Origin: Hyalella azteca
Taxonomy: Eukaryota; Arthropoda; Malacostraca; Amphipoda; Hyalellidae
Reading direction: 5' to 3'
DNA: 64,000 nucleotides
Assembly (NCBI RefSeq): GCF_000764305.2
Contig: NW_025934572.1
Coordinates: forward strand, 248,001-312,000
Part shown: piece by piece, positions 1 through 64,000 of the stretch
How the letters are laid out: each line of letters starts with the position of its first letter
Position numbering within the stretch: the stretch's first letter is position 1
Notes under the pieces: model-generated
Told to the model about the DNA's origin: nothing
The model's input: only the letters and a program-made list of their open reading frames with translations
Database searches by the model: none
Translations under genes and position numbers: made by a program

Positions 1-88
1 TGTGACTTCACGTTGTCGAGTATTCATGATACTCGGCAACGTGAAAATGCGCTCTCTGTCACTCACTGCAGTGAGTACTGATCTATTT
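1..88 (-). repeat. Interspersed repeat with ACTCACTGCAGTGAGT palindrome, copy 1 (partial)
   Basis: On the minus strand this reads GTACTCACTGCAGTGAGT, then GACAGAGAGCGCATTTTC, then a hairpin and a CGTGAAGTCAC motif. The same order occurs at 37.9 kb and 60.3 kb, and in part at 49.6 kb. The copy runs off the left edge of the window. Positions 12-42 form a stem of about 13 bp (CGTTGTCGAGTAT against ATACTCGGCAACG, one G-U pair). It is a non-coding, probably non-autonomous mobile repeat of unknown class. Confidence 0.6.
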
Positions 89-1932
89 TTTGAGATAGGT
101 CTAGCAGTCTAGGTGCATTAAATCAATTTCCGATAGTGGTTGACATGCGAACATCATTCATATTGTGAGTTTATCTCGAGGAAAACCGTAAACCGATTTA
201 AATCACTAAAATCCGGAAAGTTTAAAATATAAAGACTTACCTTAAGCTATGTTTATAGAAAAAAAACAGGTAAAGCTTTACTGCAGAAAGGTGCGAACAC
301 GTGACAAGGAAAATGAGAAAAAAGTTTCAGACGACTGTCTTTTGACCATGTCAACCTATAATCCTCCACCAAGATTACATTGTTTCCCTAGGGGAGTATC
401 ATAAAATTATAAGAAAGTCGCATTATTAAAGGGTAAATCCATAAAACTTCCATGACTTCATGAAAGTTTCAGTAAAAGTCCTTATCATAAAACAATGCCA
501 TCTTTAAAAGCATGTGGAGCAACGACTTCGCTGAGTTGTGGACGAGGACTTGATCTCTTCGAGCTCAGGGTTATCAGAAACTCTGATCATTAGCAAGTCA
601 TTTAGCGGATAGCTTAGCAAGGAATGCAAGCGGTAACATGTTCTCCTGAGGTATGTTCAATTCTTATGTTCATCCCACATGGCCATTTACTTCTTCTTAT
701 CATTAAAATCTTTTCCTTCTCATTTTTTATTTATTTGGTTTGTTAAGCAACGATATCTACGTGCGAATTTTTTTTCAACTCTACCTACGGGGCCGGGCTT
801 CCCGGACGCGTGACGAACCGGCATCAGCAGGCTACATCGGACCGATGTTGCCAGTTGAGCTGAGTTGTTAAAAACTTACGACTTCGCATGCACTGAAGTG
901 AGACGTCCACAGCAATGAATATTCACAATAGTGAGGCGTTCAAAGTATTTATTAGCTTTCAGGAGATCATAGAATTTAAGTTTCGCATTACAACACGACA
1001 ACAACGACAACAACAAGAGGATTTACGTTTCTTCTCATTGATGAGAAGAAACTTTATTGATTGAAGAAACTCTCTCAACTTTAACGTTTTGCAATTTTGA
1101 GGTGACGAAAGCTTAAATATTGAAAACATCTAAATGCTCTTATAATTTCTAAAAAAATCTGTTATCATTTAAACTTTAAAAATAAGAACACATGAATCTT
1201 AAAAACATTTAACTGTTGATAATCGTGACAAAGTTACAAGAGAATTTTCTCTTTAAGGATAGCGACCGCGGCCACTTTCTCCTCTCCTGGCCCCGGGCAA
1301 GAATATCCTCAGGAGGCTCTCCCTACAGCTAAACGTCCGCGACCCCAATGCGGTGCTCGGTCTAACTACTCACAGTTATAGGTATAATAAATCGTGGTGT
1401 AACCATACAGGATTGGAAGTATTATCTAAGTATTATCGGTATGTATCGTGAAAACGTTTTAACAAAAAATTAATAAATAAAATGACGAGCGTTGTTGATT
1501 TTGAAAGATCAATATTTATTAGAACCTTCTGCAAAATATTTACGTGAAAATCAAGACGTGTTACTTTTTTCTCGATAATAAAATTTACGAAGGCTTGGAA
1601 GTGAATGACAATTTAAAGTTTGATTCTATAGAAAGTCTGATGCACATTGATGGCATACTATTTTCCTACTTTGCAAAATGTTTATCTTGGCCTCTAGAAA
1701 CAGTAATTCATAGCAAATGAATGAAACAGAGTGAAGTGTTGACCTTCTATGTAGGTTAATCACGTGGCGTGAGTTAGTTCCGCCTTGGTAAGTTGAACGC
1801 GTAGAGATTGTAGCGCGTCCGAGTCCGTCAACCTGGCGCAAAGAACGCAACCGCAAGCCACGTTCATATTATGGAGCTTCTTCACCGCAAAGCGCGCGTT
1901 GTTCTTCAGCCACGGGTCTTCACCTTTGAGCC
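89..1932. other. Non-coding upstream stretch
   Basis: No gene is supported here. Most of it is AT-rich. Two GC-rich patches stand out, at about 778-870 and 1262-1375. A near-perfect inverted repeat lies at 1027-1052. The short open frames between 1626 and 2104 have no recognisable protein features and overlap the candidate promoter and 5' leader of the downstream gene. Confidence 0.5.
1027..1052. repeat. Perfect 12-bp inverted repeat
   Basis: GTTTCTTCTCAT (1027-1038) is followed by a two-base centre and then its exact reverse complement (1041-1052). No T-run or gene boundary is next to it. It could be a transposon relic or a protein-binding palindrome; its function is unknown. Confidence 0.7.
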
Positions 1933-1971
1933 TATATTACGGGGTGACTGCCGGGGCGAGTCATCAGTCCG
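1933..1971 (+). promoter_or_regulatory. Candidate core promoter: TATA box plus TCAGTC initiator
   Basis: TATATTA begins at 1933. TCAGTCC at 1964-1970 matches the arthropod initiator consensus TCAGTY, with the presumed +1 A at 1966. The 33-base spacing is that expected between a TATA box and the start site. A consensus donor (AGG/GTGAGT, intron from 2034) lies 68 bases downstream. An acceptor (ttactgcag, ending 2916) lies 9 bases before the ATG at 2926. I infer a non-coding first exon of about 1966-2033 spliced to the coding exon from 2917. RNA evidence is not available. Confidence 0.5.
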
Positions 1972-2925
1972 CGCTCGGCCGTCGGGAAGGCTGTGTGTGT
2001 TGTGCTTGAGCTCTGCGGCCACTGAACACGAGGGTGAGTCCTGCATTACGATTTATGTAGTATGGAAATGCGATGCAGTTTTTCTTATTTTCAGCTCAAT
2101 ATAAAAATGGAATGACGATTAGGACTGAATAATTTATTGCGTGATTTGTTAGATTTTTCTAAGCAAAGATTTTCAAAACTGCAAGGATTAGTAGTTTATG
2201 AGCGTTGAAGTCTCTAACTTCGTCGTACCTGGTCGTATCATAGAGTAAATGTTGATATATTTTTCGTGTGCTTCTACAAACATTTTCATGAAATAATTAA
2301 TAAATTCTAACAAATTTATTTGTCTAAAGTTTGTTTTTAAATAGCTGAAAAATATAAAATTTGTTTCCTGGAGCAAAACTGAGTTATTTTCTCAAAAACT
2401 AACAAGGTTTCTTCTAGTTTTTTTTGCAGCTTGGCTTTTTGAAACGTAAAAACTAATAATTATTAACAATATACGATACCAATACTGATTCTAATATACA
2501 ATATATTATAGAACGACGAGACTTTTTAGAAGATTTTAATCTATTTGCATGAAAATTGTTTTCATTTCGGCGAATTATTGAGTTACAGGAGAAATTTTTT
2601 TTGTAATTTCACATGATGTAATTTCAGAAGACGGAATTAATAATTTCAATTTATATAATTGACAAATGCTATCAGATAAATTTCCTTTTATTTCATTTGA
2701 ATAGTGGTGAGACATGAAATCAAACCATGTGTGATGGCATAAAAAAAACAATAATAGATTTTATTTTACCGCACAAATTTTGAAAAAGTTGTCTTAGTTA
2801 AGAATGGGCATCGTCGGCATGTACTCGACAGTAATTTCTCAGATAATGAACGAAGAAATTATATATGAAAATTAATTTTTCATTAATTATTTTAATATAA
2901 ATTTAATTTACTGCAGACTTCAAAC

Positions 2926-4753
2926 ATGCGCGTGCTGTGGCTAGTCGCGCTGTGGGCGATATCGGCCGCGGTGTCGGCCCGTAACTTCACACCTAAGAAG
3001 CCCGAAATTAAAAAAGAGATAAATAAAAAACTCAGCTTAAATGAATCTGAACTTAACAAAAAACTCTCCTCTGACGTAGCAACTGTGAAGAAAGCAATCG
3101 CAGGGAAGAACGACGAAGATACAAAGGCCACTCAACGCTTAGACTTATCAGTGGATCCCAAAGTTGACATTTCAGTTGTGAAATCCACCAAACCGAATGT
3201 TGCAAATACTTTAGAATCTGCTGCGGTAAAACAAGCTGACATTGCTACTGACGCAGATTTCAAGATTCCGTTTATTGAGAATATTGACACCACGGAAGTT
3301 GTTGACGTTGACATAACAGACAAGGATTCAATACCACTCGTGTTGACACGCGCCGCACTCTCTCAACTGCTCAATATATCGTCTGAGAATCTCGACAAGG
3401 AACTCAAGTCTATCACCGTAAGTTGATCATGAACGTTTCAGTCACTAGTTAACAAGGAGGATATTTATCTAATTTAGCAACCGAAGTGTTATTATATACC
3501 ATACATATTATATTACGATTATAAAATATAATTGAGTGAAACTATCACCAGTTAAGGACGAACTTGAATTATAAAAATACATTTGTTTATGGGTATCGCC
3601 GCTCAGATTTGTTTTAATTTCGCGTTGTTTATCAACTGGCTCTGAATTATCAATAAAATAAAATTTGTAGTGAAATCTCAGCTGCAGTTGACGATGAACT
3701 CGCAACATTGTAAAATGCAATTATAATACGATGTCACGCAGCTAATTTATTAATATTAGAGAATAAATTTCTCGTCTATTAAGAAGGATCACTGATTTTC
3801 AATTAATGTAGCATCTAATATCTTTTTACTTACATGAAGCGGACTGTTGTGTTAAATGGCGAAATTGACTCATTGGATTTTCTTTCTAGAATACAACTGT
3901 AATACATTTATAAAAATTAATTTAATCTTTTAACTTGAAGGTTGGTAACACTGGTATCACAATCGGAGACCTCGGAGCTCTCGGTACCCTTTTCCCCACC
4001 ACGGCTGGTGGAGCCACAAACTTTGCAACGATCACATTTCCGGACTTCCTTGGTACGTTTTTTGGGGGAAACTTCGCTGCCGGGTTAGCAGGACTGCCTG
4101 ATTTCGGAAACTTAGCCGGCCTACCCGGAGTACTGGCGGGTATTTTGACGGTGGCTGCTGCAGTAGGAGCGGGCCTAGCTGCTCTCATCGCCCTCGCGGT
4201 GCCAGCTCTCCAAATTGCCAATCAAATTCTCGCGATCATCGCGATCTCCCTCCTCATTGGTCAGTTCAGACACTTATTCGTGTTTTATATTATTTACTTT
4301 TAAAATGCTATTTTGACTTAATAATGCCATATCTTCGAAGTTTATCACTATTATCTGTTCGACTTAATTACTGATTATTATCGATTTTTCTTTGCAGCTT
4401 ATGTCGTGGAAGATAAGGAGGAGGAGGTTGAAGAAACTGGATACGGCTTCGCGGACACCGGAACTGGCTACGGCCTCAGCTCCGGCTACGGCTACGACGC
4501 AGGCCCAGGTTTAGTGAGTGCTGGAGACACTACGGGGTACAGCAGCTACTCCGACTACCGACGAGCAGACAAGCCTGTCGACGCCTTCTCTGATCTTATG
4601 GCTGACAATACCATCGATGGAGTGGAACCTTTCAAAGCTTCTACAATAGGCCGCTCATTCGGGCTCACCCCCATGATAAACAGAGTCGCCAAGGTAGTCT
4701 CAGATGCCGTTCACACTTACTCAAACATGTATGGTGATGACGAGGAGGAGTAA
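2926..4753 (+). CDS. Unrecognised secreted/membrane protein with central hydrophobic block and Gly/Tyr-rich acidic tail
   Basis: Coding exons are 2926-3417, 3941-4259 and 4398-4753, giving 388 residues. Introns are GT-AG (CACC/gtaagt, phase 0; ATTG/gtcagt, phase 1) and the frame stays open across both joins. Residues 1-18 form a clear signal peptide ending near VSA. Residues 19-164 are hydrophilic, rich in Lys, Asp, Ser and Thr. Residues 165-224 are Gly/Phe/Leu-rich. Residues about 225-274 are a long Ala/Leu/Ile/Val/Gly block that could be one or two membrane segments. An acidic run (KEEEVEE) follows, then Gly-Tyr repeats (GYG, TGYGL) and a C-terminal DDEEE. The ATG was chosen for the signal peptide and the acceptor just upstream. 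The layout suggests a secreted, cuticle-like or single-pass protein, but I do not recognise the family and assign no function. No AATAAA was seen close downstream. Confidence 0.75.
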
Positions 4754-7700
4754 ATTCCTTTCTTTTATTTACTGACATGAAGAAATCTGATGAGTTATTT
4801 AGTCTTATTTCAAATGGTCTTAGATCGACCAGACGCTGAAGCCAGTTACTATTATTGAAAACAATGTTGAGAACACATCCAGTCTCAACACTTTCATTAA
4901 TAGTAATTTATCATTAATTAATTGATTATTAATTATTTTATTTATATAAAATTTAATGTATTTCATTTACTTGAAATATTTGTTACCATCAAATACGGAA
5001 AGTTTCTCACACATCAGCTAAAAAAGGTCTAGATATTCAGTTTAAACAAGTTGTTAGTTTGGTGATAGAGTGGAATTTTTAGCATGACTTACTATCAGTG
5101 CATAGAAGTTGTTGATCCAATACGCTTTCACAAGTGTAAATTTTCGGTAGCACCAAATATTTGTTAGCTACTTTTAAGTTCGATACTCTGCTTATCCATT
5201 ACTTGGACGCCCTAAATTGTACTACGTAAAATTTTTCGTGCGCATCTATATTTTTAGTATACATTAGTTCCATTTATAATCTATTTGATGCTAACGTTAT
5301 ATGGAGCAGTGCTGCCCTATCTATTTTTTACTATTTATTTCTGTTATTTAATTTTTTAAATAGACAAAAGACTTTCTGCCAACTTCGTCGATTGACTAGC
5401 GGACTCTTCAACTTGACAAGATGGCTAAAGAAGCAACCTTCATGACTTGCATCTCTTATTGACAATAATGCTTATTCCATAGGACAGGTGACATATGACT
5501 TACAGCTGAAAACAAGACGACTGGAAAACGGTGAAAAACTGATAGTGACGCCGACTCGGAATTCCACAACCATTAATATTCAAAGACTTATTTACTGTGA
5601 TTTGGCAATGATTCAGAAGTTACTTGACTTTGTTTTTGCCCATCGCTTGACGAGGAAGTTGCTATTTCTATTATAATATACCAAAATATTTGACTGTGGC
5701 ATGACTATGCAGTGACTTGATTATGCCATGACTCAACTATACATTGACTCTACCATACGAGACTTTGACAGGACTATGATATTAATTTGCTAATGTTAAC
5801 TCTGGACCAGGATTTGGCGAGACTTGGGCTGTACTAAATGAAACGGGACAATGGCGCTAGCCACGACTTTATATTCAACTGATGATTCAAAAGTTGCTTG
5901 ACTGTAATATTTTTGTTCGGCATGACTATAAATAGCACGAATAGGTACCGAATATTACAACGATGACATTTTATGGCCGTGACGTGTGACATTTGTTACG
6001 TACCTGACATAATTTTAAGCGCTTCTGTTGATCATGTCTACAGTGAAGCATTGAACGCGTTCTTTGTACATAAAGCCAATGCGGTATAATGTGTATTTGT
6101 GTGTGTATGTATATATGTACGAAAATAATCTAGTTGCTCACTTGTACATATGTACATACTTATAATCTATAGCGATATGCTGGACGCTCAAAGACAGAGA
6201 AAATATAGGCAGTGACGGAACATAGTGCTAATAACACTTTTTATGATGAATACAAAACTGACTTTTTCAATGAGTTTGTTTATTGAGTTCTCCCTATGAA
6301 TCTGAATATGCATTCTAGTGCAAAAAATGTTTTGGTTCGCTATGAACTCCTGTATGGTTTCAACAGTGTATTGCTTGTTGAATACAAGCGCTCCTTGCAA
6401 TCAATTTTAAAAAATGAACTACAAAATGTCGTCTGTGACAACCATTGGCCTTTTTTGCGAAATACCTCAGAATGATGTATTTATACTATATAGCCTCTCA
6501 AAGAGTTGTCGTAGAAACCTGTCACGAATGATATCGATGGTTAAACATAGCCCTGCCGTGCAACAAATTCTATCAAAAATTCAGTTCCAGGCAGAAGAGA
6601 CTGCCCAGAAACGCTTCGAGACTGAAGATTCAACATAATATTTTCAACGCTTCTCTTTTTCGCAATACGCGTGCAAATTACGTGCATTTCCTCTAGGATG
6701 CACGATAAAGAAAAACTTTCCAATATTAAACGACAAGCCGGTAAATCGACCAAAGAATAATGGACAGGCAGTTTACATTCAATGTTTAAAAGTCAAAACT
6801 TCAGCTCACGTTAGCTAATAATGGCCTAATGTATACAGTAAAGAGTTAGAATTTATGTTGTCGTTGGTGCAAATTCTTGCAGCAGACACGGATTATAAAT
6901 AATCTGATTTTTATGAATAAAATTCAGAAAATTATTTTGCTAGTACTAACGACTGTAATTACAAGTTATTTTTGAATCATTATTTGAATAAAATATCATC
7001 AAATTTGTATATAAATAAGAAACTGAAACTTCAAGGGACAATCAGATGCGTTAATTCCGCTCAAAAAGCATTTTTAGTGATGTATAACATTTACTCGGCA
7101 AATTTGGAAAATTCATTTCATATGCCTTAGACTCGAAGGCACTCCCGAAAGTGCAGCTTTACTTTAAATATTTCAATAACATACACTACTTGAGTGCCAA
7201 CAAAAAACTTTCTACCTTCTAACTTTCATTTAAAATTATTGTACTCATCGCAATAAAAAAAAATATTGAGCAAATCACAATATAAAAAATTTGGAAAACA
7301 GCTCAAAGTATGAGCTGCTCGTGTATTTCTCCAAAACTAGGAAAATCTTCGTTGAAGAATAAAATAGTCTTCTCCCTTTTTAATGGCAATCGCTCTTGGT
7401 AGAAAATCTACAGCTCTTTCAAGGGAAATTTATTATTCGTGGAACGTTTTGTTCAACAGGTCGTTAGAGAATGAATATAATGGATATAAATAACAAAAAA
7501 TGAAATTAGCACAGTTGGTTCTTTTCGACGCCCTTAATAAGCGAGTGCAAGCAGTTTCATTGAGAATACAATCAGGATCAATACGCATAATATAATCAGT
7601 ACGCGCGTTCATAACCTATTGACCTGAAGGTATACCCCAAGACTAATTTCCAGGATTTTACTACACAATGCTTCTAGACTAAATTGAATAAACACAATAG

Positions 7701-9290
7701 CTCTGGCATCTAGACAAAATTTCAGAGCGTGCTAACATTTGGGGTAACTTTCATAGCTTGGAGCATATTTTCGGTTGCTCTGGTCCAATTGTTTCTTTGG
7801 GACCGTGAGAACATAAGGCCTATTGTGTATAGTAGGTTCCTGCTTTTCCTTCATGTTTGTGGTGGTGAGGCAAGGATAACGACTTCTGTGCTCTTATTCC
7901 ACGCGTAAGTAAAGGCTATTTCAAGCCGTGCGCTCCAGTTTAGCAAACGACGAGACGCGCCTTCTTCGTAATTTTCTTAAGTGATGGTCACTGTAGCGTC
8001 CGACGTCCGGCACCGTCTTTGCCAAACAAGGAAAGAAAGTGGTTTTTAGAAAGTAAATGAGAACTTCCAAGTATAACATGAGTCCTGACTAATTCGATTC
8101 CTTTGTGTGCGCATCTTCAGTTTAAATTAACTGGAGGTTTGGAAGTTTGTCTCTTGCGCTGGCTGCTTATTATCCTGCACAAGGCGGCTAAGAGAAACCG
8201 GATAACCAAACACGTGTAATAAATAAATCCCACTGTTTACCAATATAATAAATCAGAATAAAAATAGAAATGAAAATAGAGGTGATGGATGGATTAGTAT
8301 CATAAATTATTAGTAAATAATCAGTCAATCTTTACATGGAGCAAATATTTGCTTTCACTGTTCATCCTATTGCTACTTCGAATGTTTTGCAACCTGATTC
8401 ATGGACATATTGTACGCTGTGTAACAAGATACAGCAATCCAAAGTTATCTGTACCAAAATTTAAGTCAATAAATTCGGAATTTGGTTTTTAATTTTTCCT
8501 AGTACTTAGTTGAATTAGTTGAATTTATTACAACTATTCGAAGATTAATCGTCTCTGTGAAACGACTCAAACGATACTTTAGTCAATATGATGTTGATCA
8601 GTAAAAAGTGTTGGCGAGTCTGCGAGAAACGCGATCTGCAATTGTTCATGTTCTTTCCCATTGCTGGGTCTCAGCTTGCCGATTGTAGGTAAAGGCTAGG
8701 GCCTCGAGAGCGCCAGACAGCCGTAATTATTGAATGATTTTTCGGCAGTAGGTCACCAACTGCAATACTGCAATACTCTTCGTCAGCAACAGCTGTCATT
8801 TCTGCACACTTCCCACGACAAATTTCCTTTCAAGTTCGCTGTGAATGTGCCGCTTTTACCAGAAGTAAGACACCTCATCAGAGAGCGCGAGGACAGCCAA
8901 CCTCATTATCAGTTGAGAGTTATAAGTAGCATCTGCTTTTGGAAATCGTTTAAAACATAAAAAATAAGGTTGATTATTCAAAGGTTCATAGCTCTGTACA
9001 TGTAAGTAATTCATGCAACAAGAATTAAGCGATAAAAAATGACATAGTTTAATAATAATCTATATACATACAACACGTAAAATATCCGCTAGACTTGAAT
9101 GAATTGAAGCAAAATCATAATGCCAAGTCTGCAACCATAGATCAAGATCGCAGTAAACCAATTTGGCAGATTACGTCCATTTTTTGTTACAGGCTCGGGC
9201 TCACTCTTCGGATCAATGTTGACTGATGCTAACAATGACTAGGCGTTTCTTGAGCTGTTGCTACTAATGATGATGTCGGCAGCTTTTGAG
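4754..9290. other. Intergenic, no gene supported
   Basis: AT-rich sequence with only short open frames lacking recognisable motifs. The part at about 5380-5960 is unusually rich in the word GACT/TGACT, spaced irregularly, as in a decayed short-period repeat. At 6090-6120 there is a short TG/TA-rich run. Nothing else is supported. Confidence 0.5.
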
Positions 9291-9296
9291 AACTGA

Positions 9297-9323
9297 GTGA
9301 GCAAACACCAAGTGTTTGCTCAC
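9297..9323. repeat. 12-bp perfect hairpin
   Basis: GTGAGCAAACAC (9297-9308), a three-base loop CAA, and the exact reverse complement GTGTTTGCTCAC (9312-9323). No terminator-like T-run follows. Its role is unknown; it may be a foldback relic. Confidence 0.75.
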
Positions 9324-9804
9324 AGGGAATATAGAAGCTCGGCTTTAAGTAGCATAATTGTAGATTTTGAAAGCTTAATTTTTAGTATTAATACACATTC
9401 CTAATATCTTTCCGCTGCCAATCACTCATTCGGATATCTTTTCTAAGAGAAACAATGATGGCTATAGGACACGGAGGGCAGGTGCAACATTCGGCGTAAG
9501 TGACCCCAGTACTGGCCAGTAATTACGCAGTGTAATTACTAAGAGGTTGGATATAATATGTATATAGTATAATATATACCAAACACTATTGAAGTGACAA
9601 ATGAAGTTTATCGTCATTCATAATTATTTCCTTCGTTGCCGTGACGTAATTGTCCCAATTATCAAATTGTTTTGAACTTCATAAAAATTCGATTTTGATT
9701 GTAATTCATATTTTAAACTTAAATGATTTTTTTGCGATTTTTTACAAATCCAGCATTGTAACTCTATGCAGGTAATGCAGCGGCATTGTGACGAACTGTA
9801 AGAG

Positions 9805-9837
9805 TAGGTTAGGTTATCTTAGGTCAGGTTAGGTTAA
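9805..9837 (+). repeat. Short degenerate TTAGG/TAGGT run
   Basis: About six imperfect units of the TAGGT type. TTAGG is the usual arthropod telomeric repeat, but this run is short, impure and interstitial. It could equally be an AGGTT simple repeat. Confidence 0.5.
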
Positions 9838-10432
9838 TTATTTGCCAAATTAATGCTAGTAACCCGTGTTTTGAAAGTACGCGTACATCGGAAAATTTTG
9901 TGAAAAAATATTGATAACAACATTTCTTATGAAATGAAAAAGGAACATCATCACTATTCCTAGTATCATAATGAACTACGATAACTATTTATTGATTATA
10001 GTTCCTTCATTATCAACCATCACGACAAATTTAGCGGAATTGCTGAGGAAACAAGCCTTTGTATATGTTGACGGGCATTTTCCTTCTCACAAGTTCCTCC
10101 TGGAAATTGCCACGCTTTTTTCTCTCTCTTTCTCTCTAATTTTCGCGTGCATGCACCAAGACCGGTGGCTTTTCACTTAATTGCCTTGTTTTGTTGCTCA
10201 GAGCAAAAACTATTGAGCTTGGCCGAGTTGCTGACTGTGTGCTCCCAAGCGTCTCTTTGCCCCATGCTCCATTTTTTAAGAGAAAATTTCAAGATAAATA
10301 AATTACAAATTAGATTTTAGAAGCTACGGTTTAATACCACAAATAAAAATTATCTTAACATTCTGAATTTCTTATTTAGAGGGGCTCGTTCAGCAGGAAA
10401 GTATACAAGGTATGAAATTAGGGTTGATAAAT

Positions 10433-10560
10433 TGTGATTATTAATAAGGCTAATATTATGGGATGATGTTAAAGTTAATATTAAGGTTTAATGTTAAAGA
10501 TTAATAACAAGGTTAATATTAAGGATAATATTAAAGGTTAATATTAAGGTTATTATTAAG
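10433..10560 (+). repeat. Degenerate tandem repeat, GTTAATATTAAG-like units
   Basis: Repeated variants of AAGGTTAATATTA with irregular spacing make a low-complexity AT-rich block of about 130 bp. It has no coding potential. Confidence 0.6.
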
Positions 10561-13496
10561 TTGATTGATCTGACTCGTTGATTGACTTTCCTGCGAGCCA
10601 CTTTCCCTGAACAGTCACGACGTCAACCGACCTAAACACAAACTGGTTTTGTAAACAGGAAAGTTTACCGCCTGAGACATGAAATTTCATAAAACCTTTC
10701 AAAGATTTCCGCTTTTCCATATAACCTTTTACAGAATGATATCAATCTCATACGCAAAAAAAGAAAGCGATAGAACGAATGAAGATTTGAAAATTTCCTT
10801 TTTCATTATGCTAACAATATTTTATTTTAGCTATCATATTTATAGGAAATATTTAGTGCTACCATACATTATTGGACTATAATTGTCTGTTTCATATTCC
10901 TTTTAGTAATATGGAATTCTTTGCATAAGGTGTCCAATACGATTTTGTGGTCGCTTTGCCTGACCTAATTATTGCTTGTTGTATGGTTAATTTATCTAAA
11001 ATACCTCATCTAATTCCCTCTCCCTGACAGTGATGAACCTCGCTGGTTTTTCCGTAGGCCCAAGCCGTTAAATCGGCCAGAGACTGAATAGCTTATAGTG
11101 AAAAACTCGTCAGAATTGAACATTCAACAAGAAAAGTAATGCCTCAGTTATGTTCTTCTCACGCGTACCAATCGAAATTGTAAGAAAACGTTGAGCTTTA
11201 AGCTCAATTCTCTGCTAAGTTTTAATTTTCATTTGAAGATATTTCACGATTACTAAAAACTTTGATACGAAACTGGTGATAGCAATTACATTGTTTTGTA
11301 GTTTGGTCCCAATATAAGTTTTAGATATTTTTAGCCGTGGTACTGAATGTTTCAAATTCTGAAAATTACTCATTTAACAACTTTTATGAATTTACCGGTT
11401 GTTTCGTGCATATTTTTTATAAAAAAATCATTTGTAACAAAAAGTCACGAAACTCAGCTGCTCAATTCTGGCAACTTGGCATCACTCCTCAGGGTCACCC
11501 GAACGAACTCTCAGCCAACGTCGCATATGAATTGTGATGCATAATATAACTTTTCCATCTGGGTTCTAAATTAAAAACCATTTCCTTTCAACTGAAAGTA
11601 TCTCAAAGTTTTCGTTACAACAACATTCATTTAATTAAAAACACTCTATATTTTTATCACACTTAAAAGATTTATCCCTTTTAAAACCGTCTTGAAATCA
11701 CGAATAACCGTCCTGAGCATATGTGATCAACCTGTGTAATGACCGATCAAATGTTTGCTGCTGAGTCACAAAAGCTGCTCTCAGCTCCTACACAAAAACA
11801 AAAGTTCCATCTATGCTCCTTCGCCAATATACAAGTAATTTTGTAGCTGAAATCCGGCCACAATAGCTGCTCAGATATCCAGCACCGAAACAAAAGTTAC
11901 TTCCAAGCTTGAACACAAAAGACACTTCGGAGCCGGAGCACCTAAACAAAAAGTGCTTGTGGGCAAGATTAAAAACGCATGCATCATCTGGACAGCCATT
12001 TAGGGATACTTGTCTTCTGATGGTCTCCAAGGCTGCAAGTCATCCATGTTGATTTCAGCACATTTTCATTCGCCATTGTAGCTATTGCTTTGGGTTATTT
12101 TTTTTTTTCATGTAGAAACAGATATTTCATTATGGCTGCTGTCGTAGTGGCTTCCATAACATACCCTATTCCATAGGCGGTTCATTCGTAGGCAGACATC
12201 ATATAGAATACCGTCGTATTTCCGATTAGTTATTTAATATCATTATAATGAACGCTTATCCTATAGCCAGTTATAGTATATATGCTAACCGCATCGACAC
12301 AACGTCGGCCAAAAACTAAGGTTTTTAAAGTTAAATTCTGTGTGGGTTTTCTTTCGAAAAGCCTCGCTGTTCATCACTCGCAGCACTGTGGACCTGAAGA
12401 TTCATTTGAATAAGCGAGAAAGTTGACCCGATTGTACTGCTAAGAAATGGCATCCGAGATGCGCTCACTGAATGGATATGCTAATGCCATCATTGCTTAA
12501 ATAGGAAGCTATAGCCGAAGCATGCGTTGATGAAAATTAAATATCTGACTTTAAATGTTATAATTATTGCGCAGCTGAACAAATTATTAATATTATTCGT
12601 AGAAATAAGATGATGCATGGTTCTTAAATGCTGACTCACAATAAACGGCGCGAAACTACAAACAATCTACACTTCTACGAACGATTTGTTCGGATCACAT
12701 GAATGTTAAGAAGTTTACTAATTTCGTTTTTCTCAGAATACTCACAGCTGAGAGTTTGTCTTCATAAATATTTCTCTGAATGAAATGCAAGAAGAAATAT
12801 CTGCAAGATGCGTGGATAACTGCTTCTTAAATTTTCTCGCAAGTGGCATGAGACGTTGCTTTTACTATTATAGGCGACACATATTTCCATCTGAGCTCAC
12901 TAGCATAAATAAGCAATAAATTATTCCGACGGCCATCAAATATCTTCTGAGATTAAATTGGAAATCTGACCTAATTTTTCTGATTTTGTGCTGCGTAAGC
13001 TGGTTCGTCCAGCTCATTAATTCAAAGAGGTCCTTTGAACGCAAGACTTTCTCAGCTACAGAGAAATTTTTCCAACCCCGGCAAGTTCTTCCAAATCTGA
13101 CAGATGTATGCAAGAGTGTAAGTGCATGTGAACAATTCTTATTGATTGTTTATCCATTCTTATTTTCTGAAGAACCTGGTTCAAGCCTGGCGTGGTGCAA
13201 GTAGTAACAACTGAATTTAATTTTTCATCGAGATCTGATAAAAATTAACAATATTGTTGATCTATCCAGTCGAAACTGGCGCTCAGATCGGATTTATTTT
13301 TATTCTTGGTAAGGTTTCTTTGGAAACCGAAACTATGTCAAATTTTTACCAAGGAATCGCAAGACCACAGTAACTTTGAAAATGTGAACAGGTGACCTCA
13401 AAAAACAAGTCTTTATACGCACTGTAAGTCTGGCGTCGACGCAAGAGAAGAAATTTACTTACGACTCTGTATGTCTTATTTTAGCTCATGATGCAG

Positions 13497-13985
13497 GTCC
13501 TACCGACGCTGTGGGTCTGATGTTAGTGATAGAGATAAGTCCTACCGACTCTGTAGGTCTGGTGTTAGTGATAGAGATAAGTCCTACCGACTCTGTAGGT
13601 CTGGTGTTAGTGATAGAGATAAGTCCTACCGACGCTGTAGGTCTGGTTTTAGTGATAGAGATAAGTCCTACCGACTCTGTAGGTCTGGTGTTGGTGATAG
13701 AGATAAGTCCTACCGGCGCTGTAGGTCTGGTGTTAGTGCTAGAAATAAGTCCTACCGACGCGGTAGGTCTGGTGTTAGTGCTGGAGAAAAGTCCTACCGA
13801 CGAGGTAGGTCTGCTGTTGTCTGAAAATATATGTCCTACTGACGCTGTAGGTCTAGTGTTAGCACTAGAGACAAGTCATAACAACGCTGTAGGTCTAGTG
13901 TTAGCGCTAGAGACAAGTCCTACCGACGCTGCAGGTCTAGTGTTAGCTCAAAATATATGTCCTATACTGACGCTGTAGGTGGGAG
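13497..13985 (+). repeat. 42-bp minisatellite, about 11 units
   Basis: The unit runs GTCCTACCGACGCTGTAGGT, then CTGGTGTTAGTG, then ATAGAGATAA (42 bp). Early units are nearly identical and later ones diverge, with variant ends such as CTCAAAATATATGTCC. Because 42 is divisible by three, one frame stays open for about 155 codons with a 14-residue repeat (VGLVLVIEISPTDS). There is no start context, signal peptide or splice evidence, so the frame is best explained as a by-product of the unit length. Confidence 0.9.
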
Positions 13986-16900
13986 GTTGGCTCGAGACAC
14001 AAGCCAAATTAGTTTTGTAAGTCAGGTGTGGAAGCGAGAGGCCGCCTAAATGCATTGGCAGATGGCCGGTCGCTAAGTGTGCCATAAGAAACAATGATCC
14101 CAAAAAGAGAAAGCCTGGCTACGCTGGCCTGACCCTGCTGCTTAGATGCAATATTTCTTTTCATTTTCAGAGGACAGTCTGTCTTGCGGCTACGACTAAT
14201 ATGAGTACACAGCGAGCCTTGATTGCACTCGCTTGTTTCAACCGTCGAGAACGCCTGATTAAATGTGCAGTAAACTAAATACCATCAGCAGAAAATATTT
14301 GTGAGACTTTTAATTATTTAATTCGGAAAAATACTGCAAATGACTTGATTTTAAAACAATGGATTCCCGATATTGTTATTGCTAAACCCCATGATGTTAG
14401 CGTATATATTCTGCATTTCATATTTGCAAAGAGTACAGTTGAGTAGAGTTTTGAAACTTCAGACTAAAGTATAATTCAAATAAATTTATTTCCCAGCGCA
14501 CACATGGAAGTTAGGCAATTAATTATTAGGATAGTATACCAAAAAACGAATAATTATGTCTAAGAATATGGTTCCCTTATCCCAAAAAGTGTGTGTATAT
14601 GACGGTAAATTTGTAATGATTTAATAATTAATTATTGTCTCACAAAATAATCTTGAAAGTTCCAGTACTTGTTTATGAAGATTATCTGAGCCTGCATGAT
14701 GAATGCGCGACACGGCCCTAAAGATGGCAACGGCTTCCATAATGACGATAGGAAATCAACCTCGACAATTTTAGTTGCGTTTTCGTAGGCCGTCGAGCGG
14801 TAACTCGATGCCAATTAGAAATCCCTACGAATATTTTCCACGTGGAATGTTACTTTCTTCGACCAACACGCGACGCTGTCAAAGTATTTTATGAATGAAC
14901 ACGTCACCATGGAAGATAAACCGAGGCTTTGTCCAGACCAGTGGGACCGAAAATGTGTGCACCGTTGCTCCTAAGAAAAGATTCTCATGATTTATAATAA
15001 GTTCTCCAGCCAATCACAACTTACTTTTCCCATGCTAAACATCGGCTTGGATTTCGCCTTCACTAAGACGGTTGATTTTTGTTTGAACTATGCTTAGAAT
15101 TAATTTTAATATAGAAAGCTGTAAGCCGTGCTGGGACAATGCCCATCTTATGGAGGAATAGGCGCATAAATTATATGGAAATGGATGTTTCCAAGATGTG
15201 GAATATTCAATGGCTGAGGAAGGAAGGATTTTAAAATTGAATGCGGAGATTCTGAGATCAATATAAAGAAATTTTGATTCGTTTTATTAATGAGTCACTC
15301 AACGGAATTGATTAAAACTGAACTATTAATCCCGCTCACAAGATTCACAGAAAATTTTAAAGATTTAATTTATCTTTTACCTCAATTAAAAAATTTTGGG
15401 ACACTTGAAATATAAGTAAAATGATTTATCACCGGATAGCCGACATGTCAAATTATTAGCGCTGTAGACAAAAAAAAAGAAGAATAGCATCCAATATTCC
15501 AAAAAAATTCGACACTTTATTATTCACCATTTATTACGCTGCTTATAAATTATGAAGAAGGAGTCTCGTGCGGTCGATTCTTATACATTAGACGGAATTC
15601 TCGGAAGAGACACTTTTGTCGTGCACACGGAATACGGCGGCACAAGAAAATGTGAGGAAATTAGGAAAGGAATTTGATCCTTACTTTCTTTTAAATTGCA
15701 ACTTTTTAATCTCAAAAATTGGATAATGAAGTACACAGTAAGCTCTCAAGTAATTTTCTCAATTATAATGGAAACTTAATGTGCCACTCATATAGCAGTT
15801 AAGGATTATTGAGGGCTATATATTGCTCCTATCATGAGTGATCTTTCAAGTACGCTTGTGAGTAATGTGCGTGCGTCAAGTGATGTTTTTGCTCCTCGTA
15901 AAAGGCTTGTCCCTGAAGCAAAGAGTTTGTCGAGCAAAGCAACGAGCTTCATAAGTCTATATGGCGGCAATCATTAGAGAGAATGGGATCCAGTATATGT
16001 CATTAGCTCGGTACTTCGTCAGCTACTGTATCTCCATGTCAGGCATGTGCCAGGGGCGTGCTGTAATGTCTTGCCCTAATCAAGCGAACACTCGTTTTGT
16101 CGCCTGATTCTGTGGCGATTGCTTGTAAATTTATTTCTTGGAATTCATGTTCCCCGAAAAAGGTGTGTTTGTTTTTAATTTTATACATATACGCAAAATA
16201 CTAATATAATTAGTGATAAAAACAACTTAGGTAGGTTTATTTTCATAAGACATTACAGTAAATTTGATCATTACTCCACTCTCGACTACTTATGAGCAAT
16301 TTTATCGAACGTAAATTTGTGAGTTTTTATTTTGAGGAGCGTCTGCGACAATGATGCCAATGGTCGGTATACTGACGTAGCCCCTGGAATTTGAACCCCG
16401 ATGAAGGAAGTTCGTATCAAACATAAACACAACAAATAATTGACAGACCGAAACTTTGGCTCTAACGCATAACCCCCATCAAAATGAAGCAGAACAAATC
16501 ACTGAATTAAACGGCGTGCACAATTTTGTCATTTTGAGGCTTGAATCAATTCAGGGAGTTAATTTATCTTCTATCTTGTTGCGAAATTTTGTCTAATTTC
16601 TTTTTATAAATAAATCTTAAATAATCTACACAGATGATATTGCATCAAATATTTTAGAAATAGTTAAACACAGTGATCCGATTTTTTATTCACTTTGAAT
16701 ATCAACCGACAAATCTTAACTCAGCAACTGAACACTCATAAATAAAATGTTGCTGTAGATTAGGTGTTAGGCTAAATTTTAAGCAGAGAATTGATTATCA
16801 CTTGCCCACTATGTAGCGGCATTGCAAACCTCTTGTTTGAAGATTCAGCCCATCGTATCAGCATTGCAAAGATCCAGCCTATCGTATCCGGAATGCGGAT

Positions 16901-19900
16901 GCAAGTTCGCTGCAATGATGAGTGCTGCGTAGTAATGAGCTGGTCGTCCGTGTTCCTACATCGTTCTACTGAAACATGTGCAAGCCAGCGTAGCCTTCCC
17001 GAAATGAAAAAAGAAAAGCCAGACTTTCGCTCACTGCTGAAACCCCCCATTTCAGTGCCGAAATAAGTTGCGCATGCTTATCAGCTTTCGAAACCCACGA
17101 ACCTCAAGATGAACTCTCCCTTTCCCCATAAGAAGACGACTCTCTTCTTTTGAATTCACAGAGCCCTCAGTGTATCGTGAGTCTTTTCGGTCACCGGCTT
17201 CCAAACCTTCCCCCAAAATAGCCATTTTCTAGGTCAAACAACTTGGTCTCGTGCGGTGGATCACAAAGGTTTTCCCGGACCATCTTCGTGTAGCTCGAAG
17301 TCGCACGTGGAAGAAATTTTCCTCACGTTTCTGTCCCCTCTGGACTTTTATTTTCAGGTGCGTATCTCCGTCCAGGTCAAGAGGACAGCGCGAAGAATGC
17401 GAGAGAGTTTTTTGAAGATACGTAAAATTTGGCTGCCTCCTACACAGGTATTGATTTATTTGTCCTTATCGCGTGAGAAAGAACTGCTGTCACATATACG
17501 GCATGGCGAACTTGTATAACAGTAAACGTACCAGTACATTTTTTTGTTGGTTACAAAGAGTTACATGAAATATTTCGAAGTAATATATAGTCTATTGATT
17601 TGATGCCTATCGTAAGATTAAGTAAAAGATGACTGTAGCTGCCTAAATTAATTAATTATATTACAAATGTTTCTTTGATAATTTTCCACGGCAGCCAGTG
17701 AGAACGTAAGTAACGACTGTTACAGACTGCCGGCGCACCGTTAAAATTCGTCATTATTAAGGTGTTAGGCTTTTGCATTTTAATACCCAAAGTCCTAAAC
17801 TAACACAGAAGGCAAATGATCGCGCTGTTGATCCCATCCCTTCATCATCTCCTTAATCCCACCTTCACTTGTAAACTCCACCAACATTTTATATGTTCTT
17901 ATTGGTTGCCAAAAAAATGCTGAACTTTATTGTGGTGGCTGAAACCGACTGCATATGGGCGCTAAGTTTCTATCGAGCTACCTTCGTTAACTGATGCAAG
18001 TATAAGTACGACACGGAGCAATGAGAAAATTCCAAGACACGTACTTGTGGTATGAGAAGATGTGCAAGATTGAATTTATCCAAAAATCTTTATAAATGAT
18101 TTCAATTTTCATATCAAATGTCTAAATCCATATAAAAACGTTAGGCGCAACAATTTTTCTCGAACCAGTCCTTTAAAAAGTTACTAACTACCTATAAAAT
18201 TTCCACCAAACATTCCAGATCTCGAACATTATAGCGTGTCTCCGTTTCTCTTAGAAGCAAGGATTGCCTTGCGGACATGGCTAGCATGTGAGATTTTCTG
18301 CGCCATGCATTCCCACACTCAAAAGATGCAATTAGCATTTCTTTTTAATTCTAGTCTGTTGTTATCGTGACGATCGTGATATCACTCGATCGTTTACGTT
18401 GTTTTTATGGTCAATCATCGCTGCTCTACGCCGCCTAGCTACTGACGAAAGTATTTCATCACAAAAACTCAATGCGTGGAATGAAAGAGAAACCTTGCTG
18501 GCTGGGAAGGCGAAAAGATTCTCAATTGCAGTTCTTGTTCAGTAGCGGATATGAAAGGCCTGTCACGATTGACTCGTCAGTTGGATGGAAAAACATTTTA
18601 TTTACGTGAACGTGTTTACGGAATATATTTATTACAAGACTCTGATTGATGTCATGCCATTATTGGGAACTAATTTTATAGTGACATGAATCTTGCCACA
18701 GCTGCTGACCATCTTTTCCATCTCGGTCCTGGAAAACTGCTGCGGTATTGCTTATTAATAAAAAAAATTACCAGCGTGCCGAAATTTACTAAAAGGAGAA
18801 TAAAAAAATACTAAAAAATATTAAATCACCATGCGTTGTGGTTTTAGATAAATGGCTTCGATCCAACACTTTTTAACAGGTGGTTAAATATTAGAGCGGT
18901 GCGTTGACCACACAGTCGCGATACAAGGCTTCGATAAGTAATGGTGAGTTGCGGTAGCCATGAATAAGATGCAAGTGCAGCGGCGCTGGCCGGGTGTCCT
19001 TCAAGGCAGCCACGTTAACTTATTTACCAAAATAGAGACGGAACTAAAGCAATGCAGGCAAGATCGTATGTAAAGAAAATAAAGTTAGAAACCAAACCCG
19101 CTCGATTAAAATTTTATGTTGATATTATTGTGTGAATAAACAACATATACTGTTGTAAATCAAGCATTATATCACTGAAAAATTCGCCATTCAACTTAAT
19201 CTTAACTCAACACACACTTTTTTCGTGACAGTAACATCCATTATTCTAATAATTAAATACAAAAAGGAACGGTCGACTAGTCGTCATTCAAAATGCCTGA
19301 GAATTAATTTAAATTTTACTTATCATATAGAACTTTCAAGACAAATTTCTCACTAACTCTTTTGCATGCTCGTGCAGATTTAACGTTAAGAGAACGTGGA
19401 TTATACGCCCCATGCACTTCTCGGAATAACTGAACTCCTAACCCTCCTAAAAAATAACAGAAACGTCTACCACGCTTAGCAGAGAAATGCACTCGCCTCT
19501 GAACATTTTCACCCACATGCTAATACAGCTCGTGATATGGTCCATCAGTTCCGAGCTGATTGCCTTCATCATGCTACTCAAGCGTGGCTATACAGCGCAG
19601 GTCAGAGAGGTAACCTTAGCTGTATAATTAGATCCCAGTTCTACATTCTTAAATCAAGGCACACAGGTTTGTTGGACATTGTCACGAATATGAGAAAATG
19701 TCCAGCTTTCTTAAAAAATATTCAGATTTACTGATAATGAAGAAAGAAGTTTTTACATAGTGTTCCGTTATTGATGGGCTAACTGGAGGACGTAATTATT
19801 CAGAAATTGTAATTAACGCTCATGTGCCAGCAAGCCAATCGTTGTACTAATAAAAATTGTACATTCGTTGTACTAGTAGAAAAAATAATGATCATGCAAT

Positions 19901-20099
19901 ACAAAAGCCACTGAATAATCGATGAGGAACAGGTTTGCTCGTAGCCACTCTGCTCTTTGGATAGGCCTTGTTCTACACTCCTGGAACCATAATCAACGTA
20001 AAGATCTTAGTGAATCTACATCGAATTTCGTACTTTCGTGAGATGGGCACCACACGAACTCTGTCTGCTCCACGACCAAACGAACTCCGGCCAATGATC
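13986..20099. other. Intergenic, no gene supported
   Basis: About 6 kb with no recognisable exon, RNA gene or complete mobile element. The paired opposite-strand open frames at about 16772-17066 have no conserved motif that I trust. Confidence 0.45.
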
Positions 20100-20710
20100 G
20101 AGGCACCAGTCAAAGTCAAGCTTGAGAGTTAAAGCTTCCAAATATCTTCTTGTTCGGCGGAGAACTGATCCGCAACTACGCGAACTGACACTGCATACAC
20201 CTTCAGATCCTCGGAAACCTGCTGCATCCCTCGAGATGCCAGTCAAGGAAGTCAAACTTGACAGTTCAAGCTTCCAAATGTCTTCTTGTGCGGCGGAGAG
20301 CCGATCCGCGACTGCACTAATTGGCACTGCATACGCCTTCAGATCCTCGATAACTTGCTGCATCCCTCGAGATGTCAGTCAAGGAAGTCAAACTTGACAG
20401 TTCAAGCTTCCAAATATCTTCTTGTGCGGCGGAGAGCCGATCCGCGACTGCACTAATTGGCACTGCATACGCCTTAATTATGATCCTCGATAACCTGCTG
20501 CATCCCTCGAGATGCCAGTCAAGGAAGTCAAACTTGACAGTTCAAGCTTCCAAATATCTTCTTGTGCGGCGGAGAACTGATCCGCGACTACGCGAACTGG
20601 CACTGCATACACCTCCTGATCCTCGGAAGCCTGCTGCGCCTCATGAGATGCCAGTCAAGGAAGTCAAACTTGAGACCTCAATCTTCCTAACCTCTTGTGC
20701 GGCGACGGTT
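20100..20710 (+). repeat. 136-bp tandem repeat, about 4.5 units
   Basis: The marker TCTTCTTGT recurs at 20145, 20281, 20417 and 20557, and a degraded form lies near 20692. The spacing is therefore 136, 136, 140 and about 135. Each unit contains GTGCGGCGGAGA, GATCCGCGACT, CTGCATCCCTCGAGATG and AGTCAAGGAAGTCAAACTTG. The 140-bp unit has a small AT insertion. Open frames on both strands cross this array and are not taken as genes. Confidence 0.9.
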
Positions 20711-23700
20711 AAAACAACATATACCTGATCTATGGACGCATACTTCAGCGGATCAAAATGGAAATAAATTCTATTATTCAACCATCAATACATTAAATAT
20801 GAGTTCCCATAGAAACATTCATGGTACTAGATAGCTAAATACAATATATCATCAGAGGTTTTAAAGGAAGTGACTTGAATAACAAAAGATAATAGAACCG
20901 AGGTTTTAATATATATAAAAATTTAAGAATTCGATAAATGTTTCACTGCTATAAGCACTATAACTCAAATTTAGATAAGGAAAATATGTCAGACCATCGC
21001 TAGCTGCTAACAGCTGAAAACTCTCGTACAAGTTTTTAACTCCGTAGCAATGCAATGTGCGCACTTACAGACGCTTTCATAGTCAGCTCGGGTGTGTCGT
21101 CAATCTCTTCGGTTGCGGACATCGTGCAGCTTTAAAATACTTCCTATTCATGATGTAGCTTCATACGAAATTTTCACTGAGCTTAACCAAGGATCCAATC
21201 AAGGTAAGCATCATCAAACAGCAATAACTATTGTGGTCACTTCTTCCTTGCGTAACTTTCTATTCAGTTTCACAAGTTTCGTCCCTCACGTCATGGTTTT
21301 TCTTTGCTGCTGCGTTTACTGTTGCATGCTGGTATGAACAAAGCTCGACGGAATCAAATTATGCAGATCTTATCACTCTGCTGGTTACAGTCAATTTCTG
21401 CTGCAAGTCCATTCATCACCGGCCCGAAGTTAAGGTATAGGGGCCTTATTAACTAATTGCAACATTTCCGATGTTTGTTCGCCCAAAACGTGTCCCCGAG
21501 TCACCGTAATTCCTCAGTAAAAACGCCACAGCGTTTTCTTACGTACTACTTTTCATTAGTTAACGTATTTTCTTGACTAGGAATCCACCGAAGGTGGATT
21601 TCTAGGACACCGATCCATCGAGGTTAAAAAATCTTTAAATCGTTGTATTGGTAATGGTGAGATAAATATTTTAAGATATTCAGGTAAAAATGTTATTCCT
21701 ATTATTAATGTATTTTTCGCCGTGTCAGTTTTGGTTCCTTTATCGCGACTATATTGGAACTTATATCCAATTTCTGGATGCAAAGCGGTTGTAAAGAATA
21801 TGAGTGTAATAGCACTTTCTGCACGAGTACATGCCTGATAGCAGTTGAATGACACGATAGACTACGGATAGAGGGAAATATTCAATTAAAATTCAGTAAA
21901 GTAAATAATTAAACTATAACATAACTTCATTCATAACTTTTTAACTTCATAACTTCATAACTTCAGAAAATCCTTTATGAAATTCGGATCCTAGCGTCAG
22001 GAGAAAGCTTGCGTACTGTTGAGACTTTATATCTTCGAATAGATGACACTTATTGAGTGCTGAATTTTGAAGAATGCCCCGCAGATAAAACGACGTTTTA
22101 CGCAGCGCATATTTGGCACTCAATGCTTTTCGCAACCCCGGCGACTTGCCATCATCACTGCGCCTCAATCTTGTCTTGCGGATACCGAGCGTTAAAATCG
22201 TGACTGGTGTTCCTGGTACTCATGTAGTGTACGGTTGATTGTCATAGAGATGAACCGCAATCGATGTTAAAAGTGGCCAAATTAAGAAGAATGCCTGTTT
22301 TAGTGTGTCGGACATGTGAGTAACATGATTGCGTAATAAATATAATTAATTTGGATAATTAATAATAAAATTAAACACTGAGATTGATCTCTGTCCTGAA
22401 ATACTAAAAACTGAAATGTGCGCTTAAGTGGCTTAACGATCTCTTAATAGGATCGATTCGGTCTGACATTTGAATGATACTCAAGCAATAACATCATCTT
22501 GATTCGATTATCAACTGATTTCAATATCTCTTTTCATTAAAGAGTTTCACGCATCAATTTTTTTTCGGGAAGGACCCCCAATAGAATTTGGCTGCCATAA
22601 CCCCGGTGGTCATCGGACATGGGTGGATTTATTTCACAGCGAAGGGCGCGCGACTTAACCCTAATTTGAAATATTAAAGCTCAGCTTTTATGAATGTATT
22701 TTCGTTTATAAAGGTTCTAGAATTGAAAATCACAATTTTTGGTAAGATTCCTTCCTCCATATCAACTAATTAAAAATGAATTGTGTTTTTAGTAAATTTC
22801 ATTGTTATTGTTGTTGGCGGTTTTTTTTAACGCTGATTTGCATATGCATGATTTCTAGCTCTCTTTCGCACCTCAGTGCATCTAAGAAATCCACTCTAAT
22901 GTTAATTTTACCAACCCGCAATAAATATCTAAGGAGCAGAGTAATGGCTCATAAAGGGAAGAACTTTCTATATGCCGGCGTCGCTTCCTTTAATTCTCGG
23001 ACATTGCATTCCGCTGACATGTTAGAGCAATAACTGCAAGCTAAAAGATGCTAGTTACTGAGATGCCAATCGATAAACCTCGGCGTAAAAAGAAGCTTCG
23101 TACGAAATTTCCCTCCTAGATTTTCCCCACGCGGAGGGAAAATCGGTTCGATCCGAGTGTCGTAGGCTCTTGATCAGCCGTAAACCAGACATGGGTAGCG
23201 CTGCTAATGCCTTTAGAAATTGAGCTCTAGCGTCGTTTAGTCGGTTGAGTTAGATTTTTATACCCTTTTACGATGATAAAATTTCCCGCCTAGTTCTTCG
23301 GGATTGCAGTACTGCCTCTTATAGTCGAACTTCTATTGTGCTTTAAGGTTGTAGTCTCGCAAGCAACCCAGTATTTGTTCAGGGTTGGTGATTTTACGCT
23401 TGTCCTAATCACAGGAATAATCTTTCTAAAGTGCTGTATATAGTAGCATCAATTAGCACATTCAGTTAAGAAGTCATTCCGCTAAACTTTGGGTTCCATC
23501 ACTAAAAATTTGGGCACGAGAGGCGAATTCATTTTATGTGTTCTGTGACATTAAGCGGACATTAGCCTTTTAACCGAAATAATAAAGTTTGCATGGTTAT
23601 GAAATGCGCATTTGTTTAGCGTGCATCCAAATACTGAAAGTGAAGATGCATTTGTTGAATTATTATCAGGACTCTACGTGACCAGATAATTTGAAGCTCC

Positions 23701-26700
23701 TGTATTAAAAGAATATTTGTTAACGGGGAGGCTTAAGCAGAGTGAAGGTAACATGAACGGAGGATTAATTTTGGAGGGCAATTATCGAGTCTGCATCGCA
23801 ACCAAGTTTTTTCTCAGTTTCTCTCAGATGTCGGTGAATATTCGACATCCTCTGCTAATAAGTTTGAGTATAATTTCGCTTTTTCTTTTACTGTATTGGT
23901 TCTAGAAAATAATATGTTACTACATCTGTCAGACGTCTAATCCCATATTTTCCAATTCACATTACTTTTATGAAGATTTTATGATTTATAATGATTTTAT
24001 TCATTTAATTTTTCTCGAGATTTACTTTTTTAGGTAAACTTTATGAAATTTCCCTTGACAGACAAGAAGTCTTAATGGGCGTCAAGCATATATGCCCGAA
24101 GACTTGTCGGAATTCGTACAGTGTCCGGTTTTGTAGCGGACATTTTTTTTTTTTTTGCTTTTAAAAGCATCGTCTCAGTTTGGCATGAAGCCTTCTCATA
24201 ATGCTTGCTTGCAATTACTATAGCATGATTCGACTTTAGAAAGCCGGAACGAATCGACTTTAGAAACCGGTTTATTTTTTTAAAGATCTCAAAGGAGTCT
24301 TAAAGCTATCGATTATGAACTATGTACAAATTTTTCTCTTTTATAATCATGCCTTGCCCTGAGGAATGAATTATAGAAATCTTATGCCTAATTACACATT
24401 TTTAAGTTTTTTCTTAAATATTTTAAACCGACTCATTAGATGGACATGTACATTTTGTTCATCTGATTTAAGGGGTGTTGAAAGTGTTTATAATTTATTT
24501 AACATTTCGTCTACGATTTAAATAATAAGGAACGAAGATGAAAGAACTATGAAAGAAAAACAATGGTTCATCCGATAAGTTATTCAGCAGTGATGCATTT
24601 TTAACACACAGACATGTTTCATTGCAATTATATTCTAGGGATGATTTTACCTGAATGATTCACACAAGGCTAAAAAAGTGACAGTGAAGATCATTGAAGG
24701 TATAATAATGAGATAAATTGTCCGTAAAGTTCCGACCAATATTTCCTTTACAAAATCCTGTAATCGAGTGGAAACATTTTCTTTTTTCGCTCCCAACTGG
24801 TAAGTATTAATGGCAGTGACGTTGGAGAGATCAGTTTCGTTGAACTCTTCACAAATTCAGGTTCTTGCTTGCGTGTCTTACACCTACAGGTAACGAGACC
24901 AGCTTTCGCAAAACATACTCGTATTTTCTAATGTGGGGCTCGTAAATTTTCTGGATTGGGCGAGGTTGTGCAATATTTTGAGCTGTGGTAAAATTTGCAT
25001 CAATTATAAAATAAATCTCGTATGATTTATTGAATGCAGTACAAAATGTGAGCTGAATTGTAATGAGTATGAGCTGAATTATGATCGTTGATCGTTGCAT
25101 CGTAGAGTATGAATTGAGTTATAGCTCGTGTTGTAAGATCGTCGGGTTGCACAGCTCTGCCCACTACGGAACTAAACTCATCACACAGAGAACGAGTTAT
25201 TGTTCATGAACAATGAAATGAAGAACAACTCTCTCCTTCACGAGTCCAGCAAATGCTGAGGTATCATGCAGGGTGGGTCGCTGGAAAAAAGAAAGGCACA
25301 CAATCACAAGACGTGTAATAGACTTTGATGAAAGAAAAAGTGTGGTTTGCTCGGTTTTGGTAAGTGAGAGTTTGATTTGCTGTTCATTTTGGCATTATTA
25401 GAAAAATATGACAGGTGATCGTGCCATCGCAAGGTAGCGCTGATGATATATTGTCATCTATTAACTTATATATAATAACAAAGGAAAAAATTAATTGTAA
25501 CATCTTATGCACGTATAGTTTTAATAAAAAATTATTCGCAAAACTCATAGAGTCATCCCTGAGAGAAATCTACCTACAGTAACTAACTGTTGAAACAGCT
25601 AAAGTGTTGCTGTTTTTGCACAATAATTGTAAACAACTCCCAACATTAAAAGAAATGTCACGCCTAAAAATCTAACGAGTCTCAATTGTCTCAGCATCTT
25701 CCACGTTCACGTTCATCTTGAAAAGGCTTTTATAAATTCGGGCCGGATGTTTTTGCTGGATTTCTTTTCGGTTGACCAGGCACGAGACGCACTCGCGGTA
25801 ACAAAGAGAGCATTTCTTGCACCACAGCCCCATCCATCATACGCTTGCCACCTTCCAAAGCACCAACATCAGCCAGCAAATTGTCTATTCTTTCGCGACA
25901 AGGTTTATGTTGGTCATTGAGAAGCCAACTTGAAAAGCACAGAGCCGGGTTTTTCTCCCCTCAATTACCCGCAGTAAATGAGCTGCCTTCTCGAGTGCAG
26001 ATAATAAATGTTTTTTCTTTCTTCTGAACTTTACCAAGGCATCTCGTTGCAACAAGTCTATATTGTTTTGACCGAGGCATGAAACTCGCGTGTAAGAATC
26101 GTTACGGTTGTCATCTCCTCTTGAAATACAGTGATGGCGATTCAGTTGCGGACGAGAAAACAAATGGAGAAGCAAAAATCGTAACGATTTTGCGAAAGTT
26201 GAATGAGGATTCAAAACTCGTCCCGTTTTAAATTTCATTCGATATGCATTGAACGATAAGGTGCCAAATTGCGGTCTAAATTTAGTCACCTTGCATGTCT
26301 TCAAGTGAAATTCCTGTATTAAATTCGAAAAAAAGATCATTTACTTAGTGCACAGTAACTAAAACATAGCTACCGATATTTGTTCAGCCAACTTTTGAAG
26401 CTTGAAATTAAATACGAGTTAGAAAGTCGTTCCCAGCATAAACCCGTTTCAGATTACATTTGCAATAACAATTTAAATTGAAAAGTTGTCGGTTGCACGT
26501 TTTATAGAGCCGCGCTCCAATACTAAGCATTTATCTAGCTCACTGTCGACGATTGAAAGTTGTACACGGATATGGGCATTGCAGAGTTGAGAAAATATCT
26601 AACATTCCCATTGAAACTTTTCACTTATCGCTCTTATCCTACCGCTTCACGCGGCTGCTGCTCTCTTAAAATAAAAACTTCCACTATCTAATGTTCTTCA

Positions 26701-27590
26701 GCTGCCAAGTGGAGGAAAGTCTTGCACTGAATTCATCCAGTAATTCCTATCGTGGGCAAAAAAATAACAGTGAAAGTATTTGAGAGAAGGATAATGACTT
26801 TTTAGTTTCTCCTGAAGAATCGAGAACCACTTCTTTTGTATTCTTCTGCTTGTTGCAATTCTTTGCCAGGAAAAAAATTGTAAAATCAGTAAATAATTTA
26901 TTCCATAGTGTTGTCAAACTTAGTAGTCAAAAGTAGAAGCAAAGCACAACTTTTCATTAAACGAGCTTGATTAAAAAAAACATTGATTTCAAGACGTTCA
27001 GTAAAATACTATTCAGTTATTCGTAAAAAGATTTATTGGCCTACTAACGATGAACTGTTAGAGCGTTATGGCTGAAAAAGGATTAGTTACGAACCCAACA
27101 ATGGTTGCTTGATGGCCTGATATCAATAATCAGGTTAGACACTATACAGACAGCGATTGCTGTGCATAGGATTGGCGTAAAAATTACCCACTTGCATCCG
27201 CAGTCGTGCCTAACATTTCTGCGAACAATTACAACGACTTCGAAAATATTGTTCTTTTATTCTACTTTTGATAAACACTAGCCGCAAATAATTTACGCGT
27301 GTTTATTGAGAAATTTATTCAGAAACAACGTAATGAGCCCAATACATCTAAAGCTACGGAGTAAACTTCAGCTGTCGTCTACGGACAAGATAATATTTAA
27401 AGGTTTAACTAATTTAATTCTTAGCTCAGTTCATTATAAATTTGCTATATTTATTTTGTTTTGACTGCGCATTTACGTTTCAGGCTACAGATTTTGCAGT
27501 TCCACCAAGCTTACATATTCATAGGAGCACTAGATGTCAGTGAAAATAAATCCAGCAAAGCGTATAAAACCAGACGTCCGAGAGAACCAT
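20711..27590. other. Intergenic, no gene supported
   Basis: AT-rich, with no recognisable exons. The open frames at 21092-21440, 21577-21855 and 25885-26340 have no domain features. Small T-runs and homopolymers occur, for example near 24145-24160. Confidence 0.45.
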
Positions 27591-27592
27591 CA

Positions 27593-28142
27593 ATCCAACA
27601 GCGAACACGACAAATACAGCAGTACATGAGAACACCAGACACCAGCGAACACGACAAATACAGCAGTACATGAGAACACCACACCAGCGAACACAACAAC
27701 TACAGCAGTAAATGAGAACACCAGACACCAGCGAACACGACACCAGCGAACACAACAACTACAGCAGTGAGAACCCCAGACACCAGCGAACACGACAAAT
27801 ACAGCAGTACATGAGAACACCAGACACCAGCGAACACAACAACTACAGCAGTAAATTAGAACACCAGACACCAGCGAGCACGACAAATACAGCATTACAT
27901 GAGAACACCGGGCACCAGCGAAAACGACAAATACAGCAGTAAATGAGAACACCAGACCTCAGCGAACACGACAAATACAGCAGTACTGAGAATACCAGAC
28001 ACCAGCGAACACGACAAATACAGCAGTACATGAGAACACCAGACACCAGCGAACACGACAAATACAGCAGAACATGAGAACACCAGACACCAGCGAACAC
28101 GACAAATACAGCAGTACATGAGAACACCAGATGTCAGCAAAC
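27593..28142 (+). repeat. 44-bp minisatellite, about 12 units
   Basis: The unit contains ACGACAAATACAGCAGTACA, TGAGAACACCAGACAC and CAGCGAAC (44 bp). Some units are shortened or have single-base changes. Since 44 is not a multiple of three, all six frames show Thr/Arg/Gln-rich or Cys/Val/Phe-rich repetitive open frames; these are artefacts of the array. There are no unique spacers, so this is not a CRISPR array. Confidence 0.9.
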
Positions 28143-31100
28143 ACAACGGACGGTCATTGCATGTCGTGAGGCGCAGCATTCGTGATCGAGGATCGTGCGT
28201 AAATCTTAGGGTCCATTTAAGTGCGACGGCTATGGCATTCGCAGGTGTGTTGCCGAGGAGGATGCACAGCTGGCGCTCAAAACGGACGAAACCTTCCCGG
28301 TTTTGAACCTCGGGTTTTTTTCTTCGGACGAACCTCGGTTGTTTTTTTTTAATCTTTGTGTACACAAAAAACTGCACTTATTAGGCATGGACTGCAATTT
28401 ATTGACGTCTTAAATAAAAAGTAACTCCTCAACCGAAATTTAAAAATCTAGTTTTTAACAACTCCGTCCCGCGATGGATGAGACACTGAAATTTTTGCTT
28501 AATTAGTCGTGCCTGGTCGTACACGCGCCAAGCTGCTGTAGCCGTCATGCATCTACTAATTTTCTGAACATCTCCGCTTAGAAACTCATGAAAAAATTCC
28601 CTCCATGAAAATATATTGAAAGTCATACATGCACGGACCTGAAACTACCATGCAAAAGAACTGCAGACGCTGAGTCCATGTACGGTTTCTGCCCAGCGCA
28701 AGTTATTGGAATGATGTGATATTAGAAATGATTCGTGATCGCATTTTTCTATCAACTCTAGATACAAATTAGTCATTATGAGTGAATGCCATACCAAACA
28801 AAAAGTAAAACGGACAATATTTTAAGAAATATGTTGATTTGTGCCGGTATTTCACCGTGAAGAGCATCTTCGCAGAAGCTCACATGACTCAATTTCAGAA
28901 GCAGTCGAAATCCCATCTTCAAATAATTTTTTGGGGGGATTCGTTCATATTGCGATGTTTTCATGGTGCTTTTTTCTCAAGATCATGAGTTGTTTTGATC
29001 ACGACTGACGCAAATATCTATTTATTCTGATTTTTATTTGTCCTGAGAACGTTCGTTTATATTTATTCAGTTTGGCTGCCGCATTTCATATTACGTACCA
29101 AGTTAATTTAAGCGATGGCTTCATTTCATGGATCAACATTTTCGGCAACAGGCCATGGGCCTATTTCTTCAACGCCGACACTTCTATTCTATTCTATTCT
29201 ATTCTATTCTATTCTATTTGAAGAAAAAGCAACGAAATTTCGCGCATATCACATTGCTCTTCAAATTACTATTTGAATGCAACTACAAACTGTTCGTATG
29301 CATTTTACTTTGAACGCTACAGTTTTATTGCAGCACGTTTTTCATCACAAGCAAATTCTGTGACTTCAGAAATGTATTTGCTTTTTCTTGAATGCAGCGA
29401 AGATTTTCAGTATTATGCAACTTTCGTTTCCTAGTCCTGCATCGGTGGTGCTTTTGCTTGTTCATTGCAACATCGTTCGAAAAGCAGCGAAAGTTTCTCT
29501 CGCAGACTTGCGTGCCTTCAAGCTGTAAGTTATACTATCTAATATTGTGCTGGAACGTCTTTCATTTGCGAGTCTTTGCCAGAATGATTTGTGCCATGGG
29601 AAGACCGATCGTCTCCGATGAAAATCACAGGCTGTTTCCAGGCATGGCCAATGTGCGGCAAAGGCTATAATAGGTCGAGGTGAATTTTTCGTTGGGCAGG
29701 CAAGATATGTGTATAGAGTTTACCAGACGTGAAGCTTATGTCGGGTGATGAGGAACATACTGCAGCTGGTGTCTAATCAATATCATCTCGGGACAGAACT
29801 TGTGAATCTAATAAATACTTGAGTGTATTTAAGTCTCGTAAACTATCTGAATCGATAATTTTTATTATCGTCTAACAATAAAAGCAGATAACCTAACAGA
29901 TAACCTCGGAAATCTTCTTTAGTTTAGCAAAGCGAACATGAATCTTCCACTAATCGTGTTTATCACTTCAATGAGAGAATAAATGCTTTGTAAGAAGCCT
30001 AATCTCTAAACTAGGGTCATAGGCGGCTTTCACATGCATTATACTGTACCTCGTTTATCGCTTGTTAAGCTTTCCATCGAAGAAAGCATGAAGCTTTAGT
30101 GCGTGAGCAGCAAGCGCTAAATTGAAAGCTGTTGCAGTACGAGGTCGATCATGATGTCAAAGAAGTCAATCGCAACGAGCAATCTTGACACCATTCGGGC
30201 TGGGCTGCAGTCTATAAATTTGTTTGTAAAGTAAATTTTAGCTCACCATTTAAACCAACAGACTTTCTACTTGCTTCTAATTTTCGAGGCATTAATGCAG
30301 TGAACGATCTCGAATATCATCCGAGTTTTGTTTTTATAAGTATATCGAAGAAGCGAACTGTACAAACGCAATCTTCACAGCGTCATCTAAGTTGAATAAC
30401 AATGCTTCGCATGAAATTTTTGCAGTGTTCTTTTAACTATGCAATCAGTAGCTTGATTGGTTAGTCACTTAGTCTGGCAAGGAACATAGGTGTCCTCTTC
30501 AGTTCTTTATCAGAAGACTTTTAGCGAGCGACAAGACGAAGATATTTCTCATCACAACACTTTCACCTTCTTGCAGAGTATGGATGCAATTTTCTCGTCC
30601 TCCATCTTTGCTACTCAACGATTTCTTACATCGAGCCGCAACGGTATGAAAATCCTAAGCTCAGGTGATGCCTGCTAGACTTGGAGCTCGAATAGTATAG
30701 ACCTGACGACTAACTCGTGAGAATTTGTAAGCCCAGAAGCCGAATTTCCTAGTGGCAATCAAATTGAACAATTTGATACCCAATTACATAATGGACACAA
30801 AAAGTCATGATGTTACATCGATCTTATCATCGATCTCAATTGACGAAAGCAATTAATTCGACGATCACTCTAATTCCCCGAATTGCAAAGGTAATTGATT
30901 TGTCGATTGCGCAAATCTTCAAAATCATACTTCAAACAGACTCCAAGAACTGGACTACACTAATTCTACTTGAATATATTAATTGCACCGCATAAATCCA
31001 CCCAGACATAACCTCCATTAGCGCGTCGCGATTGAGCCACGATGAAATTTACCATCTGGTACGACTCGCATATTCTTACGGATATCTATTTAATCGAGAA

Positions 31101-34100
31101 ATTACAACCATTGCACTCCCAGAAAATTGAGAATAGTGTTCACTAGGGCTTGTGTTCTGTAACATTGAAGCAGTGGATCAACAAAGTCCATATGGCTTAT
31201 AGCGGAGTTTCTTCCGATTAATGACACAATTGCAGCCACAGCGGCGCTGCTGTAAATTTTTATGATTCAGAGCATAGTATGTTCAATGTTACCGCAGCCA
31301 CACCACACACAGCTTTCCTCCTCGGGGTACAAAGCTTTCACTGCTTCCGTCTATCCTGTCCAGCGGCTGTTTACGACCAGGCTTGTTCTGTAATTTAGAA
31401 GAATTACGGTTATAGTCCGGTGCACCGTGGCGGCGCCTGTGGAGTAGACGAGTTAAACGCGAAAGCGGGAGCGCTCCTAGGGCGAGAAAAGCGGATGTTC
31501 GGCAGCTTTCGTATAGCATTGCCGACGAAAGTAACGCTTGTTTGCAAACCTGGGGTGCTGCGCTTCCAGGCAATATTTCAGCGTTTTTTAGTGGAATGAA
31601 GAGTGCATATATGGAAGAAAGTGAAATACGAGCGAGTTTCTATTTCAAGGTGAGCGTAAGGCGCATAGGAAAGAAAAGCTGCTGATTTATTGCGTGCTTA
31701 CCTGGCGTTTCATTCATCGGAGTCCCATGCTATTCAGTTGTACTGAATATTATTGCCTGAAGAGGGGAATGATTTCAAAAACACTCATAAAATATTCTAA
31801 GACAGCTTCTCGAAGCATTCAAGGTAGAGTTTCTTCCCCTTTTTAATTTAAATGAGGCGATTGCTCGAACCAATTTCGAGTCATGAACCTACATGCATTA
31901 TTTTAAATCAAATATGTCATGAATCAAAGCATAACACGCTTTCCTGCGCAAGCAAATTCACGCTCGACTAAAAAAAAAGAATTCGAAACTGTTTAACGAA
32001 TTGGTGTTAACAAATTTTCACCAACGAAGGGGTGAGAATCATATATAAATCAAAACCAAGTGGCATTTGCGCCAAAAGAACGTGCCCCGTTAAATTGAAG
32101 ATTACATTTTTCGACCGCGCTAATGTAAGTTGCCGGGGCAGCTTTCATTAGCTGTGCGCTAATGATGAGCGGCTGTCAGCACCTCATTAACCACGGAACA
32201 TTGCATTGAGCTTCAAATTATCTGCAAGTATCCGTTGTCCGTATAATTGCAAGTCATAAGTCTTACTCTTTTATATCTTCACTTTTTAATATGATCTCTT
32301 CATAGGAACTCATAGAAATGATCTAACAAGATAACAAGTAGGGGGCATCGAAATAATATATTTTAAATTTTCTTACGTTTCGCACTTTTCCGGTTATGCA
32401 ACGGATCCTCAAACGACTTTTTAGAACGCCACAAACTTTCATTGTAAAAAGAAAGAGAAGTAGTAGACTTGCCGACATGGAATTCTGGGATACTTTTTCG
32501 TTTAACCGGACAACCGTAACTTATTTCAGTTTGAAAAAGCCACGAATGAAAATCTAGCTTTCTTTTGCACAAGCTGTTCTAGAAAACCGACCGCCCTGCA
32601 AAACCTAGGCTTATGGATGCAAAGGAACGCGCCGTAGGCAATACATCTCCCGAAATTAGAGACGCTCAGCCTATTCAGAGACGATCTACGATGACAAAAT
32701 TATAGCTTGCCACGAAGCCTGCAGCCTCTGAGGGAATTTTAGAAAGCGCTGCCCAGCTACTCTAAACCTACAAGCGTCGGTTGGCACTGAGAGCATAGTT
32801 AACAGAGCATGATATTCTTAAAGATTTATATCTGAAAGTGCAATTCGACGTGTTAAACTTTCGAGCGTGTTCTGAATGTTGAAGAAATTTTATCCTAAAG
32901 ATTTGATCTTAGATGAGTGAGTGCCAGCCTCACTTGACGGCTAAAGCTCTGTTTAAAATTTTTGTTTTAGCAGTAGATAAAAGTTAGAATAATTTTCTAA
33001 ATTTACTTCGGAATGAACGCCTTACTTTAAATCTGCCTTGAAAATATTTTTAGAGTTGAAGATATTAATTGTTCGAAGACTTACGGTGATGTTTCAACTA
33101 TTACATTTTTTATTATTCTTCAAAACCATCGATTTAAAATCAGTAGTTAGCTAATAAACATTTGTAATCATGAATATTCAAATTTATATTATTCGAGATT
33201 ACAAGAAAATTAGTTTGTAATTAAGTAACATTACATATGTGTCTATATAAAATTAAGAAGTCGTGAACAGATATAATTCATTCATCAAATTTTTCAGATG
33301 ACAGTAAATAATGTTATACAACGATACCTCAGCACTAACCAGGGAAAATTTTTCAACGTCATTCGTTAGAATTAAATTGTGAGGTACATGTATAAATAGG
33401 ATTCTATGGCGTTGTTTTTCATATATTATTAATTTGCTATGCAAATCCATTCGACTCGCTCACGGTCAAGGGATGAATGGCGGACCAGCCAGAGGTCACT
33501 TTTTCATGCGTGCGTTGCTTGAAAACCGACGCACGTGGGGCAAGGCCGCCATGGGCCACTTTTTCAGAGTCGGATTTGGCACCAAGTTTTTGTGACTTGT
33601 GCCCGTTCATTTATAGAGAAGGAATATATTGGCATGCATTGTTGGGGGCTTCGTGCAAGACTGCATTGCCAGTCCACAACATCGTTACGCCATGATTTTC
33701 CATGTTGCTGTTGTAATATAAAAACATTAAGTGCTGCAAAAAAAATCACGATTATGTGAAATTTTGTTACCAGTATCTCTCGATGTCTAAATCTGGACTG
33801 ACTTTAGAGATTAGAAGACATTAATGAAATTTAATCAATCAGTCTTGCCCATACTCAAACTGCATACGGTTAGTCTGTCAGCTTGTGACGGCTACAGGCT
33901 AAGCCGCTTCCTGTGTTGCAGGTAGCGGAAAAACGGTAGGAAACAAGCCATGAAGATAGGCACTAAAACTATCCTCAGATGATTGCAAATTCAACATCGC
34001 AAATTCACTTTTCACCTTTGATATTTATACTATTAGTTTTTAACGTGAATTATATAATTGACAATATAGATGCTTGAAGTTTCTGTCATGAGCGAATCAC

Positions 34101-36818
34101 AAATTTTTTATCCCATCAAAGAATTGCACAAAATTTGCTGATGAGAAGAAAAGAAACTCATTTTACACGCTATATGAACCTATTTCGCAGAGCGGGAACA
34201 AAACTTTACCTGCATGGCATATCGGAAAAGAAAATTTAGTACAGTTGCTGATCCGAAAAAAAGTGTTTGGCGGCGTGTTTTACGATGAGTGCATGAGTTA
34301 ATCCCTTGAAATATTTGACCGAGGGCTTGTGCCAAATAACAGCATATTTTAGATCCGAGAGGACCTATGAGTAGAGAGAATCCCGAGGACCGCAGCAGAT
34401 TCTTGCATTATTATGGTTTGATGAAAACGTTTGATTATACATTCCGCGTAAAACAGGAATTTTTACTATGAACAGAAACTACTACTTGGATGTTTTACAA
34501 AAAACTTTACAATATTCTAAGCTTTGCGCGTTATTTAGTGCAGCTCTGTGTCGTCACTGAGATCAAACGGTCAGGTTGAAATTCAGCGTCCAGCATCAAA
34601 GGCAAAATTTGATGCCTTCAGTTCTTCAGCTAATAATCAATACGTTTTGTACCCTATTGACAGATCATGTCGAATCTCAATGGGAGAAAACAGTGATTTA
34701 TTTAAATAATTGAACTTTTTAATTGTAATGTTTTTTAAATCTCCATGTTATCTACAGTAAATTGGTTTGCTTCACATGCATCAAATGACAGATTTATGTT
34801 AACATGATTCAACATTTAATAGCGCTATGATAACAGCTGCTCGACCGGTTGGCTTTCACTGACCGCCAGGAAGGTGTGAGTGAACGGGTTTCTTCAGTTG
34901 AGGTGGGGGTCACACATAGCATTTAGAAAACGTCTGCGTTACACATTGGAAAGCAAAATTCCGGCAAGTATAGGGTGAGGGTGCAACATAATCATGATGG
35001 ATCTGAGTAAATTCAGTTTACTGATCATCCTCCAGTGAATGTTTCAAAAGGGTTTATGTGAAATGCTTTTTTGATGTAACTGAGATCACAATTACGATTC
35101 CTTTGTTAGCGATTTATTAGATTACAAATTTTACCCGAATTTCTAAATTGAACGACATTGAAAGGCATTCTCGCTAAATAATTGAGCCACTTGAAACAAA
35201 ATTATACAGTGAATAATTCGAGCAAGAAATCTAAAATGTCTGTGAAAACTTTACTTTCATCCATTGGTTTAGGAATCTCATCATAGGAATGAAGAAATTG
35301 TTTAAAGGAAATTCCTCCACCCGTGAATTTCTAACTCAAATTCAACAAAAAATTATTTCGTACATGGATGAACAATGTATCAAATGAATTTATAAGTGCA
35401 AGATGCCAGTTTAATGTGATAGCTTAGCTTTTAAAAAATTATATATCGTAATTAGTTACAGCTACGTTAAATTCGAAAAGGATAAGGAATCATGATGTAT
35501 TTACGGGTTTTCTCTGATCGTCAGTGACCCGCGCAAGATAACATCGCCCTGCACGAATATTCATGGCGGGCGTCGCCTAAGGAGATTCGAGTATGCATCA
35601 CGACTTCGTTAAAATTAACGAGTAAAATGAACAAAAAGTTATATCGAAGTACCAAACATATGCCACGCCAGACTATCATATGTCCGGCAGATAATTAAAG
35701 AGTAGCATTCGACACTAATGGGTATTTTTTTCCAATAATGTTAATTTATTCTCTAGCAGTGAACACAACCGACGCCGATAACGATACATTTTGGCGTATA
35801 ACTCAGGAAGCTCGTCCTAGCGATAACCAAGAATATAACACTGCATAAAAAAATCTGCTACGGTTTTCTCATTACTACAAATTCGAAGTTGCATTAAATA
35901 CTTTTGTCGTTGAGGAGACGTCAATTTCGCTGAGCAATGTACATCCCCAGTTTCAGCGATCGAAATTCCTACCGTGCGCACGCGACAATTCGGTTTCCTG
36001 TAACTTGGCGAAAGCAGTTATGGACGCAACTGCTTCTGGTCATGCTTCTACCAGTTTTTAATATGCAATTCGATGTTTGTTATCCTTAATCATACAAAAG
36101 AGTAAAATCGCAGAGACGAACGGCCGATCGCTCCGCTCGTTGCGCAGTACCTTACCAAGAGTATCGGTAGTGAAGTCTCTGAAGCTTCTCGAGCCTGGTT
36201 GCTGGCAAGAGAAAATATCTCGGTGCTAGCGGCCGTGTGAGGTAAGGTCACTGCATGATTCCATGAGTGCAGTTTGCTACCGTGCTTCAAAATTTATTTC
36301 TGCTGAAGATCTTATGAAGAATACTTTACACCAATTGCCATGACGTTCAATAATATTAACTCTGCTTACATATTGCTCTGGGAATTGTATCACACCCTGT
36401 CGAATGTCCGACGTCTCAATGGAGTAGGCATTAGGTTTGCGCCAAAGTCACGCAACATTATAAAGATAATTTCTCTGGGAATATTCAGTTATCCAGGAAC
36501 AAAGTGACACGTACTTAATTCCCTTTCTTATACACGAGTGTAGAACCGCTTTAAATTCACTCTCGTAAATCAGAATATAATGAATGGTTCAAGCCTCTGC
36601 CCTGTATCATGAAACGAGTACTAAAAATATTCAACTCGAGCATTGTTAGTATCATAAAATTGCCAGCAAGGTTAATTTGCGTTAATACGGTACCGGTATT
36701 AGATCCATTTCGAGTGTAATAGATAATTGGCTACTTGAGCTTATGTTGAACTACAAAATTTACTGCGGAAGACTTAACGCATGACAATAAGGGAATAACA
36801 AACTCTTCAATAGTACAG
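28143..36818. other. Intergenic, no gene supported
   Basis: About 8.7 kb with no supportable gene. A pentanucleotide microsatellite lies at 29182-29219. Slightly GC-richer patches occur near 31290-31570, 33450-33690 and 36090-36290, but their open frames show no recognisable domain. Confidence 0.45.
29182..29219 (+). repeat. (TTCTA)n microsatellite
   Basis: About seven perfect units of the pentamer TTCTA in tandem. Confidence 0.95.
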
Positions 36819-36829
36819 TTTATTTTATT
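36819..36829 (-). promoter_or_regulatory. Candidate poly(A) signals of the MPV17-like gene
   Basis: Two overlapping TTTATT words on the plus strand give AATAAA twice on the minus strand, about 370 bases after the stop codon at 37199. These are the nearest canonical signals I saw; use is inferred. Confidence 0.4.
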
Positions 36830-37198
36830 GATTGTGTTGGGCTTGGAACAATAATCCAATGCGTAGAATTATTGTTTACGAACACAAGAAAAAGTTATTT
36901 TTATAAATGATTCAACACCATGAATGAAGTTTCGATCCTCAATCGCCAAACAAGCAAATACTTTTGCAGATGAATAAGCAATACTACTTCTTAATGGTAG
37001 CTGATAGGTATTCCCTGAATCGATTCCTGGCAAAAAATGAGAAAAATTTATCTGGAAGATAAGCAGTACATAAAATATCTTCGACAAAAAAAACTAGATT
37101 TAGAGCCTACAGTATGTATTATACGACTGCTCTGCACATAGTCCGATAAGAGGTCCCCAAAACAAACAGTAATTCACCATAGCATATGCAAACATATT

Positions 37199-39218
37199 TC
37201 ATCTATTTTTGTGGCTCATCAGAGAGTGAGAATTAGCTAATGAGGACAACGAGGAATCCAATTTCTTGTCAGAGGAGTTCTCATTATTCAAGAGTTTTTC
37301 ATCGCTTGAATTGTCTGTACCTGTTATCAGACTACTGGCTCTCGAAGCCAGCAGCTGAACGTCCTCGATCGCCATGTCATTATAAATGTGTGAAGCAAAC
37401 ACATCGTATATCAAGCTTATGGTATTATCATAAAGAACTCTAAAGCGAGTTGGTAAGAAATAAAAGTTAACGAGTTGTGCAGGAGGCCAAACTATCCACT
37501 CTGACACGTACATCAGCGCGCCCTTGTGTCGAAGATCTTCCGTGAAGTTAGATAACTGAGACGATATGGAGTGTGACGTATCTTTTTGAGAAGAGACCTT
37601 AGCAGAGTTTTCAGTCACATGATCAGTAAAAGCAGCAATGCATTTCCGAGAGACAGCCAAAGAGCCGAAAAATACACACAAGCAAACGGGCGAGAAAAGT
37701 ATTTGGTCAACCGCAAGTTTTTTCATTATCACTCGTAATGAACGACCGGGAAGGGCACGATCCAAGAATTGGTACCTGTAGAGACATAAAAATAATTAGT
37801 AAAACGCTAAAGACAACACTTGGAAATCAAACAGGATGTGTGACAGGCAGCCATGAACTACATAGAATGAAAAATTTTTGTCACAACCATAAAAAAAATG
37901 TAACTCAGTACTCACGGCAGTGAGTGACAGAGATCGCATTTTCTCGTGCATTAATCAGTTTTCATTGCGATTAATGCAGTGCATTAGAGCTAGAGATGTC
38001 GATCTTTGATACAGGCATGCCTGCTTCTTAAAATCGACGAAAACGTGAAGTCACGGACGGACAGACAGACAGACAGACGGACATACGGACATGGCGTGCA
38101 CAATAGTGCATTTTTTCTATTAAGAAAAAATGCGCTAAAAATTGACTCGCACACAAGATTTTCTGTCATATTAATGCTCAAATAATTGAATAAGTAAATA
38201 ACACTACGTATATCAATCCTGAAAATAATTAAAAATAGAATTATGCCCGTTGAAAACTTTTGCAATAAAATGAACTTGCCAGTAATGGCAGAGCATTCCC
38301 ACAGAAGCACCACTCGCAGTCATATTAACTGTGCGGACAACATCATAGGGGTGAACTCCAGCAGCTACAACAGCTGGCTTGCTTGAGAGCTTGTAATGTT
38401 GCTGCAACAGGTCTCCACAACCTGCAATGTAAAGAATTTTTTTTAGAAATCCTGCCGAGGTATTTCCACTGAATGTTATTTTTAAGTTGGGCCCAAATTG
38501 CAAGGGTGTACAATTTTTCAAATTCATTCGCAGTTAAGAAATTAGGATTGAAATGATTTATTAATGTTTTTAATCAAATCACCAGATAATTGGGACTAAA
38601 AAAATGACTCAATAAATCAGCAACAACATATTTTACTCAGTGAGCCAATCAAGTATGTAACAATTCCAAAAGGTTTTCTGACTTGGCACAAATCAGGAAT
38701 AGCATCCCATATTTCCCAAAAATCAAGGGTAAATAGGTAGGATTTTTTTTATATTCAATTTTAAAAATTGCTGACATAAACAAGCTAGTATTAAAAAAAA
38801 TACAGTTGATTTTCAAATAAGGCAGGCAGAAATGTGGCGCTGATCTTATCTTTAATGATAGAAATTATGGAAGGGGCATAAAACAGGTGAAATTTACTAG
38901 AAGCATGGGCAGTTTGCCTCATTCGCACATTGACAGTTGACACTAACAAGATGATATTTCAAAGAAACCATTTCATTTTTAATTCCCTGATCTGGTTCAA
39001 AATTATATTTAATATCTTAATTATAATATTGGTATCTACCTATTGGTGGTTGACGCTAGTGACTCACCTGACAAAGCCATGGAAATTGAAACATTGGTGA
39101 CCAAGAGGTACTTAGTAAAGGCATTATTGATATAGGTTTTAGTCTGAAGAACAGAACGCAGCTTCACAACATTTTCTATAGTTGGTAAAAACAGTTGCAA
39201 GGATTTGAGCTTTCCCAT
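37199..39218 (-). CDS. MPV17L2: MPV17-like protein 2 homologue (Mpv17/PMP22 family)
   Basis: Exons on the minus strand are 39218-39068, 38421-38280 and 37775-37199, giving 289 residues. The joins rebuild family blocks. Exon 1 ends in NVSISMALSG and exon 2 starts in CGDLLQQHYK. The second join restores HYWYQFLDRALPG, as in the family's HYWYxxLDR block. Further hallmarks are KKLAVDQILFSP and WPPAQLVNFYFLP followed by RFRVLY. The exon 2/3 intron is GC-AG (CATTACTG/gcaagt), the only join that keeps the frame. Family proteins are small multi-pass membrane proteins; human MPV17L2 (206 residues) is a mitochondrial inner-membrane protein linked to mitoribosome assembly. This copy has an extra Ser/Asn/Asp-rich C-terminal tail of about 55 residues. 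Assignment to the L2 branch rather than another Mpv17 paralogue rests on the LDR and VDQ blocks and is fairly secure. Confidence 0.92.
37901..38142 (+). repeat. Interspersed repeat with palindromic head, copy 2 (longest)
   Basis: Starts ACTCAGTACTCACGGCAGTG, then GCATTTTCTCG, an extra block of about 80 bp with an inner hairpin (GCATTAATC/GATTAATGC), then CGAAAACGTGAAGTCACGG, a (GACA)-rich run and a closing AAAAAATGCGCTAAA. It lies inside the second intron of the MPV17L2 homologue. GCATTTT near the start and AAAATGC near the end form a short inverted pair. Confidence 0.7.
38055..38093 (+). repeat. GACA/GACG-rich simple repeat
   Basis: GGACAGACAGACAGACAGAC followed by GGACATACGGACATGG. It is part of the interspersed repeat; shorter versions occur in the copies at 60.3 kb and 49.5 kb. 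Confidence 0.85.
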
Positions 39219-40157
39219 TTTTGAACTTGAGTCAAATTAGGTCAAAGTTCAAACTAATAAGTTAATTCAGGAGTTCAACAATTTTCTTAATCAAAATAAA
39301 CATACAATCAACCAGCAACCACAATCTTAGTCTTGATGCATGTTTAAGACTTTTTTCTCGTTTGTGAAGTATTCACAACGTATGAAATTGAATCACAGCT
39401 CAACCTTTATTTTTTCTATTGACAATTAGTGGGAGACTTGTCCAATGTGACCTCAAGTCAGAATGGAGTGGTCTAGTTGCCACAGTGTGATCTTTGTTCT
39501 GCAGACAGTCTAGAAGAGCCTTGAAAATTTGCCTACAGCCTCAGGACTGGATGATGCCAGGCAGTTGCTCCACAGCTGCAGGCAGGCAGACAATTGTTAA
39601 AAACTGTGGTGGCTCAACAGAAATATTATGTTCATGAATTGTGAGTTGAAATATGTTTGATAGTAATATTTTATAAAACTATTCATATACATAAAAAACA
39701 TATTTAATCCCAAGTTCGCAGACACCAGCATGCCCTACATATTCCTTGGGGTGCCTCACATGAGTTTGTTTGTATACACTACTGAAGGTCCAGCTTTGCC
39801 CTCCCACACAGGGAGGAAACACAGGCTCACGGAAGTTAATTTTTGAGTTCTACAAGTAAACCAGTACCAGTGAGTATATTGGATACCAGCATTATCATAT
39901 ACTGTATAAGACATTGATTGAAATATTAAGCAGAAAAGAAAATATTGTGTTTAAAAATAAATTTTTAAAGACAACACTCCAAAGAGGCCAGTGTCTCCAA
40001 TGTTACACATGTATACCATCAACTGCGGCTACACGGGACGATTTTGAACGTTTTTCATTCATAAGTTCTTACCATGAAACATTTCATAAACAAGTTTAGG
40101 CTCATTTCAAAGCTCTTTGCAAGGGCTATCGCATGGCTTCTCCAAAAAAATTCTATA

Positions 40158-41106
40158 TAGTCAAATGGGGTAAGACAGGACCGCAGCCTTCATGGGGTAA
40201 GAAAGGACCAGCCCATGGCGTGCATTCTAATTGCACTGAATTCAATTTGACAAAAGAAGATGTTAGAGCAATCATTGCCTGTCACTTCAGTGTTTGTGGC
40301 AACCCTCTTCTGCAAATAATGAATTTCTGGCTAATTTTTAAAGAAAACCTATGTAAAGAAGGGTCACAAAATAGTTATATAACCCTGTTTGGGAAATAAG
40401 CTCTATCTAATGACAAAAAATTTTTTGGCCGGGTTTGTAGATGTAGGCAGGTAACCTCAAGTAATAGGCAACTTTTTAGACATACTAGGCATTCCTGCTT
40501 GCTACCTACCATCACTGCTTGACATGTATTCTAAAATGGGGTAAAAAAGGACCGGACATGGGGTAAGACAGGACCACTAAATGATCCTGTTTTACCACAC
40601 AAGTGGTCCTATCTTACCCCACAAATGGTCCTGTCTTACCCCACAAATGGTCCTCTATTACCCTACAGTTTATCAAAAATAGTTTTTAAATTAATATATT
40701 ATTGTGTAGTGACAAAAACTTCAATGTGACTGATATAAGTAAGAGTTGTCTTCCAGCAAAACAAAACAGTAACAAGTGGTTGATTAATCAAATAATGTGT
40801 TTCTAGATGCATAATATTGAATATCAGATTTGTACTTTTATTAAAAACCTCGTAACATAAGAATTGCCAGTTGGTCCTGTCTTACCACATGCCTGGTCCC
40901 ATCTTACCCCAGTGGGGTAAGATGGGACCAGCTCACTTTTTTTAATCTGTACAGAAAATTATGTTTGATGCAAAATGTCTGAGTTGTAGCTTAGAAGCCT
41001 ATTGCATAATTACACCTTGTGATAGGTTTAGGGTTTTTTAGTTATTCATGGTATAGATGCTACAGGCTTGTTAGTGATTTCGGTCCTGTCTTACCCCATC
41101 TGACTA
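40158..41106. mobile_element. Non-autonomous DNA transposon with GGGGTAAGACAGGACC ends
   Basis: The left end reads TAGTCAAATGGGGTAAGACA and the right end is its inverted copy with one change (TAGTCAGATGGGGTAAGACA). TA dinucleotides flank both sides (40156-40157 and 41107-41108), consistent with a TA target duplication. About 12 copies of a GGGGTAAGACAGGACC-like word lie inside in both orientations: plus near 40167, 40195, 40538, 40559, 40914; minus near 40588-40665, 40873-40912 and 41082. They cluster near the ends and in the middle, as subterminal transposase-binding repeats might. No transposase frame is recognisable. Confidence 0.8.
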
Positions 41107-41144
41107 TATATGCTATTTGTAAGGTGCCAGAAGCAAAAAAATAA

Positions 41145-42280
41145 GAGTGGCCCGAGTAGCCCCATTGAACAGGGCTACTCACGACACTTGAAATAAAACT
41201 TAATTTTAAAACATTTGAAGCATGCAGAGTGTACTCATCCATTACTACAGTACTCTGAAGTCCTCCTCTTTCATTGTAGATGATGTAGAGGTAGAATAAA
41301 TGAGATTTTCTGTGATTTTTACTTGTTTTTCCTTTATTGATATGATATTACCATATACATTAATTACCGTATTATTGATGCAATATTACCGTATCTATGA
41401 ACAGGCCATTGAGCATTTCAACTACCTTGTCCACTGCAAGCTTCATATTAGCAGCCTTATAGCATTTTTTCTGTATCTGTAAGCTTACAGGACAGCTTGT
41501 AATTTCACACCATTCCAATTGGGTCAAGTGAATTCACTATGAAAAAATTAGTGAAAAAATTAGTGAAAAACATACCTGAAACAGAAAGGAATGTTTTAGT
41601 GACAACCATCATATGTTTTGGAGAAATAAATCATAGTTTAGGTCAATTACTTTTCATTCTATGGTGCCTGGTGCACAATTCTATATATGACATTCTATGC
41701 ACAATTTTGTGATGACCAACGATGCACTAATTTTTTGATAAGTGAATTTTTTTTGCTGAGCAAGATAAATGTAATATATATTCTTTGTTTTTAATCAATT
41801 TTTTTCTCAACTGGAGCCTTTGCAAACTGAGGTTCTACTGTAAATGCATTTTTGCGGGTGTCCCAAATAGCCCCGAGGGGTGTCCCAAGTAGCCCCGCCG
41901 TGCAGAAATGGCCGCAATTTTTTTTGGATTGAGGTATGTAAATTCCGCAAATAAAGTTTTCATACTGACACTTGTCTGCCACTTTTTTCTAAGCAAAATT
42001 TTTTAATATGGCAAATTATTCTTTTACTACAGAGTACAGACCTTAGCAGAAGTAACTTTTCAAAATATTGTTTTTCACCATTTTTTCAGGAATTTTTCAA
42101 AGCTAGTAAATGTAGTATTTTTGAACTTCCTTTATACTACATAGATAGGAAAAATGTTGACGTTTATGCCACTATATTTAGTTTTGCAATATTCCAATTA
42201 GTTTTGCTACTAAAACAGTTTTAGGCCGTGTCAGAGGGCTGTCTCAAGTTACCCCGCCTGTCCTGAGTAGCCCCGCCCCT
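41145..42280. repeat. Diverged repeat with GGGGCTACTCGGGACA-type motifs
   Basis: Motifs on the minus strand such as GGGGCTACTTGGGACA occur near 41148, 41867, 41884, 42241 and 42258. One is inverted near 41173. They are spaced like terminal and subterminal repeats. The boundaries are not clear. It seems a further relative of the GGGGTAA-ended elements nearby. Confidence 0.5.
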
Positions 42281-42284
42281 GGTT

Positions 42285-42821
42285 GATGGTATTAAGCTTT
42301 TAATTAAGAAAATTTTAATTTTTGCAGACAGCTTGGAATGAGCTGTCTGTGTCTAATTCCAAGCTGTGTTGGAATTAGTTTTTATGTGTCTAAAACTGTC
42401 TCTTAACTTAATCATCTATTAATTTTATTACCACTTGAAATCAGCAAATACAAGTATACTTAAAGGATTCCTAATATATTTACAGACATATTTAAAAGTC
42501 TCCAACCATAATATTCTTTCTACACAAACAGTTTATCACTATTTGGTAGAGCAAGGTCAACTATCAACTTTGACACATTTTTTGATGTTCTCACTGGGTG
42601 ATGCACACTGTCTCTCTTTGGATGATTGGATCTCAACATTTTCCCAACAGACAGCCCAGACCTAGTGTTTTGGCAATAGTATGGTGTGCAAAAGTATGAC
42701 GTCACTATTTCAACCATCAAGGAATGCATGGAAGATGGAACTAAAGAATAGCTTAATATAAAGGTAAAAAGTTGAGAAGAGTCAGAATTACCAACGATGT
42801 TGGAATATACTGCATTTACCC
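42285..42821 (+). mobile_element. GGGTAAATGCGG-ended DNA element, copy A (5'-truncated)
   Basis: The right end (GCATTTACCC, then TA at 42822) and about 530 bp of body align with the copies at 48585-49522 and 49999-51119. Shared blocks include ACACAGCTTGGAAT-type hairpin arms, CTTAAAGGATTCCTAATATA, CACTATTTGGTAGAGC and TATGACGTCAC. The left terminus is missing. It preserves the empty site (AATACAAG, about 42447-42454) corresponding to the hAT-like insertion in copy C. Confidence 0.75.
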
Positions 42822-42835
42822 TAATTTTTTCAATT

Positions 42836-43047
42836 TTTTTAATATAGAAAAATTAATTTTCAATTTTAAAACAATTTATTTTGTCATTTGATTCTTGCAT
42901 TGTCTCCAACTTTATGCAAGTGTGCAAAATTTCAGATTGATAGAAATAGAATAAGTAGAAGTGTGTTAAATTTTGATCATCAGATTTGTAGCAGACAGAC
43001 AGGCAAATAAACAAGAAGTGAAGTTAAACTGTTAAAGAGAAGTGTTG
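42836..43047 (+). repeat. Older interspersed repeat (copy also at 59.3 kb)
   Basis: Shares ordered blocks with 59380-59592: TTTTCAATTTT, GCATTGTC, AAGTGTGCAAAATTTCAGAT, GATTTGTAGCAGACA, AACAAGAAGTGAA and AAAGAGAAGTGTTGTA. The inverted-repeat element at 43050 sits in its TA. Confidence 0.7.
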
Positions 43048-43049
43048 TA

Positions 43050-43437
43050 CCGTAAAATGGGGTAACTTAGACCACTTTTTTTTTTATAAATGATGCCATT
43101 TTTTTACTAGCTAAATTAAACTTGAATTGAAACATGCAAAATACAGGTCTATACTCTAGCTTCACTCACCATAAATTGCTGGCTCCTGCCTCTCATAGTC
43201 TTTATGTAATTTCAAAAAAAGTGATGGTCTTTGTTACCCCAGCTCTTGGGGTAACTTAGACCTGTCTCTTATACACATCTAGATGTGTATAAGAGACTGG
43301 TATTAGGCCTTTAATGCCCATTGACAAAATTTTTCTATGTCAAATAGTTTTTGAGTTGTGGGGGTTTTTGTTAAAAAAACGAAAAGTGGTCTAAGACTCT
43401 AAGTTACCCCGCCGGTCTAAGTTACCCCATTTTACGG
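43050..43437. mobile_element. MITE with CCGTAAAATGGGGTAACTTA inverted termini
   Basis: Both ends carry the same 24-bp terminal inverted repeat, starting CCGTAAAATGGGGTAACTTA and ending GACC. TA flanks each side (43048-43049, 43438-43439). Internal subterminal copies of GGGGTAACTTAGACC lie near 43233-43262 and, inverted, near 43400-43425. It is non-coding and non-autonomous. The interior is interrupted by Nextera junction sequence at 43262, so the true length and contiguity are uncertain. Confidence 0.8.
43262..43299. other. Nextera mate-pair junction adapter (assembly artefact)
   Basis: CTGTCTCTTATACACATCT (43262-43280), the 19-bp Tn5 mosaic end, is followed directly by AGATGTGTATAAGAGAC (43281-43297), the opposite mosaic end without its last two bases. 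This is the 38-bp junction formed when Nextera mate-pair fragments are circularised. It is laboratory sequence retained by the assembler or gap filler. Confidence 0.95.
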
Positions 43438-44220
43438 TACGTAAAAAGGAACTGATTCTAAAAAACCTCTGATTAGCCCCTATGCTTAGTATGCCTATAG
43501 GCTATGCTATAATGCTATGAGTATGAGAAGACAATTGCTGGCCCTGCTGGGCAACATACATCATACATGTAGGTATAATGTATTCAATAGAAATTAGAAT
43601 CAATACAACATACGTCCAGCGTCCAGGATCTTGAGCTCTAGAAATGTTTCTGCTTTGACACTATCACTATGAATTATTATTTATAATGAATTATAATTAT
43701 ATGAGTACCTACTGCTACTGTGCTACAGTGAGTACAGTCAGCTAGTTTATCTAACATTTGAGCTTAGACAGTAGTATAATTGAAATTTGGTACATTAAAA
43801 AATGAGGTGTTAAATAGTTTCTACTGAGCCACAGGCTCACAACCTCACAGGTGCAGGAGTTGCTTCAGTGAAATAACCGGCTACAACTTCTTGATTTATC
43901 TTGATTTATCTTTAAGCACCAGTCTTCTTGGACATAGGTGCTTTGTTCAGAGCAGGGTGTAATTTTTACTACAGCTGGTCAATAACCTAACAATTTATTG
44001 TGTGTTCATTTCTCCCAACCAAATTCGTCCTGCCGATATCTATGTTTCTGTCCGTGCATTGGTAAACAATTCAGGTCAACTAGCCAGGCCATTCAGTTCT
44101 CTGATAGGAGTTAAATAATTTAATGTGGAGTGGTAAAAGAAAACCCCCACAAGTGCCTATTCCGATTCGCGCGGGACTTTGTTGCGGTCTCCTGAAAAGT
44201 TAACTTATTGTCACGGCAAA

Positions 44221-44511
44221 CCTATCTCTTCCTAGAGTTTTGAAGCTACAGCAATGAGACATATACCATTCGATTCGCAATTAAAATATCTATCGATTCG
44301 TTGTAGTTTTTTTTGAATTTCGTTCGTTTTGAAAATATTTTGAAAAAAGGAAAATTGGGGAAAAATAGGAAAATTTTGGGAAAACTGCTCCCACATCCAC
44401 AAAAATTCGAAATTCAAAAGAAGGTACGATGAATCGATAGATATTTTAATTGAGAATCGCATGGTATATGTCTCATCGCTGTAACTTCAAAACTCCAGGA
44501 GGAGATAGATT
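44221..44511. repeat. Long foldback element, arms of about 110 bp
   Basis: The arm at 44221-44330 (GAGTTTTGAAGCTACAGC, GAGACATATACCAT, AATTAAAATATCTATCGATTC, GAATTTCG) is matched inverted at 44397-44511 with scattered changes. An AT-rich loop of about 65 bases lies between. A transcript would form a long imperfect hairpin. It is most likely a foldback/MITE relic. Confidence 0.8.
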
Positions 44512-46637
44512 TCCACAGTACCCCTTTTTTGGCCGTTTTCTAAGAATTTCATGTTTTCTTTCATTTTTCAAAAAAAATTAACATGAATAAAAGCAGTCTA
44601 TTTTTCGGTTTTGCATATGTGTACCAAGTTTTAAAGTGATCCGTCTGTAAATAGCCGAGATAAAATTTTGGCCAGACGCTCCCCTTTACAAAGCTAGTAA
44701 GATGGCAGGTTGGCAGAGCTGCTTTGCGTATTTTAAAAATATTTCATGTACAAATACTCATAACATTGCAAAAATGTAATTATGTGGTTGTGTAAATCAA
44801 GTAATAAAGAGGACTTGAAAATTACACGACTAAATAAGTGACAGTATATCAACTTGAGAAACAGCTTATTAAAATATAATGAAAAGTTGTTCTGAATACT
44901 GTACTAAATTAGGGATCGCATTCGATGGAAAATGACTCAACGGTGGATTATTGCAGCGCAGAATCTTTTAAACTTGTGCGATATATACATAATTGCATAT
45001 GAGGTTTCTGCCATGATAGAGTCCAAAGATTTTAGTAATAGCGAAATATGACTGGTGCTATTACCAAATCTCTAACTACCGAGCGTTATTCGAAGTGAGC
45101 AAGGCAGTAAATTCGGAGATGCATTGCTGGTGCCTCGTTATGTCATCCGATTTATTCACAATGAGAAAGAATTTCAGTATCTTCAGAGATACCCCTGAGT
45201 ACATCTCTAGTGGCTCCAACTAAAACATCTATTCTGTAACGTGAACATATTCTGGTTTCACTAGAACCTAAAAACATGTATTCAAACGAGATCCGTAAAT
45301 TCTCAGGAATTACGTACGCGCAAAGTACTCGAAATTTTTCTGCGCTGTCAAATTCTCTCTTCAATGAAGTTTCCTGCCTTTCGCAAGTGCAGATGACAAC
45401 AAGTGTCTCAAAATCAAATTACGACTAACATTTTCTTAGCAAACCATGAATTTTTTCAACAGTTTTGTAGCTCGATGCTTCGTAACTGCACTCAGCGATC
45501 TCGTTGCTTGCTCAAAGCAAATGACATACGTCTGCGCTCACCACAATGTCTGAAACCTATCATGAATCTTTTCATTTAAAAACCATAGCTTCAGTTTCTA
45601 CCAACCTACAACATTAGTCTGTAAATGCTCAATTTTGCCCAACATCGATATTTTTCACAAAGGTTCAGTCTCCTCTTGAGGTCATAAGATTGTCAGTTGC
45701 GGAGATTAAGTATATCTGAAACTCTTCTCTAACATAAATGTGCTGGGAATACTCGTACGCAAAACGATTTTGGTGATATCAGGATCAGTAGATAGAGTTA
45801 ATTTAATTTGATATCCGTCATGAATAACGAAGCTTTCCTAAACGCAAACTAAATAGGTAATGAAACGAACATTTCGAGGGCAAAAGATTTGCTACATGTG
45901 TTATTTTACGACAGAGGCATTGTTTACAAGAAGAAACAATTCTGCAAAGAATTTAAGAGAACTAAATAACATACAACAAAATTAACTAGCATCAGTTTAA
46001 ATGCGTCACGAAAATTGCCACAAATTTATCAACTTTTTATATTTGAACTTTTAAAAAGTGACTTAAAAATTCACGAGCTTAGAAAAACGATAAATTGACT
46101 CTAAAACAAGTCAACAGTTCCAGAGTGCGTCAGACGAGGCCTGGGACCAGTGCGCAGCAGCTGGTCTCCGAGGGAGGATGTGCAAACTTAGGGCTAGTCT
46201 AGTAATAAGATGTTAGTAACGCTCCAGTTCATCCAAACTGCGTGGCTGCTGATGACCCATACGTTGTTGAAACTAGGATTGAACTATGAATGATGTTAAA
46301 TATGATACAAATTAATTAATATTAAATTGCACCACTCATAATCCATGCATTAACAATTTTCAAAGTAGAAGCGAACCACGAGTAAAGCATATGGTAATAC
46401 TGATTACTTAGGAAAGATTTACACACGTATACAGCATCAAAAAAATAATAATAAATAATTTCAAGTCGCAGGAATAGTCAACAAAGAACCCTCTAAATGG
46501 TGTTTCTCTACACTACTTGCACGTCATAGAGCCCATGGACGGTTTTGGTTGATACTGATGACTTGCAAGTTCCAGGAATTAAAATATTCAATAAGAAGAC
46601 GCAGAGGCATCAGCAACGCAGCAGAAAGGTGCGTGAA

Positions 46638-49600
46638 CTAGTTGATGGCGAGAAGCTCCACATCAAAGATGAGGGTTGCATTGGCTGGTATGACTCCTGG
46701 ATAGCCACGAGCACCATACCCATAGTCGGGTGTGCATGTCAGCTTAGCTTGCTCTCCAATGGTCATCTGAAAATGATGCGAATATCAAATCAGACAAGCA
46801 ATCGATAAAAATATTTCTGGTGATTTACAGCGGCGTGCAGTGTTTAAGTAATTTCTGCATATTTATTCAGTTCTTAACTCAAAATTTGTGCAAAACCTAG
46901 GCAATTGCAACAAAGCATTCAAAATTTAGGCATTGACAATCTAACTCTCGCCTTATACCTTGGCAACTCCTTCATCCCAGCCCTTGATAACTTCTCCCTC
47001 TCCAATTCGGAATTTAAATGGCTTGCCTCTGTCACGTGACGAATCAAATTTCTTGCCATCAGTTAATGTACCTGGACACAAGATAGGAAATTATTTCTTA
47101 GCAATAATGCAAAAATATCAACTCATACAACCAGATAACACATCAACTTTGATACCAATAACAGAAATAATCCATAATAACCATAAGAAATTTGAGACTC
47201 ATCAAATTGGTATTAAAAAATACTTGGGGAGAAGGAATTCACTGCAGCCACCAGACAAAATTTTCAACATTTGCAGGCTTTTGTTCAATTAAATTCCAAA
47301 TGCGTTCTTTAGAAAAAGGACTTAATAGTAATGGACAATCACAAACTAAAACACAAGCAAATACTCAGTATTGGCTTTACTTTAAATGCTATGTAAAGTG
47401 ATGTTAAAATGGATTTCTATGAAAAATATTTTCAGTCAAAATGACCTACATAAGTATTTACACTACAAGGATTTTCAAATTTACAAAACAAATTTCATAA
47501 TAATGCTGCTGAAATCTCCCGTACACAGTTTTGTACTTAAAAAATAGATACAAAAACATTAAAATCTGCCTACTAACACAGGATCATAGTCAGTATAATG
47601 CACCATCAGCACTGGAACTGCGATTAGGAAGATGTTGGTTTATACCAAGTTTTAGAGTTTACTGCCACAATATCCTGCACAGGCCAAATGCTCTGGTACA
47701 AATTTGTAGCACACTTGCTGTGAAACCAGCATATTCTGTACTGGAATCAAACTACACTAACAACCACATTTGACTCTAGTGAAATTTAGGGAAAGATCTT
47801 ATGAAGAAATCAGTTCAGTATTTCACTCTGCATCAATAATCACCAGTGAAAGTGTTGCCCCCCACTCACCAGTGTAATGTACAGTCACTGTTTGGCCCTT
47901 CTTGGGGCCAGCTCCACCTAGAAAATTGAAAAAAATTAGTAAATTTACTGCAACAAAATAATATAATCACATCAATGGGGATAGTTCAGAAGAATTGAAT
48001 GGCACTGCTTAGCCAGACCAAGTTCATGTTCAACAAGTTAACAATAGATTACCTATGGCTATAGTAAAAGATTCACTTTCATTATGATGTGATTATAATA
48101 GGTATGAATCCTATCTATATATCATACTTTGAAACTTTCAGCTAGACATTTTGAATTGCAAATTTATTCATTTTCACAGACATCTAAAATAAGTTGAGCA
48201 CAAGCCACAGGAAAATATTCAATGTTATCACACATGAACAACCATCCTCATCCTTTTTGAGACAATCAAGTAACTGATAACATTTTTATTGTGAAATTAA
48301 TTTATTCTTCTTGACTTTCTATATTAAAAGTGCCAAATTTAATTATGCCTGGAAGGAAAAGAATATTCCTATATAGCAACAATTTGCTTTCAGGTCTGGG
48401 GCAAAATTGCATTTAAAGTGAAGATAAAATGTTTTTGTTGCATGTTTTTTGAGGGTTAAACAAGAGACTTGATGTAATGTGGATTCATACAATGGCCAAT
48501 GAGTTTGCGGTCTCAAAGTGGCTTTCCACAATCCACTATTTGGCATTTTTATCTCATTTTCTCATTTATGGAAAAAATGCATTAGGGTACACGCGCCATA
48601 TTCTGACACTGTGGGTAATTCTGACACCTCTCAACTTTTTCCTTTATATTATGCTTTGTCTTAGTTCCACGCATGCGTAGATGGTTGAAATAGTGACGTC
48701 ATACTATTGTGCACAATATTTCTGCAAAACACTAGGTCTGGCAGGAAAATGTTAAGATCTGCAGAGCAAAACTCCACGTCACCCAGTGAGAACATCAAAA
48801 CACGTGTCAAAGTTGATAGTTGACTTTGCTCTACCAAATAGTGATGAACTGTTTGTGTAGAACGAATATTATGGTTCAAGACTTTTAAATAAGTCTGTGA
48901 ATATATTAGGAATCCTAAGTATAATTGTATTTGCTGATTTTAAGTGGTAAATAAATTAATAGATGATAAATAAAGTTAAGAGACTGTTTTAGACACATAA
49001 AAACTAATTCTGACACAGCTCGTAATTAGACACACACAGCTCATTCCGAGCTGTGTCGTATTCCAATACAGCTCACACAGGGCATCGGAATTCCAACACA
49101 GGGCGTCGGAATTACGAATCACAAGTTTGATGTGCTTTTGGAATTAGTCTTACAATATACCGAATTTAGTCACACACAGCGTTGGAATTCGGTGATTTTG
49201 TAGATTTGAATTCTAAAGGCTTTTAAATAAATATGGCAACAGTTTGTGACGTTTCATCATTGCTGGCGCATAGTGTGGTGTTTTGAGAGTGACGTAACGC
49301 AATCAGAACTAGAGTTGTGCATAAGGTGATCCTTTTATAGCCATTAATTTCTTGCTACATCCTCAAAGTGTTGGAATATGGTGTCTTTACCCTAGTGTGT
49401 GTGTGTGGTGTTTTGAGAGCGACATAAAGCAATCAGAACTTGAGTTGCGCATACAGTGCTCTATTTATAGCCATTCATTTCTTGCTACGTTTTTAAGGTG
49501 TCAGAATATGGTGTGTTTACCCTATTGTGCTTGCCATGTCCGTCCGTCCTTTTGTCTGCCCATCCATCATCATGATCCATGAATTGCTCTTGAAATGAAA

Positions 49601-51442
49601 TGCGTGCTGTCACTCACTGCAGTGAGTACCCAGTTATATTTTTATGATGGATTCATGGCTAGAAAATCCCCAAATTCACATCTCCAAAAATCCAGCTGCA
49701 GCTCAGACCTCAGTCAGAGGCTCAGAGAGTATGGTGCAAGCATAAAAATGCAAATTTGAATAAAAAAAAAAAACATTTGTAGGTTGCAAAAAAAAAACTT
49801 CCTCTCTGAAGTTTAATAGACTAAAGATTGTTGGTCTCCTAACTGGCTTGGCAGATGCAGAGAGCCAGAGACTGCAATCATTAAGGGCTTATATTATAAA
49901 CTTCAAGGTTTGGTAATGACACCAGAAGTCCAGTTCCAGAACACATGGCAAAGTCGAAATTGGAAAATTTGGAATTATTGGATGAAAAAACTTGGGTAGG
50001 ATAAACGCGGTTAATTCCGACACTTCAAGGACGTAGCAAAAAATGAATAGCTATAAAAAACTGTACGCACAACTCGAGTTCTGTTTGCTTTACGTCACTC
50101 TCCAAACACCGCACTATGCACCAGCAACAATGAAACATCACAAAATGTTGGCATATTTATTTAAAAGCCTTTAGAATGCAAACCTGCCAAATCCATATAT
50201 TCCGACACAGTGCAACACTGTGTGTGACTGAATTCGGCATTTTGTGAGACTAATTCCGGACGCGCTTGAAACTCTACTAATTTGTAATTGTGACACTCTC
50301 ATGTTCAAATTCCGATCACTGTGTGAGCTGTATTGGAATATGACACAGCTTGGAATTAGAACACTATGGTATTGAATATTGAACACTACTTCTTCAGGCT
50401 ATTAATTAAGAGCTATTAAGCTTTTAATCAAGAAAATTTTAGTTTTTGCACACAGCTTGGAACAAGCTGTGTGTGCCTAATTCCAAGCTGTGTCGGAATT
50501 AGTTTTTATGTGTCTATAACCGTCTCTTAACTTAATCATCTATTAATTTATTTACGACTAGAAATCGGCAACTACAAGCATAGTGGCAAAGCAGAGAGTT
50601 TTTTAGACTCTTCCTTAAGTTCATTTTTGAGTCCTATAAGTAGACCAGTAAAGTATCTTGGATACCAGAATTATCATACATAAGAAATCTGTTAAAATCT
50701 TGAGTAAATGAGGAAATTAAAAATGAACTGATTCTAAAAAATCACTGGTTTGCCACTATGACTACAAGTATACTTAAAGGATTCCTAATATATTCACAGA
50801 CTTATTTAAAAGTCTCAAACCATAATATTCTTCCTATAAAAACAGTTATTCACTATTTGGTAGAGCCATGTCAACTGTCAAATTTGACACATTTTTCGAT
50901 GATCTCACCACGTGGCATGCATTGTCTCTCTTTGGATCTCAATATTTTCCCACTAGATGGCCAAGACCTAGTGTTTTTGCAGTATTTCGACATGCAAATG
51001 TATGACGTCACCATTTCAACCATCAATGAATGCATGGAACTAAAACAAAGCTTAATATAAAGGAAAAACTAGAGAAGTGACGGAATTACCTACGATGTCG
51101 GAATATACCGCATTTACCCTAACTATAATACAGTCTCACAGCCTCACAGGACTGCAACAAAAATTGAAAAATTACTACTCATTACTATGTTCTATGCATT
51201 TGCAGCTCGTTAATCACGAATTTTCAATATTTCTATACTCTACCTAGTATTTTACTATTTAGCATCTCAACCGGCCGGCAGACACCTAGGTATCTGCCAC
51301 TGCCAGTTCAGTCAGTTGCCACCAAGTTTCAAGTCCAAATATCACAATTTGGTCAAAGAAAATCAAGAGTCAATAGAATCGCTACAGACAATTGAAATTT
51401 CTTACCATTTCCTGGCTTAATTGTTTGAACCTCAACACCCAT
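46638..51442 (-). CDS. FK506-binding protein, FKBP12 type (peptidyl-prolyl cis-trans isomerase)
   Basis: Exons on the minus strand are 51442-51406 (37 nt), 47917-47870 (48 nt), 47071-46959 (113 nt) and 46766-46638 (129 nt, ending TAG). The sum is 327 nt, 108 residues, exactly the length of FKBP12. All introns are GT-AG and every join restores the frame. The single FKBP domain spans the whole protein: start [28 protein letters not shown], the strand-turn block [28 protein letters not shown], then [14 protein letters not shown]. Residues of the FK506-binding pocket are present (Tyr in VHYTG, Phe/Asp in KFDSS, Val-Ile in EVIKGW, Trp, Tyr in DYGYG, Phe in IFDVEL). There is no signal peptide or membrane anchor, so it is cytosolic. 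In animals this protein isomerises Xaa-Pro bonds and modulates ryanodine receptors and TGF-beta type I receptors. The 3.5-kb first intron is filled with transposons. Confidence 0.97.
48585..49522 (-). mobile_element. GGGTAAATGCGG-ended DNA element, copy B (inverted)
   Basis: The left end GGGTACACGCGCCATATTCT and right end (minus strand) GGGTAAACACACCATATTCT are inverted relatives, each flanked by TA (48583-48584, 49523-49524). The body matches copy A and copy C in reverse orientation (TATGACGTCACTATTTCAAC on the minus strand, the CACTATTTGGTAGAGC block, repeated AGCTTGGAATnAG hairpin arms at about 49010-49190). The terminal segment of about 120 bp is present twice in tandem: 49265-49392, ending in a second terminus CCC-TA, and 49402-49522. 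It lies in the first intron of the FKBP gene. It is non-coding. Confidence 0.75.
49530..49635 (-). repeat. Interspersed repeat with ACTCACTGCAGTGAGT palindrome, copy 3
   Basis: The perfect 16-bp palindrome at 49612-49627 is preceded on the plus strand by GTCCGTCCGTCC-type sequence, the reverse of the GGACGGACGGACATG block in the other copies. It is a shortened copy next to the end of transposon copy B. Confidence 0.6.
49999..51119 (+). mobile_element. GGGTAAATGCGG-ended DNA element, copy C (most complete)
   Basis: The left end is GGATAAACGCGGTTAATTCC and the right end, inverted, is GGGTAAATGCGGTATATTCC. TA flanks each (49997-49998, 51120-51121). It has an internal AGCTTGGAAxxAGCTGT hairpin near 50455 and the same body as copies A and B. 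A 182-bp hAT-like MITE is nested at 50579-50760. No transposase frame is seen. The TA duplication would suit the Tc1/mariner group, but the end sequence is not one I can assign. Confidence 0.8.
50571..50768. mobile_element. hAT-like MITE with 8-bp target duplication
   Basis: The element is 50579-50760 (182 bp). It begins CATAGTGGCAAA and ends TTTGCCACTATG, a perfect 12-bp terminal inverted repeat with imperfect extension (TTTTTTAGA, AGTTCATTTTT). The 8-bp direct repeat ACTACAAG flanks it (50571-50578 and 50761-50768). Length of the duplication and CA...TG ends fit the hAT superfamily. Copies A and B of the host repeat lack the insertion, which confirms the boundaries. Related fragments lie near 39836-39940 and 43441-43485. 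Confidence 0.88.
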
Positions 51443-51899
51443 GACTTCTTGAAGTATTCGTGATTTTTAATTTTTGTACTATTTGTCTCGAGGGAGTACG
51501 GACTACGGAGAACACAGCGAACGCCGAATCACATTTACGCTGAATCAAGCGTACCAACATTTCTTCTTGTGAGGTATATAGAATATATATAAAATTAGCG
51601 GTAGTTTCAATGAATAATTGGTCTCATATTTTTTAAAAGTTACAATAAATATATTGAACGATAAAATTTAATCTTTTTTCTCTATGTGATTAGTATTTAA
51701 AATGATTCACAAACAGTTACCTATATCGGAATTATAAATACCAACTTTAAACGAATGCAATATTCAGTAAATCACACATGAAATATCGACGATGAATGGA
51801 TATGAATTTTAAATTATGCAACAAAAGTTCATATAAGGATTACAAATGCTTATAACCGTTTTAAAATCAGCTACGGTATTAGAGTGTTCTGATGAGCAT

Positions 51900-52070
51900 G
51901 AACCGATTCGACACTTTTACCAACTCGCCTGCGCACTCGAACGCAAAACTTAACGCAATAACGCTCAACTTGCCCAGTCGTAACTCCATCATGTTTCAAA
52001 ATTGAATGAAATCCGTTCAGTATTGTAGGAGTTATGACTGGGCGATTTCGTAATTGTGTCGAATCGATCT
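51900..52070. repeat. Foldback repeat with nested inverted arms
   Basis: The outer arms are GAACCGATTCGACAC (51900-51914) and GTGTCGAATCGATCT (52056-52070). The inner arms are TGCCCAGTCGTAACTCC (51971-51987) and GGAGTTATGACTGGGCG (52028-52044). The arms are imperfect but long enough to fold. It is probably a MITE relic. Confidence 0.6.
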
Positions 52071-52796
52071 AGCTGATGGCATATCTCACCACTCCACACA
52101 ACTCCCGGAGCGAAGCTTCAGAAGTTCGTGAAAGAGTCAACTTGTGGAGAGTTGAATTTTTTACCTATAATTTTCCAAGGTTTTTGATTACGGCAGTACA
52201 GGTGGGAGGTAGTCGAGTGGTTATCATCTTGACACTATACCGTGATTAAATTATAATAACCAATTTTTCATGGTTATTTGCCGCAAATTGGTCTTTCCAT
52301 TTCTGAAATAAGAATTATCCATATTGAGTCCAGTATCATCGTATAACTGGTAGATTGAATCATATATATATATAAAAACGACCGTCAAATTAGCGGAATT
52401 TGATCTTGCGTTAATGAAAAAATGTCTCAATGAAATCTAATACGTCAATTGAGAGATATTTCTTTGACATCCTGAATATGAGCCGCATCCCAGTTAAACA
52501 TGTGAACAGAGTAATGAAATCACACGACTTCAACACAAGCAGAAGGTTCTCGGACCTTCTTGTGCGATGTTTAATTAAAATTTGCGCAGGAACTCAAGAT
52601 AAATATAATGGTTTCTGAAATTGACTGCACGACCGATAGTGGTAGCGGTCAATTGAGCTGGGCCAAGACCTGTGGTCGCCTTCGTCAACTAGTCCACAGC
52701 ATATGGTTACCTCATGTTCAATGAAAACAAGTCATAAGTAAAAAAAAATCCAAATAACCGAAATGAAAACAAACGTTCATTTCACAATGACGCAGG

Positions 52797-53036
52797 CAGG
52801 GTGGCCCCGTGGTTACAGTTCAGAGTACTAGGATTGGAGCAGAGAGGCGCGGGTTCGATCCCGGCTCTGTGCGCCAGTTTCTGGTCAGAATCGACGAGGA
52901 GGCCGGGCGGTTAAGCACAGCAGAATTGTAGCAGTGCGTTGCGAGTTCAAGCCCGCAACAAGCTGTGGCTGTTCTGCGATGTTAAGAATCAGTGACAGGC
53001 CTACGGCCTAATAAACGCTGAAACCGCTATTATAGA
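52797..53036 (+). mobile_element. tRNA-derived SINE with two tRNA-like heads
   Basis: Unit 1 has an A-box-like GTGGCCCCGTGGTT (52801-52814) and a B-box GGGTTCGATCCC (52851-52862) with an adjacent GCGGG/CCGGC T-arm. Unit 2 has an A-box-like GGCCGGGCGGTTAAGC (52901-52916) and a B-box GAGTTCAAGCCC (52943-52954) within a TTGCG/CGCAA stem. Neither folds as a complete modern tRNA with a 7-bp acceptor stem. The 3' tail ends near AATAAACGCTG. I read it as a dimeric SINE; two decayed tRNA genes are the alternative. Confidence 0.6.
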
Positions 53037-54922
53037 GGTACCAAGACAGATTTTTGTCAGCATTTATCTTGAATAAATTCGGTTTAATATGTTATTTACT
53101 TCATTCTTTCTTCTAACCACAAGTGCAACAAACGTCGCCTGCCATTTGACATGAAATGAATCACGAAAATTTTCCCCGATGTTCAAGAGAATTAACCATT
53201 CTTCCTACTAGATATGAATCAAACTTTTTGACACATTGGAAAATAAGTACAGCTATAAAGAAACTGGAGCAAGCATTAGTGGGTGTGAATTACAACAATA
53301 ATTCGTTAATATTTTATTTGAAAGTAAAAAAGTTGGGCAGTCGATGATGAACACAGTTTAATAGACAACATTTCTGGTATATATAATATCGGTAGCTCAA
53401 AAGTACGAGAATTTTGGCTACAAGATCTTAGATTGTATAAATTTTGAAAGTTCAAGATGAATGAAACCAAATTTCTAGTATTGGTTAATTACATATACGG
53501 ATACTCATAGGTCAACTTTTACTATAAAAAATAAGTTTTTATTGAAATAAATCTAACCAGTACATGCAATCTCAAGATAAGTAACGCAATCAAGTCCAAA
53601 ATAAGTCAGGAGCTGAAATTCTAGCTAGCAAAACAATACAAGTAAAAAAGCATTCCCTAAAAAAAATAATAACTAAGGCGATAAAAAAATGAAGAACTGT
53701 TAGGTGTACCAGTCAGGAGAATCCGAAGGAACCGACAAACAAGGCTCTTCAAAAAAAATACGAGGCTGTAGTCTTCTAACCCTCTGCGAGTGGAATAAAC
53801 AAAGGTTGCCGGCACGCATAGTCACAAAATAGTCAAAATAACATCTTTACTTCCTACAATATAAATTAAACCTAAAATAACCCAGCAAATTCCGTCTACA
53901 AACAATAAGCTTTGAGCAAAAAACACAAATCCATTGATTAACGCACGTAAATTAGGATATGAAGAGCAGAGATATTCAAGCGATGCTGCAAGGATGAATG
54001 TAGCTTAAGAGATCATTCGTGAATGGCGGAAAATAAGGAAGACACGAGAGAAATAGCGAACTTCAAGGTGAATGGCATGGTGCTATTTCCTATATGAGCA
54101 AAGGTGTTGATCAGGTTTTAAATCTTAAGATAAATGGACAAAATTCACATATGAGGTACAACACATGGCGATTTATGACTTTTCGGGAAAACGCAAGGGA
54201 AAGCTTTGATCTTTGGCAACAAAATGGAAGTATTATCAGAAGTTAACAGACACGTAATAACCAACCAACTCGAGTATTCGACCGTTGGTAGACTTCTAAA
54301 TACCTTATAGGAACGAGATGTCGGTATACTCTTAATCTAAAAGAAAAAAAATGTGAAAACTATTCGATCCAGTGATTTCATTAGGCACGAAATTCCTGAA
54401 ATGTCAGAATGAGAACGCCGCAAAGTTGAATATAACGAAAGTGAAATGAAGTTCTGGAACATATCTCTTGCACATGCATCAACATACAATATATTTAATA
54501 CCGAATCATATGCTGATCAAGCCACATTATAAGTGGAACCGAAATAAATAAGCGTAACTTACCGCAACGCTTACAACGTACGTAATAAAATAGCTCAGAG
54601 ATAGAAACTGTCACACACAGACGCCGTGCCAAGACACAGGTACACTTTTCCTTATACTATGCAACGGAGACACCGGCAGTGACAGCTATACAGCCTGGAA
54701 TCTTACATCAAGTTAAATATTAGTCTTGAATCAACAAAGAGCATACGAACTAACCATATTTCTCTCTAAGCTCGCCAGAAACGGTTTCTGGGTTCGTACG
54801 GCTGGACACATCTTAAGTACAAAATCTATTCTTCAGAAATATAATTAATTATGCTCAATGCACTAAGTCACAAAACACGGTACCTACTCCAAAAAGCAGC
54901 TGAAATTAAACTAAAAAAGTTG

Positions 54923-54928
54923 TTTATT
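54923..54928 (-). promoter_or_regulatory. Candidate poly(A) signal for ATAD2
   Basis: AATAAA on the minus strand, about 200 bases after the stop codon at 55129. Another lies near 53545. Which one is used cannot be decided from sequence. Confidence 0.35.
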
Positions 54929-55128
54929 CCAAAGAATATCTGGCCATAACCCATAAGAAATGTAATGATAGTTAAGCTCAAACAAAGTTTTAGCATGACA
55001 AGCAAAGTTTAGCTATCGGTATCTCACTAAACAAACCACGGGACAGAAATTAGCTAAATGTGATTTTTTCATTAGAAACATTTATATCCCAAGGGGCCAA
55101 GAACGTTATCTGTTGGTAGTAGCGTTTT

Positions 55129-58100
55129 TCATTGCCGTGGCGTTTTCTTGAACTGGACAAACTTGCGAATCTCAGCCTCCGTTTCCTGCACAGACAGAAA
55201 ACATTTACTAAAAATGACAAATATTTGTTTATATACAAAATGAAAGGGTGATCCATAGTTCTGGGTCATCATGACCCAGATTCGGACTCGATTTAAATAG
55301 TTAATGATGATAGCATCATTTTAAGCCAAGCGTTTCTATGGTACAAAAGTCAGAAAATTACGGAAAAACAGTAGGGTTAAATATTATGTAATCTTTTGAG
55401 CGCAAAAAATATGCTTAAAATTGTAAGTTAAACGTAAAAAAAGATAAAATTCCATAACTATTGAAAAGAATCATTGATGAGAATACAGGGGTTAGACAAA
55501 ATAAGGGAAACACCTGAGAAATCCACAAAATATATTCTAGTAAGGTGTAGATCGAGCTTTTGCGGCAATTACAGCCTTAAATCTCCGAGGTATTGATTCA
55601 TTAAAAATGTGAATTTTTCCAAAGGATTTTCAACTCATTTTTCAGTTAAAACTCCCTCCAGCTCTTTTCAAGACGATGGCAGCGAGAATCGAATTCTGAT
55701 TTACATCTGTAAAATCAACCAAAATACTCGATAATATTCAGGTATGGTGATTGTGGTGGCCCAATGAGGCGCTCAACTCCATTAAAATTTCTCTCGTGCC
55801 AATTCTCAACAATTTCAGCTGTATGGATAGGGGGCGAAACCGCGAAAGATAGTGTTCCTCCACTCTTCTTAAATGAACTTGGTCCTCCAAAATTCCTAAA
55901 TAGTCACGGCTGTTGATTCTTTCATGGAGAAAAATCATTGGTCCGCCGGATTTTTACGAAATAGCCCCCTAGATCATCACATATTCATTTCCGAAATAGC
56001 CCCCTAGATCATCACATATTCATTTTCGTCATGTTTTCCGGTTGGGAGGAGGCAGTTGGGGTTAAATGACTCTTTTGGCTGTCTCCAAACATAAACTCGG
56101 CCGAAAATTGGAAATAAGGTAAACGATGATTCGTCAGAGGAAATCACATTTTTCCACTGCTCGGGAACCAATTCTGGAGGTTTTACACCAATTTAAACGC
56201 TTTGGAGCATTTATTTGTATTTGAAACCTAACGTTTTCTAATTACAGTTCGTCCATAGAATCGAGATCTATTCAGCTCTCGGCGGACAGTCTTTACGGAA
56301 ACTGGGTTCTGTAGGTGTCCATTGAGGTCGGCAGTAATTTCAACAGCCGTGATATTTTGATTGTCTCTCACAGCTCGATTTAGGTAACGAAGGTCTCTCT
56401 CAGATAACTCCGACTTTCGGCCAGACCTGTGCTTGGCTGAGGACGTTTTACCTTCTCTTTCAAATGCAATAATTAATTTTGAGAAAGTACATCTAGAAAC
56501 GTCAATCATTCGGAAAGTTTCTGTCATACTAGCACCTGCCATCTGGGCACCAACAATTTTAATTTTACCACTTTGAAAGTCCTAAAGGTTTACCATTATA
56601 GGTTAGGCTATAGACACCAAAAATATATACTAATAGTATTTGTGCATGGATAAAATATCAATTAGTAGCAACAATAATCAACAAATCATAAAAATATGTA
56701 ATGTTTTCATTTTTGTAATGTATTAAAAAATTACGATATCAATCTTTGAGGCGTTTCCTTTATTTTGTCCAACCCCTGTATTTGTACATACATAACTATA
56801 GAAAAATGAGATGAAGAAACAATCGACTTCGTTCACTAGTCTCAAGTACTAGAGCTTCAGATGAAGCTATCTCGCGCCCAATATCATGTCGGGCTTCGAA
56901 AGCTGATAAATAAAGTGTTCAAAGCATATCATAGCATTTGTATTAATCGCTCTCACATATTCCAGTGCATCATCGAAAGGCGGGCATTCGTCGGGAAAAT
57001 ATATCATAGTTTGGAGTTATCAAGTTAAAAATGAAATGAAATGACGCTACATAGGGAACTAACACCAAGAAAATGATCTTACTAAAAGGCATGACTGGTA
57101 AGACTTACCAACAATAGCTGGGCTTTGTCACTGACGGAAGCATGCTTCTGACACAGCCTGAAGATGTTGGTGTACAACTGGCGGAGTTGACTGACGTCCG
57201 CTTCTGCGGAAGCTGAGACGCAGCTTTCGAAAACGGCATCAAGATGAGAATAGTCGATCACACCATTGCTAGCACTGCTCTCCTCGTCGCGCTCGCTTGA
57301 TGAAACTAGAGGATCATCTGAAGATCATCAAAGTGAGTCAGAGTAAATTATTTCGATACATGCATTTAGCAATTGTCAAGTTAACATTGTTATACGTGAT
57401 AAAAATAAAACGAAATCCAACCTGTGTCCTGCTCATGCTCCAGATCCAGCGTGAAATTTCTGGAGGTAGATGCAACTGCAGCAGAAGTGGAAGCAACTGA
57501 AAAAGTAAACGAGTTTTTAATTTTTACATCCAGTAATTTCAGGCAATGGAAGCCAGTTATAGTAAACAAATTCCACTCAAAATTAACATGAGGATAATGG
57601 AAGATACAAATACGTCATTCGGGATGATGCAAGCAAGATCTACAGAATAGTTCATAAGAAAAGCGTAACCAACGTCAAGAACCAGAGACTTCTCATTAAA
57701 ATTCACAATCGGTAGTAATACAGCACCACAATGAATTCAGCTAGATGAATGTTTCATACATGACAAAGTATTTCATAACAGCAGCAACATGGGTAAGTGT
57801 TGCTAGAGTTCATGTTCATGAACTCAAGTTAAGTCCAAGCTAGAACAGGAAGCAAAGAAACCTGTTACTTTGCATTCAATAGACCATGACAAATTGCAGC
57901 CACCACAGCGTTGTAATATAATGAACCATACCTTGCGCAGAGGGTGTGTCAGCGGCGCCCGTCGTGGTGGATGAAGCGAGAGTAGATTGCACAGGGACGG
58001 AGGCGGAGGCCTCGACGTCATCACTCAGCTCGCCGTTGCACAGCTGCATTGCACACTTTTCAGGCGCCTGCACGTACAAAAGAACATTTGGGACTCCGTT

Positions 58101-61100
58101 GTTAATTCACTTCAATATAATCAATATTAAGGAATAAATATCAAACTTCAATGACAACACTAAAAATTGCGATCGACAATACTACAATTATTATCTAGAA
58201 TGTCACAATCACAAGCGTGGAAGTAAACTTGAATCATATTATACACATGGACAACTGACCCATCAAGTTGCAGTTGGGTTATGCTTGATGCATACGTGTT
58301 TGCAATATCGAGTTTAAGGGATAATAAATAAACCAAGCTGCAAGATATTACAAAATAAATAGGTCTCTTCTTTTGAGTAACCTCAAACAAAACGGTAAGT
58401 ATTGGAAGATGTACTAACAGAAAAGTCGTTTGAGCAAGTGGAGTCCACACTCCTCACTGATTCATCAACCTCAGGTGTCACTTCGGCACTATTTTCTTCA
58501 TTCTTTGTCGACTCGAGTGATTTGTCTGAACTAATCCTTTTCTTCAAAGCTGGAAGCGTGCCGCGAGACCACTTATATCGCCGTTTCTTTCTCTTAGGAG
58601 TAGGATGTTGAAAAATGATCGATTTGTCACCGTTTCCACTGGAACTGCCGTTGGTGCTGGTTTCATTACCAGCAACCTGGAATACAAGCTTCATTACAGC
58701 TACTTGATCATGCACAATAAATATATGACATTAAGAGCTAAACAAAGCAATGTAGGTTTTACACTGTCGACATAGTAAATTACAACAACTATAGAATAGG
58801 AAACACGGATATATCAATGTAGAACACTGAGAATTAAGCAGCGCAATAATAACTATTAAGCGCTATTCCTAACCTGGGCGGGCACAGGTGGATCTGTGTA
58901 CACAAACTCGGGAATCAAATGAGAAACTTGAGTTTTCCGTTTCTTCCTTGATTCTCTTATTTTTTGGCATTCATCTTCAAAGTCTGTATCCATCTCAGTC
59001 TTGATGAGAGTATGGGCTGTGTCGACGAGAGCGCAAGCAGAATGCCGAATATGTTTCCCTGAGGTCAGAATGAAAGTATAAATTCAGAGTGAGAAATCAA
59101 GATATAATACAGAACTTGACACGCAGCGGGAAAACAGTTGCCGCGCATATTTAGAAAGTGCTAATCATTAAAAAATGATTTAATCATGCTATTAAAACAA
59201 TAAATTGACTTACCTGTCAAAGAAACCTAAAATAATTTACATGGAAAAAACCTATCTAGCACATTTTCCAAACCTCCAAGAACAGTTGTAATTAATATGC
59301 GTTTAAAAAAAATACTTTTTAAAGACAACACTTCTAAAGAGACCAGTGTTTCCGATGTTACACATGTGCAATGAATTTATAATTTTATTTTTGAGTATTA
59401 CAATAAATTATTTAGCTTTTTTCAATTTTGTAAATTATTCATTGTCAATTTGTTCTAGCATTGTCACCGCCTTTACCCAAGTGTGCAAAATTTCAGATCA
59501 ATTGGACAATCAGAATTGTGTTAAATATCGATTATAAGATTTGTAGCAGACAAACAACAAGAAGTGAAATTAAAGAGAAGTGTTGTAAAAAATATACACA
59601 CCATCTGCCGAGAACCTTCGGTTGTATTCTAAAGCATTGCTACAGATGAGCTCGATGTCATTAAGGAAGTCCTGCGCACACGTGTACTCATGCCTGTCTA
59701 TCTTGGACATCATCGTCTCCAGGTCCATGGGTTTAGTGATGATGGATCGGTAGTCAGGAAACTCTTCTACATCTACAGGCTCCGTGAATGTGATGAATCT
59801 GGAATTTGGGTAACGAATCAAATTAATAATTTGGAAAAGACCGCCCAAAAACTTTGGCAAGTTTTATTGTGAGTTAGGGTTCATTTTTGTGAGCAAAATC
59901 CGCAACTAAACTTATTATAATGATAAAGTTACAAAAATACGAGAAAGGAAATCGCAACGGTTTCAAATTGCCGTTCACACAAACTCTTAACTAATTCAGC
60001 AGCTAATCAAGGAATTAATTATACCAACATTCAAATGAAATTACCATAAAATTGTGATTAACTCACTGTCGGTTTCGCGCAAGCTTGGCGCAAATTTGTC
60101 TCAGGAATATCCTGAGTTCTCGGAGCTTGGATTCCTCCAGTTCAATGAGACGTTGAAGCTCTTTCTCGCTCAGCTCCCTCGACACAGCTACTTGAGCGAT
60201 CGGTAGCGTCTCTAGCACACGCTTCCGTACTACCGCCTGAAGCAAAACATGATAAAATAGAACTCAGTACTCACTGCAGTGAGTGACAGAAAGGGCATTT
60301 TCTCGTCGACGAAAACATGAAGTCACGAACAGACGGACGGACATGACGAGCATAATAGGACATTTTTACCATTGATGAGAAAATGCGCTAAATATCGCTA
60401 CGCTACCTCGAAAAAGTTAACACAAAGAGGCAATGACGAAAAATTTTGTATTGAAAGGAGAGCTTTCTCCACAAACTGAAAACCAGCATGAAATGCTATT
60501 GATAAGTGAATATTAGCTTGTTAGTTTCCTTCAAAATTAATAAGCAACAGCTGATATGTGATTAAATCGAGTTTATGTCAGTAGTGCAATTTATTACATA
60601 TGGTATAATATCCAATGGAATTATTGAGTTTGGCGAGAAAAACTAATTTCGTCCGACAAGAAATTAAATAGTTTCGAAGGAAAATAAACCTGAATGCGAT
60701 CTTACCTTCTTATGTTTGACCATGTGATTGTAGAAGAGCGGTCTGAAGAATTCTTCACGCTCTTCTCGGGTTGGGTTGCCTAATGCTATCACCTCTCCGT
60801 TGTATGTGTTGAAAAGCTCCGAGGCCTAGAAATTTAGAATCAATGAATTAGCTAAGTTTCAAATACAGCACATCCACTATGCAAACTGAATTTCAATTAA
60901 CGCAAAATATGAAGACTAACTGAGACAAAAGCTCGCAAAGATAAATAACAAATTTTGCACCAACATAAATAATGCCAGAAGAAATAATGAAGTTAAATAA
61001 TAAAGTAAAATGTTCTTCTGTTTGGTCTCCTAACATAGGAATCTAAGAAAACAAACTAACACGCAAAAAAAGAAAAATGATAAGGTAAATCTCAAGTAAA

Positions 61101-63636
61101 AGTTCTCACTCTAGGATCGACTTCAGCCAGAGGTCTGTGAGTGGTCGCCAGAAGCAGCACCGGAGTGGAGGGTTTCAGGTGTTCCAGAAGTGACAGGAAG
61201 GTCGCCCGGATGGACTCGCCCGTTGACTCAAACCAGCAATCCACGCGAGGCATAAAAATTATTGATGGAGGACGTGAACTCGCTTCGTGGAATATCTGTT
61301 GACAAAAAAACCTTCATGAGATATATAATAAGAAACGAGTTTAGATCCTAACTAAGATGGAGTGAGCACATCAAATGGAATATCGAATAAAATTTACTAT
61401 AATTAAGGAATTGAAGAGTACCGGTATCCCTTTTTTATCCAAAATGATTAAGTGAACACTTCAGTTTCATTTGTTTAAACGGACAACAATGCATAATCGC
61501 CGATAAAGAAATATGCATGCGGCTAGACAACAAGCTCACTAAGTGACATCAATAAACCGTACTTGCGTGACAGCCTCCTCAGGAGTTCGAGAGGAGTTAA
61601 CATAGAGCGATGCAAGGTCGAGTACGTGTGCAGGCACGCGTTCCATGGCGTGTATGATAGCCGGGCCCAAATCACTGCTCTGCCCCTGATCACCGTTGCC
61701 TGATATCAACAGGCGTGGTCTGTAAGTCAAGCTCGAGTAGAGCACGCGACGATGACCGCTGTTGTTTGGAGTCAGGCCATGTGGGAAACTCTGCAAGGAA
61801 AACTCAAGTCATGCCGTCGCCCTCCCAATTAAAAGTAAAAAAACTTTCACTTTGGTTCAGCGGTTTTGAAATGTGTTATAGATTATAATGATCACAATAT
61901 AGAGTTAAAGGAACAAAATATTATTAAAAAATAATGCTGGTCCTTGAATCCTAAGGCCAGGTCAGTTTCATACTTTATGAGATCATTCGCAATATACCTA
62001 AATATCAAAAGAAATAAATTATAGTGCAATAAAACTATTTGCTAAAAAATACACTTGACGTACTTGAGATAAGTGGTGCAATATTTTTTGCAACGTCGCC
62101 TGGAATAGTGGCCGAACTTCAGGTCGAAGTCGTTCCCCGACGTTGCCTCGCGATCTCTGCGCCGCGGGCACGATGCGGCCCAGAGCGCTGCGGAAGTGAT
62201 GGAGTCGCACCTGAAGCATCAAAATTGAAACAGAATTACTGTACAGGAAAAATTTTGAAACAGAATTACTGTACAGGAAAAATTTTGAAACAGAATTACT
62301 GTACAGGAAAAATGAAGTTTTTCAACACGGATAATAGGGTTAGAAAATCTTTAAGTATGGGAGTTGAAGGGCACAACATTCATAACAGAATAAACTGCCA
62401 AGAAAGATTACGAACTGTCTCACTTAGGAAAGACGTTAAGTTAATATTTCTAAATGATATCCTAACACTGTTACATGGGGATAGAGGCACATACAAAAAT
62501 GATGTTGATGATCATATCATCCAAATAGATGGTGTAAAAAAAATTTCCAAGACACAATGTTTGGTCTTTTATACTATGAAATGCCGTATTAATAAATTCA
62601 ATTATACTTGGCATCAAGGTACAGTAGCTCAGCATAAAAATAGTTTAAAATATAATTTAAAAAAATGAAGTGGCAGACACTTCAGTTTCGTAAAGGCCAC
62701 TTACGTTGATAGAATTGACATCAAGCTGAAGTTTGACGGTGGACTCGTAGACTTGCGGGTAACGTTCACGAAGACTGGCAAGGACGGCCTCGCAGCACAT
62801 ACTCTTGAGGTCAGCTCCGCAGTACCCCGATGTCTGATCCGCTAGGTAATTCAGCAGCTTATCGGTCGGCGGAGGTTGCCACTTGCTCGTGTGCAGGGAT
62901 AAAATGTGCTTGCGAGCCTGCAAATGATTTGCAATATGATAATGCAAATGAATTGAGTGACAATTCAGATGAAAAATAATTATAACATATTTTCAACTTT
63001 AGGGGTGAAATACATGAAAACATAAAAAAAAACTTTTCCTCAACAAAATAATGTACTCCGGCATTTCCTTACAAAAATACAGAAATTTCTCTTGATTCGA
63101 GCACTACCTAGATTGAGAATTTTCAACACAAAGAAATTTTATCATCTGGTGAACGTATATATTACAAATTAGTGCATATCTAGTTTGAACATCAATCCAT
63201 AAATACAACTTAGCCTTTATTTGAATCCAGTAAATAAACTGCCCCACTTAAACATTTTTACAAATCTATCCAACTAAGAGAACGAATTATGTTATACAGT
63301 TAATCCCTTCTTTTGATAACCCACACGAAATACTAGATTTATAAAACGTAATATTACACTTTATGTACCGCAATTTCTCAGACTTGCCTGGAGAGACGGC
63401 AAAGGGAAGCAGAGTTCTCGATCAAACCTCCCAGGCCTCCTGAGTGCTGGGTCGATAGCCTCAATCCTGTTGGTAGCACCGATGACGATTATCTCCCCCC
63501 GCGAGTCCAGGCCATCCATCAGGGCCAGCAATGTGGACACGATGCTCGAGTGTATTTGGTCTTGTCGAGACGATCTCACGGGAGCGAGACCGTCTATCTC
63601 GTCAAAAAAGATCACGGACGGACGCAGCTGGTACGC
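55129..63636 (-). CDS. ATAD2: ATPase family AAA domain-containing protein 2 (ATAD2/ATAD2B), C-terminal 809 residues; 5' end outside window
   Basis: Fourteen minus-strand exons: 63636-63388, 62917-62705, 62210-62064, 61790-61563, 61295-61110, 60825-60706, 60236-60067, 59798-59602, 59058-58874, 58676-58419, 58067-57932, 57496-57422, 57317-57109, 55185-55129 (TGA). Every join keeps frame. The first exon holds the AAA1 Walker B motif (FFDEIDGLAP), sensor GATNR and RRPGRFDRE; the Walker A exon lies beyond 64000. A degenerate second AAA domain follows, with ISGNGDQGQSSDLGP replacing a normal P-loop. Next come the bromodomain (FTEPVD, PDYRSI, MDLETM, acetyl-lysine-binding Asn in SNALEYN), a basic KRKKRRYKW block, a Ser/Thr/acidic linker and a C-terminal helical segment (YTNIFRLC). 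The family are nuclear chromatin factors that bind acetylated histone H4 and support histone turnover and transcription. Vertebrates have ATAD2 and ATAD2B; a single invertebrate gene cannot be assigned to one. The first intron is GC-AG (CTCCAG/gcaagt). Confidence 0.97.
55484..56780 (-). mobile_element. Tc1-like transposon, degenerate
   Basis: The element is 55486-56778 (1,293 bp), flanked by TA on both sides. Its terminal inverted repeats start CAGGGGTTAGACAAAATAAG on the left and CAGGGGTTGGACAAAATAAA on the right. The length is close to that of standard Tc1 elements. It sits in the last intron of ATAD2, in the same orientation as the gene. Confidence 0.9.
55700..56582 (-). pseudogene. Tc1-like transposase pseudogene
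   Basis: The N-terminal part (56582 to about 56228) encodes paired helix-turn-helix sequence: a KIVGAQMAGASM start region, then RCTFSKLI, the linker HRSGRKSELSERD, and ITAVEITADLN in the second HTH. A stop follows VIRKR. Later pieces are in other frames: RINSRDYLGILE and PPQSPYLNIIEYFG. The last corresponds to the family block WPSQSPDLNPIENLWG, with the D of SPDLN changed to Y, and is followed directly by a stop. Frameshifts and stops make it non-functional. Confidence 0.88.
57939..58000. other. GC-rich low-complexity part of an ATAD2 linker exon
   Basis: Exon 58067-57932 is clearly GC-richer than its surroundings and encodes an Ala/Ser/Thr/Val-rich linker (TLASSTTTGAADTPSAQ). It has open frames on both strands; only the minus-strand frame joins in phase with its neighbours. 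Confidence 0.6.
58874..60236 (-). other. ATAD2 bromodomain region (three exons)
   Basis: Encoded by exons 60236-60067, 59798-59602 and 59058-58874, with phase 2 and phase 1 introns inside the domain. The order is a leading coiled helix (SEKELQRLIELEESKLRELR), helix Z (RIFLRQICAKLA), the FITFTEPVD shelf, PDYRSIITKPMDL, YTCAQDFLNDIELICSNALEYN with the conserved Asn, and HIRHSACALVDTAHTLI as the last helix. The RVF shelf of human ATAD2 reads ITF here. The residues needed for acetyl-lysine reading are present, so the domain looks functional. Confidence 0.93.
59300..59592 (+). repeat. Older interspersed repeat (copy also at 42.8 kb, fragment at 39.96 kb)
   Basis: TTTTTAAAGACAACACT and GATGTTACACATGT are shared with 39955-40010; AAGTGTGCAAAATTTCAGAT and GATTTGTAGCAGACA are shared with 42836-43047. 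It fills most of an ATAD2 intron and stops about 10 bases from the donor of the bromodomain exon 59798-59602. Confidence 0.7.
60261..60395 (+). repeat. Interspersed repeat with ACTCACTGCAGTGAGT palindrome, copy 4
   Basis: ACTCAGTACTCACTGCAGTG, GCATTTTCTCGTCGACGAAA, ATGAAGTCACG, GGACGGACATG and a closing GAGAAAATGCGCTAAA, in the same order as copy 2 but lacking its inner block of about 80 bp. It lies in an ATAD2 intron. Confidence 0.75.
61110..61790 (-). other. ATAD2 second, degenerate AAA domain
   Basis: Exons 61790-61563 and 61295-61110. The glycine-rich strand-turn RLLISGNGDQGQSSDLG aligns with the human ATAD2 VGEPGFGQGSHL segment and lacks the GK(T/S) of a P-loop. The Walker B position reads IIFMPRVDCW, with no DE pair. 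As in the human protein, this domain should be structural rather than catalytic. Confidence 0.85.
62227..62313 (+). repeat. 30-bp direct repeat, three units
   Basis: Three consecutive units of GAAACAGAATTACTGTACAG plus GAAAAATTTT, starting at 62227, 62257 and 62287. Each contains the palindrome CTGTACAG. They lie within 20-100 bases of the acceptor of ATAD2 exon 62210-62064. Confidence 0.9.
62312..62668 (+). other. Open frame of 118 codons antisense in an ATAD2 intron, origin unknown
   Basis: From the ATG at 62312 the plus strand is open to a TGA at 62666-62668. The product is Lys/Asn/His-rich and has no stop over 118 codons in AT-rich DNA. The frame also stays open upstream through the three 30-bp repeats. 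Its composition looks protein-like (for example IQIDGVKKISKTQCLVFYTM), but I recognise no domain. It fills most of the 494-bp intron. It could be an inserted coding fragment (transposon or other) or chance; I do not call it a gene. Confidence 0.35.
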
Positions 63637-63680
63637 CTGGTAACAAATTGAACGCTGTATAAACACAGTACGAGAAGTTA

Positions 63681-64000
63681 CCGTCAAACGGGGTAAAAAG
63701 GGACGGGCGGGGTAAAAAAGGGACGGGCGGGGTAAAAAAGGGACGGGCGGGGTAAAAAAGGGACGGGCGGGGTAAAAAAGGGACGGGCGGGGTAAAAAAG
63801 GACGGACGGGGTAAAAAGGGACAGTCCTCCCACATTTTGTAGAAATGTAGTAGCAGCTAAACTAATAAAAAAGGGACGGGCGGGGTAAAAAGGGACGGAC
63901 GGGGTAAAAAGGGACAGTCCTCCCACATTTTGTAGAAATGTAGTAGCAGCTAAACTAATAAAAATATTGCAAAACTAAAAAGAGTGGTGTAAAGTTTAAC
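63681..64000. repeat. Tandem array with GGGGTAAAAAAGGGACGGGC units, start of a TA-flanked element
   Basis: The terminus CCGTCAAACGGGGTAAAAAG follows TA at 63679-63680. About six to seven 20-bp units of GGGGTAAAAAAGGGACGGGC follow. Then a block containing CAGTCCTCCCACATTTTGTA, GAAATGTAGTAGCAGC and TAAACTAATAAAA is present twice (about 63823-63872 and 63913-63964). The repeat runs towards the right edge. It lies in the ATAD2 intron between the missing Walker A exon and the Walker B exon. Confidence 0.8.

Follow-up and report, generated by a model that had tools for sequence, protein, structure and literature searches.

The window analysed here, 64,000 nt of Hyalella azteca contig NW_025934572.1, contains a TA-flanked, MITE-like repeat (43050–43437) whose two arms are separated by a 38 bp palindrome. 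The question is whether this palindrome belongs to the element, or to the chromosome at all, or whether it was left there by the sequencing library. The evidence set out below makes it practically certain that the 38 bases are a synthetic adapter artefact and not genomic DNA.

Junction sequence

The palindrome consists of CTGTCTCTTATACACATCT (43262–43280), followed immediately 3′ by AGATGTGTATAAGAGACTG (43281–43299). An ungapped alignment with the canonical 38 bp Nextera mate-pair junction gives 37 of 38 shared bases, and the sole mismatch is at 43298, which is T instead of A. The protocol passages of the NextClip paper (PMC3928519) describe a 19 bp biotinylated adaptor at each fragment end, followed by circularisation, and a program that seeks the joined adaptors as 38 bases, forward plus reverse complement. 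The adapter description in PMC7357533 gives the identical 38-mer as the circularisation adapter, and the oligonucleotide passages of PMC4248319 print the mosaic end and state that wild-type ends were swapped in vitro for mosaic ends. The window sequence is like a Nextera mate-pair junction in its 38 bp length, its mosaic end joined to the reverse complement and the Tn5-type signature on its flanks; it differs in the one substitution and in being located in an assembly rather than in a read.

The initial annotation had described the junction as missing its final AG. This detail needs correction, as all 38 positions align without a gap. Because the host element continues with its right arm from 43300 (GTATTAGGCC), and because a sister copy (L181) has the complete canonical 38-mer at the same element position, also followed by GTATTAGGCC, one base was substituted and none was lost. 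The substitution may stem from an error in a read or in the consensus. With up to three mismatches allowed, the 19 bp mosaic end has only two matches in the window, one exact on the plus strand and one with a single mismatch on the minus strand; shuffled windows yield a mean of 0.04 matches. No N is found anywhere in the 64 kb. Coordinates of the junction and of the surrounding element are listed in Table 1.

Table 1. Features of the junction and its host element (window coordinates)
Feature	Position	Strand	Basis or property
Left terminal inverted repeat, 27 nt including GTA flank	43047..43073	+	100% complementary to right repeat
Left TA flank, likely target-site duplication	43048..43049	.	Window sequence, copy alignment
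Left arm, MITE-like host element	43050..43261	+	Nearly whole in 40/40 scored places, window included
9 bp left of junction, read outward, GTCTAAGTT	43253..43261	-	Score 3.70, 99.9th percentile of interior 9-mers
Nextera mate-pair junction, 38 bp, 37 identical	43262..43299	.	Substitution at 43298
Tn5 mosaic end, 19/19 exact	43262..43280	+	Tn5MErev oligo as printed in the oligonucleotide passages of PMC4248319
Second Tn5 mosaic end, inverted, 18/19	43281..43299	-	19-mer scan
9 bp right of junction, GTATTAGGC	43300..43308	+	Score 4.73, above all interior 9-mers (to three decimals)
Right arm, MITE-like host element	43300..43437	+	Genome search and copy alignment
Right terminal inverted repeat, 27 nt including TAC flank	43414..43440	-	100% complementary to left repeat
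Right TA flank, likely target-site duplication	43438..43439	.	Window sequence, copy alignment

Occurrence in this assembly and elsewhere

The assembly searched (G000) comprises 518,993,365 bases in 4890 contigs. Matches to the 19-mer with up to two mismatches number 7138 forward and 7039 reverse, and the reversed control has one match in each orientation. The initial annotation had considered a natural origin not credible and had suggested a screen of the whole assembly for the 38 bp junction. That screen, now run, yields 5585 exact copies, about one per 93 kb, against none for the reversed 38-mer, and the judgement on origin is upheld. Since the 19-mer density is about one per 73 kb, one junction in a 64 kb window is to be expected and is unremarkable.

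The same exact 38-mer is also present in assemblies of bacteria, viruses and plasmids. In GTDB species assemblies it occurs in at least 120 stretches; among the matches listed (80 GTDB stretches) are the genera Enterococcus, Collinsella, Scytonema, Pseudomonas and Streptomyces. Seven viral stretches carry it, as do five plasmid records (Klebsiella two, Serratia, Cronobacter and Escherichia), so that the artefact is present in the plasmid collection as well. Megablast searches found the 38-mer neither in 20,395 E. coli records nor in 50,697 phage records. One record titled as an Allomuricauda chromosome (CP051244.1, L040) has two 38 bp junctions whose starts are 127 bp apart.

Flanks of the junctions

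A set of 51 junctions was examined after de-duplication, from 38 regions at the first-listed 19-mer places and from three more loci; it is not a random sample. The full 38 bp is present at 44 of the 51, and the other seven are cut or different on one side. A single N, a mark that a gap closer may leave, is found within 100 bp at 14/51 junctions, compared with 4.1% of random 238 bp segments from the same loci; 37/51 have no single N within that distance. A word of at least 15 nt is common to both 150 bp flanks at 10/51 junctions, versus 2 of 2528 cross-locus flank pairs. At several of these word-sharing junctions a tandem repeat runs on across the junction, as judged by eye, and the flanks otherwise vary between sites. 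Together, the single-N enrichment and the shared words would be the trace expected from gap closing in hard repeats. As background only, 154 junctions in 127 bacterial and viral loci, duplicates included and with no random control, show a single N within 150 bp at 17/154, an N run at 18/154 and a word of at least 15 nt across the junction at 40/154.

The Tn5 target is nine base pairs in length. Flanks were read outward from the mosaic end, and there were 95 distinct flanks from this genome and 337 from the bacterial and viral loci. The flanks of this genome show a 9 bp pattern, with G at 0.45 and T at 0.05 in position 1, A/T at 0.82 in position 5 and C at 0.44 in position 9. The junctions in bacterial and viral assemblies have a like preference: the log-odds of the two sets correlate with r = 0.87 over positions 1–9 and 0.60 over positions 10–18, and with 0.11 and 0.25 farther out. 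Scored with the bacterial/viral matrix, the flanks of this genome average 1.01 beside the junction versus −1.20 (sd 1.94) farther out (Mann–Whitney p = 1.8e-23 for junction-adjacent against outer scores, indicative only because the 9-mers overlap). The 9 bp flank signature is attributed to in vitro tagmentation.

Host element and its copies

The host element, which may be Tc1/mariner-like, shares with MITE-like DNA transposon derivatives that have TA target sites its terminal inverted repeats, TA flanks, many copies and variable interior. A genome search with the element gave 3641 first-look candidates, the best 40 of which were scored. Beside the window, these comprise nine whole-query matches, eight with the left arm plus junction and 22 with the left arm only; as the search query included the junction and the best candidates alone were scored, these counts are not frequencies. 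Copies were retrieved for alignment from all nine whole-query matches, from seven of the eight with left arm and junction, and from four of the 22 with the left arm only. TA is found at both ends in nine of ten full-length copies, and CA at both ends in the tenth, L187 (alignment, by eye).

The junction is missing in eight of the nine other full-length copies (L182–L189). It is present in the ninth, L181, precisely between the arms. The natural sequence between the arms is 22–79 nt in the seven measured copies among L182–L189; L188 does not have the right-arm start used to measure interior length. In four further copies (L197–L200) the natural interior is longer, and the junction is absent. 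A different arrangement is seen in L190–L196, which have the same left arm and the junction (with one mismatch in L192), followed by differing right sides. The right side of L192 corresponds to part of the L200 interior in inverted orientation (88% over 155 nt), after which the start of another mosaic end appears.

The two joins were also counted separately. The left arm meets a mosaic end at the exact point seen in the window in 11 places (nine exact, two with one mismatch). A mosaic end meets the right arm in 19 places (11 exact, eight with one mismatch), a figure obtained with a right-arm word of ten bases, so that a few with one mismatch may be fortuitous and arms two or more bases off escape. 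Both joins occur together at only two of 28 places, C1164, which is the window, and C3408, which is L181. On the strength of the copy alignment and these counts, the warning in the initial annotation that the interior of the element at 43050–43437 is unreliable can be maintained.

Three observations concern the element and its surroundings. Within the right arm, at 43390–43412, the window copy is about 8 bases longer than its sister copies, through a local TCTAAG duplication. A stretch of 13 nt at 42240–42290 matches the element's inner repeat exactly; this hints at a decayed relative close by and may be chance. At 44210–44520 a foldback (a long inverted repeat, by eye) is probably another dispersed repeat, and the right flank of the L190 junction resembles its left arm.

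Natural sequence or library adapter

Might the junction be a natural part of the element? Its recurrence at the same point in several copies of a transposable element invites this reading, and also the wider one in which the palindrome is natural DNA that either belongs to the element or is left over from a Tn5/IS50-like transposon. The first was considered and rejected: as the left and right joins co-occur at only 2/28 places, the junction is not built into the element, and the points of insertion score as strong Tn5 targets. The strong target scores at both points would account for the adapter at the same points in other copies. The wider reading is exceedingly improbable. It is opposed by the absence of the palindrome from eight of the nine other full-length copies and the rarity of both joins together, by the 5585 exact copies with flanks that differ between sites in the sample, and by the identical 38-mer in unrelated bacterial assemblies. 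The mosaic end itself, according to the oligonucleotide passages of PMC4248319, replaced the wild-type ends in vitro. The IS50 outside and inside ends had no match in 308 kb of DNA from this genome. It is next to impossible that the palindrome is a natural sequence, dispersed and physically present in the chromosomes, that happens to equal the engineered mosaic-end dimer.

Paired-end and mate-pair Nextera libraries use the same mosaic end, and the adapter could also have come from read-through into ordinary paired-end adapters. This is highly improbable here, in view of the arrangement of a mosaic end followed by its own reverse complement, complete at 44/51 sampled sites. The paired-end tails printed in the oligonucleotide passages of PMC4248319 are found nowhere in 71 sequences from this genome (308,364 bases, some overlapping). 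The identification proposed in the initial annotation, that 43262–43299 is a Nextera mate-pair junction, is sustained by the 37/38 match, the 5585 copies in the assembly, the presence in unrelated assemblies and the 9 bp target signature.

How the junction may have entered the assembly

The proposed course begins in the library. In a Nextera mate-pair library, Tn5 transposase places the 19 bp mosaic end on both ends of kilobase-long fragments, and circularisation brings the two mosaic ends together, head to head. Untrimmed mate-pair reads may then have entered the assembly or the gap closing. If this copy of the element had a gap in its interior, two sets of reads, one entering the adapter from the left arm and the other from the right arm, could have been merged via the palindromic 38 bp, which would have replaced the true interior of the window copy, now presumably lost. 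In an element with so many copies, joins would have formed independently of one another at its two strong Tn5 target points. As a whole explanation, an adapter artefact from untrimmed mate-pair reads that closed a gap in this element copy is very probable. Against it stand the 37/51 sampled junctions that lack a nearby single N, the lack of any N in the window, the missing partner stretches of the L169 and L149 junctions described below, and the junction at the identical point of the element in 11 places, which needs the explanation by target preference. One narrow search of the literature on untrimmed junctions at gap filling found nothing, a result that says little about the literature.

The initial annotation had warned that the sequence on either side might derive from fragment ends several kilobases apart. 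The two sides would then be opposite ends of a single circularised fragment, arranged as end, junction and start, and would not be neighbours in the genome. Such a geometry is known from the IMG/VR contig UViG_2617271242_000003 (loci L010 and L012), where it is found at 3/3 joins. There, by comparison with Lactobacillus phage P2.4, one 38 bp junction links points about 4.4 kb apart; by comparison with phage iA2, a second 38 bp junction and a single 19 bp end link points 2.5 and 3.2 kb apart. In all three, both partners lie on one strand, with a downstream end leading into an upstream start. For another viral locus, L013, no close phage relative was found. The inverted interior piece to the right of the L192 junction indicates that junctions in this assembly too can join wrongly, and the arms are common to many copies, so that the two sides of the window junction could stem from two different copies.

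The window junction differs from the viral contig, with its links over 2.5–4.4 kb, in that a left and a right arm of one element face each other across it, correctly ordered and oriented. The terminal inverted repeats are 100% complementary and TA stands at either end, an agreement that two random fragment ends would seldom produce. For two other junctions (L169 and L149), stretches of 35 and 39 nt lie between an N and the junction, and the other fragment end that the circularised-fragment geometry predicts was not found in about 10 kb rightward. A search for copies of the flanks of the window junction, over the window and 10 kb on each side, returned short matches only, the longest outside the element being 31 nt at 81%. 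A join of distant ends is unlikely here. Closure of a gap in place at 43262–43299 is the probable event, because the flanks have the arrangement of a single element's two arms, and because the sampled junctions are enriched at gap-like places.

Window neighbours and consequences

Other parts of the window probably contain coding sequence. An open frame at 37199–37795 on the minus strand matches the Mpv17/PMP22 family (E 1.7e-16) and is probably an exon. Two open frames at 62657–63861, also on the minus strand, match the AAA lid and the AAA ATPase domain and are probably exons of one AAA gene. A fragment at 56228–56581 on the minus strand gives a sub-threshold match to a Tc3-type transposase helix-turn-helix (E 3e-06, below the Pfam cut-off).

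Each of the 5585 exact junctions is likely a false join or one with bases missing. No trust should be placed in gene models, repeat boundaries or short-range synteny across a junction. Repeat annotation has probably suffered most, as the sampled junctions are enriched beside single Ns and between repeats of the same kind; an arm plus adapter could be mistaken for a subfamily by a repeat caller. Positions 43262–43299 should be masked. The 38 bp themselves yield no biology; they are an ordinary artefact, but one that amounts to a quality warning for the whole assembly.
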